The position numbers were made by a program, and so were the translations under genes. From Sulfurimonas sp. (GTDB lineage: Bacteria > Campylobacterota > Campylobacteria > Campylobacterales > Sulfurimonadaceae): a DNA stretch of 64,000 nucleotides. The stretch is from contig NZ_JAHYJB010000005.1 in NCBI RefSeq assembly GCF_019429335.1, forward strand, positions 1-64,000, read 5' to 3'. Shown here in pieces: positions 1 through 64,000 of this stretch. Position 1 is the stretch's first letter, and every line of letters begins with the position of its first letter. The notes below the pieces were generated by a model. It worked only from the letters and a program-made list of their open reading frames with translations. It was not told where the DNA came from and did not search any database.

Positions 1-79
1 ATTTGTGAGGTATATTGAAGAGCCGTATGAGGGAAATCTTCAAGTACGGTTCTGTGAGGGGCATTGTGCCACTCCAAAT
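1..79 (+). mobile_element. 3' end of a group II intron (domains V and VI)
   Basis: Bases 20-52 have the form of group II intron domain V: the outer arm GAGCCGTA (20-27) pairs with TACGGTTC (45-52), the arms flank a GAAA-containing loop, and a two-base bulge (AG) lies on the 3' side. Immediately after, 56-75 fold as a domain VI hairpin (GAG-GGGCA against TGCC-A-CTC) with A71 bulged at the place expected for the lariat branch-point. The intron should end about 8 bases later at an AY dinucleotide, near 78-79. The ribozyme core and any reverse transcriptase/maturase ORF would lie before base 1. The element sits just upstream of the efflux operon and does not interrupt its first gene. The exact 3' junction is inferred. 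Confidence 0.8.
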
Positions 80-113
80 TATAAATAAATTTAAATAAAA
101 AGGAGGGGTAGAA

Positions 114-533
114 ATGTCTACTCTACAAAAGATTTTTTTCTCAACGGTGGTTTTAGCGACTCTCTCTTTTGCGGGGGAATTTATGGACATGGGTATGAGC
201 GGTGATCTGCATGTGATGCTATCAAGTGATAGAGTTCTAAGCGAGGGGCAGAATAAAATCAAGGTGGAGTTAAACAGAGGTTCTCATGACGGTGCAAAGG
301 TTGCGGCTAAAGATGTTCGTATAAAGTTTTTTATGCCTGGGATGCCCGGAATGCCTTACATGGAGTCAAAAGATATCTGTAAAAAAACGGATAAATATTT
401 TGAGTGTAACGTCAATTTTGGTATGGGCGGAACATGGCAGTATCAGGTTTTTATAAAAGATGAGCAAGGCAAGGATTATAAACACAAAGGGAGTGTAAAT
501 CTAGGTCAAGCTTCTTCGGCGCATCGTCACTAG
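114..533 (+). CDS. YtkA/FixH-like periplasmic protein of the metal-efflux operon
   Basis: A 139-residue secreted protein with an N-terminal signal peptide (residues 1 to about 20, hydrophobic stretch ending LSFA). The rest resembles the YtkA-like/FixH-like single beta-sandwich domain found near copper and cytochrome-oxidase genes. It has methionine-rich patches (MDMGM near residue 25, PGMPGMPYM near 75), two cysteines and a histidine-containing tail (HRH), all suitable for soft-metal ligands. A strong Shine-Dalgarno AAGGAGG lies before the ATG. It is the first gene of a run leading, nine bases later, into a TolC-like gene and the CusBA-like genes, so a periplasmic metal-binding accessory role is likely. 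Family assignment is by overall pattern, not a search. Confidence 0.75.
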   Translation: MSTLQKIFFSTVVLATLSFAGEFMDMGMSGDLHVMLSSDRVLSEGQNKIKVELNRGSHDGAKVAAKDVRIKFFMPGMPGMPYMESKDICKKTDKYFECNVNFGMGGTWQYQVFIKDEQGKDYKHKGSVNLGQASSAHRH

Positions 534-542
534 GAGTTTGCC

Positions 543-1718
543 ATGAAGATGCTGACTCTTTTTATGATTCCTTTTGTATGTTTTGGTGCGGAGTTTAGTG
601 AAGTTTTTGAAAAAGCGGCTCTAAATTCGCCTATTTTGCGTGCAAAACATGAAAAGATTTTAGCTTCACATGAGGCTATAAAAGGCGAAGCGGTATATAA
701 AAATCCCGTCCTCTCCATAGGTGTTAATGATTTGCTTTTAAATGAGAACTTTTTAAAAAGAGATATCGAGCCTATGCAGACGAACTTTATAGGAATAACC
801 CAAGAGTTTGAAACATTCGGCAAGCTTGAGCTTAAAGAGGCAATACTTCGAACGGGTACCCTTGTATTAGAGTATGAACTTGAAGATTTGAAGCTTGATT
901 TGTACAAAAAAACTGCACTCATTGTTGAGAAGATAGCGACATTTTCAAATCTTTTAGAGCTTTTAGATAGGAAAAAAGCAAACTTAGAGATACTCATAGA
1001 CTATTATGAAAAGAGCATAAGTGTTGAGAGCGGTTTTAGAAAAAGTGTCGAACTTCAAAAAAAGATATTTGCTATTGAGGACAAAATCCTAGAGCTTCAA
1101 GAGAGTGTTCAAAGAGCCAAAAATGAGTTTAAATACCTTACAAATCAGGAGTTCATGCAGGTGCAAAGAGCGCAAATCGGCGAAGAGTTTATAGAAGAAG
1201 AGATAAAAAAAGCACCGAAATATAAAATTTTTGAGTTGCGCAGCAGAGAGTTGGAGATTGCCGCAAAGCTTGAAGAGAGAAAAAAATACTCAAACATAAA
1301 CCTATCTCTAAGCTACAATTACCGTCAAAATTTTGATGACTATCTGTCTGTAGCGACATCTTTTGCGCTCCCGATTTACGGCAGTGAAGATGCAAAAGCA
1401 AAAAAAACACGCTACTTAAAACAAGAGAGCATACAAAATGCGCAGAACTATCTGCAAAACGCAACTATGATTTTTCAAAATAACCGTAAAAAAGTAGAGT
1501 ATTTCTCTAAAAGAGTTGAGAATCTTGATGCGATTTTAGAGAAGTACAGAGCGCTCGGCATTTATGAGAAATCAAACATAAGAAACAGCGTCACGCTTGA
1601 GAAAAGCGTAGAGGATGAAAATCTGCTTTTTGATCTGGAGATAGAGAGATTAAAATACAAACTAGAGATAAAAGCTGCCGAGCTGGAGCTTTTTTATATC
1701 ACGAAAGAGAGTATATAA
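543..1718 (+). CDS. TolC-like outer membrane efflux protein (CusC-type)
   Basis: A 391-residue protein with a short signal peptide (about 1-16, ending CFGA) followed by long amphipathic helices typical of the outer membrane efflux protein family: two similar halves, each with long coiled-coil segments (about 100-210 and 290-380) and short strand regions rich in N, S and Y (about 250-280). It would form the trimeric outer membrane duct of the RND pump. It lies between the YtkA-like gene and the adaptor, and its TAA overlaps the next ATG (ATAATG at about 1716-1720), showing translational coupling. Length is a little below the 420-470 usual for TolC proteins, as is common in Campylobacterota. 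Confidence 0.85.
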   Translation: MKMLTLFMIPFVCFGAEFSEVFEKAALNSPILRAKHEKILASHEAIKGEAVYKNPVLSIGVNDLLLNENFLKRDIEPMQTNFIGITQEFETFGKLELKEAILRTGTLVLEYELEDLKLDLYKKTALIVEKIATFSNLLELLDRKKANLEILIDYYEKSISVESGFRKSVELQKKIFAIEDKILELQESVQRAKNEFKYLTNQEFMQVQRAQIGEEFIEEEIKKAPKYKIFELRSRELEIAAKLEERKKYSNINLSLSYNYRQNFDDYLSVATSFALPIYGSEDAKAKKTRYLKQESIQNAQNYLQNATMIFQNNRKKVEYFSKRVENLDAILEKYRALGIYEKSNIRNSVTLEKSVEDENLLFDLEIERLKYKLEIKAAELELFYITKESI

Positions 1719-2680
1719 TGAAAACGCTACTTTTAGTTCTTTTGAGTTTTGCTTTTGTGGAGGCAAAAACGTTTGAACAAGCCTTTAGTATCCAAACTAT
1801 TAAACCAAAGATGCAGATGAAAAAAATTACCAAAAGTTACTATGCGACAACCTCCTATGATGAAAAAAAGATTTATGAGGTTGTGTTGCGTTTTGATGGC
1901 AATGTCGAAAACTTGGAAGCAAACGAGCTTTACAAGAGCGTTAAAAAAGGAGAGAGACTTTTTGATATCTACTCCAAAGAGATATATACGCTTAAAAAAG
2001 AGCTTGAGTCTACAAAAAATCTTCAAACTCTTAATGCAACTATTTTGGAGAAGCTGCATCTCTATGAACTGGGAGAGAAGGCAATCGACTCTAAAGCTGC
2101 GGCAGTTCCCCACTTCAGTAAATACAGCGGTAAAATCATTCAAAAAAATATTTATGAAGGCTCTTATGCCAAAGCGGGCGGAGTGCTTTTAAAGATAGCA
2201 GACGACTCTTCCATGTGGGTAATCGCTAAAGTCTATCAAAAAGATATAGAGTTTATGAGCGAGGGGATGCGCGCAGTTGTGGACGTAGAGGGCTTAAGTG
2301 AGCCGATAGTCGCAAAGGTGGGCAAGATTTATCCAAAAATAAACAAAGAAGATTTGACTTTTGATGTCAGGATGGATGTCAAAAACCCAAACTCTAAAAT
2401 ATTTCCCGACATGTTTGCAAAAGTGAGTTTTAGCAAAAATCTCAGCGCAGCACTCACGCTTCCAAAAGATGCGGTTATAAAAAGAGGAGATAAGTTCTAT
2501 GTCTTTACTAAAATCTCACAGAGCGAATATGAACCAAAAGAGATAGAGGCGGAGTATATCGGCGGATACTATCGCATACTCTCTAGTCTAGATGAGAATA
2601 GCGAAGTAGCACAAAACGCACTCTTTTTGCTTGATAGCGATGCGGTGACAAACGGCTCATACATGAGCGAAGAGTGGTAG
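1718..2680 (+). CDS. RND efflux periplasmic adaptor subunit (CusB-like)
   Basis: A 320-residue membrane-fusion protein with a signal peptide (about 1-16). The order of parts is that of CusB-type adaptors: N-terminal beta segment, a short helical hairpin (about 85-120, rich in K, E and L), a lipoyl-like half with KYSGKI and the YAKAGGVLLKIADDSSMWVIAKVYQ stretch typical of HlyD-family proteins (described here by its start and end), then a barrel and membrane-proximal part ending near LPKDAVIKRGDKFYVF. The hairpin is short, as in heavy-metal adaptors. It connects the TolC-like duct to the CusA-like pump encoded four bases downstream. Confidence 0.83.
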   Translation: MKTLLLVLLSFAFVEAKTFEQAFSIQTIKPKMQMKKITKSYYATTSYDEKKIYEVVLRFDGNVENLEANELYKSVKKGERLFDIYSKEIYTLKKELESTKNLQTLNATILEKLHLYELGEKAIDSKAAAVPHFSKYSGKIIQKNIYEGSYAKAGGVLLKIADDSSMWVIAKVYQKDIEFMSEGMRAVVDVEGLSEPIVAKVGKIYPKINKEDLTFDVRMDVKNPNSKIFPDMFAKVSFSKNLSAALTLPKDAVIKRGDKFYVFTKISQSEYEPKEIEAEYIGGYYRILSSLDENSEVAQNALFLLDSDAVTNGSYMSEEW

Positions 2681-2684
2681 TAAG

Positions 2685-5600
2685 ATGATTGAGAGAATCA
2701 TAAGCTTAAGTGCGAAAAATATATTTTTGGTTCTTATCGTCTCGGTAATTTTAACTGCTTTGAGTCTTTTTAGTCTTAAAAATATCTCGCTTGACGCGCT
2801 GCCTGATCTCTCGCCGCCTCAGGTGATTCTTCAGATCTCATATCCGGGGCAGTCTCCAAAGATCATAGAGGAGCAGGTTTCATACCCGCTTATTAGCTCT
2901 TTAATGGCGCTTCCGGGCATAGATACCGTAAGAGCCATGAGCAGTTTTGAAAACGGGCTTGTCTACATAATTTTTAAAGATGATACGGATATATACGATG
3001 CCAGAAGCAGGATCTTAGAGCAGCTCTCTTCCATCCTGCCGACTCTGCCCTCAAATGCAAAAGTGAGCATGGGACCCGATGCAACAGGTGTAGGCTGGGC
3101 GTATCAATATATTTTAAAATCAGACAAACTCAATCTTGCCGAGTTGAGAGATTATCAGGATTACTATCTAAAATACGGTCTTTTGGGCGTCGATGGCGTG
3201 AGTGAGGTGGCGGCTGTAGGCGGATTTGTAAAGAACTATCAACTCCTTATCGATCAGGATAAGATGGTCAAATACAATGTCGGAATCGGCGAAATAACAG
3301 CTGCTCTTAAGAAGAACAATCAAGACAGAGGCGGCGGCGTGCTTTTGCAAAACGGATATGAAAATATCATTCAAGCACGCGGATATGCCACAAGTGTGGA
3401 GGATATAGAAAATATAACCATCAAAGTAAACGGAGTAGTTCCCCTCAAACTCAGCGATATAGGCACTCTCTCTTTATCTCCTACGCCAAGACGCGGAGTT
3501 GCGGAGTTTAACGGAGAGGGAGAGGTCGTCGGCGGTGTTGTTTTGGTGCGTTACAAAGAGAATACTTACGAGGTATTGCAGAAGATTAAAGCCAAAATCG
3601 ACTCCCTAAAGAGCGAAGACGTAGAGATAGTTACGGCGTATGACAGAACAAAACTTATAGACAGAGCCATAGATACTCTAAAAAGTACGCTGATTGAAGA
3701 GTCTATTATCGTTATTATCATCACGGCTCTGTTTCTATTTCATTTTAGAAGCGCACTTGTCGTCGTGATAGTGCTTCCTTTGACGGTACTGCTTAGTTTT
3801 TGGCTGATGACGCTCTTTGATATAGGCTCAAATATTATGAGTTTGGGAGGCATCGCCATTGCGATAGGTGCTATGGTGGACGCTTCTATCGTCATGATAG
3901 AGAACGCGCATAAACACCTTGCTAAAAGCGACGGCTCAAAAAGCAGAGTAGAGATTATCATCGACTCTTCAAAGCAGGTGGGGCGTCCTATTTTCTTTGC
4001 TCTTATGCTTATAGTTGTCTCCTTTTTGCCTATTTTTGCACTGGAGGGACAGGAAGCCAGACTCTTTTCGCCGCTTGCCTATACAAAAACGTTTGCAATG
4101 CTTATTGGTGCGCTTCTCTCCATCACATTAGTACCTGTTTTGATGATACTTTTTATAAAAGGAGAGATAAAAAAAGAAGAAAGCAACCCCATAAACCGCT
4201 TTTTTACATTTTTATACACTCCCGTGCTGAAACTGTTTTTAAAATTAAAGTATCTCATTATCATTTTGTCTTTAGCCGCCATGGCGTACATCTATCCCCT
4301 TTACAACAGCCAAAAATGGGAGTTTATGCCGCAGCTTAACGAGCAGGATTTTATGTATATGCCCGTTACGCCCTACGGAATCAGCATTGAGTTAGCATAT
4401 GAGCTCTCTCATGAGACAAACAAGATTATAAAAAGCTTTCCCGAAGTAGATACCGTTTTTGCAAAAGCCGGACGTGCAAATACGGCGACAGACCCCGCAC
4501 CTCTTGCCATGATAGAGACCATTATCACATTTAAGGATGAATCTCTTTGGAGAGAGGGCATGACGTATGAGAGACTTATGGCAGAGATGGAAAATGCGCT
4601 TAAAATAAAAGGACTCATAAACTCATGGACATATCCGATACGAGGCAGAATAGATATGCTTTTAACGGGTATCCGCACGCCTTTGGGGATTAAACTTTAC
4701 GGTGACGATAACAAGGTTTTGGAAGATGTTGCATCCAAAATAGAACAGAGACTAAAGACAACACCTCTTACGCTCAGTGTCTCTGCCGACAAATCAAACA
4801 GCGGCTACTATCTCGATATAGAGATAAAACAAGATGCTCTCTCAAGATACTCTGTCTCAAAACAGGAGATACTCGACACCGTCTCGTTTGGTGTAGGCGG
4901 ACTGGGTGTTAGCACTTTCATAGACGGACTTAAGCGTCACCCGATTTCTGTGAGAGTGGATGCTGACCAAAGAGATGATATAGATAAAATCAAAGAGTTA
5001 AAAGTCAAAACAAAATCCGGTTTTTTGCCGCTTCGTCTGTTTGCAGATATAAAATATACGGAGGGTGCGAGTGTTATAAAGAGCGAAAAGGGGATGAAAG
5101 TCTCTTTTGTCTACATCACGCCCAAAAGCGGCGTGAGCATGGATGAGTATAAAAGAGAGGCGACTGCTCTTCTTGAGAAGATAGAACTTCCAAAGGGTTA
5201 CTACTATGAGTTTGCGGGACAGAGCGAGTATCTGGAATCTGCAAAAAAGAGACTCGGCTTTATTGTTCCTATAGTGATTATAAGCATTTTTGTACTTATC
5301 TATTTCGCACTCGGAGATGTTAAAAATTCGCTTATCGTATTTTTGACTCTGCCTTTTGCCGTTTTGGGAGGATTGCTCTATATTGACTTTCTAGGGTTTA
5401 ATATGTCCGTCGCTGTAATTGCAGGCTTTTTGGCACTGCTGGGCATTGCGGCTGAGACGGCTATAGTCATGGTCATTTATCTTGATGAAGCTCTGAGAGA
5501 GAAGGGCATATCACATGAAGAGGCTATTATCAGAGGTGCGGCAGGACGCTTAAGACCAAAACTGATGACCGTTTTTGCCACTTTTGGAGGACTTGTTCCG

Positions 5601-5735
5601 ATTATGTATATCGACGGAGTAGGAAGCGAAGTCATGCAACGCATCGCTGCACCGATGATAGGCGGCATAGTAACCTCGGCAATCCTGACGCTGCTTATCA
5701 TCCCTGTTTTATACTCTCTAAGGAAAAAAGTGTAA
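2685..5735 (+). CDS. cusA: Heavy-metal RND efflux transporter, CusA-type (Cu+/Ag+)
   Basis: A 1016-residue inner membrane proton-metal antiporter with the usual duplicated RND layout: TM1 at about 10-30, a large periplasmic loop, six helices between about 335 and 535, a second periplasmic loop, and final helices from about 865. The fourth transmembrane helix carries IGAMVDASIVMIENAH around residue 395-410. In the HME scheme this pattern marks the Cu/Ag (CusA) group rather than the Zn/Co/Cd (CzcA) group. The second periplasmic half has RGRIDMLLTGIRTPLG, close to the CusA segment bearing a metal-relay methionine. It is preceded by its adaptor and followed nine bases later by a response regulator, forming a metal-responsive efflux operon. 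Confidence 0.9.
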   Translation: MIERIISLSAKNIFLVLIVSVILTALSLFSLKNISLDALPDLSPPQVILQISYPGQSPKIIEEQVSYPLISSLMALPGIDTVRAMSSFENGLVYIIFKDDTDIYDARSRILEQLSSILPTLPSNAKVSMGPDATGVGWAYQYILKSDKLNLAELRDYQDYYLKYGLLGVDGVSEVAAVGGFVKNYQLLIDQDKMVKYNVGIGEITAALKKNNQDRGGGVLLQNGYENIIQARGYATSVEDIENITIKVNGVVPLKLSDIGTLSLSPTPRRGVAEFNGEGEVVGGVVLVRYKENTYEVLQKIKAKIDSLKSEDVEIVTAYDRTKLIDRAIDTLKSTLIEESIIVIIITALFLFHFRSALVVVIVLPLTVLLSFWLMTLFDIGSNIMSLGGIAIAIGAMVDASIVMIENAHKHLAKSDGSKSRVEIIIDSSKQVGRPIFFALMLIVVSFLPIFALEGQEARLFSPLAYTKTFAMLIGALLSITLVPVLMILFIKGEIKKEESNPINRFFTFLYTPVLKLFLKLKYLIIILSLAAMAYIYPLYNSQKWEFMPQLNEQDFMYMPVTPYGISIELAYELSHETNKIIKSFPEVDTVFAKAGRANTATDPAPLAMIETIITFKDESLWREGMTYERLMAEMENALKIKGLINSWTYPIRGRIDMLLTGIRTPLGIKLYGDDNKVLEDVASKIEQRLKTTPLTLSVSADKSNSGYYLDIEIKQDALSRYSVSKQEILDTVSFGVGGLGVSTFIDGLKRHPISVRVDADQRDDIDKIKELKVKTKSGFLPLRLFADIKYTEGASVIKSEKGMKVSFVYITPKSGVSMDEYKREATALLEKIELPKGYYYEFAGQSEYLESAKKRLGFIVPIVIISIFVLIYFALGDVKNSLIVFLTLPFAVLGGLLYIDFLGFNMSVAVIAGFLALLGIAAETAIVMVIYLDEALREKGISHEEAIIRGAAGRLRPKLMTVFATFGGLVPIMYIDGVGSEVMQRIAAPMIGGIVTSAILTLLIIPVLYSLRKKV

Positions 5736-5744
5736 AATACTCAG

Positions 5745-6404
5745 ATGAATATTTTACTACTTGAAGATGATGTCATTTTATCGGAGATACTTTGTGAGCA
5801 TTTGAGCGAAAAAGGGTACTTTGTGTCGTCTGTTTTTGACGGTGAAGAGGCTTATGAGATGATACTCAAAAAACGTTATGATTTGATGCTTCTTGATGTC
5901 AACGTACCGCTTTTAAGTGGCTTTGAGCTCTTAAAACTCCTAAGGGAACAACATGTAAATATCCCCACTATCTTTATCACTTCGCTTGATTCTGCACTTG
6001 ACTTAAAAAAAGGTTTCGATCTGGGGTGTGATGACTATCTCAAAAAACCTTTTGAACTTTTAGAGCTTGACGCAAGAATAGAGCATCTTGCAAAGGTGCA
6101 TAATTTAGACAACTCTCAGATAAAAATCGACGAGCAAAATTATCTTGACAAGGCGACTTATGAGCTTGTAAAAAACGGTAACAGAGTAAAACTCTCTAAA
6201 AAAGATTTTGAGATAATCGAGTATTTTCTATCGCAAAAAGGGAGTATTGTGTCACATGCACAGCTTATTGCAAATATCTGGTTTGAGAGCGAAGTGCCGA
6301 GTGATGCGACGCTTAGAACATATATAAAAAATATCAGAGCACACCTTGGTAAGGATTTTATAACCACGATAAAAGGAGTCGGCTATAGAGTTAACATCCA
6401 GTGA
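5745..6404 (+). CDS. OmpR/PhoB-family response regulator of the efflux operon
   Basis: A 219-residue two-domain regulator. The receiver (about 1-115) has the acidic pair LEDD near residue 8, phosphoacceptor Asp in LMLLDVNVP near 51, the switch Thr/Ser in ITSLDS and Lys in LKKPF. The C-terminal half (about 125-219) is an OmpR-type winged helix ending TTIKGVGYRVN. It follows the CusA-like gene by nine bases and its TGA overlaps the GTG that probably starts the kinase gene. By analogy with CusR/CopR it is expected to activate the upstream efflux genes when periplasmic Cu or Ag is sensed. Confidence 0.9.
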   Translation: MNILLLEDDVILSEILCEHLSEKGYFVSSVFDGEEAYEMILKKRYDLMLLDVNVPLLSGFELLKLLREQHVNIPTIFITSLDSALDLKKGFDLGCDDYLKKPFELLELDARIEHLAKVHNLDNSQIKIDEQNYLDKATYELVKNGNRVKLSKKDFEIIEYFLSQKGSIVSHAQLIANIWFESEVPSDATLRTYIKNIRAHLGKDFITTIKGVGYRVNIQ

Positions 6405-7527
6405 AAAAAAGTCGTTTTGGGGCTTTTTAGGACTTTATCTTAGTTCCTCAATCTTTCTGATTCTTTTTATAGCCGTTAGTTTTTACCGCTATGAGTCCTC
6501 TAACATTATCTCTATGAAAAAAGAGAAGATGCAAAACATAGCACTTAGCCTCTCTTCAGAGATAATCTCATCTTACATGCGCTCAGAGCCTCTGCATGTA
6601 GAAAATGTAGATGGGTATGAAGTAGCACTTTATGATGAAGAGAGAGTGCTTTTATATGGTTTGGATGTTGGAGATATCCCTCTAAAGCAGGGTTTTTATA
6701 CGGATGAGAAATTTGAGTATTTTATCGATCTTAGTCCTCAGCTTCATCATGGCGTAAAATATCTTATACTTAAGAGCAAAAAAGCGGACAAACAGGTTTT
6801 AAAACTGCTTCAAGATATACTCTTTGTTGCAGTTTTTTCGGTTGGGCTTATAGCCGTGGTCGGTTACTTTTTATCTATGATGTTTTTAAAGCCCATTCAA
6901 AACGAAAGAGTAAAACTCGACAAATTTATCAAAGACTCAACACATGAACTTAACACTCCCATAACGGCGATACTTATGAGTATTGAGCGGCTAAAAAAAG
7001 AGAAAATCGATGAGAAGATTTTAAAAAGAGTGGATATCAGCGCAAAAAGAGTGCAAAAAATCTACTCCGATTTGACATATCTGCTGCTTGAGAGTGAAAA
7101 TCATAATGTAAAGCAGATTAACCTAAGGGAAATCGTAGAAAACGAACTCACTCTCTATGAAGATTTGGCACTTAAAAAATCTCTCTCTATCCATAAGGAG
7201 TTAGACAATGCTTTCTTGAACATGGACGAGGTAAGTGCTCAGAGGCTTTTTGGCAATCTAATTTCCAATGCGATTAAGTACAACAAACACGGAGGGAAGA
7301 TGGAACTAAAACTCACTCCAAAGATGTTTAGCATCTCCAATAGCGGCATCGGCATAAAAAAAGAGCAGCAGAATAGGATTTTTGAGAGGTTTTACAGAGC
7401 AAACGAATACGAAGGAGGATTCGGTATAGGTCTTGACATCGTAAAGAGAGTTTGTCAAAAATATAAGATAGACATCGAGATAAGCTCTACAGAAAATGAT
7501 TTAACAACGATTATACTGAGGTTTTAA
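6401..7527 (+). CDS. Sensor histidine kinase of the efflux operon, start region frameshifted at an A7 run
   Basis: The kinase has a DHp histidine in KDSTHELNTPITAIL, an N box (NLISNAIKYN) and G boxes (NSGIGIK, GGFGIGLDIV). A transmembrane helix lies around 6823-6885. The frame is open well upstream of the first in-frame ATG (6514): bases 6406-6510 encode a convincing first transmembrane segment (KKSFWGFLGLYLSS onward), without which the sensor loop would be cytoplasmic. The natural start, GTG 6401-6403 overlapping the regulator stop, is one base out of frame. Adding one A to the run 6404-6410 joins them exactly. It could be a real lesion, slippage, or an assembly error. Initiation at 6514 would give a 337-residue protein lacking TM1. 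Confidence 0.75.
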
Positions 7528-7533
7528 AAGTAG

Positions 7534-7609
7534 TGGTGGCCAATCTCGGAATCGAACCAAGGACACAATGATTTTCAGTCATTTGCTCTACCGACTGAGC
7601 TAATTGGCC
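7534..7609 (-). tRNA. tRNA-Phe (GAA), copy 1
   Basis: Seventy-six bases on the minus strand form a full cloverleaf: acceptor GGCCAAT pairs with ATTGGCC, D arm GCTC..GAGC, anticodon loop CTGAAAA with anticodon GAA, T arm with GGTTCGATTCC, and an encoded CCA end (TGG at 7534-7536 on the plus strand). It is identical to the second copy 21 bases away, so the pair is a tandem duplication. Confidence 0.97.
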
Positions 7610-7630
7610 GTGAAGTTTCTTTAAAATAAG

Positions 7631-7706
7631 TGGTGGCCAATCTCGGAATCGAACCAAGGACACAATGATTTTCAGTCATTTGCTCTACCGACTGAGCTAA
7701 TTGGCC
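7631..7706 (-). tRNA. tRNA-Phe (GAA), copy 2
   Basis: This minus-strand sequence is base-for-base identical to the copy at 7534-7609, including the GAA anticodon and encoded CCA. It is upstream of copy 1 in the direction of transcription, so both are probably processed from one precursor. The run between them is only 21 bases. Confidence 0.97.
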
Positions 7707-7799
7707 GTATTTTAAAGAGCGCAATTGTAGCTTTTAAGGACTGAAAGTTAGCTTACATATTGATATTTGCGCTATTTATGAGCAGAGCCCATCCATAGC

Positions 7800-7837
7800 G
7801 GCATGGACAAAAGTCCCTATAACCCCCCTAAAGCTAC
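7800..7837 (-). repeat. Dispersed repeat, family 1, copy a
   Basis: Read on the minus strand this 38-base piece begins GTAGCTTTAGGGGGG and ends TTTTGTCCATGCC. It matches 10774-10810 on the plus strand at about 33 of 37 positions with one single-base gap. It contains a small hairpin (GGAC/GTCC). It lies in the gap between the tRNA genes and purN; no gene covers it. Confidence 0.7.
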
Positions 7838-7856
7838 TCACATATAATGTGAGAGA

Positions 7857-8420
7857 TTAAAGTAAGATGTTTTTAAATGCTTCGACAATGGCGCTCTGTT
7901 CAAGCTTTTTTATTCTCTCTTCTAGTGAATCTACACTCTCATCAATGTTTAGTTTTAACTTTTTTTGCAGAATAATTTTTCCGCTGTCATACTCGGTATC
8001 TACTTCGTGGATAGTTACACCGCTCATTTTTTCTCCGTTTTTTATTACCGCTTCATGCACATGGCGGCCGTACATTCCTAAGCCGCCATATTTTGGAAGA
8101 AGTGCCGGATGTGAGTTTATAACCTGAAAGTTTTTTGTTATGTTGTCGCCTACTTTTTTCATATAGCCTGATAGAAAAATATATTTGCAGTTCTGTTCGT
8201 GCAGAAGTTCTTCTATTTTTTTATCGGGATTTGCATCTGTTTTTGAGTTTACAACCAGATTTTTTATGCCGTAATCAGTTGCGTTTTGCAGAACTGTTGC
8301 GTTTGAGTTGTTTGATATGACTAAAACAATCTCTATATCTATCTCTTTTTTCTCTGCGGCTTTATAAAGCGCGCTAAACCCGCTTCCGTTGTGTGAGGCG
8401 AGTATTGCAACTTTTTTCAC
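7857..8420 (-). CDS. purN: Phosphoribosylglycinamide formyltransferase (GAR transformylase 1)
   Basis: A 187-residue enzyme of purine synthesis that transfers the formyl group of 10-formyl-THF to glycinamide ribonucleotide. It opens with the phosphate-binding stretch VAILASHNGSGFSAL and contains the catalytic block INSHPALLPKYGG (Asn and His) and the later acidic residue in EVDTEYDSGKIILQ, as in PurN. Length is normal to slightly short. The start is GTG, whose G is also the last base of the murD TAG, so purN is translated by coupling at the end of the mraY-murD-purN operon. Confidence 0.93.
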   Translation of the reverse strand: MKKVAILASHNGSGFSALYKAAEKKEIDIEIVLVISNNSNATVLQNATDYGIKNLVVNSKTDANPDKKIEELLHEQNCKYIFLSGYMKKVGDNITKNFQVINSHPALLPKYGGLGMYGRHVHEAVIKNGEKMSGVTIHEVDTEYDSGKIILQKKLKLNIDESVDSLEERIKKLEQSAIVEAFKNILL

Positions 8421-9619
8421 TAGAGCTCTTTTACGCTGTTTTTAAACAAGTCGCCTCTGTGTGCGTATGAAGTAAATTCATCAAGACTTGCTGCTGCCGG
8501 AGAGAGTAGTGCGACCTCGTCATTTTTTAGATTTTTATCTATTTTTGCAACTGCATCTGCGAGGTTTTTACAAAGTTCAAACTCTACGCCGTATTGGTGT
8601 GCGAGATTTGAGAGTTTCTCTTTGTTTGAGCCAATATTGTAAATCTTGACATCACAATTTTGCAGAAATAGAAATAGTTCGTTTAGGTCAACACCCTTGT
8701 CGTCGCCGCCCAAAATCAGATGTACATGTAGATCTTTATATCGCTTCATGGCGACTATCGTTGCATCAAGGTTTGTTGCCTTTGTGTCGTTCACCCATAA
8801 GCGATTTTTGGAGTCTCTTAGCTCTTCTTGTCTATGCGCATCAATAACAAATGAGTTGATTTTTTCATAATCCACTCTGTCAAAGAGTATCTTCTCAACC
8901 GCCATCGCCAAAAGCGCGTCCATCAAAAATGCGCCCTTGAAGTTTACTTTTGCGCTCTCTATCTCAAAGCGTGATGCCAAATCTTTCTCATCTTTGTATG
9001 TTATAAGATAGGCTGACGTTTTTATATCTTTGTATGCTTCGGGAATGATTGCGACTTCGCCCTCACGCATTTTTAAAACAGGTTTTAGTTTTGCGTTTAT
9101 ATACTCGCCCATGTCACCGTGCCAGCTTAGGTGGTCTGGCGTTATTGGGAGGAGAACGTAAATATTTGGAACTGCTCTGTTTGTGTAGTGAATAGTAAAA
9201 GAGCTTGTCTCAAGTACCCAAATCTGGGCATTTTGGTCAAGCTGTGCAAGCGGAAGCCCTATATTGCCTCCCTCTTGCGAACCTTTGTCCCTTAAGAGAT
9301 ACTGCATCATCTGCGTTGTCGTAGTTTTACCGTTTGTTCCGCTTATCCAAATGCTAAGCGGTGCTGCATTTGCAAAGCAGTCATATTCACTTATGAGATT
9401 TTTTGCTTTTTTTATAAGCGCATTTGATGGAGGAATACCAGGTGAGGTTATCTCAAGGTCGGAGTAGTCCGAATTGAAATCCGACGCAGGCTTTACTTTG
9501 TGTCCATTTTCATCCGTAAAAGGTTTTAGGCACTTGTCGTCGTAAAATATCGCGCTTGGAAAGAGTTCTGCCAACGCTTTTGTGGTTTTGCCGTAGCCAA
9601 AAAGAGATACCCGTTTCAT
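8420..9619 (-). CDS. murD: UDP-N-acetylmuramoylalanine--D-glutamate ligase
   Basis: About 399 residues; adds D-Glu to UDP-MurNAc-L-Ala in cytoplasmic peptidoglycan precursor synthesis. The chosen start is the ATG at 9617-9619 (MKRVSLFGYGKTTKAL), because it gives the family's Rossmann-like N-terminus and overlaps the mraY stop (TAATG). A longer frame reaching 9706 adds 29 residues that lie inside mraY and look unrelated. The P loop is WISGTNGKTTTTQMM, followed by the central ligase signature around SWHGDMGEY and the C-terminal domain motif VNDTKATNLDAT. Slightly shorter than E. coli MurD (438), as usual in this phylum. Confidence 0.95.
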   Translation of the reverse strand: MKRVSLFGYGKTTKALAELFPSAIFYDDKCLKPFTDENGHKVKPASDFNSDYSDLEITSPGIPPSNALIKKAKNLISEYDCFANAAPLSIWISGTNGKTTTTQMMQYLLRDKGSQEGGNIGLPLAQLDQNAQIWVLETSSFTIHYTNRAVPNIYVLLPITPDHLSWHGDMGEYINAKLKPVLKMREGEVAIIPEAYKDIKTSAYLITYKDEKDLASRFEIESAKVNFKGAFLMDALLAMAVEKILFDRVDYEKINSFVIDAHRQEELRDSKNRLWVNDTKATNLDATIVAMKRYKDLHVHLILGGDDKGVDLNELFLFLQNCDVKIYNIGSNKEKLSNLAHQYGVEFELCKNLADAVAKIDKNLKNDEVALLSPAAASLDEFTSYAHRGDLFKNSVKEL

Positions 9620-10680
9620 TAGCGAATCTTTAAAGTGATTAGGGCGATAACGTTGGAGAGCGTAGCTATAATCCAAAATCGCACGATTATTTTGCTTTCT
9701 GCCCACTGTTTCATCTCAAAATGGTGGTGTATTGGAGCCATCAAAAAGACTCTCTTTTTTCTGAGTTTGTAGCTTCCCACTTGAAGTATTACGGAGAGTG
9801 TTTCTATAACAAAGATTGAGCCGATAAGAAGAAGAAGTATTTCGCTCTTTGAGATTATAGCCAAGTAGCCAAGAAATGCGCCGATTGTAAGCGAGCCGCT
9901 GTCTCCCATAAAAACTTCGGCAGGGTGACAGTTGTACCACAAAAAGCCGCTTAAAGCGCCGATGAGTGCGCTTGAGACGATTGCAACCTCTCCTATGTTG
10001 ATATTTGGCATCAACAGATATGAGCTGATTGTAATGTTTCCTGTAATGTAGATGATAATGCTAAAAGAGGTAAGTGCCATAATGGATGGAACTGTTGCCA
10101 AACCGTCAAGTCCGTCGGTAAGATTTACCGCGTTAGAAGTAGCTATTATCACTATAATCCAAAAAATAACGGCGTAAAAGCCCATATTCCAAACAGGATT
10201 TTTAACAAACGGAAGATAGAGATTGGTGTTAAAGTCAGACTGCGCGTATAAAAACAGAGCTACGGCTAATGCCGATATAACCTGCAAAAGAAGTTTTGTT
10301 CTGGCTTTTAGCCCAGCAAGGTTTTCGTTTTTTTTGATTTTTGCAAAGTCATCTTTAAAACCGATAAGAGCGAATAAAACAAGGGTTATAACAGCGCCGA
10401 CTGCGTAGAGGTTTGAGAATTTTATGCTTATGAGAGAGGCAAAAATAGTTGCTGAGATAAAAACTATCCCGCCCATTGTAGGTGTTTTTGCTTTGCTTTG
10501 ATGACGCTCTGGTGCCCAGTTGTTGATTGGCTGAACACTGGAGGTTTTTTGTGCCCATCTAATAAAGCGTGGCATTAAAAAGAGTGTGAAAAATAGAGCC
10601 AAAAAGAAAGCTATTCCAGCGCGTATTGTGATATATCCAAGTAAGTTGATTTGAAAAATTTCTGATAGCCAATATAGCAA
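9619..10680 (-). CDS. mraY: Phospho-N-acetylmuramoyl-pentapeptide-transferase
   Basis: A 353-residue polytopic membrane enzyme that transfers phospho-MurNAc-pentapeptide to undecaprenyl phosphate, making lipid I. Ten or so hydrophobic segments are visible. Family motifs include PTMGGIVF near residue 70, the DDFAK aspartates near 110, NAVNLTDGLDGLA near 183, FMGDSGSLTIGAFLG near 258 and the histidine stretch APIHHHFE near 318. It is the first gene of a minus-strand operon and overlaps murD by one base. Upstream, 10681-10906 holds only repeats and the gpmI promoter region. Confidence 0.96.
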   Translation of the reverse strand: MLYWLSEIFQINLLGYITIRAGIAFFLALFFTLFLMPRFIRWAQKTSSVQPINNWAPERHQSKAKTPTMGGIVFISATIFASLISIKFSNLYAVGAVITLVLFALIGFKDDFAKIKKNENLAGLKARTKLLLQVISALAVALFLYAQSDFNTNLYLPFVKNPVWNMGFYAVIFWIIVIIATSNAVNLTDGLDGLATVPSIMALTSFSIIIYITGNITISSYLLMPNINIGEVAIVSSALIGALSGFLWYNCHPAEVFMGDSGSLTIGAFLGYLAIISKSEILLLLIGSIFVIETLSVILQVGSYKLRKKRVFLMAPIHHHFEMKQWAESKIIVRFWIIATLSNVIALITLKIR

Positions 10681-10773
10681 AATTAATTGTCCTTAATTAA
10701 AGTAACTGACCTTACGCACTTTTGCAAAAAAAGTTCGTAAATACCTCTAATTTTCTCGAAAAGTACACTTTTC

Positions 10774-10810
10774 GTAGCTTTAGGGGGTTGTAGGGACATT
10801 TGTCCCTGCC
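10774..10810 (+). repeat. Dispersed repeat, family 1, copy b
   Basis: Starts GTAGCTTTAGGGGG and contains the hairpin AGGGACA/TGTCCCT. It is an inverted near-copy of 7800-7837. It directly abuts the palindrome at 10810-10837, so the gap between mraY and gpmI is a composite of repeats. Confidence 0.72.
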
Positions 10811-10837
10811 ACTGAAACGGACGCGTTCGTTTCAGTG
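10810..10837. repeat. Palindromic repeat, family 3, copy a (possible bidirectional hairpin)
   Basis: Ten-base perfect arms CACTGAAACG (10810-10819) and CGTTTCAGTG (10828-10837) enclose an 8-base centre that itself contains ACGCGT. The inner 18 bases (10815-10832) resemble 33953-33970 at 14 of 18 positions, with a palindromic centre in each. No U-run follows in either direction, so a classic terminator is not supported. Confidence 0.7.
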
Positions 10838-10870
10838 CGTAACATCAGTAAATAAAAAACGACATTATAG

Positions 10871-10876
10871 TATAAT
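10871..10876 (+). promoter_or_regulatory. Probable -10 box for gpmI
   Basis: TATAAT occurs 30 bases before the TTG start of gpmI in an AT-rich gap, with no convincing -35 hexamer. That is typical of the main sigma factor promoters of Campylobacterota, which rely on the -10 element. Confidence 0.5.
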
Positions 10877-10906
10877 TGCATAAAACTTTTGTTATAAGGA
10901 AAAAAA

Positions 10907-12382
10907 TTGACAAAAAAAGCTGTTTTAGTCATAACGGACGGTATCGGTTACTGCTCAAAGACCCAGTACAACGCATTTTACAACGCAACGAAGCCGACTT
11001 ATGACAAACTCTTTGAGAGCACTCCTCACTCTTTGATTGACACCTACGGATTAAGTGTAGGACTTCCCGAGGGACAGATGGGAAACTCTGAAGTGGGGCA
11101 CATGAGCATCGGAAGCGGAAGGGTTCTTTATCAGGATTTGGTAAAAATATCTTTGGCTTTAAATGAAAATAGATTTAAGGATAATGCCGAGTTTAAAAAT
11201 CTTTTAGAAAAATCAAATAGACTTCATCTCATAGGGCTCATGAGTGACGGCGGCGTTCATTCGCATATAGACCAGTTTATGGGCATTGCGGATTTGGCGG
11301 CACGTGAAAACAGAGAGGTTTTTTTGCATCTTATAAGTGATGGCAGAGATGTATCTCCGACCTCTGCAAAAAAGTACCTAGAACAGGTCGGTAAACATAC
11401 AGGTCAAAATATAAAAATAGCTACAATCTCGGGACGTTTTTACTCCATGGATAGAGATAACCGCTGGGAGAGGGTTCAAAAAGGGTATGAGGCGATTGTA
11501 AAAGCTGAGCCAAAAACCGACATGTCGCCTCTGAAATATATAGATGCATCATACGCTAAAGGTGAGACGGATGAGTTTATAGAACCTGCTGCATTTAATG
11601 GATATGAGGGCATGAGAGACGACGATGCTGTTTTGACTATAAACTTTAGAAGCGATAGGATGAGAGAGCTTGTAACTGCACTCGGAGATAAAACTTTTAA
11701 CGGCTTTGAGCGAGATTTTAAAAAGCTTCATATAGCTACGATTACGGAGTATGACAGGAGTTTTCCTTATCCTGTGCTTTTTAGAAAAGAGGTTCCTAGA
11801 AACACTCTCTCAGAAGTTATTTCAAAAGCAGGTCTGAGACAGCTTCACACTGCAGAGACCGAAAAATACGCACACGTCACGTTTTTCTTCAACGGCGGCA
11901 TAGATGAGCCGTATGAAAATGAGACAAGGATATTAATTCCCTCTCCAAACGTAAAGACTTATGATGAAAAGCCTCAGATGAGCGCGCCAGAAGTCGGTGA
12001 GGTAGTTTTAAAGGCGATGGATGATGAGTATGATTTTGTGGTCGTGAACTTTGCAAACGGCGATATGGTAGGACACACTGGAGATTTTGAAGCGGCAAAA
12101 ATTGCGGTAAATACAGTTGATACCCAGCTTGGAAAGATTTTAGCAAAAGCGAAAGAGAAAGATTACGCTGTTGTCATCACCTCAGATCATGGAAACTGTG
12201 AAGAGATGAGAGATGATGAGGGGCACATTTTAACAAATCATACGGTTGGAAAAGTTTGGTGTTTTGTTGAGGCAGAGGGTGTTACAAAAGTACAAAACGG
12301 CGCTCTCAATAACATAGCGCCAACTGTTTTAAAACTTATGGGATTAGAGATTCCATCCGAGATGGATCATAGTTTAGTATAA
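10907..12382 (+). CDS. gpmI: 2,3-bisphosphoglycerate-independent phosphoglycerate mutase
   Basis: A 491-residue cytoplasmic enzyme interconverting 3- and 2-phosphoglycerate. It is an alkaline-phosphatase-fold metalloenzyme: N-terminal metal site VLVITDGIGY, catalytic Ser in GNSEVGHMSIGSGRV near residue 63, phosphoglycerate-binding ISDGRDVSP and INFRSDRMREL, and C-terminal metal ligands in NFANGDMVGHTGD and VITSDHGNCEEM. The start is TTG at 10907 behind AAGGA, giving the expected MTKKAVLVITDG N-terminus. Length is slightly below the usual 510. It stands alone, with a hairpin-containing gap before fabG. Confidence 0.95.
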   Translation: MTKKAVLVITDGIGYCSKTQYNAFYNATKPTYDKLFESTPHSLIDTYGLSVGLPEGQMGNSEVGHMSIGSGRVLYQDLVKISLALNENRFKDNAEFKNLLEKSNRLHLIGLMSDGGVHSHIDQFMGIADLAARENREVFLHLISDGRDVSPTSAKKYLEQVGKHTGQNIKIATISGRFYSMDRDNRWERVQKGYEAIVKAEPKTDMSPLKYIDASYAKGETDEFIEPAAFNGYEGMRDDDAVLTINFRSDRMRELVTALGDKTFNGFERDFKKLHIATITEYDRSFPYPVLFRKEVPRNTLSEVISKAGLRQLHTAETEKYAHVTFFFNGGIDEPYENETRILIPSPNVKTYDEKPQMSAPEVGEVVLKAMDDEYDFVVVNFANGDMVGHTGDFEAAKIAVNTVDTQLGKILAKAKEKDYAVVITSDHGNCEEMRDDEGHILTNHTVGKVWCFVEAEGVTKVQNGALNNIAPTVLKLMGLEIPSEMDHSLV

Positions 12383-12429
12383 AAGTTTCAAATATTTTAC
12401 TCTAAACAAATTCGCTTAGGCTTCACCGT

Positions 12430-12457
12430 GGGTGCCCCAAAGCTAAAGCTTTGACCC
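12430..12457. repeat. Nested hairpin in the gpmI-fabG gap
   Basis: CAAAGCT (12438-12444) and AGCTTTG (12447-12453) pair with a two-base loop and are flanked by GGGT (12430-12433) and ACCC (12454-12457). There is no U-run directly after it. It may slow transcription after gpmI or be another dispersed palindrome. Confidence 0.5.
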
Positions 12458-12519
12458 TTCGGTTGCAGAATCGCTCATTTTGTTTGAGCAAAATAAAATT
12501 AATAAAAAAGGAAAAATAG

Positions 12520-13266
12520 ATGAAATTTAGCGGAAAAAATGTTTTAGTGACAGGTTCAAGCAGAGGTATCGGCGCAGAGATTGCGAAGGTTTTAGCAACA
12601 TACGGACTAAAGGTGTGGATTAACTACAGAAGCGGTGCGACAGAAGCTGATGCTATAAAAGATGCCATAGAGGCGGCAGGCGGAAGTGCAGCAGTAATTG
12701 GTTTTGACGTAAGCAGTGAAGATGCGTTTGTAGATGCGATTAAAACTATCGTTGATTGTGATGGCGAACTATCGTACCTTGTAAACAATGCAGGGATCAC
12801 AAACGACAAACTCTCCCTTAGAATGAAGAGCGAAGATTTTATGTCGGTTATAAATGCAAATCTTCTCTCATGTTTTGTGGGTTGTCGTGAAGCCATGAAA
12901 GTGATGAGAAAGAAAAAATTCGGCTCAGTCGTAAATATAGCTTCAATCGTTGGCGAGACGGGAAATGCAGGTCAGACAAACTACTCCGCAAGCAAGGGCG
13001 GTGTTATTGCCATGACAAAAAGTTTTGCACTTGAGTCGGCTTCTAGCGGTATCCGTTACAATACTATAACTCCGGGTTTTATCGCAACGGAGATGACTGA
13101 TGTTTTAAGTAATGAGATAAAAGAGAGTTTTACCTCTAAAATCCCGATGGGTCGTTTTGGAAATCCTGCTGAAATAGCAGAAGCAACCGCATTTTTACTC
13201 TCAAATCACTCAAGTTACATAACAGGTGAGACACTGAAGGTTAACGGCGGCATGAATATGGCGTAA
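12520..13266 (+). CDS. fabG: 3-oxoacyl-[acyl-carrier-protein] reductase
   Basis: A 248-residue short-chain dehydrogenase that reduces 3-oxoacyl-ACP with NADPH in fatty acid elongation. It has the cofactor motif GSSRGIGAEIA near residue 12, NNAGIT near 88, the catalytic Ser in NIASIVGETGNAGQ near 140 and YSASK near 153, and ends in the GGMNMA typical of FabG (G-G-M). The AAAAAGG ribosome site lies nine bases before the ATG. Its place ahead of acpP, fabF and accA, separated by two unrelated genes, makes the FabG assignment stronger than a general SDR call. Confidence 0.92.
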   Translation: MKFSGKNVLVTGSSRGIGAEIAKVLATYGLKVWINYRSGATEADAIKDAIEAAGGSAAVIGFDVSSEDAFVDAIKTIVDCDGELSYLVNNAGITNDKLSLRMKSEDFMSVINANLLSCFVGCREAMKVMRKKKFGSVVNIASIVGETGNAGQTNYSASKGGVIAMTKSFALESASSGIRYNTITPGFIATEMTDVLSNEIKESFTSKIPMGRFGNPAEIAEATAFLLSNHSSYITGETLKVNGGMNMA

Positions 13267-13285
13267 GCCAAAAAAGGAACAAGTG

Positions 13286-14233
13286 ATGAAAATAGCAGTG
13301 TCTGGGTGTTTGCTTGGTGAGAAAGTTCGATTTGACGGTGGGCATAAACATGACAGATTTGTAACTGATGAGCTTGGCCGCTATGCTTCTTTTGTTCCAT
13401 TTTGCCCAGAGGCTATAGCTTTTGGCACCCCAAGACCAACCGTAAAGCTTGTAAACAGAGATGATAATATTGCCGTTGTCTCAAATAAAGACGGCACGGA
13501 TTTAACTCAAAATCTTCTTGATAAATCTTATGAGGAAGTTCACAGAATAGGCAATGAGAATCTAGGCGGCATCATATTTAAATCCCGCTCTCCGAGTTGC
13601 GGACTCGGAAGTGCAAAAACCTATCTTGAGAACGGTTTTTCAGGTCCTAAAACCGACGGTATTTTTGTGAGTGTCTACAGAGAGAAGTTCCCTCTTTTGC
13701 CCATGGAAGAGGAGGGCAGGCTTCAAGATGCGTGGCTGAGGGAAAACTTTATCATGCAGCTTTTTGCGTATGACTCCATCGAGAAGCTAAAAGAGAGCAA
13801 GCCGAGCATGAAAGCGGTTGTAGATTTTCATACAAGAAACAAGTTTTTGCTTCAGGCAAAAGATGAGAAGCTATACCGAGTTCTTGGCAATATCGTGGGC
13901 AATCATGAAAATCTCCATTTTGATGAACTATTTGCAAATTATGAGCATAACTTTAAAGTTGCCATTTCGCAAAAAAGCTCAACAAAAAGAAATAGAAATG
14001 TACTAGAACACATGGCTGGTTTTTTTAAAAATGAGTTAAGCTCTGTTGAAAAAGAGGCTCTTCATGAGCAGATAGATGATTATGCAAAAAAGATAGTTCC
14101 TATCATCACTCCGCTCTCAACTATAAAGCTTTACGCTAAAAAGCATAATACAACTTATCTTTTGGCTCAGACATTTTTAGAGCCCTACCCAAAAGAGCTC
14201 GCTCTTCGTTCAAGTCTGCTTAGCTCCAAATGA
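13286..14233 (+). CDS. DUF523 and DUF1722 two-domain protein (YbgA-type)
   Basis: About 315 residues. The N-terminal DUF523 part (about 1-150) has KIAVSGCLLGEKVRFDGG, FCPEA and SRSPSCGLGSAKTY, whose cysteines look like metal or cluster ligands. The C-terminal DUF1722 part (about 190-305) is helical and resembles E. coli YbgA. The GTG three bases upstream (13283) is an alternative start; ATG 13286 is preferred on Shine-Dalgarno spacing (AAGGA at about 13273). Its stop overlaps the photolyase ATG. In E. coli ybgA also precedes phr, so a role connected to light repair or its cofactor is suggested, but function is unknown. Confidence 0.85.
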   Translation: MKIAVSGCLLGEKVRFDGGHKHDRFVTDELGRYASFVPFCPEAIAFGTPRPTVKLVNRDDNIAVVSNKDGTDLTQNLLDKSYEEVHRIGNENLGGIIFKSRSPSCGLGSAKTYLENGFSGPKTDGIFVSVYREKFPLLPMEEEGRLQDAWLRENFIMQLFAYDSIEKLKESKPSMKAVVDFHTRNKFLLQAKDEKLYRVLGNIVGNHENLHFDELFANYEHNFKVAISQKSSTKRNRNVLEHMAGFFKNELSSVEKEALHEQIDDYAKKIVPIITPLSTIKLYAKKHNTTYLLAQTFLEPYPKELALRSSLLSSK

Positions 14234-15567
14234 GACGCATTCTCTGGTTTAGAAGAGATTTAAGGGTTGAGGACAATCCGCTTCTCTCTTTTGGTGCAGA
14301 GGTTCTTCCCATCTTTATATTTGATGAAAATATCTTAAAAGAGCTCCCTAAAAATGATAAAAGAGTCACTTTTATATTTCATCATGTTGTAAAGTTAAAA
14401 TCTGACTTGCAAAAAGTGGGGCTTGACCTTAAAATTTTTTACGGCAATCCCGAAGATATCTTTGAGGAGTTAAGAGGTTTTGATGAGGTTGTAGCATCTG
14501 GAGATTATGACTCTTATGCAAAAGAGCGCGACATAAAAATCTCTCATATATTACACTTTCGTTATCTCAGTGACACATACATCTTCAAGCCAAAAGAGGT
14601 GCTAAAAGATAACGGGGAGCCCTACTTTGTTTTTACCCCTTTTTACAAAAAAGCCAGAGCACTGCTTACACATAAAAATATAGATGAAGTGAAAGTTGCA
14701 GAACATAATTTGGCACAAGAGGATTATGAGGGCATCCACATAAAAGGCAAAAAACTCCCGCTAGAGCTTGGGAGTATAGGATTTATAAAACAAAATATTG
14801 AGATTGTAAGCCCGCATATAAAACTGGATAATTTTTTAAAAAAGATAGACAGGTATCAAGAGACGCGGGAGTATCTATCAGTTGATGCAACTTCAAGTTT
14901 AAGCGTTGATCTGCGCTTTGGAACAATATCCGTAAGAGCGGTTTTAAGAGCTCTTTTCTCTTTAAAGAGCTCAGATATAGAGCCATTTATCAGACAGCTA
15001 ATATTTAGAGATTTTTACGCTTACCTTCTTTTTCATATACCGACCTTAGAGAGACAAAACTACAAGTATGATTTTAACGGCGTAGAGGATGATGATAAAT
15101 TTAAAGCTTTTTGTGAAGCAAGAACAGGTGTTCCTATCGTCGATGCAGGCGTGAGAGAACTGCTGCAAACCGGGCAGATGCACAACCGAGTGCGTATGGT
15201 TGCTGCCTCTTTTTTTACCAAAGACCTGCTTCTTCCTTGGCAGTGGGGAGAGAAGTTTTTTGCATTACATCTGCTTGACTACGACTTGGCAAGCAACGCG
15301 CTTTCATGGCAGTGGAGTGCGGGAACGGGGGTTGATCCGCAGCCTTACTTTAGAGTATTTAATCCATACTTGCAGAGTAAAAAGTTTGACAATGATGCTT
15401 TTTACATCAAAAAATGGCTTCCGGAGTTAAGAGATATCGAGGCAAAAAATATACATAATGAGGCATTTTTGCTAAGTACATATATAAAGGATTACTCAAC
15501 TCTAAATATTGTCCATAAAGAGGCAAAAGCAAGAGCGCTTAGCTATTACAAGAAAAGTTTGCACTAA
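14230..15567 (+). CDS. phr: Deoxyribodipyrimidine photolyase (class I CPD type)
   Basis: A 445-residue flavoprotein that splits cyclobutane pyrimidine dimers using blue light. The N-terminal antenna domain (about 1-130) begins RRILWFRRDLRVEDNPLL. The FAD domain has the TSSLSVDLRFGTIS phosphate-binding stretch near 220, VPIVDAGVRELLQTG, MHNRVRMVAASF, and the SNALSWQWSAGTGVDPQPYF signature near 360, with the tryptophans used in electron transfer. Length is normal for class I enzymes. ATG overlaps the preceding stop by four bases (ATGA), so the two proteins are co-translated. Confidence 0.93.
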   Translation: MRRILWFRRDLRVEDNPLLSFGAEVLPIFIFDENILKELPKNDKRVTFIFHHVVKLKSDLQKVGLDLKIFYGNPEDIFEELRGFDEVVASGDYDSYAKERDIKISHILHFRYLSDTYIFKPKEVLKDNGEPYFVFTPFYKKARALLTHKNIDEVKVAEHNLAQEDYEGIHIKGKKLPLELGSIGFIKQNIEIVSPHIKLDNFLKKIDRYQETREYLSVDATSSLSVDLRFGTISVRAVLRALFSLKSSDIEPFIRQLIFRDFYAYLLFHIPTLERQNYKYDFNGVEDDDKFKAFCEARTGVPIVDAGVRELLQTGQMHNRVRMVAASFFTKDLLLPWQWGEKFFALHLLDYDLASNALSWQWSAGTGVDPQPYFRVFNPYLQSKKFDNDAFYIKKWLPELRDIEAKNIHNEAFLLSTYIKDYSTLNIVHKEAKARALSYYKKSLH

Positions 15568-15575
15568 AAGCAAAT

Positions 15576-15598
15576 GGCTTCGCAAAGCCCTGTTTTTT
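15576..15598 (+). terminator. Rho-independent terminator after phr
   Basis: A five-base stem GGCTT (15576-15580) with AAGCC (15585-15589) and a CGCA loop is followed by T6 at 15593-15598, right after the photolyase stop. Confidence 0.6.
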
Positions 15599-15634
15599 AT
15601 CTCTGGACACCTAGTTTATTTAAGTTAAATATGC

Positions 15635-15640
15635 TACAAT
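15635..15640 (+). promoter_or_regulatory. Extended -10 promoter of acpP
   Basis: TGCTACAAT (15632-15640) is an extended -10 element located 34 bases before the acpP ATG and just after a terminator, so acpP starts a new transcript. Confidence 0.6.
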
Positions 15641-15674
15641 TACGAGATTTTACACATAAAACATAGGAGCTAGA

Positions 15675-15902
15675 ATGGCACTTTTAGACGATATTAAAGC
15701 AGTAGTGGTTGAGCAATTAAGCGTAAGCGCAGATGAAGTTAAAGAGGACTCAAAATTTGTTGAGGATTTGGGTGCTGATAGCCTTGATGTAGTTGAATTA
15801 GTAATGGCGCTTGAAGAGAAGTTTGATATCGAAATTCCTGATGACGAAGCAGAGAAAATAAGAACTGTTAAAGACGTGGTTGATTATATCGAAAGCAAAT
15901 AG
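15675..15902 (+). CDS. acpP: Acyl carrier protein
   Basis: A 75-residue acidic helical protein that carries growing acyl chains on 4'-phosphopantetheine. The attachment Ser is in [18 protein letters not shown] at about residue 37, the universal ACP motif. Ribosome site TAGGAG precedes the ATG at good spacing. Followed by a hairpin and then fabF. Confidence 0.97.
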
Positions 15903-15915
15903 TTATCTAAAAATT

Positions 15916-15949
15916 CTACTGAGGACCCCCTCGGTAGCAAATGTTTTTT
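15916..15949 (+). terminator. Hairpin with T-run between acpP and fabF (attenuator-like)
   Basis: CTACTGAGG (15916-15924) pairs with CCTCGGTAG (15929-15937), nine base pairs including one G-T, loop ACCC. A T6 run follows after six bases (15944-15949). It would give partial termination, letting acpP transcripts exceed fabF transcripts. Confidence 0.65.
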
Positions 15950-16004
15950 AGTTGTCAGTTATCTGGCTTCTGAAAAGTATTTTATATATTATACGGAGAT
16001 TTTA

Positions 16005-17222
16005 ATGAGAAGAGTTGTAGTTACTGGGTTAGGCATGATAAATGCAGTTGGAAATGATAAAGAGAGTTCTTTTAAAGCAATGTGTGATGGCGAATGCGGA
16101 ATAGGCACTATTACTCTCTTTAATCCAGAAAATTACAGCGTAAAAATAGCAGGCGAGGTTAAAAATTTTGACCCAGAGACTGTTATGGATGCAAAAGAGG
16201 TTAAAAAAGCCGATAGATTTATCCATCTTGGTTTAAAAGCCGCTCAAGAGGCGATGCTTGATGCTAATATTCCCGAAGGTACCGATATGGATAGATTTGG
16301 AATAAGCGCTGCTTCCGGTATCGGCGGTCTTCCATCTATCGAGAGAAACTCTATCATTATAGAGACTAAGGGTCCAAGAAGAATAAGCCCGTTTTTTATT
16401 CCTGGTGCGCTTGTAAATATGCTTGGTGGTTTCGTGTCGATTGAGCATGGTACAAAGGGTCCAAACCTCTCAAGTGTTACAGCATGTGCAGCAGGTGCTC
16501 ACTCAATAAGCGAAGCAGTAAAGACTATTATATGCGGCGGAGCAGACAAAATGCTTGTTGTTTCAGCTGAGTGCGCAATAACAGGTGCAGGTGTCGGTGG
16601 ATTTGCTTCCATGAAAGCACTATCCACAAGAAATGATGAGCCGAAAAAAGCTTCTCGCCCTTTTGATGCAGACCGAGACGGTTTTGTTATGGGAGAGGGA
16701 GCTGCTGCACTAGTGTTAGAGATATATGAAGATGCGGTTGCTCGCGGAGCAAATATTTATGGGGAGATTATCGGATTTGGCGAGAGCGGCGACGCTAGCC
16801 ATATCACTACTCCAAGCCTTGACGGTCCTGCTCGTGCCATGAGAGCTGCTTACAATATGGCAGGCAAGCCTAAAATTGACTACGTAAATGCGCACGGAAC
16901 AAGCACGCCTGTAAATGACAAGAACGAAACTTCAGCCGTTAAAGATTTGCTAGGCGGTAAAGAAAATTGTCCTCCAATGAGTTCTATAAAAGGTCAAATC
17001 GGTCACTGTTTAGGTGCAGCAGGCGGTATAGAAGCCGTTGTATGTTTGATGGCTATGCGTGATGGAATAATTCCTCCGACAATCAATCATGAGACTCCTG
17101 ATGAAAATTGTGATTTAGATATTGTTCCTAATCATGCAAGAAAAGCAAACCTGACTACTGTTATGAGCAATTCATTTGGTTTCGGCGGAACAAACGGCGT
17201 TTTAATCTTTAGAAAAATCTAA
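16005..17222 (+). CDS. fabF: 3-oxoacyl-[acyl-carrier-protein] synthase II
   Basis: A 405-residue thiolase-fold condensing enzyme that extends acyl-ACP with malonyl-ACP. The catalytic Cys lies in [14 protein letters not shown] near residue 160, and the two His in [16 protein letters not shown] near 300 and [14 protein letters not shown] near 335, the Cys-His-His triad of KAS I/II. The C-terminus [14 protein letters not shown] is standard. ATG at 16005 follows CGGAG. It sits in acpP-fabF-accA order. Confidence 0.96.
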
Positions 17223-17238
17223 GTATAAGGACTCCAGT

Positions 17239-18174
17239 TTGGCAACATATTTAGACTTCGAATACAAAATAAAGTTTATTCAAGAGGATATCATATCTGC
17301 ACAGGTTCGTCACGACGAAGCTGCTGTAGAATCGCTTAAGAGCACTTTAGATAAAGAAGTTTCAAAGATATTTAATAACCTTACCCCTTTTCAACAGCTT
17401 CAATTGGCTCGCCATGTAGACAGACCTTACGCACTAGATTATATTAATCTGATTATGAGAGATAAGTACGAGATACATGGAGACAGACACTTTCGTGATG
17501 ATGCCGCTATCCTATGCTATTTGGGCTATATAGGCGGCGAGAGAGTTATGGTTATCGGAGAGCAAAAAGGTCGCGGAACTAAAAACAAGATAAAAAGAAA
17601 TTTTGGTATGCCACATCCTGAAGGGTACAGAAAAGCTCTTCGTGCCGCTAAACTTGCTGAAAAGTTCAATATACCTCTTCTTATGCTTATTGACACTCCG
17701 GGTGCATATCCGGGCATAGGAGCAGAGGAGAGAAATCAGAGCGAGGCGATAGCCAGAAATCTATTGGAGCTCTCCGATCTTAATACTCCTACAATTTCCA
17801 TAGTAATCGGAGAGGGTGGAAGCGGCGGAGCGCTTGCCATTGGAGTGGCTGATAAGTTGGCGATGATGAGATACTCCGTATTTAGCGTGATATCTCCTGA
17901 GGGGTGTTCTGCAATATTATGGAACGATCCTGCCAAGGCTGAAGCCGCAACAAATGCTATGAAGATTACAAGTAGCGATTTAAAAGAGCTGGGTCTTATA
18001 GATGATATTATTGACGAGCCGCTAATCGGTGCCCACAGAGACAAAGACGGAGCAGCAGCTGCAATAGGCGAGTATTTTTTGAGTGAACTTGCTAAACTTC
18101 GCGAGATGTCAAGTGATGAGAGAATGGAAGCTAGATATAAAAAGCTTACAGGCGTTGGAGCTTTTAGCGAATAG
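17239..18174 (+). CDS. accA: Acetyl-CoA carboxylase carboxyltransferase subunit alpha
   Basis: A 311-residue crotonase-fold subunit that, with AccD, transfers the carboxyl from biotin to acetyl-CoA to make malonyl-CoA. It has the family N-terminal helix pair, then HGDRHFRDD near 78, [32 protein letters not shown] near 118, [17 protein letters not shown] and [12 protein letters not shown] near 195. Start is TTG at 17239 behind AAGGA (17226), giving [11 protein letters not shown]; no in-frame ATG fits the conserved N-terminus. It ends a fatty acid cluster and converges on a minus-strand exonuclease gene. Confidence 0.95.
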
Positions 18175-18975
18175 TTACCCTTGACTCTCTTGTAGAGGGT
18201 CAAATTTCGGTTTTTTTAGTCTTTTTCCCTCTTTTGAAAACTTAATCAAATCCTCAACCGTTTTTATGTTCTTATCAATATTTGCAAGCGAGAGCTTGAA
18301 AAGCTCATAAGTTGTCATTACATCGCACATCGCTCTATGGTGCACGGCATCTGGATTTAAGTTAAACGAGACATTTAGGTATGAGAGTGCATATCTATAA
18401 GATTCTATAGTCCTCTCTGCCAAAAATAGCGAGCAGAGGCTTCTGTTTAGAAGCGGGGCAAGACCTACTTTTTGCATGCTAAGAGATATAAATCTGTAAT
18501 CAAACTTTACATCGTGCGCAACAAAAACTGTATCTGCTAAAAAGAGCTTAAAATCGTACATAACTGTTTTTAGGTTTGGCGCGTCTTTGGTATCTTCTGC
18601 ACTAATTCCTGTTATTGCTGTAATATGCTGATTTATCTCTTTGCAGTTAACAAGAGATTCAAATCTATCAATGATTATTCCATTTTTAACCTTAACCGCC
18701 GCAATCTCAATTATCTGATGTTTGTCTATTTTTGAGCCGTTTGTCTCAATGTCAACTATGCAAAAAACAGCATCCTCTATTGAGACGAATTTTGTCGCAA
18801 AGTAGTAGTATCCATGTTGCTTGACAATCTCAAGTCCCTGTGAGTGCCAAAGCTGTAGCAAAAAATCCAAGTCTTCGCTTATCTGCTCTTTTAATGTTTT
18901 TAAAGAGAGCCCTTTGGTTGAGAGCTTGTGAATGCTTTTCGCATCTAGAGTAAAATTCGGCTCTAAATTTATCAT
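18175..18975 (-). CDS. DnaQ-family 3'-5' exonuclease
   Basis: A 266-residue protein. Residues 1-65 form an N-terminal region without a recognised motif. From about 70 it is a DEDDh exonuclease: ExoI in FCIVDIETNGSKIDKHQIIEIAAVK (Asp and Glu), ExoII in AHDVKFDYRFI and ExoIII in HHRAMCDVMTTYEL (His and Asp). It could act as a stand-alone proofreading subunit like DnaQ or as a general nuclease. It converges on accA and is three bases downstream of trpF, in one minus-strand unit. Confidence 0.85.
   Translation of the reverse strand: MINLEPNFTLDAKSIHKLSTKGLSLKTLKEQISEDLDFLLQLWHSQGLEIVKQHGYYYFATKFVSIEDAVFCIVDIETNGSKIDKHQIIEIAAVKVKNGIIIDRFESLVNCKEINQHITAITGISAEDTKDAPNLKTVMYDFKLFLADTVFVAHDVKFDYRFISLSMQKVGLAPLLNRSLCSLFLAERTIESYRYALSYLNVSFNLNPDAVHHRAMCDVMTTYELFKLSLANIDKNIKTVEDLIKFSKEGKRLKKPKFDPLQESQG
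18181..18203. terminator. Bidirectional hairpin between accA and the exonuclease gene
   Basis: TTGACTCTC (18181-18189) pairs with GAGGGTCAA (18195-18203), leaving a TTGTA loop. It begins seven bases after the accA stop and lies inside the last codons of the convergent minus-strand gene. A U-rich tail follows only weakly (AAATTTCGGTTTTTTT), so partial termination of accA is likely. Confidence 0.55.
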
Positions 18976-18978
18976 AAA

Positions 18979-19566
18979 CTATTGCTTTGCATTTTTGACA
19001 AATTCTTTCACTTTTTGGGCATCTTTTCTGCCGTGGGAGAGCTCAACTCCGCTGCTGACGTCAACCCCGTAGAAGCCGTATTTTTTAGCGTCCGCTACAT
19101 TTTGCGAATCAAGTCCGCCTGCTAAGATGATTTTGGAGCAGTCAATATTTTTAAACCATTCTAGATTTAGTCTTTTGCCGCTGCCGCCGTACGTTTCACA
19201 ATACGCATCAACAAGTCTGTACTCATCGCTAAATTGCAAAATATCGTTTGCTTCTTTTGCACGTATAACTTTTATATATGGGACAAAAAGCTGTTTATAG
19301 AGGCTTGAAGGCGCTTCAAAATGAATCTGTGCAAGAGTTGCTCCTGCTTCTTGGCAGTAAGAGTTGATAATCTGTGCATCGCTGTTGACAAAAAGAGCAA
19401 CTTTTTCTACAAATGGAGGAAGTCTTTTTATAATGTCTCGAGCCTCTTTAGGGGAGATATATCTAGTGGATTCTTTATAAAAAACAAAGCCAAGCGCATC
19501 TGCACCGGCCTCTATTGCTATCATTGCATCGTCATAAGATGTAATACCGCAAATTTTAGTACGCAT
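18979..19566 (-). CDS. trpF: Phosphoribosylanthranilate isomerase
   Basis: A 195-residue TIM-barrel enzyme that isomerises N-(5'-phosphoribosyl)anthranilate in tryptophan synthesis. The catalytic Cys is in MRTKICGITSYDD at residue 6, and the later phosphate-binding strands read ILAGGLDSQNVADA and GVDVSSGVE, carrying the catalytic Asp. Length is normal. It is not beside other trp genes, which is common in this phylum. Confidence 0.93.
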   Translation of the reverse strand: MRTKICGITSYDDAMIAIEAGADALGFVFYKESTRYISPKEARDIIKRLPPFVEKVALFVNSDAQIINSYCQEAGATLAQIHFEAPSSLYKQLFVPYIKVIRAKEANDILQFSDEYRLVDAYCETYGGSGKRLNLEWFKNIDCSKIILAGGLDSQNVADAKKYGFYGVDVSSGVELSHGRKDAQKVKEFVKNAKQ

Positions 19567-19582
19567 TATCTATTATCCGTCC

Positions 19583-19606
19583 GACAAAGGAAGTGATTCC
19601 TTTGTC
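19583..19606. repeat. Palindromic repeat, family 2, copy a
   Basis: Perfect 10-base arms GACAAAGGAA (19583-19592) and TTCCTTTGTC (19597-19606) with a GTGA loop lie in the 89-base gap between rpe and trpF. A related palindrome occurs at 61336-61360 in the murI-rho gap. Confidence 0.75.
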
Positions 19607-19655
19607 TTCGCTTGGGCAGCACGGGTCACTGAAGCTTCATGCTTCGCATAAGAAA

Positions 19656-20297
19656 TCATATCTGTAAACTCTCTATCGCTTCTTTTTTGTTTGTGTGGTT
19701 AAATACATAGCTTCCTGCAACAACGATATCTACGCCTGCATCTTTTAACAGACGTACATTTTTATCTGTTACTCCGCCGTCAACCTCTATGAGGCAGTTA
19801 GGGTTAATTTTGTCTCTCATAGCGCTTAGTTTTTTTGCTTTTGGCAAAACAGTCTCGATAAAACTTTGACCTCCAAAACCAGGGTTTACGCTCATCAGCA
19901 AAACCATATCCAAATCTCCAAGCAGATACTCAATGGATTCGGGCGGAGTGTGCGGATTTAGAACGATGGCAGGCTTGATGCCGAGCGAGCGAATCTTCTG
20001 GATAAGCCTGTGAGGATGTTTCTCCTCCTCTATGTGAAAAGAGATATATTCAGGTTCTAGAGGTGCAAAAAGGTCTACAAAAAAAGTGTTGTTCTCAACC
20101 ATAAGATGAATATCCAGCGGCTTTGTTGCAGCAGAAGCGATAGCCGATACTACTACGGGCCCTATAGTTAGGTTTGGTACAAAATGACCATCCATAACAT
20201 CTACATGTACAAAATCGCATCCAGCCTCGCAAATAGCCTCTACGTCCCTTTTTAGATTGCCAAAATCTGCAGATAAAACACTGGGCGCCACTTTCAT
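19656..20297 (-). CDS. rpe: Ribulose-phosphate 3-epimerase
   Basis: A 213-residue TIM-barrel metalloenzyme interconverting ribulose 5-phosphate and xylulose 5-phosphate (pentose phosphate pathway, and CO2-fixing cycles where present). Motifs: VAPSVLSADFGNL at the N-terminus, HVDVMDGHFVPNLTIGP near 32 (metal ligands His and Asp), HLMVENN near 65, MSVNPGFGGQSFIE near 137, and EVDGGVTDKN near 170 with the second catalytic Asp. Length and start fit the family. Upstream, 20298-20378 holds no gene. Confidence 0.95.
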   Translation of the reverse strand: MKVAPSVLSADFGNLKRDVEAICEAGCDFVHVDVMDGHFVPNLTIGPVVVSAIASAATKPLDIHLMVENNTFFVDLFAPLEPEYISFHIEEEKHPHRLIQKIRSLGIKPAIVLNPHTPPESIEYLLGDLDMVLLMSVNPGFGGQSFIETVLPKAKKLSAMRDKINPNCLIEVDGGVTDKNVRLLKDAGVDIVVAGSYVFNHTNKKEAIESLQI

Positions 20298-20378
20298 TAC
20301 TGTTCCTTTTTTTATTGATGTTGCACGCTAAAACGAACGCATCAATTTTGGTTGCGAAATTCTACAATTTTGTAGCTT

Positions 20379-21773
20379 TTATCTTGTTAAGAAAAATAGA
20401 AATTTATCGTTATTAAAGAGCAGGTCGACTTGAACGCCCCTTCTGTTTTCTACAACTTGAAGCAGGCTGTCGACGTCTTGGTAGGTTCTAGGGAGAGTAA
20501 TGTTTACATGTACTCCCTCATCTGCAAGCAGAGTCTTAATCTTTCCGCCCACTATATTTACAAGCTCTGCAAGCGAGTCTAGGATAAGTTCCATATCATC
20601 AGTGTCTTCACCGATTAGCAGTTCACACGCTTTCTTGGCGATAGTTGATGGAAAAATAAGAATAACCATACCGTCTATATCACCGAAATAGCCTATCGAG
20701 CTTGCAATTTTTTCGCTTTTGTTCTCAATAATGAGATTGTGAACACTTACTGCCTCTTTTGTCGCTCTGGCATTTGTCATCATCTCTAGGGTAACAACGG
20801 TTGCGTCTATAAATTTAGGAAGCTCAAGCACAGTCTCTTTGTTTAAAACTCTTTTGTTTTTTACATTTGAAGCACTGCTTGCGCCGAGCTCTTTTAATAG
20901 ATCTTTGTTTTGAAGTATGTCATCCATCTGGGCATAAAAAAGTATTCCCGCATCCTCCATCGTCTCTCTAAATATCTGGGGAGTTTTGTCAAATTTTATT
21001 CCGACAAAACATATTGTTGCGTTGTACTCTGCCGCAGAACTTGCAAGTTTTGAGAAAAAATTCAGAGCATGCACGTTCATGCTGATAACTTTGTATGCAT
21101 CAAATATAAAAAGCCTAAAACCGACATTTAAAGAGTTGTTGTGATATTCGATATTAAACATATTGCTAATCTCAACATCTAAAAATGACGAGACAGTGTA
21201 TATCACTGCATTTCCTGTTACTCTGGTTGCGACCTTTTCTCCCATTTGTCCCAAAAAGGTAGCATCTACTATATAGTCGTAGGCCTCTTTTTTCTCTTTT
21301 TTTATATTGAACTCTTCAAGAGATTGCGCAATAATTGGATTGTGCCCGCCGTCATGCAGCTCTATTGCTATTGCGGAACGCTGTGATTTGTCGCTGCTGT
21401 AAACGAGTATGTTTTTATTTAGATTTTTAAAGCTTGAGGAGAAGAGGTAGGCGATATCGAGTGTTTTAAAGAGCGAAAAGTTAAGTTCGTTCTGAAAAAA
21501 TCTTTTTATAGCGTCATATTTTTTAGCGTCATAGTCGCAAAATCCAACAGTAGCATGATTTTTTTTACGAATTTTCATAAAAAGTTTTATAAAGACATCC
21601 AAGCCGTTGCGGTTAAAAAAAACAACTTTTTTAAGCGAAACCAGAATCATGTCCGCTTTTAAATTTGTTGCAGCTTCGATATCTTCAATGCTCATAAAAG
21701 CGCTTGAACTGTTACCGTCTAAAAAGCCCTGCGGTGAAAAAACGGCTATTCCATTTTTAACCACGGCTTTCAT
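20379..21773 (-). CDS. STAS-like N-terminus with CheX-like C-terminal domain; unassigned signalling protein
   Basis: A 464-residue soluble protein. Residues 1-105 look like a STAS (anti-sigma antagonist) domain, including KADMILVSLKKVVFFNRNGLDVFIKLF. A middle part (about 115-310) with alternating strands and helices has no motif I recognise, though its layout is receiver- or STAS-like. The last 150 residues resemble the CheX/CheC chemotaxis phosphatase fold: the helix DMELILDSLAELVNIVGGKIKTLL carries the E..N pattern used to dephosphorylate CheY~P. The start overlaps the stop of the HDOD gene by four bases, so the two are co-translated. No CheA, CheW or CheY gene is nearby. Confidence 0.65.
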   Translation of the reverse strand: MKAVVKNGIAVFSPQGFLDGNSSSAFMSIEDIEAATNLKADMILVSLKKVVFFNRNGLDVFIKLFMKIRKKNHATVGFCDYDAKKYDAIKRFFQNELNFSLFKTLDIAYLFSSSFKNLNKNILVYSSDKSQRSAIAIELHDGGHNPIIAQSLEEFNIKKEKKEAYDYIVDATFLGQMGEKVATRVTGNAVIYTVSSFLDVEISNMFNIEYHNNSLNVGFRLFIFDAYKVISMNVHALNFFSKLASSAAEYNATICFVGIKFDKTPQIFRETMEDAGILFYAQMDDILQNKDLLKELGASSASNVKNKRVLNKETVLELPKFIDATVVTLEMMTNARATKEAVSVHNLIIENKSEKIASSIGYFGDIDGMVILIFPSTIAKKACELLIGEDTDDMELILDSLAELVNIVGGKIKTLLADEGVHVNITLPRTYQDVDSLLQVVENRRGVQVDLLFNNDKFLFFLTR

Positions 21774-22567
21774 TTAATCTCCATCAGTGCCACAAAATCC
21801 TCATATATGTCGCCGACATAATCGATTTGAAAATCAACAAAGTCGTTTAATCCAGCTTTTATAAATTCAGGCTGTGAAAGCTCATAAAAAAGCAGAAGAT
21901 GCATCCATTTTCCGAGGTTATTGATGCTCTCCTCATCAGATGGGTTCACTCCGGATGCCGCTTGTACTATTTTTGATATTTTTTCATCCATTTCCCATTT
22001 CCCTGCTATTTGAGAGCAAATATCAAAAAGACTCACTCCGCAGAGGCGTACAAGAATTGTGTTGTAGTCAAGCGCTTTTGTGCCTCTTAGTAGATTTACA
22101 TCCTCTTTTCTTTCGCTAAAAAGAGCTTCTGTAATGATTATGCTCGCAGGTAATAGAGCGATAGCCGCATATGTGTTTTTGTCGTCGATGCCCAAATGTT
22201 TGAGAACGCGTTCCCATTTTTTAGAAATATTGGCTTGAAAATCATGAAACGACCTTGCATTTAGATGGAACAGGGTCCAATTTTTAGGGCTGAGAAGAGT
22301 TATCATGTAGTTGTATACAGTCTGTTGTGAAAGAGATACGCCAAGGATGCCAAATATCTGAGATATGTCGCTTACCTCATTGGCAAATCCGTAGATGGGT
22401 CTATTTACTATCCCTTTAAGGTATGACTTTAGTGCCAAATCACATTCTGCGACTTTTGCAGCTTTTGTTAGCTCCCCCTCATTTAAGAGTCTTATGGTCT
22501 CATTTAACACTTTAGGTGATGGCGGTATCTTCTCTATAAAGCTATCTATTTTCTCTCTTGTTATCAT
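21770..22567 (-). CDS. HDOD-domain protein
   Basis: A 265-residue protein whose first 200 residues fit the HDOD domain, a catalytically dead relative of HD phosphohydrolases: it begins with the typical IPPSPKVLNETIRLLNEGE and contains SQIFGILGVSLSQQTVYNYMI. The HD metal ligands are absent, as expected. HDOD proteins are found in two-component and c-di-GMP signalling. It is the first gene of a two-gene operon with the STAS-CheX protein and is divergent from rpmB. Confidence 0.75.
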   Translation of the reverse strand: MITREKIDSFIEKIPPSPKVLNETIRLLNEGELTKAAKVAECDLALKSYLKGIVNRPIYGFANEVSDISQIFGILGVSLSQQTVYNYMITLLSPKNWTLFHLNARSFHDFQANISKKWERVLKHLGIDDKNTYAAIALLPASIIITEALFSERKEDVNLLRGTKALDYNTILVRLCGVSLFDICSQIAGKWEMDEKISKIVQAASGVNPSDEESINNLGKWMHLLLFYELSQPEFIKAGLNDFVDFQIDYVGDIYEDFVALMEIK

Positions 22568-22676
22568 ATTCTCTGCATATTCTTGAATTTTGTTTTATTC
22601 TACCTGCATATCCATAAAAGAAATATTAAGGGGAATTTTTGAATTTACCTTAAGCAGAAGTTTTGTTTAGGCTTGA

Positions 22677-22682
22677 TATAAT
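22677..22682 (+). promoter_or_regulatory. -10 box of rpmB
   Basis: TATAAT, part of GCTTGATATAATTC, lies 35 bases before the rpmB ATG with a T-rich stretch in place of a -35 box, as in many Campylobacterota promoters. Confidence 0.6.
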
Positions 22683-22717
22683 TCGCAACTTTAAAACCTA
22701 ATATAAGGAACCTAATC

Positions 22718-22906
22718 ATGGCAAGAAGATGTGCTATTAGCGGCAAGGGCCCGATGAGTGGAAACAATGTTTCACACGCAAAGAACAGAACAAAGCGTCG
22801 TTTTTTATTAAATCTTAGAACAGTTCGTATAACTTTGGATGACGGCACTACCCAAAAGATTAAAATCTCTGCAAAAGAGTTGCGTACACTTAAGAAAAAT
22901 TCTTAA
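22718..22906 (+). CDS. rpmB: 50S ribosomal protein L28
   Basis: A 62-residue basic protein beginning [19 protein letters not shown], followed by [11 protein letters not shown] and [12 protein letters not shown], the L28 pattern. It lacks a four-cysteine zinc site and is the usual short bacterial form. AAGGAA precedes the ATG. The channel gene begins 18 bases after its stop. Confidence 0.96.
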
Positions 22907-22924
22907 GTCTAACAGGACGCAAGC

Positions 22925-24061
22925 TTGAATCTCTTAGAGAAGATTCGAAAATTTCTACATTGGGAGACATCTCCCAAACCCGCAATCACCCTCAATGATG
23001 AGTTATACGCTCAGTTATTACCATTTAGAACACCTCTTATTCTTGTTCAAATATGCATGCTTATTGGTACTTTGGGCTACATATACATAGAAGATTACAC
23101 TATTATGGATGCGATTTTCCAATCCGGATATACATTTACTACGGTTGGATTCGGCGCCTTAAAAGAGGGTGAATTTTCAGCGGCAGGGCAGATATTTACG
23201 GTAACTCTTATTATTTTAGGTTTTACCGTTTTTACTATAGCAATCGGTATTGTTGTAGATGTTGTAAATAAGGGCAGATTATCTAGAATATTAAAGGAGC
23301 GAAGAATGTTATACGCTATTGCAAGGCTTAAGAAGCATTTTGTCGTCTGTTATCATAATGATTACACTCTTGAAGTCACTAAACAGTTAAGAGAGAATCA
23401 TATACCGTTTGTTGTAGTTGACCCAAGAGAAGAGATACATCAGTGGGCGATTGAACATAACTACACAACGTATCTAAAAGCAGAGCCGCATGCCGAGCTT
23501 ACGATGCTTAAATCACATCTCGCTTCAGCAAAAGGGCTTATAACTATGTCGAGTTCAATGTCTGATAACATTGCTCTTATCGCTTCAGTCAGACTCTTTG
23601 AAAAAGAGCATTTTTTGCCAAGACCTTATTACATTATCTCATCGGCAGAGAGTGTCAGTGATGTTGAAAAGCTCAAAAAACTCGGAGCAGACACGGTTGT
23701 TTCTCCTACAAAGCTAACCGCCCAAAGAGTTACTGCCATGGCAGCGCGTCCTGATATGGAGAACTTGCTTGAAGAGTTTTTATACAAGAGCGACAACCCT
23801 CTTGATATGGAAGAGATTGAAGTGCCAAAATACAGCTGGGCAGTTCTTAAAAAGCTAAGAGAGACGCACATCAGAGAGATGACAAATACTTCGGTAGTCG
23901 GTATTACCAAAAAAGACGGAAAATTTTTATCGATGCCAAAGGGTGACGTTCTTATTACCAGCGAGTGCAAGCTGCTTCTAATCGGAACTCAAAAAGATAT
24001 AAACATAACAAAAGAGTTAATAAGAAAAAGAGATAAGCCAAGGGAGTTTAAATTTGTATAA
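22925..24061 (+). CDS. K+ channel with TVGFG filter and RCK (TrkA-N/TrkA-C) domains
   Basis: A 378-residue inner membrane channel. Two transmembrane helices (about 38-57 and 95-120) flank a pore helix and selectivity filter TTVGFGAL near residue 77. The cytoplasmic part has an RCK/TrkA-N domain starting [18 protein letters not shown] near 140 and a TrkA-C-like end ([17 protein letters not shown]). TVGFG in place of TVGYG is known from the Helicobacter pylori channel HpKchA, which this resembles in plan. The start is TTG at 22925. The 3' end overlaps argJ by eight bases. Confidence 0.9.
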
Positions 24062-25232
24062 TATAATCTATTCAAGCGGCGGAGTTTGCGCAAGTGAAGG
24101 TTTTTTTGCCGATGGCGTAAGTGCCGGTCTTAAAAAAGACAATGCTAAAGATATGGCGTTTATATATTGTGAAGATGAGTGCGAAGTAGCCTCTGTGTTC
24201 ACGACAAACAAGATGTTTGCGGCTCCTATAAAGCATTTTCGTTCAATGGGTGATTTTAAAACAAACTTTATAGTTATTAATTCAAAAAATGCAAATGCAA
24301 TGACAGGGCAAGCAGGAGTTGAGGATATAAAAGAGGTTCTCTCGAACTGCCCATCAGCCGTTAAAAACCCGATTATGAGCTCAACGGGCGTAATAGGCGT
24401 CAGACTTCCAAAAGCTAAAATCATTGAGGGTATGAAGCTTTTTGATTTAACAAAAAGAGACTCTGCGAGCGCATCTAAAGCTATCATGACAACCGACACA
24501 TTTGCAAAAGAGATAGCATTTAAGGTTAAGCTTGATGACGGCAGCAGCTTTAATATCGGAGCGATAGCAAAAGGTGCCGGGATGATAAATCCTGCGATGG
24601 CTACTATGCTTTGCTTTATTACAACTGATGCAAAAGTTACAAGCAAAGAGATGCAAGAGGCACTTGATGAAGTTAAAACAACAACATTTAATGCCATAAG
24701 CGTGGACGGTGACACTTCTACAAACGATACTGTTTTGATTTTAGCAAATGGCAGAAGCGGAGCTTACGAGAAAGAGGCATTTAAAGAGGCACTTTTTAAA
24801 GTAATGCACTTTTTAGCACTCGAGATGGTAAGAGACGGCGAGGGCGCTACAAAACTGGTGACATACAAAATAACAGGCGCAAAAGATGATAGAGAAGCCG
24901 AGATTGCCGCAAAAATGCTCTCTGATTCGCTTTTAGTAAAAACAGCACTATTTGGTGAAGACCCCAACTGGGGAAGAATCGCCTCAACGATAGGAGCCAG
25001 CGGAGTAGAAGCCTATGAAGAGAAACTTAAAATCTCATTTGACAATTTGTGTGTTTATGACAGAGGTGAGATACTCTTTGACGCAGAGATGGAGAAGAGG
25101 TGCGCAGTTGTTATGCAGCACCAAAAGTTTACTATCTCGTGTGATTTAGGCATAGGCAAAGGAAGCTTCAAAGCGTACGGATGTGACTTGGGACACGAAT
25201 ACGTCAAGATAAACGCGGACTATAGAACTTAA
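24054..25232 (+). CDS. argJ: Bifunctional glutamate N-acetyltransferase / amino-acid acetyltransferase
   Basis: A 392-residue Ntn-like enzyme of the cyclic arginine pathway that moves acetyl from N-acetylornithine to glutamate. The precursor self-cleaves before the Thr in [16 protein letters not shown] near residue 182-197 (A-T-M-L), giving alpha and beta chains. Other motifs are [21 protein letters not shown] near 105, [11 protein letters not shown] near 220 and GEDPNWGRI near 302. Start is TTG at 24054, overlapping the channel gene. It is separated by 21 bases from the convergent hip locus. Confidence 0.94.
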
Positions 25233-25253
25233 ATGTCATTTACAAGAACAAAA

Positions 25254-26310
25254 TCACAAATATTTTTTAATTGTATCTTGTGCAAAACTTCTAAAAGGAT
25301 AAGCATCGATATAATAAAATAGGCACTTATTCAATCTAGTCTCGTAGTTCTCTTTATAGGAATTTTTTGCTTTGTTGCTCATGTAAGACCTGTCTATTAA
25401 GTCATGTACTTGTTTCTGACTCATAAGAATATCTTTGTATATTTTCTCTAATCTTCTTGGTTTTATCCCAATCATTTTAGCAAAGAGTTCAAAATCTTCT
25501 AATGTATAATAACCCATTGCCCCAAAAGCCTTTGTTCATGCTCTTTAAATAGCTCAAGTCCCATAGTAGCGTCTTCTTTTGGTAAATGATATTTTGTGTA
25601 GAGAATATCATAGTTTGGAGAGAGTGAATAATCAGCTCTGTCTACATCTCGAATTATTGAAAAGTTTTTCAAATGAGCATCTGCATTTCCAACAAGATAG
25701 TTAAGTACAACTCTTTTATAAAAGTCTTCAAGTGCGGGGATATAAGCAGCTATAACCTCTTTGATTTTTAATGCACACTCTTCATAGCTAGATTCATATT
25801 TATACGCTTTTGAATGATTTTCCGAGGTATATTCAAGTACAGATGCAAAATCTTCCTGATCTACCTTTACAATTTTTTTTCTGAACCATTAAGAGAGTAA
25901 TCAAACCTTTTAGTTATATACGCAAGTTCTCCATCACTAAGTTCAATAAGAGCGTTATGCGCTGTTTTTATTTTAAATATCTGAGATGATATCTGCATAC
26001 TTAGATGTTCGTTTTGTACAATGTCTTCTAAGTTTACTGTATTGTCATGATCTCTTGGTATAGGCTTTAAGATATACATTCCATCCTTATTTGTAGGCAC
26101 AAGTTCGTTACTGTCGTTTAATTTTAGTGATATTTTGTCTTGTACACCGGAGATAGACATTTTTTCAGACATTTCACCTCTGATTCTATAAAATTCCGTT
26201 TTGTCAAAGTTTAAAGGTTTCACACTCTTGCCATCAAAAAGGTTACTTTTGCATTTTGGGCAATAATACAAGCCTTTATCTATATCTTTTAAACAGCCGT
26301 AACATCTCAT
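25254..26310 (-). pseudogene. hipT: HipT/HipA-family kinase toxin, interrupted by two single-base changes
   Basis: Read continuously this is a HipA-type Ser/Thr kinase. It has an N-terminal zinc-ribbon-like part (CYGC..CPKC), the ATP-loop region SGVQDKISLKL, AYITKRFDY, the catalytic block NADAHLKNF and the DILYT metal-binding stretch. The frame breaks twice: after NGSEKK, at an A8 run (25873-25880 on the plus strand), and near 25534-25537, where one extra A would give HETKAFGAMGYY. Restoring one base at each gives exactly 353 codons, so two one-base losses explain it. Without them only a 147-residue N-terminal piece and an 87-residue C-terminal piece are readable. The kinase core without the N-subdomain-1 matches HipT of three-gene HipBST systems. 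Confidence 0.75.
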
Positions 26311-26632
26311 TTATGCCTCCTCAACGGTAATTGCACCGATTGTATTCTCTTGTGTCGTCTTCAATAGTCTTGTAAAATTATCATCCTCATCAATCTTTAA
26401 TTCCCGACACTGCATTGATTTTAGATTTCCTTCTGAAAGCAGATTAAAGAAGAATGGAAATAGTATTTTAGATACAAACGGCTCTTTTTTTTAAGGGCAA
26501 ATTTACTGAGATTGCACTTGGATTTTCAGACTGAAGATAATCTTCATAATAAAAAAATCCATATACTCCTCTATCATTTTTACTTAGCTCGCCAATAGGA
26601 ACTTTATTTTTATACACTATACCTTTTTGCAT
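26311..26632 (-). pseudogene. hipS: HipS-like (HipA N-subdomain-1) protein, one frameshift
   Basis: Starts ATG at 26632, five bases after the hipB stop, and ends TAA immediately before the hipT ATG. The first part (MQKGIVYKNKVPIGELSKND, about 50 residues to LPLKK) and the last part (EPFVSKILFPFFFNLL onward, then NTIGAITVEEA) are in different frames, meeting at an A8 run (26485-26492 on the plus strand). Removing one A gives 106 residues plus stop. This is the small domain fused to the kinase in HipA but separate as HipS in HipBST, where HipS is reported as the antitoxin. As written, a 54-residue truncated product is expected. Confidence 0.7.
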
Positions 26633-26637
26633 CTATA

Positions 26638-26850
26638 CTACCCTTTTATTTTGACTTTTACTACTAACTCTAAACCCAAAACTTCAAGAATTTTCTCTAG
26701 TTTATCTATGGAAATATTGGCTTTACCTTGCTCAAGATTAGATAGAGCCGTTGAGCCAATCTCGGCATAGTCTTGAAGGTCAGCTTGAGCAATTTTTAAC
26801 TCTTTTCTTCTGCTTTTGATTGCTGAGCCGATTAAAGATTTTAAATTCAT
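26638..26850 (-). CDS. hipB: HipB-type helix-turn-helix regulator
   Basis: A 70-residue XRE-family protein: IGSAIKSRRKELKIAQADLQDYAEIGSTALSNLEQGKANISIDKL is a complete HTH domain (described by its ends: residues 7-50), followed by the short HipB tail LEVLGLELVVKVKI that forms the dimer beta strand. It is first in the hipB-hipS-hipT order, intact, with GAGGAAAT before ATG. It probably represses the locus by binding the palindrome at 26871-26890. Confidence 0.88.
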   Translation of the reverse strand: MNLKSLIGSAIKSRRKELKIAQADLQDYAEIGSTALSNLEQGKANISIDKLEKILEVLGLELVVKVKIKG

Positions 26851-26870
26851 TGAAATTTCCTCAAAAAAAT

Positions 26871-26890
26871 ATTTACATTATATAGTAAAT
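26871..26890 (-). promoter_or_regulatory. Candidate HipB operator overlapping the -10 box
   Basis: Inverted repeat ATTTAC (26871-26876) and GTAAAT (26885-26890) spaced by eight bases. Read on the minus strand, the spacer contains TATAAT, so a repressor bound here would block the hip promoter. It is 20 bases before the hipB ATG. Confidence 0.6.
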
Positions 26891-26908
26891 TATATGAATA
26901 TTATGCAA

Positions 26909-26956
26909 ATTATTTTATTATTTTATTATTTTATTATTTTATTATTTTATTATTTT
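26909..26956. repeat. Six perfect tandem copies of an 8-bp unit (ATTATTTT)
   Basis: Six head-to-tail copies, then a partial ATTA, lie 19 bases upstream of the candidate hip operator and -10 box. Changes in copy number would alter the upstream promoter spacing in 8-bp steps. It is not a CRISPR array: there are no spacers. This is the main structure in the 412-base gap 26851-27262. Confidence 0.9.
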
Positions 26957-27152
26957 ATTACAATATATCGTAAATACAAGATTATAAATACAAATATTTG
27001 TTTAAAGTATGCTTAGTGCAATATAACTTAAATTATAACTTTAAATTACAGCACTGCAAATTAACCATGAGTTTTTTGAAATAGTAAACCAAGATGAACC
27101 TCATTAGTTCTTAGAAATGACATTAAAAATTTCCTTTTCTTTCATTATACAC

Positions 27153-27181
27153 TTGATTCATCTCTCTTTTTTGCATATACT
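27153..27181 (+). promoter_or_regulatory. Promoter of the peroxidase-cytochrome operon
   Basis: TTGATT (27153-27158) and TATACT (27176-27181) are separated by exactly 17 bases, an unusually complete -35/-10 pair for this genome. It lies 81 bases upstream of the peroxidase ATG. Confidence 0.6.
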
Positions 27182-27204
27182 TAAGGCAAAAAAGGGGATT
27201 TGAC

Positions 27205-27246
27205 ATGTTAAAAATACTTTTTAGAACTTATGCGCCTCTTGTTTGA
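27205..27246 (+). CDS. Possible 13-residue leader peptide before the peroxidase gene
   Basis: ATG at 27205 opens MLKILFRTYAPLV then TGA. It is preceded by AAGGGGA at good spacing and lies inside the 5' leader of the peroxidase transcript. No attenuator structure is obvious, so a regulatory role is only a suggestion. Confidence 0.3.
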   Translation: MLKILFRTYAPLV

Positions 27247-27262
27247 GCAAGGACGCAGCTAG

Positions 27263-28453
27263 ATGAAAAAGCTCCTATTTTACTCCATTATAATCGCTTT
27301 TGTAGCAGTTGCCTCTATGATAATTGTATCAGCCGTCGTGCCGCCAAAAGATATCCCGATATACAGTGACGATGAATTAAGAGAGATGGCAATAGGCAAA
27401 GGACACGGCTCCTTTCCATCTACGTTTGATGGACTTTTAGAGCTTGTGGACGATGCTTCCAACCCAATGACTGTAGAAAAAATCGCTTTGGGTGAAGAGC
27501 TTTTTTTTGACACTAATCTCTCAAAAAGTAAAAAAATAAGCTGTGCAACATGTCACTCGTTTGACAGAGAGCTTAAAAACAGCGGCGCTTTGGTAAAAAT
27601 GCTCACAAAACAGAGTGATAATATTACGGATTGTGCGGCTTGTCATCTGCAAGACCAAAGCGGAGTTGATAGATTTACTTTTGCTCAGGGTGATGCGGGC
27701 GCGATGCATCCATATCTTTTAAATACGCAGTCTGTTTTGAATGTAGGATTTGCCAAGTATTACACGTGGAGCGGCGAGGTCGGCAGTATTAAGGAGCAGA
27801 GCGAAAATTCCTTTTTAGCTTCTCATAAGATGAATATGACACCGGAAGAGCTTGAGTCAAGAGTAAATGAGAGCGCAAAGTATAAAGAGATGTTTGCCGA
27901 GGTATTTGATGGTGGCATATCGCTTGAGAATGCTGCTAAAGCGATAGAGGTATATGTCAAGACATTGGTGACTAGAGCGCCTTATGACAGTTTTTTAGAG
28001 GGTGATAACTCTGCAATAAGTGATGAAGCAAAAAGGGGTCTGGCAAATTTTATAAGTTTTGGATGCAAGGGGTGTCACAACGGCATAACCTTTGGCGGTC
28101 ATACGATTCAGCGCTTTCCGCTTAGAGAGTTTGCACAGCTTTACGACATAGAACCAAATTTCGAGGTAGTTCCTCAAATAAAGAGATTTGACAGAGAGTT
28201 CCCTTTTGAAAACAGCGGCGGCTTTTTAGGAAAAGACAAAGAGCATCTCTTTAGGGTTCCAATCCTCAGAAACGTAACGAAGACATCACCCTATTTTCAT
28301 AACGGAGCAGTCGCAAAGATAAGAGAAGCTGTAAACATTATGGCAAAACATCAGCTTGGGCGCAACCTGACTACGGTTCAGATAGATGAGATAGTGGCAT
28401 TTTTAAGAACGTTAGAGGGTGAGATAGTAGATTATAAAAAGGAACAAAGATGA
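27263..28453 (+). CDS. MauG/cytochrome-c-peroxidase-family protein with three haem motifs
   Basis: A 396-residue periplasmic protein, anchored or exported by an N-terminal hydrophobic helix (about 5-24). It carries CXXCH haem sites at residues 94 (CATCH), 124 (CAACH) and 268 (CKGCH). The usual MauG/CcpA plan has two; the extra site lies just after the first. The region EHLFRVPILRNVTKTSPYFHNGAVAKIREAV is typical of the family (near 330-360). It likely reduces peroxide with electrons from the quinol or cytochrome pool, but MauG relatives have other oxidative roles. It heads a three-gene operon with 4-nt overlaps. Confidence 0.88.
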   Translation: MKKLLFYSIIIAFVAVASMIIVSAVVPPKDIPIYSDDELREMAIGKGHGSFPSTFDGLLELVDDASNPMTVEKIALGEELFFDTNLSKSKKISCATCHSFDRELKNSGALVKMLTKQSDNITDCAACHLQDQSGVDRFTFAQGDAGAMHPYLLNTQSVLNVGFAKYYTWSGEVGSIKEQSENSFLASHKMNMTPEELESRVNESAKYKEMFAEVFDGGISLENAAKAIEVYVKTLVTRAPYDSFLEGDNSAISDEAKRGLANFISFGCKGCHNGITFGGHTIQRFPLREFAQLYDIEPNFEVVPQIKRFDREFPFENSGGFLGKDKEHLFRVPILRNVTKTSPYFHNGAVAKIREAVNIMAKHQLGRNLTTVQIDEIVAFLRTLEGEIVDYKKEQR

Positions 28454-30258
28454 GAAGAGTCTTTGTAAAAATTGCTCTGTTTGCAATGTTTTTATCCGGT
28501 ATCTTTATGTATGAGCCTCTTAGACTTTCTTGGGAGAACTTTAGGGTTGTTCAGCCTCTTCATGTAGTGGGCTCAATCTTGATAACGCTCTTTTTTATGA
28601 ACTCTTTTGTTTATCGTCATATACGCAGATATTTCTTTATAAAAAAGATAAACAGTGTAGAGGGGTGGCTTTTGCTTTTATCTTTTATTTTGGTTATTCT
28701 TAGCGGTGTGTATCTCTTTTTGGTAGGCAACCGTGGCGGAGATATGCTTGGAATAATCTCTTTTAATATTCATCTTTTTGGCTCGTTTGTTTTAATAGCT
28801 CTTTTTTTATGGCATGTAGTTATGGCAAAGAGGCAAAATATGCAGCCGCTGGCTCTGTTCGTTGTTATTTTATTCTCATATCCGTCCGTTTCATACAGCA
28901 AAATTACTGACCTCTCGCTTCTGGAGATAGAGAAAAAAACAGCTGTTTATCACAGCGAGGATTGGACCTCTTCTGCAAAATGCAAATCTTGCCATAACGA
29001 GATTTTTGAGCAGTGGAGCAACTCAAACCATAAACATATGGCTGGCTCAAATCCATACTATATGGTTATGGAGACGCTTGCGGGAGAGGTTGAAGGGCAG
29101 GAGTTTCGCAAATGGTGTATGAGTTGTCATAATCCAAGTGCCCTATCTTTAGGTCACCCAAAAACAACGCATGCAATGGATGGCAACTTGGTAAGTAACG
29201 AGCACTTTGAGGGCGGCGCAAAAACACTTCTAAATGATTTTAAAGAGCATGGCAATTTTAGAGTTGAAGAGGGTGTTTCGTGTATAACATGCCATCAAAT
29301 AACAGAGGCAAAGAGCAAAGGCAATGCTTCGTTTACGCTCTCATTGGAGAGGGAGAAGTATCTGTTTGAAGAGTCTAAATCTGATTTGGGACGCTGGTTC
29401 GGCGAAAAACTTATCAATTCAAATCCTAAAGTGCACAAAGAGAGCTACTCTAAGGAGCTTTATAAAGAGAGCCGTTACTGCGCCTCATGTCATGACGAGT
29501 TCCATCCGCAAAACGGTATAAAAATAGTCTCAACTTACGAGGAGTGGGAGAAGTCGCCGTTTAACAATCCAAAAGATAAAACTAAGCATAAAAGCTGCAT
29601 AGAGTGTCACATGACCTATATGAAAGATGGTAAATTTTCACCGCTGCGCAGCGCTTCAACTGATGGCGGAGTTATAAAAGATGATGTGAAAGTTCACTAT
29701 TTTGCAGGCTCAAACCACTTTTTAGCAGGGCTTAGAGATAAAGAGCATGAAGAGCAGACGCTGCAACTTCTTAGAACTTCGGCAAAACTTGATGTTGATA
29801 TAAAAGAGGGAGTTTTGGAAGTGGGGGTTAAAAATGTAGGTGCAGGGCATCATCTCCCTACCGGTGTGGCTGATTTTAGAGAGCTGTGGCTTGAGGTTGA
29901 GGTCAAAGATAGAGATGGCAGCGTAGTTTTCTCAAGCGGCAAACTAAAAAGTGACGGCAATATAGAGGAGGGTAGCAGACTCTTTCAAAAGGTTTTCGGC
30001 GATGAGAACTCCAAACCCGTCGGGCTTCTTTTTTGGAAGTACAAGAGACTTCTAAGCGACACGAGAATACCGGCAGGAGAGAGAAGAGTCGAGAAGTTTG
30101 AACTCCCAAAAGGCACAAAAAAGTTTCTACATGTAGATGTGAAACTAAACTTTAGAATCTACCCGCAGTGGGTAACGGACGCTGTAAGAAAGGTCTTTCC
30201 GGTTCTTTTAAATCCGAACGTAGTTGAGCTTGCAACTGTGAAGAAAGAGTTTAAGTGA
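28450..30258 (+). CDS. Membrane-anchored five-haem cytochrome c
   Basis: A 602-residue protein. The N-terminal 130 residues hold four hydrophobic helices (about 7-23, 37-55, 72-92 and 104-125) with His residues, resembling a small cytochrome-b-type membrane domain. The rest is periplasmic with CXXCH motifs at residues 178 (CKSCH), 223 (CMSCH), 278 (CITCH), 344 (CASCH) and 383 (CIECH), like the cytochrome c554 type of multihaem proteins, then a C-terminal beta-rich domain with no haem (about 430-600). It probably moves electrons between the quinone pool and periplasmic acceptors, perhaps the peroxidase encoded upstream (overlap ATGA). The partner is inferred. Confidence 0.8.
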   Translation: MRRVFVKIALFAMFLSGIFMYEPLRLSWENFRVVQPLHVVGSILITLFFMNSFVYRHIRRYFFIKKINSVEGWLLLLSFILVILSGVYLFLVGNRGGDMLGIISFNIHLFGSFVLIALFLWHVVMAKRQNMQPLALFVVILFSYPSVSYSKITDLSLLEIEKKTAVYHSEDWTSSAKCKSCHNEIFEQWSNSNHKHMAGSNPYYMVMETLAGEVEGQEFRKWCMSCHNPSALSLGHPKTTHAMDGNLVSNEHFEGGAKTLLNDFKEHGNFRVEEGVSCITCHQITEAKSKGNASFTLSLEREKYLFEESKSDLGRWFGEKLINSNPKVHKESYSKELYKESRYCASCHDEFHPQNGIKIVSTYEEWEKSPFNNPKDKTKHKSCIECHMTYMKDGKFSPLRSASTDGGVIKDDVKVHYFAGSNHFLAGLRDKEHEEQTLQLLRTSAKLDVDIKEGVLEVGVKNVGAGHHLPTGVADFRELWLEVEVKDRDGSVVFSSGKLKSDGNIEEGSRLFQKVFGDENSKPVGLLFWKYKRLLSDTRIPAGERRVEKFELPKGTKKFLHVDVKLNFRIYPQWVTDAVRKVFPVLLNPNVVELATVKKEFK

Positions 30259-30635
30259 AAATATTCTTAGTTTTGTTTCTGATGGCAGGAGCGCTTTTTT
30301 CGGAGCACATAAGATGGAGCAACGATTTCGACAAAGCTTTGTTTAAAGCCAAAGAAGAGAAAAAAGAGATAATGCTTTTAGTCTTAAAAAAAGAGTGCGT
30401 GGAATGTAAAAAAGTTTTTGTTGAAGTTTTTAATGACAAAGAGGTGCAAGAGAAAGTAAACAGAAAATATATTGCCGTTGTTGCTTTTTTTGAGCATGAG
30501 AACAGCTACCCCGTAGAGCTTTTTTATACGCAAAGCTTTCCGACTATATTTTTTGTCTCAAGCAAGGATGAATCTTATCTGCAAAAACCTCTAAGGGGCT
30601 ATTTTAAGAAAGAAGAGCTTTTAAAAAGTCTTTGA
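30255..30635 (+). CDS. Periplasmic thioredoxin-like protein
   Basis: A 126-residue protein with a signal peptide (about 1-16) and a thioredoxin fold. The N-terminal strand-helix carries the redox pair in KKECVECKKVFVEVF (CVEC), and the cis-Pro is in SFPTIFFVS. It starts at GTG overlapping the cytochrome stop (GTGA). Such proteins often keep haem-binding cysteines reduced, so a maturation role for the upstream cytochromes fits. A weak hairpin (TTGATT/AATCAA) follows at about 30632-30656. Confidence 0.75.
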   Translation: MKIFLVLFLMAGALFSEHIRWSNDFDKALFKAKEEKKEIMLLVLKKECVECKKVFVEVFNDKEVQEKVNRKYIAVVAFFEHENSYPVELFYTQSFPTIFFVSSKDESYLQKPLRGYFKKEELLKSL

Positions 30636-30663
30636 TTTAGAACTATAAAGAATCAAGTTTTGG

Positions 30664-31275
30664 TTATGTAAGCCGTGGCAGATGCCACCCTCGCTTATAG
30701 GCTAGAAGTCTTAACGCTATGCTAAAGAGTGCGGTTGCAAGGATGCTGAACTCGTTTATAGCATTAAAGAGATCTAAAAATCCTAAGATAAGAGCGACAA
30801 TAATCGCTATCGAGCCGTAAAAGTCGCTGATAAGAACAGTTGGCACCTGATTTATCATGATGTCTCTTGTAACTCCGCCGCCAACAGCCGTGATAAAGCT
30901 CAGAATTACTATGCCGAAAAAGTTGTACTCTGCGTTTATGGCTAAAAGAGCGCCTGCTATACTAAAGGCTACAAGCCCGATAGTGTCGCTTATTACAAAC
31001 ATCCACTTTCTCTCGATTGAGCTCTCTTTGTATAGTTTAAATATATATGCAACAAAAATAGTCACCATGAGCGTTATTGCCGGATAAAAAGAGGTAAAAG
31101 CAAAGGGTGCAGAGTTAAGTATAGCATCTCTGATAATACCGCCGCCAAGGGCTGTTAGCGTTGAAGCTATAAGTATGCCCAAGATGTCGAGATTGTTTTT
31201 AATAGCAATTAGAAAACCGCTTATGGCAAAGGCTGTAATGCCTATAATGTCTGCAAATATGAAATATTCTGGCAT
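30664..31275 (-). CDS. TRIC-like/UPF0126 membrane protein
   Basis: A 203-residue protein with two homologous three-helix units: LTALGGGIIRDAILN near residue 42 and FITAVGGGVTRDIMIN near 128 are the paired glycine-rich signatures of the trimeric intracellular cation channel (YadS/YicG) family. About six to seven transmembrane helices are present. The ligand is not established for most bacterial members; a K+ or small-molecule channel is inferred. It follows the carbonic anhydrase gene directly, with no gap. Confidence 0.83.
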   Translation of the reverse strand: MPEYFIFADIIGITAFAISGFLIAIKNNLDILGILIASTLTALGGGIIRDAILNSAPFAFTSFYPAITLMVTIFVAYIFKLYKESSIERKWMFVISDTIGLVAFSIAGALLAINAEYNFFGIVILSFITAVGGGVTRDIMINQVPTVLISDFYGSIAIIVALILGFLDLFNAINEFSILATALFSIALRLLAYKRGWHLPRLT

Positions 31276-31803
31276 CTATTTTTGATAGTGTGATTTAAAC
31301 TCTACATAGCGCGATGCAGAAGCATACAGCTCTTTTACCTCTTCATCGGTGAGCTCCCTGATAAGTTTTGCAGGGCTTCCCATGATAAGCGAACGTGGTG
31401 GGAAGATTTTGTTTTTTGTCACCAATGCGCCGGCTCCCACGATCGACTCCTTCCCGATAACCGCACCGTCAAGTATTGTCGCGCTCATCCCGATAAGAGA
31501 AGCGTCTTCTATTGTGCAGCCGTGAAGCATTACGCGGTGACCTATTGTTACGTCATTGCCGATGATAGTCGGATGTCCGTCGCTTCTGTCCGCTTTTTTG
31601 TGATGTGTTACATGTACCATGCTCAAATCTTGTATGCTGACTCTGTCGCCGATTTTTATATAGTGTACGTCGCCTCGCACAACAGTTCCAAACCAGATAG
31701 AGCAATCCTCTCCACATGTAACATCCCCGATAACGTCTGCTGAAAGCGCTATCCAGCTATTTTTACCTATTTTTGGTTCCATGCCTTTAAAATCGTACAA
31801 CAT
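31276..31803 (-). CDS. Gamma-class carbonic anhydrase-like hexapeptide-repeat protein
   Basis: About 175 residues of left-handed beta-helix with repeating hexapeptides (VIGDVTCGEDCSIWFGTVVRGD and so on). The three zinc-type His are visible in HVTHHK, TIGHRV and MLHGCTI, as in YrdA/CaiE/gamma-CA proteins. ATG 31803 is preferred over the longer frame to 31818 because it starts at MLYDFKGMEP, follows GAGGATGAG and clears the ppk stop by one base. It could hydrate CO2, but many relatives have not been shown active. Confidence 0.8.
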   Translation of the reverse strand: MLYDFKGMEPKIGKNSWIALSADVIGDVTCGEDCSIWFGTVVRGDVHYIKIGDRVSIQDLSMVHVTHHKKADRSDGHPTIIGNDVTIGHRVMLHGCTIEDASLIGMSATILDGAVIGKESIVGAGALVTKNKIFPPRSLIMGSPAKLIRELTDEEVKELYASASRYVEFKSHYQK

Positions 31804-31804
31804 A

Positions 31805-33904
31805 TTACTCATCCTCACTAAATATTTTAGCAGCCAGCTGCTCGATTGAGCTAGCCCTCTCTTTTGCCGCAGATTTTGTAACCCTGTTTACGTAATCCTC
31901 TAAAAGCACATGGTTATTTATAACTTTAGTGCCGTCATTTTTTACCTTTATGTATGAACCGTCACTCTGAAGTTCGTGTGCTAAAGCATTGTCGGCGCAC
32001 TGAAGTTTAAGAATCTGTATGATTTTTTCTTTGGCTTTTGGATCTTTTATTGCAGTTAAAAGCTCTATGCGTCTTGTAAGGTTTCTAGGCATCCAATCTG
32101 CGCTTGAGATATATACACCTGTATCATCATTTTTAAAGTAGAATGCTCTTGCGTGTTCTAGGTATTTTCCAAGGATTGAGATAACTCTTATGTTTTCGCT
32201 TATACCTTCTATTCCCGGTTTTAGACAGCAGATGCCTCGAACAATCAAATCGACCTTAACACCTGCTTGGCTAGCTTTATATAGAGCCTTTATCACGTCG
32301 TCATCCACAAGCGAGTTCAGCTTTGCAATAATGCGACCGTCTGCTTTTTTTCTCGTCTCGTTTTGGATAAGAGAGAGTATTTTTGGTTTAATCTGTGATG
32401 GCGACATGTAGAGCTCGTTAAGCTTCCCTTTTTTGCTAAAGCCTGTTAAAAAGTGAAAAAATCTCGTCATGTCGCTTGTTATTTCGTCTTTAGAGGTAAG
32501 ATAACTCATATCCGTATATATTTTTGAAGTGGCAGGGTTGTAATTTCCGGTTCCAAGATGTGCATACTGCTTTAGTTTGCCGTTTTTCTTTCTTGTTACA
32601 AGTGTTGCTTTGGCATGAACTTTAAAGCCTTTAATACCGTAGATAACATGCGCGCCCGCTTTTTCAAGCGCTTTTGCCCAGATAAGATTGTTCTCTTCGT
32701 CAAACCTTGCTTTTAGCTCAACCATAACGGTTACTTGCTTGCCGGATTCACTCGCAGCCATAAGTGCTTTTACGATCGGGGAGTCCGTTCCTGAACGGTA
32801 AAGAGTCATCTTAATTGAGACGACGTCAGGGTCTTTTGCAGCTGTTTGGATAAGCTTTACAACCGGATCAAAACTCTCATATGGATGATATAGTAGGATA
32901 TCCTGTTTTTCAAGTGTAGCAAAAATATTATCACTGCTGTCTAACGGCGGGAGAGTTTTTGTCTTGAAAGATTCTGCAAGGAGATGTGCAAAGTGCTTGT
33001 TTGAGACTATCTGCCAAAGGCTTGAGAGATTTAAAAATGTGTGAAATTTAAATATATCATCTTTATAGACGTTAGTGTGGCGATTGAAAAAGTTTACTAT
33101 CTCCTCGTCACCGTCACTCCCTATTTCAAGTCTTACCATCGCCCCTTTTCTGCGAAGTTTAAGTCCCTCTTCAAGAATTTCCAAAAAGTCATCAGCCTCT
33201 TCTTCCTCTATCTCGATGTCTGCATTTCTTGTGACCCTGAAAGAGGCATATTTTATAAGAGAGTATCCAGGAAAAAGATCATCTACGTGTTCTGCGACAA
33301 GACTCTCGATAGGAATATAGATGTTGTTCTCAAGCTCGACAAATCTATCTAAAACCCTTGGAATTCGGATGATTCCAAATCTTTCAATAGTTTTGTTATC
33401 GCTGTCTCTTAGCTTGACAATAAGTCCGAAACTAAGGTTGTTTAGGTGCGGAAAGGGGTGGGTCGCATCAACGGCAATTGGAATGATTACGGGATAGATA
33501 TTTTCGTTAAAATATTTGTGGAGGTAGTGCTTTTGGTGCTGATTCACCTCGCTGTAAAGCCTTATGCTGATACCCTCTGCTTCAAGTTTTTTCAAAATCC
33601 CGCTCATACAGTGCTCAATTACCTGCTGCTCTTGATGGAGATATTTTCTTATTTCACGAAGCTGTTGAAGCGGTGTAAGTTTATCCGCGCTCGAGACTAT
33701 GATGCCTGCGGCAAAGAGTTTTTTTAGCCCAGCCACCCTAATCATGTAAAATTCATCTAAGTTTGTTCCGTAGATGGCTAGAAATTTAAGGCGCTCTAAA
33801 AGTGGAAGCGACTCATCTTGCGCCTGCTTTAAGACTCTTGTATTGAAATGAAGCCAAGATATTTCACGGTTGTTATAGAGGTCGGGATTTTTGAGATTTA
33901 GCAT
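31805..33904 (-). CDS. ppk1: Polyphosphate kinase 1
   Basis: A 699-residue enzyme that polymerises the gamma phosphate of ATP into polyphosphate. The family N-terminus REISWLHFNTRVLKQA is clear. The catalytic half has KVHAKATLVTRK near residue 430 with the phosphohistidine, followed by the conserved YAHLGTGNYNP. A second His region lies near EHARAFYF. Length is standard (about 690-720). It starts a minus-strand run of ppk, carbonic anhydrase and TRIC-like protein. Confidence 0.95.
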   Translation of the reverse strand: MLNLKNPDLYNNREISWLHFNTRVLKQAQDESLPLLERLKFLAIYGTNLDEFYMIRVAGLKKLFAAGIIVSSADKLTPLQQLREIRKYLHQEQQVIEHCMSGILKKLEAEGISIRLYSEVNQHQKHYLHKYFNENIYPVIIPIAVDATHPFPHLNNLSFGLIVKLRDSDNKTIERFGIIRIPRVLDRFVELENNIYIPIESLVAEHVDDLFPGYSLIKYASFRVTRNADIEIEEEEADDFLEILEEGLKLRRKGAMVRLEIGSDGDEEIVNFFNRHTNVYKDDIFKFHTFLNLSSLWQIVSNKHFAHLLAESFKTKTLPPLDSSDNIFATLEKQDILLYHPYESFDPVVKLIQTAAKDPDVVSIKMTLYRSGTDSPIVKALMAASESGKQVTVMVELKARFDEENNLIWAKALEKAGAHVIYGIKGFKVHAKATLVTRKKNGKLKQYAHLGTGNYNPATSKIYTDMSYLTSKDEITSDMTRFFHFLTGFSKKGKLNELYMSPSQIKPKILSLIQNETRKKADGRIIAKLNSLVDDDVIKALYKASQAGVKVDLIVRGICCLKPGIEGISENIRVISILGKYLEHARAFYFKNDDTGVYISSADWMPRNLTRRIELLTAIKDPKAKEKIIQILKLQCADNALAHELQSDGSYIKVKNDGTKVINNHVLLEDYVNRVTKSAAKERASSIEQLAAKIFSEDE

Positions 33905-33952
33905 TACTAAAAAACTCCATATAATTATTTTTATAACTTAATTTATCATGCC

Positions 33953-33970
33953 AAACGAACATGTCCGTTT
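33953..33970. repeat. Palindromic repeat, family 3, copy b
   Basis: AAACG and CGTTT flank a palindromic ACATGT centre in the ppk-lnt gap (33905-34063). It matches 10815-10832 at 14 of 18 bases. A second hairpin follows at 34000-34017 (TTGCCT/AGGCAA, six-base loop). Confidence 0.65.
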
Positions 33971-34063
33971 AGCTACACTAGCCACTGTGGCGCCGAAGCT
34001 TGCCTTTAACGAGGCAATAGGCACCTTGTAGTTTTTTAAGATGCCTATTATATCAAATAAAGG

Positions 34064-35302
34064 TTACTTTATGATTCCGGTTCCGCGCCAGTTTGCCGAA
34101 TGATAGACGGTTGCGTCGTTTTTTCTTGCATAAAAGCGTATCAGAAGTTTTTGAAGAGTTGGCTCTATGGATGGGTAGAACCAAGCATTATTGCTTATGG
34201 CGATTACAAAATCGACATCGCCCCTATATATCTCTTTTCGCGAGGCTTCATAGCATATCGCATTTCTGAACTTTACGCCTTTTATAACAAAATCCGTAGG
34301 CGTTGAAGCTGTCTTAAAGTCCGTTGCTCCAGCAAAAAAGATATCGTTTATAAACTCTTTTGCAAATTCAGGCAGAGGGATATACTCTCCAAATGGAACC
34401 AAAATCATCTTTTTAGCCACCTGATACTCACCGCCCTCAAACATGTATGTTACATTATAGTGGAGATAATCCTCTATTATTAGAGAGCCGGCAACAATAG
34501 ATATATCGTGTGAAAGCGTAAGCAACTTCTCTCTGATGCTTGTCGCCATGTTCATATAAAAAGGAAATACAGACTCCGGCAGAACTGCTACATCATACCC
34601 TTCATTTGTCGCATTTTCAATCTCTTTATATACCATTTGAAGCGTCGGCTGTAGAGTCTCTTTTTGCCATTTTTGATCCTGCTTTATGTCGGTGGCTATA
34701 AGTTTTATCTTAAGCGGAGCATCTTTTTGAACGGGAGAGTTAAAGTTAAAAGCCAATATAAGCAGCAAAAGCGGTGCAAATCTATAGGGTCTTTTAAGGT
34801 ATCTAACTAGAGTAAGAGCCGCTAAAACAGCTGCAAAATGGTACTTGAAGATGCCTATGTAGCTATCCACGAAAAGAAGCTCTATCTGCATCCAGTTGAA
34901 GTCCATCGGCTCAAAAAAAGTTAGCCCAAAGAGCAGAAGGGCTCTTATCACCGTGCTGTTTGTAAGTGCCAAAACCCCAAAAAATAACATGTAGATAATT
35001 GCAAAGGCAAGTGTGATAAAAGGCTCCATATAGCCTACACCGTTGTATTTAAAGCTGTAACCTATCCAGTAAAACCATAAAATTCCTATAAAAAATCCAG
35101 CAGTCAAGACGGCTCTTTTTGGCATGTACAAAAGGAGAGCCAAAGAAAGAATACCAAAGATTGTGTTTAGTGCTTTTATGGTGATGCCGAAATGTTCTAG
35201 ATAGAGAAATGCACTAAAAAGAAGTGAAGTTACAACTCCAAGCGTCAAGTCAAAAAGTAGGTGATTATAGGAATTTCTGATATTTTGTATTTTTTCAACC
35301 AT
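34064..35302 (-). CDS. lnt: Apolipoprotein N-acyltransferase
   Basis: A 412-residue inner membrane enzyme that adds the third acyl chain to lipoproteins. About eight hydrophobic helices occupy residues 12-185, followed by a periplasmic nitrilase-type domain with the catalytic Glu in VLPESVFPFY near 232, Lys/Glu in KKMILVPFGEYIPLPE and the nucleophile Cys in NAICYEASRKE near 350. It is shorter than E. coli Lnt (512), as in Helicobacter and relatives. It is divergent from yajC. Confidence 0.9.
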   Translation of the reverse strand: MVEKIQNIRNSYNHLLFDLTLGVVTSLLFSAFLYLEHFGITIKALNTIFGILSLALLLYMPKRAVLTAGFFIGILWFYWIGYSFKYNGVGYMEPFITLAFAIIYMLFFGVLALTNSTVIRALLLFGLTFFEPMDFNWMQIELLFVDSYIGIFKYHFAAVLAALTLVRYLKRPYRFAPLLLLILAFNFNSPVQKDAPLKIKLIATDIKQDQKWQKETLQPTLQMVYKEIENATNEGYDVAVLPESVFPFYMNMATSIREKLLTLSHDISIVAGSLIIEDYLHYNVTYMFEGGEYQVAKKMILVPFGEYIPLPEFAKEFINDIFFAGATDFKTASTPTDFVIKGVKFRNAICYEASRKEIYRGDVDFVIAISNNAWFYPSIEPTLQKLLIRFYARKNDATVYHSANWRGTGIIK

Positions 35303-35358
35303 TTTTCGCAGCTCTGTTTTTTGATGCGAATTATATCAGTATTCAGTCTTTTATTAAT

Positions 35359-35374
35359 ATACTTTTTGTACAAT
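35359..35374 (+). promoter_or_regulatory. yajC promoter (-10 TACAAT)
   Basis: ATACTTTTTGTACAAT is followed by GCCCCCAATTTATT. The same arrangement, with only a few changes, lies at 40053 upstream of the DUF6394-like gene. TACAAT is 33 bases before the yajC ATG. Confidence 0.6.
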
Positions 35375-35406
35375 GCCCCCAATTTATTCAAAGGAAACTC
35401 GTACTC

Positions 35407-35673
35407 ATGGAAATATTAAGTCAGCTATTACCGTTTATATTTTTAATTGCAATTATGTATTTTGTAATTATTCGCCCTCAGCAAAAAGAGGCAAAAAACA
35501 GACTAGAGATGATTCAGGCTCTAAAAAAAGGTGACAGAGTTGTTACAACAGGCGGAATTATCGCAACGGTATATAAAGTTGAAGAGCAATTCTTAAGCGT
35601 TAAAATTAACGAAGAGACGACTGTTAAAATAACAAAAGAGGCAGTTGCTAGAAAGTACGAGGATGAAGCTTAA
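35407..35673 (+). CDS. yajC: Preprotein translocase subunit YajC
   Basis: An 88-residue single-span membrane protein: hydrophobic helix about 6-24, then YFVIIRPQQKEAKNRLEMIQAL and a basic cytoplasmic tail with GDRVVTTGGIIATVYKV, the YajC signature. It is an accessory of SecDF. AAAGGAAACTCGTACTC precedes ATG. It overlaps secD by 11 bases. Confidence 0.95.
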   Translation: MEILSQLLPFIFLIAIMYFVIIRPQQKEAKNRLEMIQALKKGDRVVTTGGIIATVYKVEEQFLSVKINEETTVKITKEAVARKYEDEA

Positions 35674-37228
35674 TTATCGCATAGTTATATTTGCTCTTGC
35701 AATAATTTTTGGCATCTTCTTCTCCGCTCCGTCTCTGTTTCAGATGCAAGACGGAAAAAAAGTCACATTGGGACTTGACCTTCAAGGCGGGCTTCATATG
35801 CTTCTTGGCGTAAAAACCGAAGAGGCTGTAAAGTCACGTGTAAAATCAATTGCAGCAAGCATAAAATACTTTAGCGAGCGAAAAGATATCCTTATAGACT
35901 CACTTGCGTTTGATGAAAACGGCGTTACGTTTGCCCTTTTGGACAAAGATGATTTAAAGGCTATGCAGTCGTTTTTACATGAAATAAAGGGCGCCATCGT
36001 AGTTGTTGTGGGTGATAGTATCTCTCTTAGTCTAAGTGATGAGGAGATTGCAAGAACGCAAGAGCAGGCGATATCGCAGGCGATAGAGACTATTAGAAAC
36101 AGGCTTGACCAGTTTGGTTTGGCTGAGCCGGTAGTAGCAAGACAGGGAGAAGAGAAGATTCTTGTCCAGCTTGCAGGCATTAAAACCATAGAGGATGAGC
36201 AACGCGCCAGAGAGCTAATATCACGCGCGGCAAAGCTTGAACTTATGGCGGTTGATGAAGATAGAATCGCCAGAGTTCACACTATGAGTGATAATGATGC
36301 CGCATCTTACGGCGATGTGATTTTAGAGGATGTTTCAAATCCTAACATAAAACATCTTGTTCGAGAGATTCCTGTTTTAGACGGTTCAATGCTAACGGAC
36401 GCAAATGTCGGATTTGACGAGAATAACCGTCCTCTTATAAGCTTCTCTCTAAATGCGGAGGGTGCGCAGATATTTGGCGATTTTACAGGTAAGAGTGTCG
36501 GTAAAAGATTGGCCGTTGTTCTGGATGGCAAGGTCTATTCTGCTCCTGTTATAAATGAGCGTATAGGCGGCGGAAGCGGTCAGATTTCAGGCAACTATAC
36601 GGTTATGGAAGCAAAAGATTTAGCGATCGCTCTTCGTTCAGGTTCTCTTTTGGCTCCTATTTATCTGATGGAGAAACGCTCAGTCGGCCCAAGTTTAGGG
36701 GCTGACAGTATTAAAGCAAGTATGGTTGCACTAATCGGCGGATTTGGTCTTGTAATATTTTTTATGATAGCTTACTACAGAGTTGCTGGAATTGTTGCAA
36801 ATATCGCGCTTATTGCAAATCTACTGATTATATTGGCAGTTATGAGCCTCTTTGGAGCAACGCTCACGCTTCCTGGAATGGCGGGTATCGTATTAACGGT
36901 AGGTATGGCTGTTGATGCAAACGTTATTATCTCTGAGCGTATTAGAGAGCTTCTAAATCAGGGAGCTTCAATGCACAAAGCAATAGAAGAGGGCTACGCA
37001 AACGCGATACGCGCTATTTTGGATGCGAATATAACGACTCTTATTGCGGCTGTTGTGCTTTATGCTTATGGAACCGGTGCTATAAAAGGTTTTGCTATAA
37101 CGATAAGCATAGGTATTTTAGCTTCGATGCTAACGGCAATTCTTGGAACGCATGGAATTTACCAGATGCTTGAGAGCAGAATTCAAAAAAGTAAAAACAA
37201 CCTTTTATGGTTCGGGATAAAGGGTTAA
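35663..37228 (+). CDS. secD: Protein translocase subunit SecD
   Basis: About 521 residues. Helix 1 at about 7-24, then the P1 periplasmic domain beginning KVTLGLDLQGGLHMLLGV, and five C-terminal helices with GLVIFFMIAYYRVAG, GMAVDANVIISERI (the conserved D519-type Asp in TM4) and GFAITISIGILASMLTAI. It uses proton motive force to pull proteins from SecYEG. ATG 35663 is chosen over an earlier in-frame site because MKLNYRIVIFALAII is the expected N-terminus and the overlap with yajC is short. Confidence 0.95.
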   Translation: MKLNYRIVIFALAIIFGIFFSAPSLFQMQDGKKVTLGLDLQGGLHMLLGVKTEEAVKSRVKSIAASIKYFSERKDILIDSLAFDENGVTFALLDKDDLKAMQSFLHEIKGAIVVVVGDSISLSLSDEEIARTQEQAISQAIETIRNRLDQFGLAEPVVARQGEEKILVQLAGIKTIEDEQRARELISRAAKLELMAVDEDRIARVHTMSDNDAASYGDVILEDVSNPNIKHLVREIPVLDGSMLTDANVGFDENNRPLISFSLNAEGAQIFGDFTGKSVGKRLAVVLDGKVYSAPVINERIGGGSGQISGNYTVMEAKDLAIALRSGSLLAPIYLMEKRSVGPSLGADSIKASMVALIGGFGLVIFFMIAYYRVAGIVANIALIANLLIILAVMSLFGATLTLPGMAGIVLTVGMAVDANVIISERIRELLNQGASMHKAIEEGYANAIRAILDANITTLIAAVVLYAYGTGAIKGFAITISIGILASMLTAILGTHGIYQMLESRIQKSKNNLLWFGIKG

Positions 37229-37231
37229 GCT

Positions 37232-37312
37232 ATGAAACATTTTTTCATCGAAGATGAATCTTTAGTGATTGAGTATAATTTGGACTTGTTCAAATTATGC
37301 GAGAAAGAGTAG
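37232..37312 (+). CDS. Small ORF (26 residues) between secD and secF
   Basis: ATG 37232 begins three bases after the secD stop and TAG ends eight bases before secF. The peptide, MKHFFIEDESLVIEYNLDLF and then KLCEKE, is acidic and not membrane-like. It fills almost all of the 91-base gap of an otherwise tightly packed operon, which argues for a retained gene or coupling ORF. No family is recognised. Confidence 0.4.
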   Translation: MKHFFIEDESLVIEYNLDLFKLCEKE

Positions 37313-37319
37313 GCGAGTT

Positions 37320-38291
37320 ATGGAATTTTTTAAATATACAAAAACCTTTAATTTTATGGGCAAGTCGAAACTTGCAATGATACTCTCTATTGTTTTGGTT
37401 TTAAGTTCGTTTGCTATTTTAGCGACAAAAGGTTTTAATTACGGTGTCGATTTTGCAGGCGGAACAATAGTTCAGGTCAAATACGATGGCGCTGCGCCGA
37501 TTGACGTGATGAGAGAGAAGCTAAAGAGCAACACACTCTTTGATGGCGCTTCTATTACGGAGTTTGGTTCCGAGGATGAGGTAGTTATCCGCATGAGAAC
37601 AGCAACGGGAGATGTAGTTGTCGATGTAGGCGACATTGCGAGCCAGACGCTTGTGGGCACAGGAGAGTTTGAGATTCGTCGTGTTGATATTGTAGGTCCA
37701 AAGGTCGGAAGCGAGCTAAAAGAGAAAGGGATAACCTCTCTTATTTTAGCTGTCATCGGAATTTTAATCTATGTTGCGTTTAGATTTGAGTGGAGATTTG
37801 CTGTTGCCTCAATCATAGCACTTGTTCATGACGTCTCGATAGCTCTTGGAGCTATAGCATTGGTCGGTTTAGAGGTTAACCTTGACGTTTTAGCTGCACT
37901 TCTTACAATTTTGGGTTATTCGCTAAATGATACTATTATCGTTTTTGACCGCATACGTGAGGGAATAATAAAAAATAGAGACAGCGAGTTTAGTGAAATA
38001 ATTGATATATCAATTACAAACACGTTGGCTAGAACTACGTTAACTTCGCTTACAACCCTTTTTGTGGTTTTTACTCTGTTTATGTATGGCGGCGAGATAA
38101 TTCATGCTTTTGCCTTTACTCTTTTAGTAGGTATTGTCGTGGGAACATACTCATCTATTTTTGTCGCTTCGCCTACACTGCTTGTTTTAGGGTTTGATGT
38201 GAAAAAATATCATATAAACCTTGCTCAAAAAGCTGCAAGAGAAGCAGAAAAAGATAGAATGAGAGCTCAGTTCGAATCTGGAGTTATGTAA
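37320..38291 (+). CDS. secF: Protein translocase subunit SecF
   Basis: About 323 residues. Helix 1 at about 17-35 is followed by NYGVDFAGGTIVQVKY, the SecF P1 start, and a C-terminal five-helix part with GSELKEKGITSLILA, GYSLNDTIIVFDRIRE (SecF TM4) and ARTTLTSLTTLFVVFTLF. ATG 37320 (MEFFKYTKTFNFMGKS) is chosen; an extended frame from 37269 runs over the tiny ORF. Its last 26 bases are duplicated at 38386-38411. Confidence 0.95.
   Translation: MEFFKYTKTFNFMGKSKLAMILSIVLVLSSFAILATKGFNYGVDFAGGTIVQVKYDGAAPIDVMREKLKSNTLFDGASITEFGSEDEVVIRMRTATGDVVVDVGDIASQTLVGTGEFEIRRVDIVGPKVGSELKEKGITSLILAVIGILIYVAFRFEWRFAVASIIALVHDVSIALGAIALVGLEVNLDVLAALLTILGYSLNDTIIVFDRIREGIIKNRDSEFSEIIDISITNTLARTTLTSLTTLFVVFTLFMYGGEIIHAFAFTLLVGIVVGTYSSIFVASPTLLVLGFDVKKYHINLAQKAAREAEKDRMRAQFESGVM
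38265..38290 (+). repeat. 26-bp direct repeat, copy 1 (3' end of secF)
   Basis: The block from GCTCAGTTCGAATCTG to GAGTTATGTA occurs here, covering the last codons of secF, and again, exactly, at 38386-38411, 121 bases downstream in non-coding DNA. Confidence 0.9.
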
Positions 38292-38309
38292 GGTTTCATA
38301 CTCTCATTT

Positions 38310-38327
38310 TTTTGGCATAAGCCAAAA
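38310..38327 (+). terminator. Terminator of the secDF operon
   Basis: TTTTGGC (38310-38316) and GCCAAAA (38321-38327) form a seven-base stem with an ATAA loop 19 bases after the secF stop. The T-rich side lies before the stem on the plus strand, so it resembles a bidirectional hairpin more than a strong forward terminator. Confidence 0.5.
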
Positions 38328-38385
38328 CTTCAGTGTCTGAACATCTTCTGAACTTTGTTTAGGATATGTGAGTGATAATAATAAG

Positions 38386-38411
38386 GCTCAGTTCGAATCT
38401 GGAGTTATGTA
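38386..38411 (+). repeat. 26-bp direct repeat, copy 2
   Basis: An exact duplicate of the secF 3' end (38265-38290), now followed by ATGCTTC rather than the secF stop. A small hairpin CGAGCC/GGCTCG (38431-38444) lies just beyond. Confidence 0.9.
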
Positions 38412-38496
38412 TGCTTCTTCCTCTTCTTTGCGAGCCAAGGCTCGGTAAATTATTCATTATAAAACTGCATTACTCTTTAGTTAACCCAATAAAAGT

Positions 38497-38502
38497 TACA
38501 AT
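38497..38502 (+). promoter_or_regulatory. Possible -10 box of the 61-residue membrane protein gene
   Basis: TACAAT, 20 bases before the ATG at 38523, in AT-rich DNA. Confidence 0.4.
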
Positions 38503-38522
38503 AAACAAAAAACGGGTTCGTT

Positions 38523-38708
38523 ATGAGCAGTGTTACATATTTAGTGTTCTTTTTGTTTGTTGCTTTTTGGGTCTACTCTATCATATCTGTCTATGGAGCC
38601 AAATTTAAAGATGAGAAGCAGAAAACATTTTGGAGGATAGGCATAATTTTTGTGCCGCCTTTGGCATTTTTTTATCTTTTTATGAAAAAAAACTTAATTC
38701 TTAAATAG
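38523..38708 (+). CDS. Small two-helix membrane protein of unknown function
   Basis: A 61-residue protein with hydrophobic helices at about 4-23 and 41-55, joined by a charged loop (KFKDEKQKTFWR). The pattern resembles the N-terminal phospholipase-D-nuclease-like small membrane family, but no function is claimed. The IS element inserted precisely in its stop codon: the pre-insertion sequence, recoverable from the target duplication, reads AAA TGA, and the IS supplies AAA TAG, so the protein is unchanged. Confidence 0.6.
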   Translation: MSSVTYLVFFLFVAFWVYSIISVYGAKFKDEKQKTFWRIGIIFVPPLAFFYLFMKKNLILK

Positions 38709-40009
38709 GTAAATCCGATGAAAAATAAAATTTCACTTAATCAAGAAATTAAACTTGGATGAGATTTTGCTTGTACTCCTAAAACAAGGAGTATCCCATC
38801 AAAACACAGCGCACAAAAAAGCTCATCGAAGCTCTGAAAAATATCCCGGATTATAGAGTTGATACAGGAAAAATAGAGTATCCACTCCATGAAGTTTTGT
38901 TTATGACACTCTTTGCGCTTCTCAAGGGCAATACAACTTTTAAAGATATTTTTGCTTGGATGACATTCAACAAAGAGAATGAAATACTCAAAAAGATATT
39001 TGAAAAAGAGAAAGTAAATGTACCTTCTCGTTCCACGCTGCATGCGTTGCTTATTAATACAGACAACAATGCACTAGAAGCTGTTTTTAGGGAGTTCTTT
39101 TTAGAGCATATTCTTCAAAAAAGTATTGCCGTGGATGGAAAATGGCTCAGAGGTAGTGATGTTAATGGGCAGTATACACAAGAGTCGCACAAGGCTATAC
39201 TTAATATCTTAGACAAAGATATTAAGATTGTTTTTGCTCATAAGTTTTTAGATAAAAATAAAAAGAGTGAGATAAAAGCACTTCAAGAAGTGCTTGATGA
39301 TAATTTTTTTAGTGATGATGGACAAATATTTTCATTTGATGCACTTTTAACACAATCAAGCATTCTAAACACTATTGATTCTCAGGGAAATAAATATATT
39401 GCCAAGTTCAAAGACAATCAGAAAAACTTAAAGCACAAGGCTATTGAAACAATCGACGCATTCCAAACCCCAAGTGACATTTATGATGATAAAGAAGGGT
39501 ATCTCAGCGAAAACAATAAAAGAGTCACCAGAACCATAGAGGTGTATCAAAATCAAAACTGTAACATCGTGATGCATCATGAGACATTTGATAATATTCA
39601 ATCGCTTATCAAAGTTACCAAAACATTAACAAGCCCTATCACCACAGAATGTACTCAAACTGTGCAATATGCCATGGCTAATTTCAAAACAACAGCCCAA
39701 GATTTTCATGAGAAGATACTCCAACATTGGAGGGTTGAAACGTATCATTATCATCTAGATATGTTATTGGAAGAAGACCAGCATATTGCCTATAAAGAGC
39801 CGTTTTCTATAGCAATACTTAGAAGTTTTGCTATCAATCTTTACCAGCTGTTTTTAAATGCCAATAAAAATAAAAAAGTTCTACTAACAGGAAAAACCAC
39901 AATGGCAGAGATTAAAAGAAATTGTCTTTATCGTGATGATTTTACTGCAGAGTTATTTGAACAGAAAAGTATCATTTAAGGTTTGTTTTATTTTTCATCG
40001 GATTTACCT
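38707..40009 (+). mobile_element. Complete ISAs1-family insertion sequence (1303 bp)
   Basis: Inverted terminal repeats: the left end from 38707 starts AGGTAAATCCGATGAAAAAT, and the right end to 40009 is its exact reverse complement; the match runs 24 bases (AATAAAA inward). An 11-bp direct repeat AATTCTTAAAT flanks it (38696-38706 and 40010-40020). Perfect ends and target duplication mean a recent, probably still mobile, insertion. Confidence 0.95.
38798..39979 (+). CDS. ISAs1-family DDE transposase
   Basis: The frame is open from 38783 and encodes IKTQRTKKLIEALKNIPDYR, the standard ISAs1 N-terminus, before the first conventional start (TTG 38897, giving a 360-residue product). The best ribosome site, AAGGAG at 38786-38791, is correctly spaced for an ATC at 38798 (393 residues). 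Catalytic residues: Asp in SIAVDGKWLRGS, Asp in IFSFDALLTQSS, and Glu in HWRVETYHYHLDMLLEED. All DDE residues are intact. An inverted repeat TACTCCT/AGGAGTA (38774-38793) hides the ribosome site in read-through transcripts. The start is uncertain; the gene is not. Confidence 0.88.
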   Translation: MKTQRTKKLIEALKNIPDYRVDTGKIEYPLHEVLFMTLFALLKGNTTFKDIFAWMTFNKENEILKKIFEKEKVNVPSRSTLHALLINTDNNALEAVFREFFLEHILQKSIAVDGKWLRGSDVNGQYTQESHKAILNILDKDIKIVFAHKFLDKNKKSEIKALQEVLDDNFFSDDGQIFSFDALLTQSSILNTIDSQGNKYIAKFKDNQKNLKHKAIETIDAFQTPSDIYDDKEGYLSENNKRVTRTIEVYQNQNCNIVMHHETFDNIQSLIKVTKTLTSPITTECTQTVQYAMANFKTTAQDFHEKILQHWRVETYHYHLDMLLEEDQHIAYKEPFSIAILRSFAINLYQLFLNANKNKKVLLTGKTTMAEIKRNCLYRDDFTAELFEQKSII

Positions 40010-40020
40010 AATTCTTAAAT

Positions 40021-40046
40021 GAGCGACATAAAGACTTCAGTCGCTC
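40021..40046 (+). terminator. Hairpin after the IS, native terminator of the small membrane gene
   Basis: GAGCGAC (40021-40027) pairs with GTCGCTC (40040-40046). Before the IS insertion it would have followed the small membrane protein stop directly. No T-run follows, so it is a weak or structural element. Confidence 0.45.
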
Positions 40047-40052
40047 CTTAAG

Positions 40053-40068
40053 ATACTTTTTGTATAAT
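40053..40068 (+). promoter_or_regulatory. Promoter of the DUF6394-like gene (-10 TATAAT)
   Basis: ATACTTTTTGTATAAT then CTCCCCAATTAATT closely matches the yajC promoter at 35359, including the C-rich start region. The -10 is 32 bases before the ATG at 40101. Confidence 0.6.
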
Positions 40069-40100
40069 CTCCCCAATTAATTTTAAGCTAAGGTGTCAAT

Positions 40101-40439
40101 ATGGATTGGGGCAAAGTAATATATGTATTTTTTTCGTTGATGAGTTTAACATCAATCGCAGGTTTTTTATACGAGCATAGTGCTGTCGCACTTTTTGCAG
40201 CAGGCAGTTTAAACCTAATTTCCACATTTTTAAAAATTGGTGTCAGAAACCTTCTCTCCGCTGAGCTTTTAGCTTCCTCTTTAGTTGCAGATTTGCATCT
40301 TATTCCCGCTTTTATCTATCTTGAAGTAGTCGGAAATCTTGAGTGGGCAATAGCGCTTGTAATAGGTGCATTAATAGCAAATATATTTTCAATGGGTCTT
40401 GTCTATATAGAGAGCTCAAAAAATCGCGAAGAGTACTAA
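40101..40439 (+). CDS. Small polytopic membrane protein, DUF6394-like
   Basis: A 112-residue hydrophobic protein with three to four helices (about 5-24, 27-45, 55-77, 80-103), conserved-looking in Campylobacterota (DUF6394 by memory of the family's look; not searched). Function unknown. It begins MDWGKVIYVFFSLMSL. It is followed by a repeat-containing gap and then leuS. Confidence 0.6.
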   Translation: MDWGKVIYVFFSLMSLTSIAGFLYEHSAVALFAAGSLNLISTFLKIGVRNLLSAELLASSLVADLHLIPAFIYLEVVGNLEWAIALVIGALIANIFSMGLVYIESSKNREEY

Positions 40440-40449
40440 TTTGTTGTGC

Positions 40450-40496
40450 GCTAAATGAGCAATACCCAAAAGTGAGGGTACGCGAGCCCATTTAGC
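40450..40496. repeat. Nested palindrome between the DUF6394-like gene and leuS
   Basis: Outer arms GCTAAATG (40450-40457) and CATTTAGC (40489-40496) and inner arms TACCC (40463-40467) and GGGTA (40476-40480) would form a two-tier hairpin. Confidence 0.6.
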
Positions 40497-40519
40497 CACG
40501 CTAAGACCGCTTGGGTCAC

Positions 40520-40537
40520 AAAACCTTTGGTTTTTTT
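40520..40537 (+). terminator. Short terminator before leuS
   Basis: AAAACC (40520-40525), TTT loop, GGTTTT (40529-40534), continuing into a T7 run that ends at 40537. Confidence 0.5.
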
Positions 40538-40588
40538 AGAAAAACTAGACTCTATGGGAGTCAGAATAATTTTACAGGAAGTTTTAAT

Positions 40589-43045
40589 TTGGAATATAAC
40601 GTAAAGACCATGGAAAAGAGTTGGCAAGAGTATTGGGCAAAAAAGAGAAGTTTTGAGCCGAGCGAAGATTTTTTAAAAGAGAAAAAATATATATTAAGCA
40701 TGTTTCCGTTTCCAAGCGGGCGTCTTCATATGGGGCATGTTAGAAACTACACACTCAGCGATGCTTTTGCAAGATACTACCGTCAGCAAGGGTTTAACGT
40801 CCTTCATCCAATCGGCTTTGACAGTTTTGGAATGCCTGCTGAAAACGCTGCTATCAAAAACGGCTCTCATCCGAAAAAATGGACTTATGACAATATAGAC
40901 TATATGAAGGGCGAGTTTAAATCACTCGGCTTTTCATTCTCAAAAGAGCGCGAGCTTGCTACAAGCGATGAACTTTACACAAAGTTTGAGCAGGGCTTTA
41001 TAATCGACATGTACGAAAAAGGTCTTCTTTACCGTAAAAAAGGATTTTTAAACTGGTGTCCTAGTTGTCATACTGTTTTGGCAAACGAGCAGGTAATAGA
41101 TGGCTCATGCTGGAGATGTGACAGTGACGTAGTTAAAAAAGATATGAACCAGTACTACTTCAAAATAACGCAGTACGGCGATGAACTGCTCTCTGATTTA
41201 CACAAACTTGAGGGCGGCTGGCCTAAGCAGGTTCTAACGATGCAGGAGAACTGGATAGGCAAGTCAAACGGTTTGGAGTTTAAACTTTCATTTGATGAAA
41301 AATCACAAGAGAGGCTAGATAGCAAGTTTGAAGGTTTTAGCGTATTTACAACACGTCCAGATACTATTTATGGCGTAAGTTATGCGGCACTGGCTCCTGA
41401 GCACGAGATAGTAAGCTATATGATAGAGAATTCACTTCTTGATAGTGATACGATTCATAAGATAAAAGAGATGAAGAACGCTTCATCTATTGACAGACAA
41501 AAAGAGAAGAGCGGTGTGGCACTAAATCTACATGTAGTTCATCCGCTGACTAAAAAACATGTTCCTATCTGGGTTGCAAACTTTGTTTTGATGGATTATG
41601 GAAGCGGCGCTGTAATGGCTGTTCCTGCCCACGATGAAAGGGATTTTGATTTTGCCAAAAAATATGATTTGCCGATTAGGGGTGTAATCAAACCTTTTGG
41701 CGAAGAGTTTAGCGCAGACAAGCCTTTTACAGACGTCGGCGAGCTTTTTGACTCTGAGATGTTTAACGGACTTAACTCAAAAGAGGCGCAGGCTAAAATA
41801 ATTGAGCATTTTGAAGATAAAAAAATCGGTAAAAAAACAACCAACTTCAAGCTAAAAGATTGGGGAGTAAGTCGTCAGAGATATTGGGGTGCGCCAATTC
41901 CTTTTGTTCACTGCCACGATTGCGGAATAGTGATGGAGAAAAAAGAGAATCTTCCAATCGCTCTGCCTGAAGATATAGTTATTACTGGAGAAGGAAATCC
42001 GCTTGACCACCATCCTTCTTGGAAGCACTGTAAATGTCCTAAATGCGGAATAGATGCTCTTCGCGAAACAGATACCATGGATACGTTTGTAGAGTCAAGC
42101 TGGTACTTTTTACGTTTTTGCGCATCGCCTAAAAACTGGGAAAAAGAGGCTTTTTCAAAAGAACAGATTAAGTACTGGATGCACCAAGGTGTTGACCACT
42201 ATATCGGCGGGATTGAGCATGCAATCTTGCACCTTCTTTATGCAAGGTTTTTTACAAAAGTATTTCGTGATTTAGGGTATCTGGAGTTTGATGAGCCATT
42301 TGGCAGACTTCTTACTCAAGGCATGGTGCTAAAAGACGGTGCTAAGATGAGCAAGTCTAAAGGCAATACGGTTGACCCTGATGCGATTATAGAGAAGTAC
42401 GGAGCGGATACGGCAAGGCTATTCATACTCTTTGCCGCACCTCCGACACAAGAGTTGGAGTGGAACGACAATGCTGTTGAGGGCGCTTATAAGTTTATAA
42501 AAAGATTTTATGAGAGAAGCGCTAACGCATATAAAACAGATAAAATTCCTTTCATTGAGCATGCAAAACTGAACAAAGAAGAGAAGTTTGCCAGAAAGAA
42601 AGTGTACGAAGCGCTTGTGCGCGCAGAGGATGTTTACACAGAGAAGTATACTTTTAACACTATGATAGCCGGTGTTATGGAGGCTATGAATGCTCTAAAC
42701 CTGCAGTCAAATAGCGATGTTTGGAGCGAGGGGTACTGGATTTTGACCTCAATTATGGAGCCGGTTATTCCGCACACATGTTGGGAGATAAGCAGCCAAA
42801 AGTTCTCACTTGCAAATTTGGTACAGCAGAAAGTAATAGATGAAGTTTTTGTTGAAAACACGTTGATTTTGGGTGTCTCTATAAACGGAAAAGCAAGGGT
42901 TGAGATAGAAGTCGCACCTGACGCTTCAAACGATGTTATAATTGCAATGGCAAAAGAGAGCGCTTCAAGATGGCTTGAGGGTAAAATTATAATAAAAGAG
43001 ATTGTGGTGCCTAAAAAGCTGGTCAATTTAGTTGTAAAGGATTGA
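40589..43045 (+). CDS. leuS: Leucyl-tRNA synthetase
   Basis: An 818-residue class I aminoacyl-tRNA synthetase. TTG at 40589 is chosen because it follows AGGAAG and gives [19 protein letters not shown]; the frame extends 26 codons upstream without a plausible start context. HMGH-type signature [13 protein letters not shown] near residue 44, editing domain with the TTRPDT motif near 225, and KMSKSKGN near 588. The zinc-like cysteine pairs CPSC and CPKCG also occur. Length is normal. It is immediately followed by lptE, the same order as in E. coli. Confidence 0.96.
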
Positions 43046-43047
43046 TT

Positions 43048-43581
43048 TTGAAGAAGCTGTTAAAAATCAAAAACCTTTTGCTTCTTTTATCGGTCTCTAT
43101 TTTCATAAGCGGATGCGGATACTCTCCGAGTGCCAAATTTTCTCGTGATGCTTTGGGCGAGAAGATAAGTACGAGCGTTATTATTTCAGCACAAGACCCA
43201 CAGAATACAGTTGTAATTAAAGATGCAGTTGACAGGGCAATTATAGAGGTATTTCAGGCTTCGCTAGTTGAGAGACAATACTCAGATAGCCATCTTGTTC
43301 TAAAAATGTCTACACCCGTTTATGCTCCAATTGTTTATGATGAAAACGGTTTTGTTATAGGATACAGAATGAGCGTTGTTTTAAATATAGTAAAACATAC
43401 AAACGGCGTATCAAAAAGCTATACGACAAGAGGATTTCATGACTTTTCCGTCGCTCCAAATGCTATTGTAACAGACCAAGACAGGTTTGAGGCCATCGGT
43501 CAAGGTGCACAAAGAGCTGTAAGGTCTTTTGTAGCACAGGTTTCTGCGGAGGGAGCAAGAGCTAAAAAAGAGTCAAAATAG
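43048..43581 (+). CDS. lptE: LPS-assembly lipoprotein LptE-like
   Basis: About 177 residues; a lipoprotein signal with lipobox ISGCGYSPSA at about 20-28 (Cys acylated). The mature part has an alternating strand-helix pattern typical of LptE/RlpB, which plugs LptD and delivers LPS to the outer leaflet. TTG 43048 (MKKLLKIKNLLLL) follows AAAGGATTG at good spacing; an alternative TTG lies six bases upstream. Direct continuation from leuS matches the E. coli leuS-lptE pair, which supports the assignment more than the weak sequence does. Confidence 0.75.
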   Translation: MKKLLKIKNLLLLLSVSIFISGCGYSPSAKFSRDALGEKISTSVIISAQDPQNTVVIKDAVDRAIIEVFQASLVERQYSDSHLVLKMSTPVYAPIVYDENGFVIGYRMSVVLNIVKHTNGVSKSYTTRGFHDFSVAPNAIVTDQDRFEAIGQGAQRAVRSFVAQVSAEGARAKKESK

Positions 43582-43605
43582 AACTTTAACAATCAAGGAG
43601 ATATT

Positions 43606-45150
43606 GTGAATATTCAAAAAATTATTAAAAAAGCTATAAAAAGATTGGAGCTAGAGGGTAAACTCCAGACGCCTGATTTTTATGCGGAGGCTTTTTGCAA
43701 AGAGGCTGCTGCTGCAGGTTTTAATGTTGAGGATTGCTCAAAACTAGATAAATTCAAATCTATGCTCAATAAAGATTTTCAGGATGAACTCAAAAAATAT
43801 CATATAAAAACAATCTCTGAACTAGCCCATTTTTTAATCTCTAGACTTAACAGAACAAACCCAACACACTGCTCAAATCTTTTGGAATCACAAAGCATCT
43901 TTACAAAAAAGGTGCTTCAGACTATAGCAGTGCTTCATAACAAAGAAGCCTCTGAGCTTGCAAAAAAAAGTCTGGACCTTTTGGGAAGAGAGTGTTCTAT
44001 TGCAGAGATTGACCAGTTTAGACAGTTGTGGATAAACTTTTTAACAACCTATGATGATAGTTTTTTACAAAAACTCAAACTGCTCGGAGATGTTGATTCT
44101 GCAGACCTAGAAAGAACCATACAAAACCTAAATTTTGAAAATGCTCCAAGCAGAGATTTTGACTCATTTGAGCTCTCAAAGGTTGCTTCGCTTTTGGTCT
44201 CATCACTTGTGCCCTCAATTGCTTCTGAAATAAATGAAAAGATAGCCGAAATAAGCCAAAAAATCCAAAAAAATCCCGCACTTTTAGAGAGCAGCACTAT
44301 AGAAGCTGAGATTAAATCCGCTATATCCCTAAGAATTGCTCTTGACAAACAGAGTGTAAAAGAGATGGTTGAGTCAATAGACGGCGTTCTCGGCAGACTC
44401 TCATTAAGACTTATAGAGATGATAGAGAGTTCAGACAGCTCTGCTGTTGAGATACAGAAGATTAAAAAAGAGCTAGAGAGCTATAACGAGAGTACTACAA
44501 CCAGCTTTAGCGTTGCTCATAAAAAGCTCTATACAATTGCGGTAGCATTGGAGAAGAACACTCAAGCGCTTACTAGAGATTTAAAAAAGCATAGCAGTGA
44601 AGTTGGTGTGCTTAGCAAAAAAATAGAGCAGCTTGAGCTTGAGCTTGAGCGCGCTAAAGAGCAATCAAAAGAGGATTTTCTAACAAAGCTTTTAAATAGG
44701 CGCGCGCTTGATGAGTTTATGAGCGTTAAAGAGGCTGAGTTTGAAAGATACGGACACGACTTCACTGTAGTACTTTTCGACCTTGACAATTTTAAAGCGG
44801 TTAATGACACATACGGACATGATGCTGGAGATGCGGTTCTGGTTGCTTTTTCAAAAATACTTAAAAACGAGGCAAGAGCTGTAGATGTAGTAGGAAGATT
44901 CGGCGGTGAAGAGTTTATCGCTATTCTTGGAGAGACAGGACTTGATGGCGGAGTGGCATTTGCTCAAAAAGTACGAAACAAGATTAAAAATACACGTTTG
45001 ATGTATAAGGAAAGCCGCATAAACGTTACCGTCAGTTGCGGAGTGAGTGAGAGAAAAACGCACTTCTCGCTTGCTAATTTGATAACATCGGCTGACGAAG
45101 CCCTCTATAAAGCGAAAAATGAGGGCAGAGATAGGGTAGAGTCTAAGTGA
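43606..45150 (+). CDS. Diguanylate cyclase with long helical N-terminal region
   Basis: A 514-residue cytoplasmic protein. Residues 1 to about 350 are mostly helical, with a coiled-coil near 310-350 (heptads of L, E and K), and no transmembrane helix. The GGDEF domain (355-514) has DFLTKLLNRRALDEF, the active-site GGEEF in VGRFGGEEFIAILG near 432, and an RAVD inhibitory I-site five residues before it, so feedback inhibition by c-di-GMP is expected. GTG 43606 follows AAGGAG. The final codon overlaps folC. Confidence 0.88.
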   Translation: MNIQKIIKKAIKRLELEGKLQTPDFYAEAFCKEAAAAGFNVEDCSKLDKFKSMLNKDFQDELKKYHIKTISELAHFLISRLNRTNPTHCSNLLESQSIFTKKVLQTIAVLHNKEASELAKKSLDLLGRECSIAEIDQFRQLWINFLTTYDDSFLQKLKLLGDVDSADLERTIQNLNFENAPSRDFDSFELSKVASLLVSSLVPSIASEINEKIAEISQKIQKNPALLESSTIEAEIKSAISLRIALDKQSVKEMVESIDGVLGRLSLRLIEMIESSDSSAVEIQKIKKELESYNESTTTSFSVAHKKLYTIAVALEKNTQALTRDLKKHSSEVGVLSKKIEQLELELERAKEQSKEDFLTKLLNRRALDEFMSVKEAEFERYGHDFTVVLFDLDNFKAVNDTYGHDAGDAVLVAFSKILKNEARAVDVVGRFGGEEFIAILGETGLDGGVAFAQKVRNKIKNTRLMYKESRINVTVSCGVSERKTHFSLANLITSADEALYKAKNEGRDRVESK

Positions 45151-46295
45151 TACTGAAAGATTATTTAAATTCTAAACCGCTCTACTACGATGAGATTGAT
45201 TACACACGAATGCCACGTGTATATGAGAAGATAAAATCCTCACTGCCTCTAAAAAATATTATTCATATTATCGGAACAAACGGCAAAGGTACAACTGGGC
45301 GATTTTTAGCAAACGCTCTGCACGCGATGGGGCATAGTGTGGGGCATTATACCTCTCCTCATATCTTAGAGTTCAATGAGAGAGTCTGGGCAAACGGCTC
45401 AAATGCAACCGATGCAGAGTTAGAGAGTGCGCACAGAGAGCTGCAAAAGCTTTTGCCAAAGAGTGATGCGGACACTCTTAGCTATTTTGAGTATACAACT
45501 CTCTTGAGTGCAATAATTTTTAAGAGGTGCGATTATGTCGTAATGGAGGCTGGACTTGGCGGCGAATTTGATGCAACGGCTGTTTTTTCTAAACGCCTGA
45601 CGCTGGTTACTCCAATAGCCTATGACCATGAGGCTTTTTTAGGCTTAGAGATAGAGAGTATCGCTTCTACAAAATTAAATGCAATCCAAAATAGTGCAAT
45701 ATTGAGCTCTCAGAGCTATAATAAGGTTTATCAAGTTGTTGATAGGCTAAAGTCTGAAAAATCTCTAAATATCAAAAGAGCAGATGAGATTTTAGATGAA
45801 AAAGATAAAGAGCTGATAGGAGATATCTCTAAAAATCTCTCTCTTGCTCCATATCTAACACATAATCTTTCGTTAAGCATAGCGGCACTTAAATTTTTGA
45901 ACCTTGAGTATAAAATTGAGCATTTTTCAGCAGCGCCTCTCTTTGGCAGGATTACAAAAATAAGTGACGATATTATAATTGATGTCGGGCATAACGCACT
46001 CGCAGCGCAAAGCGTAGCTGATGCTTTGAGAGGTGAGAAATATATAATAATTTATAATAGTTACAAAGATAAAAACTATCAAGAAATTCTAAGAATTTTG
46101 CGTCCAATAGCATTACATGTAGAAATTATAACCATAGGTGACAAACGCGCTGAAAAAATAGAAAATATTGAGACCGTTTTAGATAGCTTAGGGATAAAAT
46201 ATAGTATATTCAATAAAATAAAACCGAAGCAAAAATATCTTGTTTTCGGTTCTTTTAGTGTAGTAGAGAGATTTTTAAGAGAGTGCCATGAGTAA
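45147..46295 (+). CDS. folC: Folylpolyglutamate synthase / dihydrofolate synthase
   Basis: A 382-residue Mur-ligase-fold enzyme that adds glutamate to dihydropteroate and folates. P loop HIIGTNGKGTTGRFLANAL near residue 40, SPHILEFNERVW near 71 and EAGLGGEFDATAVF near 132 are FolC motifs, with the C-terminal domain reading IIDVGHNALAAQSVADAL. Start GTG overlaps the cyclase stop (GTGA). It precedes the M23 peptidase and bactofilin genes, as in Helicobacter. Confidence 0.92.
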   Translation: MILKDYLNSKPLYYDEIDYTRMPRVYEKIKSSLPLKNIIHIIGTNGKGTTGRFLANALHAMGHSVGHYTSPHILEFNERVWANGSNATDAELESAHRELQKLLPKSDADTLSYFEYTTLLSAIIFKRCDYVVMEAGLGGEFDATAVFSKRLTLVTPIAYDHEAFLGLEIESIASTKLNAIQNSAILSSQSYNKVYQVVDRLKSEKSLNIKRADEILDEKDKELIGDISKNLSLAPYLTHNLSLSIAALKFLNLEYKIEHFSAAPLFGRITKISDDIIIDVGHNALAAQSVADALRGEKYIIIYNSYKDKNYQEILRILRPIALHVEIITIGDKRAEKIENIETVLDSLGIKYSIFNKIKPKQKYLVFGSFSVVERFLRECHE

Positions 46296-47232
46296 TCACT
46301 TCACAATTACGATACATGATGATAACGGCGTAAGGCAGTTTAATCTTCATCGTATTATCAAAAAGACGGCTTTTCATCTTATTTTATTTATTGGAATAGT
46401 TACTATTGTAGCAATCGGTACAATACTTTATCTAAACTATATAGTAGATGAGATAGAGATAAAGCGCCAAGCTACGCAAAAAGCCTACTTGATGCAAAAA
46501 GAGAAAAATCAAGCCCTTGATAAGAGCATAAAAGAGGCTCAACTGGCTTTGATTGATAAGAAAAAAGAGCTAATAGCTGTCTCTGAGACGCTCTCTGAGA
46601 TAGAGACGCTTATCGGCATAACTCCTGTGGCTGAGACATCACTCTCCGAGAGGATGACCACAACTAAGGTAAATTCTGAACATATTGCAACCCTGATGCA
46701 GTTTATTCCAAGCGGTTCTCCGGTAGAGTACCGGGGAGTTACAAGCACTTTTGGATATAGGATACATCCGACGCTAAATTCAAAAGAGCTTCATCGCGGT
46801 ATTGATTTGAAGGCGGATATGAAGACTCCTGTTTATGCTACAGCTGATGGGATTGTAGAGTGGTCCGGATATCATCAAAAAAGCGGATTTGGAAATCTTG
46901 TAATTATTCAGCACAATTACGGGTTTAAGACATATTTTGCGCACCTGAATAAGGCAGTGATTGGATCTGGAAAGTTTGTAAAAAAAGGTGATTTAATCGC
47001 CTACACTGGGAATACAGGTATGAGCAGCGGCCCGCATTTGCACTATGAGATTAAATTTATTCAAAGATCGGTTGATCCTTTGGCATTTGTAAAATGGAGC
47101 GTAAAAAACTATAATGATATATTTCAAAAGGAGAAACAAATACCATGGCAATCTTTAATAACAGCGACAGCACACATAAAAGTACCGGCACCGACGCAAA
47201 CACTACCATCATCACAGCTGGCTCTGCAATAA
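46288..47232 (+). CDS. M23 peptidoglycan endopeptidase, Csd1-like
   Basis: A 314-residue membrane-anchored peptidase. Helix at about 27-50, then a coiled-coil stalk (about 55-110), then an LytM domain: VTSTFGYRIHPTLNSKELHRGIDLKADMKTPVYATADGIVEW contains the HxxxD zinc site (residues about 170-175), and GPHLHYEIKF near 253 supplies the HLH. In H. pylori the Csd1-CcmA pair trims cell-wall cross-links to maintain helical shape; the same order here, with folC before and mfd after, supports the analogy. ATG overlaps folC by eight bases. The 3' end overlaps ccmA by 88 bases. Confidence 0.88.
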   Translation: MSNHFTITIHDDNGVRQFNLHRIIKKTAFHLILFIGIVTIVAIGTILYLNYIVDEIEIKRQATQKAYLMQKEKNQALDKSIKEAQLALIDKKKELIAVSETLSEIETLIGITPVAETSLSERMTTTKVNSEHIATLMQFIPSGSPVEYRGVTSTFGYRIHPTLNSKELHRGIDLKADMKTPVYATADGIVEWSGYHQKSGFGNLVIIQHNYGFKTYFAHLNKAVIGSGKFVKKGDLIAYTGNTGMSSGPHLHYEIKFIQRSVDPLAFVKWSVKNYNDIFQKEKQIPWQSLITATAHIKVPAPTQTLPSSQLALQ

Positions 47233-47600
47233 AAGGGGAGATGAATCTTGCATGCAATCTCTATGTTGACGGAGAGTTTGAGGGTACAATACGCTCAAGT
47301 AAAGAGGTGAATATAGGCAAGCATGGACACATAAACGGCGATGTATTTACAACTAGATTGGTTGTTCAGGGATACATAGAGGGCAATATCAACGCAAAAC
47401 GAGTTGAGATTAAAGCTAACGGAAGAGTAAACGGCACAATAGAGTCAAGTGAACTTGTTATTGAGGCAAAAGGTATCTTTGAGGGAAGCAGTATCGTAAA
47501 AGATGTGGCTGCTGCACCTAAAAAAGCGCCTTTAAGCGATAATATACCAACGGATACGATAAAAAGTATTTTAAATGAGCAAGAGGTAAAAATATCATAG
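47145..47600 (+). CDS. ccmA: Bactofilin, CcmA-like cytoskeletal protein
   Basis: A 151-residue bactofilin of right-handed beta-helix type: repeated strands such as TIITAGSAIKGEMNLACNLYVDGEFEGTI, VNIGKHGHINGDVFT and GNINAKRVEIKANGRVNGTI (about residues 20-115). It forms non-nucleotide filaments that position peptidoglycan enzymes. The ATG lies inside the M23 gene behind AAAGGAG (47127-47133). The 88-base overlap ensures equal production with the peptidase. It is followed 16 bases later by mfd. Confidence 0.92.
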   Translation: MAIFNNSDSTHKSTGTDANTTIITAGSAIKGEMNLACNLYVDGEFEGTIRSSKEVNIGKHGHINGDVFTTRLVVQGYIEGNINAKRVEIKANGRVNGTIESSELVIEAKGIFEGSSIVKDVAAAPKKAPLSDNIPTDTIKSILNEQEVKIS

Positions 47601-47616
47601 TCCTCCGTACACACTA

Positions 47617-50598
47617 ATGTCACAACATAGACTATTTCAATATTATAAAACCGCAAAAAATCAAGATTTAGAGCTCTTGATTTGCGATGACTCAAAAGAG
47701 GCGCATGAACTTGAGAGCGTAGCCAGATTTTTCAAGCAGGATGTTATTGTATTTCCTGACTTCAGAGCCACTTACGGGGATGATTTGAGGGTTTACAAAG
47801 AGGAGATTCACGAGCTCTTCTGTGCTTTGAGAAAATATTATACATGCAAGAAAAAGCCGCTTGTTATTTCGCCGCTAAAAACACTCCTTTTCAATCTGCC
47901 CAACAAAGAGCTTTTAGACTCTGTTGTTATAGAGTTTGGAACAAAAATAGAGTTTAAAAAATTCCAAGAGCAGATGCTTTTTTGGGGATACAGCTTTGTT
48001 GATATGGTGCAGGTTGAGGGAGAGATATCTTTTCGCGGAGACATTATAGATATCTATCCGCCATCAAGCGCCATGCCTCTTCGCATCTCGCTCTTTAACG
48101 ATGAGATTGAACAGATAAAATATTTTGAACTTGAATCCCAAAGAACGCAAAAAGATGAGCTTGAGAGCTTTGAGCTTACTCCAGCATTTTTTTCTCTCGA
48201 TGAAGAGGGGTTTGAGAGCCTAAACGAAAGGGTAAAAGAGAGCGAGTTTGACTCTCTTGTAAAAGATATAGCCTCTTTGGGTCTATGGTATTTGGGCGAA
48301 AACGCTATTAGCTTTCTAGAGGGCAAAAATGCAAAACTAATCAGAAATCTGGATGCCATTTTGGTAGATGCTTATGCGCTTAATAAACCAACACTCCCAA
48401 GAGAGTGCTTCAATCTTGAGGTTTTAAGTGAATCTGATGATTTTAAAGAGATTTACGTTAGCGACCTTCACTCTCTCTTAAAAGTGCACAAAGATAAAAA
48501 GATAGTCGTTATCGCTTCAAATGAGGCTGTCATAAAACAGGCAGGGCTGTTTGAGCTTAAAAATATCAGCGTGGTTTATGCCCCATATATCTTAAACATA
48601 ATCTCCAAAGATGAGCTTGTTATCTCTTTAAACAAGCAAAATAAGCTAAGACGAAGAAGAAAAAGCTCAATCCTGCTTGATGATTTAAAATCAGGCGATT
48701 ATGTCGTTCATGAGGATTACGGTGTCGGTATATTTGAGTCTATCGAACAGACTCAAATACTGGGTGGTATTAAAGATTTTATAGTTATCAAGTACGTTGG
48801 TGACGATAAGATTCTGCTTCCTGTTGAAAATCTTGACTGTATCGACCGCTACATCGCCTCAGGCGGTTCTGTTCCAGTTTTGGACAAGCTTGGCAAAGGA
48901 AGTTTCGGCAAACTAAAAGAGAGCGTTAAAAAACGTCTTATGGAGATAGCTGGGCAGATTGTAAATACCGCTGCCGCAAGAGAGTTGATTCAAGCGCCTA
49001 AAATCAGGGTAGATGAGAGCGAGTTAAGAGAGTTTCAAAAGCTCTCCGGATTTCTTTATACGGATGACCAGACTCAGTCAATTAATGAGATAATTACGCA
49101 GATGAGCTCAGGTCACATCATGGACAGACTCCTTAGCGGAGATGTCGGTTTCGGCAAGACAGAGGTAGCGATGAATGCAATATATGCATCATACAAGTCA
49201 GGCTTGCAAGCGGCGCTGATTGTTCCGACAACGCTTCTCTCGGCTCAGCACTACCGCTCACTTCGCGAGAGATTCGGCAACCTTGGAATCAAGACGGCTA
49301 AGCTTGATAGATTTGTAAGCTCAAAAGACAGAAGCAATATAATAAAAGGTCTCGCTTCAGGCGAAATAGATGCAGTAGTGGGGACACACTCTCTTTTTAA
49401 TCTGGATTTTAAAAACTTAGGTTTGGTTATCATAGACGAAGAGCACAGATTCGGCGTAAAACAAAAAGAGAAGATAAAAGAGCTATACCACAATGTTCAT
49501 CTTCTCTCAATGAGTGCAACTCCGATACCGCGCTCGCTAAATCAGGCACTAAGCTCCATAAAAACAATGTCGCAGCTACTCACTCCTCCAAGCCAAAGAC
49601 AGCCGGTTAGAACCTTTGTGAAAGCGTATGAAGAGAAGCTGATAAAAGAGGTACTGCTCAGAGAGATTCGCCGTGGCGGGCAGATTTTTTATGTCCATAA
49701 CTCAATTGACCATATGCCTATAAAATTAGGTGAGTTAAAGGCACTATTGCCGTCGCTTAGAGTTGTTATGCTCCACTCAAGAATCTCTGCAGCTGATACA
49801 GAAAAAGAGCTTTTAAAGTTTGAAGCGGGCGAATATGACCTTATGCTTGCAACCTCCATCATCGAGTCAGGCATCCATATGCCTCGCGTAAACACTATAA
49901 TAGTCGATGGCGCAGACAGATTCGGTATGGCGGACTTGCATCAGCTTCGCGGTCGGGTAGGGCGCAGCAATGTTGAGGGCTTTGCATATTTTATAGTAAA
50001 CGACAAAGAGACTTTGACCGATGATGCTAAAAAAAGGCTTCTGGCGTTAGAGTCAAACTCATTTTTGGGAAGCGGTTCGGTACTGGCTTACCACGATTTA
50101 GAGATACGCGGCGGCGGAAATCTTGTCGGAGATGCTCAGAGCGGACATATAAAAAATATCGGCTATTCGCTCTATCTAAGACTGCTTGAAGACGCTATAA
50201 AACTCCTTAGCAATCAGGCAGAGAGCGAAAAGCTAAAAGTAGATATAAAACTTACCATCTCTGCATACGTCTCCGATGAGGTCGTAAAAGAGGATAGACT
50301 TCGCATAGATATCTACAGAAGGCTCTCGGCATGCATCGAGCCTGTTGAGATTTATGAGATACAAGAAGAGGTTATTGACAGATTTGGAGAGCTTGACGTG
50401 CCGAGTAAACAGTTTTTTGAACTGATGGTTATCAAACTCTTGAGTTTGCACAAAAAGATAAAAAGCGTATCCAATTACGGTCAGAACATTACCTTTACAT
50501 ATATAGATGAGAAAAAAGATAGTATAAAGTCAGATTCAAAAGATGATGATGACATCATAAAAGCAGCGTTGAAGTATCTTAGAGGAGCAGAGAGTTGA
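47617..50598 (+). CDS. mfd: Transcription-repair coupling factor
   Basis: A 993-residue superfamily 2 translocase that removes stalled RNA polymerase and recruits UvrA. UvrB-like homology region at the N-terminus (about 1-240), RNA-polymerase-interacting domain with DYVVHEDYGVGIF near 365, then helicase motifs: GDVGFGKTEVAMNAIY (Walker A near 508), IIDEEHRFGVKQKE near 607, LSMSATPIPRSL near 630, SIIESGIHMPRVNTIIVDGADRFG near 750 and the RVGRSNVEGFAYF motif VI. A short TRCF C-terminus follows. About 150 residues shorter than E. coli, as in Campylobacterota. No Shine-Dalgarno is obvious. Confidence 0.95.
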   Translation: MSQHRLFQYYKTAKNQDLELLICDDSKEAHELESVARFFKQDVIVFPDFRATYGDDLRVYKEEIHELFCALRKYYTCKKKPLVISPLKTLLFNLPNKELLDSVVIEFGTKIEFKKFQEQMLFWGYSFVDMVQVEGEISFRGDIIDIYPPSSAMPLRISLFNDEIEQIKYFELESQRTQKDELESFELTPAFFSLDEEGFESLNERVKESEFDSLVKDIASLGLWYLGENAISFLEGKNAKLIRNLDAILVDAYALNKPTLPRECFNLEVLSESDDFKEIYVSDLHSLLKVHKDKKIVVIASNEAVIKQAGLFELKNISVVYAPYILNIISKDELVISLNKQNKLRRRRKSSILLDDLKSGDYVVHEDYGVGIFESIEQTQILGGIKDFIVIKYVGDDKILLPVENLDCIDRYIASGGSVPVLDKLGKGSFGKLKESVKKRLMEIAGQIVNTAAARELIQAPKIRVDESELREFQKLSGFLYTDDQTQSINEIITQMSSGHIMDRLLSGDVGFGKTEVAMNAIYASYKSGLQAALIVPTTLLSAQHYRSLRERFGNLGIKTAKLDRFVSSKDRSNIIKGLASGEIDAVVGTHSLFNLDFKNLGLVIIDEEHRFGVKQKEKIKELYHNVHLLSMSATPIPRSLNQALSSIKTMSQLLTPPSQRQPVRTFVKAYEEKLIKEVLLREIRRGGQIFYVHNSIDHMPIKLGELKALLPSLRVVMLHSRISAADTEKELLKFEAGEYDLMLATSIIESGIHMPRVNTIIVDGADRFGMADLHQLRGRVGRSNVEGFAYFIVNDKETLTDDAKKRLLALESNSFLGSGSVLAYHDLEIRGGGNLVGDAQSGHIKNIGYSLYLRLLEDAIKLLSNQAESEKLKVDIKLTISAYVSDEVVKEDRLRIDIYRRLSACIEPVEIYEIQEEVIDRFGELDVPSKQFFELMVIKLLSLHKKIKSVSNYGQNITFTYIDEKKDSIKSDSKDDDDIIKAALKYLRGAES

Positions 50599-51407
50599 GA
50601 GTAGCATTTATAGGCGATATTGTAGGCAGTCCCGGCAGAGATATGTTAAAAGCGCATCTCAAAAAAATCAGACAAGAACATAATATAGATTTTGTAGTTG
50701 CAAACTATGAAAATGCCTCTCACGGTTTTGGGCTGACTGCAAAAAATGCAAGCGAGATTGCAAGTTTCGGCGTTGACTGCATGAGTGGCGGAAACCACAC
50801 ATGGGATAAAAAAGATGTTGAAGCGCTTTTTGACACCCACGAGATTTTGCGACCTCACAACTACCCTGATGAGGTAAAAGGAACAGGCTGCAAAGTTTAC
50901 GATGTGTGCGGAGATAAACTGGCAGTTTTAAACCTGATGGGCCACTACTCAATGCCATATACCGAGAACGCTTTTAGAACGGCAAAGAGTACGGTTGAGG
51001 CTTTACATGCAGATGGCGTAAAAAATATCTTTATAGATTTTCATGCAGAGGCTACAAGCGAGAAGCGTGCCATGATGCTGCTGCTTCAAGGGAGTGTGAG
51101 TGCCATAATCGGAACGCATACGCATGTCTCAACCGATGATTTTCAAATCTCCAAAGGCACTGCATATCTAACAGATATGGGACTGAGCGGCTGTCGTGAT
51201 AATGTAATCGGTATGGATGAGAAAGTGCCTCTAAAGCAGTTTTTTACCGGAATCAAAGGTCATTTTGATATTCCAAAAAAGTGCAAGAAAATAATGCAGA
51301 TAGCTATTATGGATTTTAGCGGCGGAAAGTGCAGCAACGCATATAAGTTAAAGATATTTGAAGAGGGAACACTCATTAGAACTGATGCCTGGATAGAAGC
51401 AGAGTAG
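50595..51407 (+). CDS. YmdB-type calcineurin-like metallophosphoesterase
   Basis: A 270-residue enzyme of the TIGR00282/YmdB group. Metal-binding positions are RVAFIGDIVGSPGRD at the N-terminus, VANYENASHGFG near 36, MSGGNHTWDKKD near 60, FIDFHAEATSEKR near 145 and IGTHTHVSTDD near 173. YmdB relatives hydrolyse 2',3'-cyclic nucleotides and influence biofilm or motility in Bacillus. Start TTG overlaps the mfd stop (TTGA). The last base precedes the minus-strand unknown gene directly. Confidence 0.87.
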   Translation: MRVAFIGDIVGSPGRDMLKAHLKKIRQEHNIDFVVANYENASHGFGLTAKNASEIASFGVDCMSGGNHTWDKKDVEALFDTHEILRPHNYPDEVKGTGCKVYDVCGDKLAVLNLMGHYSMPYTENAFRTAKSTVEALHADGVKNIFIDFHAEATSEKRAMMLLLQGSVSAIIGTHTHVSTDDFQISKGTAYLTDMGLSGCRDNVIGMDEKVPLKQFFTGIKGHFDIPKKCKKIMQIAIMDFSGGKCSNAYKLKIFEEGTLIRTDAWIEAE

Positions 51408-51866
51408 TTAAGCTGCTGTTATTTGGAAATATCTGTCGTTTGCTTCGTATGTATTTACCATAACATGACGTAAATTTTTCTCTTTTGCTTCTTTAATGTC
51501 ACTGGGCAGCTTATCATCTATTTTTGGGGTCTGATTTAGGGTAAGAGCAGGTTTTCTAACAAGTGAAAACATCGTAATATTTCCATCATAAGCGGCTTTT
51601 GCATTGATTGTTGTAGTTAATTGTTTTAGTTTTATCTCACTCTGGCTTTGCAGCTGCTTTTGGAGTTTTTGCTGGTTGTTAAAAGATTTGTAGTTAGAGA
51701 TATAATCGATAGGGAGATTTTTATCGGTGTGCGACTTCACTATAGCAGAGTTTGATAGCTCTTTGCTAAAAGATTCTGACTCACCCTTAGGCTCTTTGGT
51801 CTTGTATAAGTCTGTTTTATTGGAGCTGTTTGGGCTGATAAATGTAGTGTAAGTAGATACAAACAT
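51408..51866 (-). CDS. Hypothetical protein (152 residues)
   Basis: No family recognised. The chosen ATG (51866) is right behind AAAGGAGG, while a longer frame reaches 51905 without a ribosome site. The protein is hydrophilic, without signal peptide or transmembrane helices: a lysine-, serine- and glutamine-rich first half (QQKLQKQLQSQSEIKLKQL around 65-83), then a stretch KNLRHVMVNTYEANDRYFQI near the C-terminus that looks like the conserved part. Low complexity and secreted- or flagellum-associated-like composition are only impressions. It is convergent with the ymdB-like gene. Confidence 0.5.
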   Translation of the reverse strand: MFVSTYTTFISPNSSNKTDLYKTKEPKGESESFSKELSNSAIVKSHTDKNLPIDYISNYKSFNNQQKLQKQLQSQSEIKLKQLTTTINAKAAYDGNITMFSLVRKPALTLNQTPKIDDKLPSDIKEAKEKNLRHVMVNTYEANDRYFQITAA

Positions 51867-51957
51867 TTTAGCCTCCTTTGCCAACAATGGAGTATTATAA
51901 GCCAAATGAACTTCAAAAACTATAAAAACAGGAAGCGTATTTTTTTAATACATTTGA

Positions 51958-51963
51958 TACAAT
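51958..51963 (+). promoter_or_regulatory. -10 box of the PhoB-like regulator
   Basis: TTTGATACAATAG contains TACAAT 26 bases before the start at 51989, in a 122-base divergent gap (51867-51988). Confidence 0.5.
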
Positions 51964-51988
51964 AGTAAAAAAAATATTAGGGATGTTT

Positions 51989-52663
51989 ATGGGCGCTAAA
52001 ATCGTTATTGTAGAAGATGAAGAGGATTTATTAGAGCTTATTGAATACAATTTGACAAAAGAGGGCTATGAGGTAATAGGATTTTTAAACACAAAAAGCG
52101 TTGAGCAGATGCTTAGCGAAGAGAGTGTTGATTTGCTTATTATGGATAGAAATCTCCCCGGAGTGGAGGGGAGCGAGTTTGTTCAGCTTCTTAGAAAAGA
52201 TGGATTTGCAACACCGGTTATCTATCTAAGCGCAAAAAATGCAGACTCTGAGATAGAGGAGGGGTTTTTAAGAGGCGGAGATGACTATATAACAAAGCCT
52301 TTCAATATGAAAGAGCTGCTGCTCCGCATCAAAGCAATTTTGAGAAGAACAAGCAAAAAGGTCGAAGAGGGCATTTTGGCATACAGGGATTTGGTGCTGG
52401 ATAGAAGCTCAAGAACCCTTAGCGTAGACGGCAAAAGCGTAGATGTCACAAAGCTTGAATTTAACCTGCTGTGTGAATTTATTTTAAACAAAAACAGCGT
52501 TCTTGACCGCGACTATCTGCTCGAAAACGTCTGGGACGGGGCGGAAGAGTATCAATACAAAACCGTAAACGTTGCCATAAATAGACTAAAAGAGAAGATA
52601 GACTCAGATAAAAGTAAAAATTATATTCAAACAGTCCGCGGAATAGGGTATAAGTTGTGCTAA
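51989..52663 (+). CDS. PhoB/OmpR-family response regulator
   Basis: About 224 residues. The receiver has VEDEED (acidic cluster), phosphoacceptor Asp in LLIMDRNLPGVEG and Lys in ITKPFNMKE. The C-terminal winged helix ends YIQTVRGIGYKLC. ATG 51989 is preferred over 51983 because AGGG is correctly placed. It overlaps the next gene by seven bases. A histidine-kinase partner follows, forming a standard two-component operon; the signal is not visible from the sequence. Confidence 0.88.
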   Translation: MGAKIVIVEDEEDLLELIEYNLTKEGYEVIGFLNTKSVEQMLSEESVDLLIMDRNLPGVEGSEFVQLLRKDGFATPVIYLSAKNADSEIEEGFLRGGDDYITKPFNMKELLLRIKAILRRTSKKVEEGILAYRDLVLDRSSRTLSVDGKSVDVTKLEFNLLCEFILNKNSVLDRDYLLENVWDGAEEYQYKTVNVAINRLKEKIDSDKSKNYIQTVRGIGYKLC

Positions 52664-54051
52664 AAATACATCAGATATTTATACTCAAATTTCTGCTGTT
52701 ATTTGCAAGCACGCTACTTATCATATCCGTTATCAGCTATATAGCTTTAAAATCCATAGTCGTAGAGCATAACAAAAATCATCTAAAACATGCAATCGAG
52801 CTGATGGAGATAGAGCTTGAGAATATAGGGGATTTGGACGCATATGCCCTTAAGGTTTATGAAAAAACATCCCTCAGAGCGACAATAATCGCTGAAGACG
52901 GAGTTGTTGTGGCAGAATCAAACGCTGACAAAGCTCAAATGGACAATCACGCTTCGCGTATCGAAGTAATGGAGTCGAATTCTCAAGATTATGGGAGTGT
53001 CATAAGATATTCAAACACGGTTAAGGCTGATTATTTGAATGTCGTAAAAAAAATAGCCCATAAAGAGGGACAGATCTATATACGGCTATCCATGAGTTTG
53101 GCGCAGATAATGGATGACTTCTACTCGCTTTGGATAAAACTCTTTTTTATTTTTATGGGCATTTTGGTCGTTGCCGCATTTGTGTCAAAAAATATGAGCC
53201 AGAGAATAGTTTATGATATCACCCAGCTTAGAAACTATCTTGATGAGGTTTCAAGCAAAAACTACAAAGCGGTTGTGAAGACAAAATATTTTTATGAGTT
53301 TTTGCAAATCTCGCTGCTTTTGAAAAATCTCGTAAAAAAACTCAGCAAAAACGAGAAGAAAAAAGCGAAGCATATGGCAAAGCTAAGGCTTATAAACAAG
53401 CAAAAAAACGATATCCTCTCTGCTATCTCACATGAGTTTAAAAATCCTGTGGCGGCTATTATGGGCTATGCGCAGACTATCCAAGAAGATAGCGACATGC
53501 CAAAGAGCGTCAGGGATAAATTTTTGAGCAAAATTAGCTCAAACGGCGAGAAGATATCCAAGATGTTAGATAGGCTTACTCTCTCGGTTAAGCTTGAAAA
53601 TGGCGATTTGGCAATAAATAAGAGCGAGTTTGATTTAAAACAGCTTTGTCATGAAGTCGCATCAAATCTCGCTCTAAAATATAAAGAGAGAGATATAAGA
53701 GTTGTAGCAGATGAGCAGCTGATTTTTACCGATAAGACGATGCTGGAGCTAGCTCTTATCAATCTGGTTGACAATGCTCTGAAATACTCCAAAAGTGATG
53801 TCATAATTGAGCTAAAAGATAAAAAAGTCTCAGTCTTAGACAGTGGCATAGGCATAAGAGAAGAGCATCTAAAGAGCATTGCAGAGAAGTTTTACAGGGT
53901 GGATAAAAACAGATGGGACAACTCTATGGGAATTGGCTTAGCTATGGTTACTTATGTTTTAAAACTGCTTGACTCGTCGCTTGAGATAAGCTCTGAGTTT
54001 GGCAAAGGTTCGAGCTTTGGTTTTAGCGTGGAGAAGATGTCAAAGAGTTAG
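52657..54051 (+). CDS. Membrane sensor histidine kinase
   Basis: A 464-residue protein with two transmembrane helices (about 10-30 and 161-182) flanking a 125-residue periplasmic region, then a HAMP-like linker (about 184-240). DHp phosphoacceptor His in ISHEFKNPVAAIMGY near 267, N box LVNLVDNALKYSKS near 372, and G boxes DSGIGIREEH and SMGIGLAMVTYVL. GTG start at 52657 overlaps the regulator stop. The stop overlaps the convergent dnaX stop region by four bases. Confidence 0.88.
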   Translation: MLKIHQIFILKFLLLFASTLLIISVISYIALKSIVVEHNKNHLKHAIELMEIELENIGDLDAYALKVYEKTSLRATIIAEDGVVVAESNADKAQMDNHASRIEVMESNSQDYGSVIRYSNTVKADYLNVVKKIAHKEGQIYIRLSMSLAQIMDDFYSLWIKLFFIFMGILVVAAFVSKNMSQRIVYDITQLRNYLDEVSSKNYKAVVKTKYFYEFLQISLLLKNLVKKLSKNEKKKAKHMAKLRLINKQKNDILSAISHEFKNPVAAIMGYAQTIQEDSDMPKSVRDKFLSKISSNGEKISKMLDRLTLSVKLENGDLAINKSEFDLKQLCHEVASNLALKYKERDIRVVADEQLIFTDKTMLELALINLVDNALKYSKSDVIIELKDKKVSVLDSGIGIREEHLKSIAEKFYRVDKNRWDNSMGIGLAMVTYVLKLLDSSLEISSEFGKGSSFGFSVEKMSKS

Positions 54052-55688
54052 ATTTTTAGCTGAACAGTTCTTTTTGTCGCTTCAAAAAGTTCGGTTGCTT
54101 TTTGAACCATCTGCTCTTCTAAAATATCCGCACCGTTTATCTCTCTTGAAGAGTCACCGCTCTGGCAGTTTGTAACACAGCTCGCACTTCCGCCGATTTC
54201 AACTTCCTCTATCATCGAAGCAGGCTCTTCTTCAACAGCCTCTGACTGCGTTATGCTCTCTTCTTTTTGAGCTTTGCTGCAAGCCTCATGTTTGATTTTT
54301 GTCTCAAATCCAAACACCTCTCTTACCAGCTGTTTTATTACCGAGTAACCGTGTGTTAAGACCTTTTTGCACTCGTCATTTGCGCAGCTCTCCCAAGTAA
54401 GCAGGTTGTTTTCATAAGATATAAATGAGATGCTTCTCTCAAAACACTCTCCAAGTTCAAAATTTCTGTCTTTTATCTTTGAAACAAGCTCAAAGAAGGT
54501 ATTTTCATAAGGATTTTTTTCTACATGTAGATTCTCTTTTGGCACCTTTTCTTCATGCTGAGACTGATTCTCATCTTTTGGCAGATTGATTGGAGTTGCA
54601 CATGATATGGCAGGTCTATGTATCTCTTTTTGCAGAGACTCTATCATCTGGTCAACCTCTTTTATGCGCAGAGCCTCAACCATTTTGAAAAATATAAGCG
54701 AGAGCACGAAAGAGCCATCGGCATTGATATGAAACAGATATTTCGCATCGCTTAAAATTCTAAAAAATCTATCCAGTACAAGTGTAGAGTAGAGCGCGTC
54801 TGCGGCGTACATTCTATCTTTTAAAAAGACTATAAGCTCATCAACTACCATCTCAGGTTCATAATCTTGCAGAACTTTTACATATTCGACAATTTTTGCA
54901 TAATCTTTTGCAAAAACTGCACTAAAGAGTTCACTTGTAAATTTCGGGTCAACGAGACCTAGCATATCTGTAACTGTACGCACGTCAACATAGTTTTTAG
55001 AAAATATTATTGCCTGATCAAGCAGAGTAAGCGTATCTCTAAGGCTTCCGCTTCCGCTACGTGAGAGTATCTCTAACGCTTCCGCTTCATATTTTATCCC
55101 CTCAAGGTTTAGGATATGGGCGAGGTGGTCTACTATTTTATTTGTAGCAATCGATTTAAATCTGAAGTGCTGAGTACGGCTCAGAATAGTTGCCGGAATC
55201 TTTAGAGGGTCGGTAGTCGCTAGTATAAACTTTACATATGATGGCGGCTCTTCAAGCGTTTTTAGCAGAGCGTTAAATGCCGGAGTGCTGAGCATGTGAA
55301 CTTCATCAATTATAAAAATCTTAAATCTTGCGATTGAGGGCTTGTATTTTGTCTGCTCCACCAAATCGCGGATATCGTCTATTCCTCTGTTTGAAGCTCC
55401 GTCCATCTCAACGATGTCTATGTGGCGGCCATCAAGAGCCATGTTGCAGTTTTGGCAAGTTCCGCATGGCTGATGAGTTAAACCAGTTTCACAAATAAGA
55501 GCCTTTGCAAAGATGCGCGCGGTTGAAGTTTTTCCGCTTCCCCTGAGTCCTGAGAAAAGGTATGCGTGAGAGAGCCTGTTTGAGTCAAGCGCAAGTGAGA
55601 GAGTTTGGGAAACCGTTTCTTGACCTATAAGCTCATCAAAGCTTTTTGGTCTATATTTTCGCGCTAATACTTCTGAACTTTCTCTCAC
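54048..55688 (-). CDS. dnaX: DNA polymerase III subunit gamma/tau
   Basis: A 546-residue clamp-loader ATPase. Walker A in LFSGLRGSGKTSTARIFAKAL near 45, zinc site CQNC with an upstream CGTC pair near 75, Walker B IIDEVHMLSTPAFNALLKTLEEPP near 127, and the sensor region SGSGSLRDTLTLLDQ near 213. The rest is a tau-like C-terminal extension with low-complexity E/S/K residues (about 385-500). No strong A AAA AAG slippery site and hairpin as in E. coli were found; only the full-length form is predicted. Confidence 0.93.
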   Translation of the reverse strand: MRESSEVLARKYRPKSFDELIGQETVSQTLSLALDSNRLSHAYLFSGLRGSGKTSTARIFAKALICETGLTHQPCGTCQNCNMALDGRHIDIVEMDGASNRGIDDIRDLVEQTKYKPSIARFKIFIIDEVHMLSTPAFNALLKTLEEPPSYVKFILATTDPLKIPATILSRTQHFRFKSIATNKIVDHLAHILNLEGIKYEAEALEILSRSGSGSLRDTLTLLDQAIIFSKNYVDVRTVTDMLGLVDPKFTSELFSAVFAKDYAKIVEYVKVLQDYEPEMVVDELIVFLKDRMYAADALYSTLVLDRFFRILSDAKYLFHINADGSFVLSLIFFKMVEALRIKEVDQMIESLQKEIHRPAISCATPINLPKDENQSQHEEKVPKENLHVEKNPYENTFFELVSKIKDRNFELGECFERSISFISYENNLLTWESCANDECKKVLTHGYSVIKQLVREVFGFETKIKHEACSKAQKEESITQSEAVEEEPASMIEEVEIGGSASCVTNCQSGDSSREINGADILEEQMVQKATELFEATKRTVQLKI

Positions 55689-55733
55689 GCCTGCCCTCCA
55701 TTTTTAATTATGGTGATTTTAGCATTTTAAGAG

Positions 55734-56029
55734 TTAAACTTTGATATGTAGGTGCTGTTTTTTATTTTTTAGCATCGTCAATATGCAGATACTTGTTTTG
55801 ATCTCTTTTGCATTAAGAGTTGGATTTTGAATAAAATAGCCTTGAACATAATGGCAGCCTATACTCTTACATGTCAGCAGCTCTTCCTTTGTCTCTACAT
55901 CCTCGGCTATTACTTTTATGCCAAGCCCGATTGCCAAGTTTGTAATGCTTTTGGTCATTATCTTTTTTTTAACATCTTTTTGTATGTCGGTAAGAAAAAA
56001 ATCTATTTTTTGGCAAACTGTTTTTCATG
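55734..56029 (-). pseudogene. Remnant of an EAL-domain c-di-GMP phosphodiesterase
   Basis: The readable C-terminal piece contains KIDFFLTDIQKDVKKK (EAL strand with Lys-Ile-Asp), IAIGLGIKVIAEDVETKEEL (the conserved AEGVE-type stretch, here AEDVE) and CHYVQGYFIQNP (Gln-Gly-Tyr, the loop near the EAL C-terminus). The N-terminal half with the EAL motif itself is missing; an in-frame TGA lies upstream at about 56029. About 95 residues remain and no good start exists, so no phosphodiesterase activity is expected. It sits between dnaX and a sensor kinase. Confidence 0.7.
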
Positions 56030-56069
56030 ACGAAATATTAGTCATGAATTATTTCAAAAAAAGTTACAA

Positions 56070-58126
56070 CTATTTTATTTGAAGTGAAAAAGTAGAGATA
56101 GTCCCATGTCCTATGCCATCGCTCTTTAGCGTTATATCTCCGCCTAAAATATTTGCCATTTTTTTACTGAGAGAGAGACCCAGACCTGTTCCTTTATGGC
56201 TCTTTTGCATAACATTTTCAAGCTGGGTAAAGTCGTTAAAGAGCTGTTTCATATCATCTTCAGATATTCCTATGCCGCTGTCTTTTACTTTTACATATAG
56301 ACTTTCACTGTCGTTATATAACTCGAGCCGTATGCCTCCCTCTGGGGTAAATTTAATGGCGTTGGAGAGAAGATTTACCACAATCTGTTTAAACATCTGA
56401 GGGTCAGTTTGGTATTTTTTATTTTCAAAGTTATCAAATATAAAATCAAATTTGATATTTTTATCCTTAGCCAAAGGAGAGAGCATGTTGAGGCTGCTTT
56501 GAACTATATCTAAGATATCTACACTCTCAACATGTGCTTCCATCTTGCCGGCTTCAATCTTGGCCATGTCTAAAATCTCATTTATCATGCTAAGAAGATA
56601 TTGTGCAGATGATTCAATATTTTCAACTGTATCTTCTTGATCCTCATTTAGCTCTTCATACTCAATCATAAACTGTGCAAAACCTATAATTGCATTTAGC
56701 GGAGTTCTAAGTTCATGCGACATATTTGATATAAATGCTGATTTTGCCCTTGAAGCAGAGGCAGTTCTCTCGATCAGCCTGATTCTCTCAAGCTGCAGTG
56801 TTATCATAGAGGCGATAGAGTTGTAAAAATTCTGTTCATTTTTATCTTCAAAACTCTCTATTCCAAGTTCAATGGAGCCGAAATATATCTTCTCATCATT
56901 CTCAAAATCACTCACATAAAGATCTACAGACTCTTTGTCCGAAACTATATTTTGCTCTTTTTTGAAATGCAGATTCTCTTTGTAAGTCAATTTTTTTATC
57001 TCTTGCATAGAGACGTCCATACACTCATCTTCACTCTTTGTCTGAATGATGGTGTTAAAGAGTTCAATTAGCTGAGTAAACCTTTTTAATCTTAACTTAT
57101 TCTCCTCTTCCAGCGTCTGAAGTGCCGAGAATGTAGTTTTTAACATGTTATTAAAAGAGTGGGTTAGCGTGGCTATCTCATCCTGCGAATTTACGTTTAA
57201 CTGTGCGGAGTAGTTTTGCGTTTTGGTTATATAGTTGGTTGTGTCGGTGAGCTCTTCAATCGGTTTTACGATATCTCTGGATTGTTTGATAGACATATAG
57301 ATGATTAGTATAAAAATAACAAGCGACATGTAGAGCATAAAACTGATAAAATCATATAAAAACTCCAGCGCAACGCCTTTATCTACAGCATAGACAATGT
57401 GCCAATCATTTAAAAAAGAGGATAATTTTTCATATACGACAACATATCTGCTATCAATAATGCTGTTCGTATTGTTTTTGAAATTTATTTCCAGTGGGAT
57501 CTTTTCACCTATAATAAAGCTATTTTCTGGATTTACTATGTATGAGTGAACGGTCTCGTTGTGTGTCAGATATGAGTCTAGATTTTTAAGATTGTACTTT
57601 AAAACCAAAAATCCGAGTTTTTTTTCCTTTTCAAAAGAGGCATGTATCTGTGAGTACATGTAAAGATAACCATCTTTCACGTAAACCCCATACTCTTTTG
57701 TATTTAACTCATTGAGGCTATATTTTTTAAGCAATATATTTTTATATGATGAAGAAACAATGGTAGAGTCTAAGGCAACCGCCATAAATGTGATATCTAA
57801 GTTTAAATCCTCTTTTTTTGAGTTAAGAGCCTTGAGATTCTCTTGTCGATATCCTCCGCCAAGAGGTCATCCATCAAATCAAGGGAGCTTAAAAATCTCA
57901 CCTCCTTGGTTAAGCTCTCTAGATGGTTGTTAATAAGTCCTATTACAACTTTGGTTCTCTCTAGATGTTCATTAATAGTTTTGTTTACTATTTTTGTTTC
58001 ACTTAAAAAAAGGGTATAGATTAAAAGTGTTAGAAACGGCAAAAAACCTATAACTATAAAAATAGAGAGCAGCTTGTTGCGCAGTGATTTTTTTAAAAAA
58101 TCAAACATCTTGAAGCTTTTCTTCAA
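56070..58126 (-). CDS. Cache-type sensor histidine kinase, split by a frameshift at an A7 run
   Basis: Two readable parts: 57803-58126 (107 residues: N-terminal helix about 21-43 and the start of a periplasmic sensor) and 56070-57785 (571 residues: rest of a Cache-like sensor, helix near 57300-57360, HAMP-type linker, DHp His in MSHELRTPLNAIIGF, catalytic NLLSNAIKFTPEGG and DSGIGIS). The first part ends LLTQKKRI, stop; one base earlier the same text reads EDLNLDITFMAVALDST, joining the second part. The change happens at A AAA AAG (57812-57818, minus strand), the classic -1 slippery heptamer in its correct phase. One extra A gives 686 codons. It could be programmed slippage, decay, or sequencing error. 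No receiver domain. Confidence 0.75.
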
Positions 58127-59123
58127 TTTCTAGGATTTCATCCAAGTTCTCCATAAATATGTCAACTACCTTTGGATTAAAATGCGAACCTGAATAATTT
58201 TTGATAATTTCAAGAGTTTTCTCTAAAGTAAAAGCTCTCTTGTAAGGTCTTTCACTAAGTAGTGCATCAAACACGTCAACAACCGCAACTATGGCGCCGC
58301 TAAGTGGGATATTATCGCCAGCAAGAGCATTCGGATAGCCTTTGCCGTTGTATTTTTCATGATGAGAGTGGGCTATCTCTGCTGCCAGCCTAAGAAGAGG
58401 CGTCTCTTTTTGTGAGAGGATAGAGTAGCCGATAACGGAGTGCTGTTTCATTATCTCAAACTCTTCGTTATCTAGTTTGCCGGGTTTTAGAAGTATGTTG
58501 TCAGCAATACCGACTTTTCCTATGTCGTGCATCGGGGACGCCAATCTCATAAGTTCAACGCCCTCGCTGCTCCATCCAAATTTTCTCGCAATCAGTGCAG
58601 CCATTTCGCCTACTCTGAGAGTGTGGGCTGATGTTTCATTGTCTCTATATTCGGCAGTTTTTCCAAGGATAGAGATAATATCCTGTTCGCTTTTTTGGAT
58701 TTCTATGAGGGCATTTTGAAGCTCTTTTGTTTTTTTAGAGACCTCTTGCTCCAAGATTTTCTTGTGCTCTTTGAGCATATTCTGATAAGCTCCGAGTTTG
58801 ATTGCATTTTTGACCCTAAGGCCAAATTCAACAATATCATACGGCTTTGTCAAGTACTCGTTTGCTCCAAGTTTTAGGCACTTTGTTATAGCCTCTTTGT
58901 CTGAGAGAGCAGAGATGACAATAAGCGGAATTGTAGAAAATTTCTCGTCGCTCTTGATGATGCTAGTGGCTTCGTACCCGTCCATAACAGGCATCATTAA
59001 GTTCATCAAAATCAAATCAACTTTTTGTCTGTTTAAAATCTCTATAGCTTCTTTGCCGTTTTGAGCTTCGATGACATTAAAACCCTCTTTGTTTAGTATC
59101 TTTGAGGCAACTTTTCTGTTCAT
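58101..59123 (-). CDS. Response-regulator HD-GYP protein with altered receiver
   Basis: A 340-residue protein: receiver (1 to about 115), linker coiled coil (about 115-150), HD-GYP domain (about 150-335) with SPMHDIGKVGIAD, HHEKYNGKGYPN (His-His and GYP) and VVDVFDALLSERPY, all catalytic c-di-GMP phosphodiesterase residues present. The receiver looks impaired: the usual phosphoacceptor Asp before L-M-M-P is Asn (AAC in LILMNLMMPVMDGYE). The expected acidic pair lies before the first ATG, in the same frame (SVLLCDDEL), with no canonical start codon and a TAA just above. It overlaps the kinase gene by 26 bases, so they are translated together. Confidence 0.8.
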   Translation of the reverse strand: MNRKVASKILNKEGFNVIEAQNGKEAIEILNRQKVDLILMNLMMPVMDGYEATSIIKSDEKFSTIPLIVISALSDKEAITKCLKLGANEYLTKPYDIVEFGLRVKNAIKLGAYQNMLKEHKKILEQEVSKKTKELQNALIEIQKSEQDIISILGKTAEYRDNETSAHTLRVGEMAALIARKFGWSSEGVELMRLASPMHDIGKVGIADNILLKPGKLDNEEFEIMKQHSVIGYSILSQKETPLLRLAAEIAHSHHEKYNGKGYPNALAGDNIPLSGAIVAVVDVFDALLSERPYKRAFTLEKTLEIIKNYSGSHFNPKVVDIFMENLDEILEIEEKLQDV

Positions 59124-59153
59124 TAACTCATCGTCACACAGTAGTACGCTTTA

Positions 59154-59566
59154 CTACTCGCTCCATCTGTATAAAACCTTTATGTCGTTATCAAGATTCT
59201 TGACGTTAATATATCCTATGGCGCCTTCAACATTTTTGACAAAAGCTTTAACGCTCTCCTCGGAGTGCATCCCGACCGGGGGTCTTTTTCCAAGATAGTG
59301 CTGTGCGGCCCAGTATGATTTTAATCTCTCAAAATTCATCTCTACTATTTTATTTTCAACTTTTCTCTTATAGGGTCTCTTGCTCCCAGATTGACAGGAA
59401 CAGCATTGATGTCCTCAATAACAGTTATTTTTTTTAAAAATATCGCTTTAATCTGCGCTCTTGAGAGATCTTTCATCTTTTGGTTTGCAATAACGGCATA
59501 CTCATCAGCCAAAGATTGGGTAGAGAACATAATGGTCGATAAAAAAATTATGATAACTGTTTTCAT
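59154..59566 (-). pseudogene. PBP-like periplasmic protein (PstS-type domain), one frameshift
   Basis: The first part, 59345-59566 (73 residues), has a signal peptide (about 1-20) and the DEYAVIANQKMKDLSRAQIKAIFL opening of small phosphate-binding-protein-like domains; the second, 59154-59339 (61 residues), has FERLKSYWAAQHYLGKRPPV and a GAIGYINVKN end typical of the same domain. The break is after REKLKIK; one extra T near 59365 would give REKFENKIVEM and 138 codons. TAATG links it to the beta-barrel gene upstream. A periplasmic sensor or ligand partner for the kinase cluster is likely. Confidence 0.65.
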
Positions 59567-60555
59567 TAGAAGAGCACTGAGAATGAGAATAAAAACTGAT
59601 TTTGGTTACTTTGTGAGTGAAACTGGTATTCAGATTTTATTGCAATAGGATAGAGTGGCCTATATGTGTAGCCAAATATCAATAGGTCATCATCAGTTGT
59701 GTTGAGATTGTCATCGTATGATTCTACTCTTATGACTCCTATATGCTGTTCGCTAAAGCGGTATAGACCTTGTATGTAGAGTGCGTAGTCGGTAGTAAAA
59801 TCACTTTCTGATTTTTGAGAGCCTATTTCAGATAAAATCTGATATTTGTCGGACTCATATTTTGCTGAGAGAAGAAAGTAGTAAAGATTGTTTTGGATTG
59901 TGTAGTTGTCGAGATTGTGAAAATAGCCGCTGTTTAGTTTGAACGTATAGTCATCTCTCTCGTATGATATGCCAAACCCATAATGCTCATCAATTTTGTA
60001 ATTATTGTACTTATTGTCAATATCATTGTTGTGCTGCAACATGACATCAACCTTTAGCTCACCATCCCTGTAGGAGAGGTAAGAGGTGCCAAGCCCCGTT
60101 GTAAATTTTGGAAAAATAATTGATGTGCTCATTGGATTGGATGTTGTTTCTCGCAGAACATTTACAGGCAGTAGGTTCCAAAAACCTATCGGTGAGCTGT
60201 ATTTACCGACTCTAAACATGTAATTTTCATTGAGGTTATAATCTAAATATAGTCTTTCTGTGTACAATTTATGGTTATTGGTACTATCCTTAACGCCGTT
60301 TTGGTGCGTCACTACGTAGACCTCTTTAAACTCAAGTTCAGCCATGTATGAGAATTTTTCATAATCACCATAACCTAAAATAGCTACATCATTTATTCTG
60401 TATCTGTCAATATCGTCTGCATGTTTGTAGTCAAGTGAAAAATAGCCGCCTATGTAAAGCGGAAGTGAGCCCACTTGAACCCCTTTGCCCAGCTGATACT
60501 CTTCATCAGCGTGTGCAAAGAGCAGAAATGTAAAAATAAGAGCGATATAGCGCAT
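59566..60555 (-). CDS. Outer membrane beta-barrel protein (porin-like)
   Basis: A 329-residue protein with a signal peptide (about 1-17, ending AHA) and then about 14-16 alternating short beta strands rich in Y, F, N, D and S, with GLGTSYLSYRDGELKVDVML and the terminal phenylalanine (FSVLF) required for outer membrane insertion. Phosphate or carboxylate porins of this size occur beside PBP-like genes, but the ligand is unknown. It probably starts an operon of beta-barrel, PBP-like, HD-GYP and kinase genes (TAATG link). Confidence 0.65.
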   Translation of the reverse strand: MRYIALIFTFLLFAHADEEYQLGKGVQVGSLPLYIGGYFSLDYKHADDIDRYRINDVAILGYGDYEKFSYMAELEFKEVYVVTHQNGVKDSTNNHKLYTERLYLDYNLNENYMFRVGKYSSPIGFWNLLPVNVLRETTSNPMSTSIIFPKFTTGLGTSYLSYRDGELKVDVMLQHNNDIDNKYNNYKIDEHYGFGISYERDDYTFKLNSGYFHNLDNYTIQNNLYYFLLSAKYESDKYQILSEIGSQKSESDFTTDYALYIQGLYRFSEQHIGVIRVESYDDNLNTTDDDLLIFGYTYRPLYPIAIKSEYQFHSQSNQNQFLFSFSVLF

Positions 60556-60578
60556 AAAAAAATTTCCTTTTTATAGTT

Positions 60579-61322
60579 TTATAAGTTTAACCACTTTTTT
60601 GCTACATTCATTAACGATTCAGGATTTTCTGAAGCAAAAAACTCCAGCTTTGTTGTTTCATATTTTGTATTTAATTTAAAATCAAGTTCAAGCTGTTCTA
60701 CGATAGCGTCGCCTGAGTGGATAAGCACGGTATCTTTGCCGAAATAGTTCCCAATGGCGTCAGAGATGAGCGGAAAGTGTGTACACCCCAAGATAATAGC
60801 GTCTGGTTTTTCAAGGGCGTCAAAGTAGTGTTTGAATGTCGCTTCCAAAATCTCCCCGCTGTAAATCTCCTCTTCAACGATAGGAACAAAAAGCCCCGTC
60901 GCTTTTGCTTGAAGATTATAAAATCCTTCTGCATGTAGTCCTATTTCATAAGCTTTTGAGTTGATTGTCGCTTTTGTTCCAAGGATTAATATATTTGCAT
61001 TTTTATCTTTGATTGCATTTGCAGTTGCCAAAATTCCCGCTTCAACAACACCGATAACAGGGCAAGAGGAGACTTCCCGCATCTCATCAAGCGCATGTGC
61101 GCTCACCGTGTTACATGCTACAATGATGAGGTCAAGGTCAAAGTTTTTGAAAAACTCTACGGCTTCTATGGCGTAGCGAATGATGGTGGTTTTGTCTTTT
61201 ATGCCATAGGGAACTCTCGCGGTGTCTCCAAAATAGACTATCTCTGCAAAAAGATTGTGTTCAAGCAGTGATTTTACAACAGTTAAGCCGCCGATTCCGC
61301 TGTCAAATACACCGACTTTCAC
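60579..61322 (-). CDS. murI: Glutamate racemase
   Basis: A 247-residue enzyme supplying D-glutamate for peptidoglycan. KVGVFDSGIGGLTVVKSLL at the start, VACNTVSAHALDEM with the first catalytic Cys near residue 70, and IILGCTHFPLIS with the second near 180. The start is GTG at 61320-61322 (MKVGVFDS) behind GAGGAGAA; a longer frame to 61361 adds an unlikely basic extension over the repeat. It follows rho across an 88-base gap holding a palindrome. Confidence 0.94.
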   Translation of the reverse strand: MKVGVFDSGIGGLTVVKSLLEHNLFAEIVYFGDTARVPYGIKDKTTIIRYAIEAVEFFKNFDLDLIIVACNTVSAHALDEMREVSSCPVIGVVEAGILATANAIKDKNANILILGTKATINSKAYEIGLHAEGFYNLQAKATGLFVPIVEEEIYSGEILEATFKHYFDALEKPDAIILGCTHFPLISDAIGNYFGKDTVLIHSGDAIVEQLELDFKLNTKYETTKLEFFASENPESLMNVAKKWLNL

Positions 61323-61335
61323 TATTCTTCTCCTC

Positions 61336-61360
61336 TGTCCAAGAAGTGGATTCCTTGACA
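61336..61360. repeat. Palindromic repeat, family 2, copy b
   Basis: TGTCCAAGAAGTGGATTCCTTGACA is 25 bases; given by its ends, TGTCCAAGAA (61336-61345) and TTCCTTGACA (61351-61360) are imperfect arms. It resembles 19583-19606 (same AAGTGRATTCCTT core) and is also placed in a gap between two minus-strand genes. Confidence 0.65.
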
Positions 61361-61410
61361 AATTCCCCTTACTAAAGCTAGGCCAAAAGGCGATAAATCT
61401 GACTTCGTCA

Positions 61411-62754
61411 TTACTGGTTAGTGTTCATACTTTCAAGAAACTCTTCATTTGTAGCTTTTTTCCCCATTGTTGTATAGACAAATTTCAGCGCTTCTATCTC
61501 GTTGTCCTGCTTATGAATCATTTGGCGCAGGATAAATACTTTTTGTAGTATTTCAGGACTGACAAGAAGCTCCTCTTTTCTCGTTCCTGATTTAAGGATA
61601 TCAATAGCAGGGAAAATTCTTCTGTCTGCGATTTTGCGATCAAGTACAACCTCTGAGTTGCCGGTACCTTTGAACTCTTCAAAGATAACTTCATCCATTC
61701 TGCTTCCCGTATCTACAAGAGCGGTTGCGATGATGGTCAAGCTTCCGCCGTTTTCTATGTTACGAGCCGCTCCAAAAAATCTTTTTGGCTTGTGAAGTGC
61801 ATTTGCATCCACACCGCCCGATAAAACTTTTCCGCTTGATGGTGTTACGGTGTTGTAAGCACGTGCTAGACGTGTGATAGAGTCTAGTAAAATAACAACA
61901 TTGCGTCCAAGCTCTACGCGTCTTTTTGCTTTTTCTATTACCATCTCCGCTACTTTTACGTGGTTCTTTGCGGGCATGTCAAAAGTTGAGCTGTAAACAT
62001 CACCCTTGACGCTTCTCTCCATGTCTGTTACCTCTTCGGGTCTCTCGTCAACAAGCAGAACCATCAAATCTATCTCAGGGTGATTGTGAGTGATACCGTG
62101 AGCAATCTCTTTTAAGAGTTCAGTTTTACCGCTTCTTGGAGGTGCTACTATAAGACCGCGCTGCCCCTTACCGATAGGAACAAAAAGGTCCATCATACGA
62201 CCTGTTAACCCTTTTTCTCTGTATTCTAGTTTTATCTGTTGTGTTGCGTAGAGTGGAGTAAGGTTTTCAAAAAGAGGTCTTTTTTTACTCTCTTCGGGAG
62301 GAAGGCCGTTGACTGCTTCTATTTTAATAAGCGCGTAGTATCTCTCTTGGTCCTTTGGAGGGCGAACCTGACCCGTTACTACATCTCCGTTACGAAGAGC
62401 AAAACGTTTGATTTGGGTATTTGACACATACGCATCGTTGATACTCTCATCAAAACTTTTATCAATCGAGCGGATAAAACCGTAACCATCTAGCATAATC
62501 TCCAAAATACCGCTAAAGAGGATAAAGCCGCCTTGTTCGGTTTGAGCTTTTAATATCTCAAAGATAAGGTCTTGGCGTTTTAGCTCATTTGGATGCTCAA
62601 TGCTGAGCTCCGTTGCCATAGCGGTAAGTTCTTCTATGCTTTTTACACGGAGATCTTCTACGCTTGCGCCCTTTACCGGACTGTGCGTTCTTGTTTTAGC
62701 GTTAGTTTTGTTATTTGTGTTTTTACGAGGTTGTTGCGGAGTGTTTTCGCTCAT
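61411..62754 (-). CDS. rho: Transcription termination factor Rho
   Basis: A 447-residue hexameric RNA helicase. N-terminal low-complexity tail (about 1-35, N/K/T/P rich), RNA-binding cold-shock-like domain with [20 protein letters not shown] near 80, and ATPase core: [24 protein letters not shown] near 195 (Walker A), [14 protein letters not shown] near 235 (Walker B), [12 protein letters not shown] near 297 and [29 protein letters not shown] near 345. ATG 62754 follows AAGGTAGCT. It precedes murI in the same direction. Confidence 0.96.
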
Positions 62755-62797
62755 AAGATAGCTACCTTAATGTTTTTAGATTTGCCATGTGGATATT

Positions 62798-63996
62798 AAC
62801 TGTATGGTGCATAGGGAAAGTGTAAGATGTTTTCATACAGTTTTTGATGGCGTAATTTTACACTAATAGAAGTTGCAATGTCAAGTTTTTGTATTAGTCC
62901 ATAGCATTTGGCACTGAGGATTAGTATTAATGAGATATTGTACAGGAGTTTTCATTTGTAAACTATGGTGTGGTATTTCAGTGTTATATTCTATGAGCCA
63001 ATCTGCCATTTTTTGATTAAATAGATCTATATCGCTAAAAAGTAAATCATCGTTGTAATCAACGAATTGCTCTTGTATGGTTCTATTAAATCTTTCATTG
63101 TGAGCATTCATTTTAGGGGAGCGTGGATATGTCCAATAGTGTGTTAGCTGCTTTTTTTGTAAAAGAGCATCAAACTCTTTTTTAAACTCAGAGCCGTTAT
63201 CAGATAGAATTGAAAATTTATCTTGATTATCGTTTGTAGTAACACCATCTATTAGTGCTTCAAGCACTTTGGCTGTATGCGTTGTGTGTTTGGTTGGAAT
63301 TGCAACTGCAAATGCTATGCGACTGTTAGGGTCAATCATAGTCATAATATATCTTCTCATACCAGCTGTTACTCTTTGAATTGTATCAACGGCCCACAGA
63401 TGCATAGGGGCATTCTTAAGACCTTTTGGTTTACGAGTTTTAATCTCTTTTTTCTTTGGTTTCACTCTGCCTTTAGAGTCTATGCGCTGTGGAAACAGTC
63501 TCATTTTATCTTTATCCCTTGCGATTATTCTTCCAATAGTTGACTCTGAGGGGAGAAGAAGATTATTATCTTCACACCAAGAATGTAACATTACATGTAG
63601 TTTAGCTTTACCAATATTTGGATATTTTTCTCTAAGGCGTTTAATTTCATCAACTACAGCTTTTGGTGTAGTAGGTTTTCTAATTTGTTTTGGTGCGGTA
63701 GATTTTGGATTTAAAGACGACACATTTTCTTTACTTTTTTTAAAAGTTGCTTTGTATCTATAGATAGTTCTTCTGCTTACACCAAATGCTTCTATGGTTG
63801 CTTCAAGTCCGTATTTGTCAAAAAACTTTATGATTTTTAATCTTTTAGTAGCTTCTGTATTTTCCATCTCAAAAAGATAGCTAAATCTTTTAAATCTGGA
63901 ATATCCTCTTATGCCGTTGAAGAGATAATCTGTTTGCATTTTTCACTCTTTAGTTCTCCTCTAGAGAGTGCCATATGTTTCTGAACTTATACAGTT
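62798..63996 (-). mobile_element. IS481-family insertion sequence (ends uncertain)
   Basis: The transposase gene lies inside inverted copies of an AACTGTAT-type motif: AACTGTATG at 62798-62806 and TATACAGTT at 63988-63996, which would put TGT..ACA at the tips as in IS481 elements. A third, inverted copy, CATACAGTT, is at 62834-62842. No target duplication is recognisable, and the window ends four bases after the right motif, so the boundaries are provisional. Confidence 0.5.
62881..63939 (-). CDS. IS481-family transposase
   Basis: A 352-residue DDE integrase-core transposase. N-terminal helix-turn-helix (about 40-75) with GVSRRTIYRYKATFKKSKEN, then the rve core: Asp in HLWAVDTIQRVTAGM, Asp in SILSDNGSEFKKEFD and Glu in NAHNERFNRTIQEQ (motif spacing as in DDE). 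The C-terminus IEYNTEIPHHSLQMKTPVQYL is typical of the family. Intact, so the element may be active. It is the last gene of the window and its promoter region lies at about 63940-63995. Confidence 0.9.
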   Translation of the reverse strand: MQTDYLFNGIRGYSRFKRFSYLFEMENTEATKRLKIIKFFDKYGLEATIEAFGVSRRTIYRYKATFKKSKENVSSLNPKSTAPKQIRKPTTPKAVVDEIKRLREKYPNIGKAKLHVMLHSWCEDNNLLLPSESTIGRIIARDKDKMRLFPQRIDSKGRVKPKKKEIKTRKPKGLKNAPMHLWAVDTIQRVTAGMRRYIMTMIDPNSRIAFAVAIPTKHTTHTAKVLEALIDGVTTNDNQDKFSILSDNGSEFKKEFDALLQKKQLTHYWTYPRSPKMNAHNERFNRTIQEQFVDYNDDLLFSDIDLFNQKMADWLIEYNTEIPHHSLQMKTPVQYLINTNPQCQMLWTNTKT

Positions 63997-64000
63997 TTTA

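Follow-up and report, generated by a model that had tools for sequence, protein, structure and literature searches.

A three-haem protein of the cytochrome c peroxidase fold in Sulfurimonas probably belongs to an uncharacterised electron-transfer chain with a membrane pentahaem cytochrome

The peroxidatic (P) haem of bacterial cytochrome c peroxidases (CCPs) is well described. In the CCP of N. gonorrhoeae, the P-haem cavity is formed by Phe97, Gln108, Pro112, Glu118 and Met119 together with the bridging Trp98, and substitutions of the Glu or Gln in a BCCP were reported to abolish activity (PMC10094543). CCP, MauG and BthA share a conserved distal Gln, Pro and Glu, and the E277Q variant of BthA was impaired (PMC6405878). 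Three-haem quinol peroxidases are also known; these have a separate N-terminal domain that holds the extra haem (PMC10301912). Hydrazine synthase has a gamma subunit (HZS-gamma) that is a homologue of CCP/MauG and has been proposed to reduce NO at a P-type haem (PMC12607021), and in HZS beta-gamma homologues a CCP-like part occurs together with haem domains of the c554 type (PMC12758564).

The locus described here lies in a window of 64,000 nucleotides of Sulfurimonas sp. DNA (contig NZ_JAHYJB010000005.1). The three ORFs, their haem motifs and the 4-nt overlaps that join ORF1 to ORF2 and ORF2 to ORF3 were all confirmed exactly as originally predicted (Table 1), and the conserved overlaps suggest that the three genes are co-transcribed. 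All three are under purifying selection (dN/dS ~0.1). The nearest named loci belong to Sulfurimonas MAGs. The same three-gene order, which the original prediction had proposed to look for, recurs in relatives and in many of them is part of a longer unit (SDR, AraC regulator, SDR, CCP, pentahaem cytochrome, thioredoxin-fold protein). The upstream SDR gene of close relatives is missing in the window, and a search upstream of the CCP gene for an SDR remnant found none; in place of the SDR, positions 25867-27262 hold a short ORF that looks HipA-like by eye. Compared with one relative (L006), dS drops sharply along the operon, from 1.49 for the CCP gene to 0.46 for the pentahaem gene and 0.27 for the last gene, which suggests within-operon recombination. 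In one relative, fragments of a second CCP-pentahaem gene pair are present as well (G111:C16:667-1646).

Table 1. Features of the three-gene locus, with positions in the window.
Feature	Residues or length	Position	Strand	Basis
ORF1, three-haem CCP_MauG-family protein	396 aa	27263..28453	+	PF03150, Foldseek, hydropathy
P-haem motif CATCH	94-98	27542..27556	+	Aligns with first CxxCH of all CCPs
Segment from P-haem motif to Asp136, holding the insert	99-135 (37 aa)	27557..27667	+	Length comparison
Third haem motif CAACH	124-128	27632..27646	+	Alignment; PF14522
Remodelled P-haem distal pocket	168-190	27764..27832	+	Gap-free alignment to N. gonorrhoeae CCP pocket
E-haem motif CKGCH	268-272	28064..28078	+	Invariant in all aligned CCPs
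ORF2, membrane pentahaem cytochrome	602 aa	28450..30258	+	Five CxxCH; PF13435; adjoins three-haem CCP
Four-helix membrane domain, putative di-haem b, quinone-facing		28450..28824	+	His38, His57, His108, His122
Periplasmic pentahaem domain and C-terminal beta domain	170-602	28957..30255	+	Conserved haem ligands; 5ze8
ORF3, small thioredoxin-fold protein, GTG start	126 aa	30255..30635	+	PF13899

ORF1 scored 132.6 bits against PF03150 (cutoff 25.6), and the best Foldseek match of its AF2 model, which is good enough for fold assignment only, was the N. gonorrhoeae CCP (7zs8, TM 0.74 on the target). Hydropathy predicts an N-terminal membrane anchor at residues 8-26. The P-haem motif is invariant in three-haem (57/57) and nearest two-haem proteins (30/30), and Met360, the candidate sixth ligand of the E haem, and the bridging inter-haem Trp169 are both kept in all 57 three-haem proteins. 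The three-haem proteins have a discrete insert of ~30 residues right behind the P-haem motif, which carries a third CxxCH. The spacing from the P motif to the conserved Asp is 36-42 residues in the 57 three-haem proteins versus 7 in 30/30 of the nearest two-haem relatives, and in ORF1 the third motif begins 26 residues past the end of the P motif. This third CxxCH is invariant in all 57 distinct three-haem proteins and absent from all 30 nearest two-haem relatives, which have a gap at this place. Therefore, the proposed difference from the usual two-haem CCP is real, and a third site missing in all relatives, which would have spoken against it, is not what was found. A seeming loss of the motif in one locus (L187) proved to be a stretch masked by N. 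Conservation in 57/57 proteins together with the dN/dS of ~0.1 argues that the motif is not there by chance. A cytochrome c7 model (PF14522) matched over both the P and the third motif (28.1 bits versus 24.8). The AF2 model of the insert itself is unreliable (pLDDT <50).

The pocket of the P haem has changed as well. At the positions where CCP has Phe, Trp, Gln, Pro, Glu and Met, ORF1 has T168, W169, Q179, S183, K189 and M190. Throughout the three-haem clade the distal Glu position is occupied by Lys (39 proteins), Gln (12), Thr (5) or Ile (1) and never by Glu (0/57), and the distal Pro position by Ser, Met or Thr (Pro 0/57), whereas the nearest two-haem relatives have both Glu and Pro in 30/30. 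The distal Gln is kept in 41/57 three-haem proteins, Gln179 of the window among them, and the position of the canonical P-haem distal His is variable. Since dN/dS is ~0.1 in all genes, the altered pocket does not represent decay. Peroxide had been suggested as the acceptor, but this is unsupported, as the P-haem pocket lacks its catalytic Glu and Pro clade-wide, and the annotation 'cytochrome c peroxidase' is likely wrong in function for the three-haem proteins. Elsewhere, the genome also encodes a separate two-haem CCP whose pocket is intact.

ORF2 contains the haem motifs CKSCH, CMSCH, CITCH, CASCH and CIECH and matched cytochrome c554 (PF13435) with 28.1 bits (cutoff 20.8). In its periplasmic part the haem Cys and His are conserved, as are extra His residues at 168, 194, 329, 416 and 467, and the pentahaem domain distantly matches cytochrome c552 (5ze8, E 1e-6); the predicted structure of the protein has a pLDDT of 40. 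Of the predicted membrane topology the four helices stood, but a fifth hydrophobic, signal-like segment is also present at ~132-150, which leads into the periplasmic pentahaem domain. Two of the four helices carry all four His listed in Table 1, and these are invariant in 48/48 pentahaem proteins and in 5/5 fused paralogues (53/53). His38/His108 and His57/His122 could form two pairs across the two helices, an arrangement that would fit two b-haems. The membrane domain scored below the cutoff of the cytochrome b561 model PF01292 (21.7 bits, cutoff 30.1), and for this reason we call the b-haems putative. Still, the invariant His have the arrangement over two helices that a di-haem b would need and make a quinone-linked module likely, and together with the strict pairing of CCP and pentahaem genes they support the quinone-linked path into the periplasm that was originally envisaged.

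This pairing holds throughout the clade. A complete pentahaem gene lies immediately downstream of 65/67 distinct three-haem CCP genes, and in 56 of these cases the two genes share the 4-nt overlap seen here. The other two loci break off at a contig or locus end, 427 and 224 bases on, and both still show the start of the pentahaem gene. In the 30 two-haem relatives, no pentahaem gene adjoins the CCP gene. Two apparent exceptions (L115, L161) were rejected, as the gene encodes a c554-type protein of 378 aa with 24% identity, without membrane domain and on the opposite strand. In a reverse search with the pentahaem protein, every unfused copy was preceded by a three-haem CCP, barring a contig end or masked stretch. 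About 53 of 135 Sulfurimonas genomes carry the unit, and it also occurs in a second family (f9); relatives beyond Campylobacterota were covered by one pattern-based genome scan and a plasmid collection only. No description of the three-haem family was found in the literature searched, which left out most subscription journals.

Fuller two-haem operons have the gene order SDR, AraC regulator, SDR and CCP, and in 10/30 two-haem loci a thioredoxin-fold gene lies directly behind the CCP gene. From this order, the pentahaem gene appears to have been inserted behind the CCP gene and ahead of the thioredoxin-fold gene. When the insert and pocket columns are left out, the tree groups the three-haem proteins in a single clade (SH-aLRT 97); in a tree that includes these columns the clade falls inside the two-haem group. 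The simplest reading is a single gain of the third haem. Gain of the haem, gain of the partner and loss of the Glu all go back to one origin, and their co-occurrence across many genomes is therefore not statistically independent.

ORF3 matched PF13899 with 42 bits (cutoff 27) and carries CVEC as its CXXC. The CXXC is missing in 14/41 relatives, including one at 77% identity (L005), and the proposed maturation-like role for this protein therefore fails; on the same ground it was not classed with the CXXC thioredoxins that serve cytochrome c maturation (ResA/CcsX type). The protein is probably an accessory handed down from the older two-haem operon.

The pentahaem domain also occurs in proteins of ~1,000-1,130 aa, fused to a YVTN beta-propeller and a single CCP-like haem (L078:4891-8253 (-), L080:4271-7672 (-), L188:5239-8598 (-) and L192:4384-7353 (+)). 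Most of these fusions have the membrane domain; one from Aeromonas does not. Two other loci have a separate gene for a 160-aa membrane His protein just before the propeller-haem-pentahaem protein (L190:1808-2290 and 2284-5202; L191:1742-2221 and 2215-5130), and this stand-alone gene indicates that the membrane domain is a re-used module. An FTR1 iron permease adjoins the fused proteins in several loci, the Aeromonas relative lying beside an FTR1-like gene, and the fused proteins are possibly an iron-linked electron-transfer system. A ~670-aa protein without a Pfam or NCBIfam match is encoded beside the fused cytochromes (L078:8409-10421 (-) and equivalents).

With moderate confidence, we propose that the three genes encode a quinol-linked electron-transfer unit in which the CCP scaffold has been converted away from standard peroxidase chemistry. 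The gained third haem, the lost catalytic acid and the always adjoining membrane cytochrome make it likelier that the three-haem protein belongs to an uncharacterised electron-transfer chain than that it is a peroxidase, and we conclude that it is probably not an ordinary one. The parts of the unit and their strict association can be read from the genomes, and from these we infer the likeliest order of haems, direction of electron flow and acceptor. Menaquinol would be oxidised at the putative di-haem b domain of the pentahaem cytochrome, and electrons would pass from the b-haems over the five c-haems to the inserted haem of the CCP-fold protein. From there they would cross the P and E haems, with Trp169 as bridge and Met360 at the E haem, to a periplasmic acceptor. 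Because the peroxide-cleaving residues are gone, the P haem would probably not be a standard H2O2 reductase; it could act as a relay, for example to a soluble cytochrome c via the E haem, or as a site for another small oxidant. More tentatively, and at rather less than even chance, this would be a new respiratory complex in which a menaquinol-linked b-c5 cytochrome is wired via the inserted haem to the former peroxidatic haem without peroxide chemistry, and which would either be an alternative quinol:cytochrome c oxidoreductase or reduce another oxidant.

A quinol-dependent H2O2 peroxidase like YhjA or QPO, with the extra haem placed elsewhere and Lys or Gln taking over the role of the Glu, would agree with the CCP fold and family, the distal Gln retained in 41/57 proteins and the precedent of three-haem quinol peroxidases (PMC10301912). 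However, Glu and Pro are lost in all 57 proteins, BCCPs altered at the Glu or Gln position were reported inactive (PMC10094543) and the genome already has an ordinary two-haem CCP, which makes this reading quite improbable. The converted P haem could instead reduce another small molecule such as nitric oxide or hydroxylamine. The variable distal His position means that the P-haem site may be open, HZS-gamma offers a CCP/MauG homologue with proposed NO reduction at its P-type haem (PMC12607021), and HZS beta-gamma homologues likewise combine c554-type domains with a CCP-like part (PMC12758564). Still, ORF1 scores far below the HZS-gamma cutoff (NCBIfam NF052341, 24.2 versus 625) and no nitrogen gene goes exclusively with the three-haem loci, and this function seems unlikely.

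Electrons might also flow in reverse, from a periplasmic substrate or protein that is oxidised by the CCP-fold protein, through the pentahaem/b module, to menaquinone. Quinone-reducing enzymes do use di-haem b domains of this general kind, and the FTR1 iron permease beside the fused paralogue makes an oxidising role possible there. Yet Met-ligated CCP E haems are usually high-potential electron acceptors, so that delivery of electrons to menaquinone would be uphill, and we regard reverse flow as improbable. Finally, the inserted CxxCH, the second in the chain, could be a structural or metal-binding motif rather than a haem site. The 57-protein alignment revealed no conserved sixth ligand for a third haem in or near the insert, as such a motif would predict. 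Against this, the full CxxCH is invariant while its inner residues vary, the protein is exported, and the c7-type model covers both motifs above its cutoff; a non-haem motif is therefore very unlikely. In the favoured electron-transfer unit, one protein lineage has gained both a haem and a dedicated membrane partner and has lost a catalytic acid. As these three changes are linked in one lineage, the role of an extra haem in CCP-type proteins becomes directly testable, and the locus suggests that common sulfur-oxidising bacteria have an electron-transfer route not yet described.

Compared with known systems, ORF1 shares its fold, P- and E-haem motifs, bridging Trp and E-haem Met with the classical di-haem CCPs (PF03150), but differs from them in the extra haem after the P haem, the missing distal Glu and Pro and the obligate pentahaem partner. 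It does not classify as a classical CCP, which has exactly two haems and a distal Gln-Pro-Glu set, since the clade has three CxxCH (57/57) and keeps the Gln without Pro or Glu (both 0/57). With YhjA, PerC and QPO it has in common three c-haems, a membrane anchor (predicted here) and a proposed quinol link. In those enzymes quinol is proposed to act directly, whereas here the quinone module is a separate cytochrome. The placement of the third haem also differs, since the known three-haem peroxidases use a separate N-terminal domain and in ORF1 it lies inside the P domain, so that a YhjA/QPO-type peroxidase was rejected. MauG, MbnH and BthA belong to the same CCP_MauG superfamily, but MauG and BthA keep the distal Gln, Pro and Glu and the three-haem clade does not. 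ORF1 reached 118.7 bits against the MauG equivalog of NCBIfam (cutoff 443.85), with Met in 57/57 proteins where MauG has its Tyr ligand, and 150.3 against MbnH (TIGR04039, cutoff 362.85), and was assigned to neither. HZS-gamma, to which ORF1 was not assigned either, and its homologues use the CCP fold in other chemistry, some of them with c554-type domains, and their partners differ from those of ORF1. Lastly, ORF2 shares the pentahaem domain and a GHxxPTG-type beta domain with c554, c552 (5ze8) and ExtKL, and adds to these a preceding membrane domain with four invariant His.
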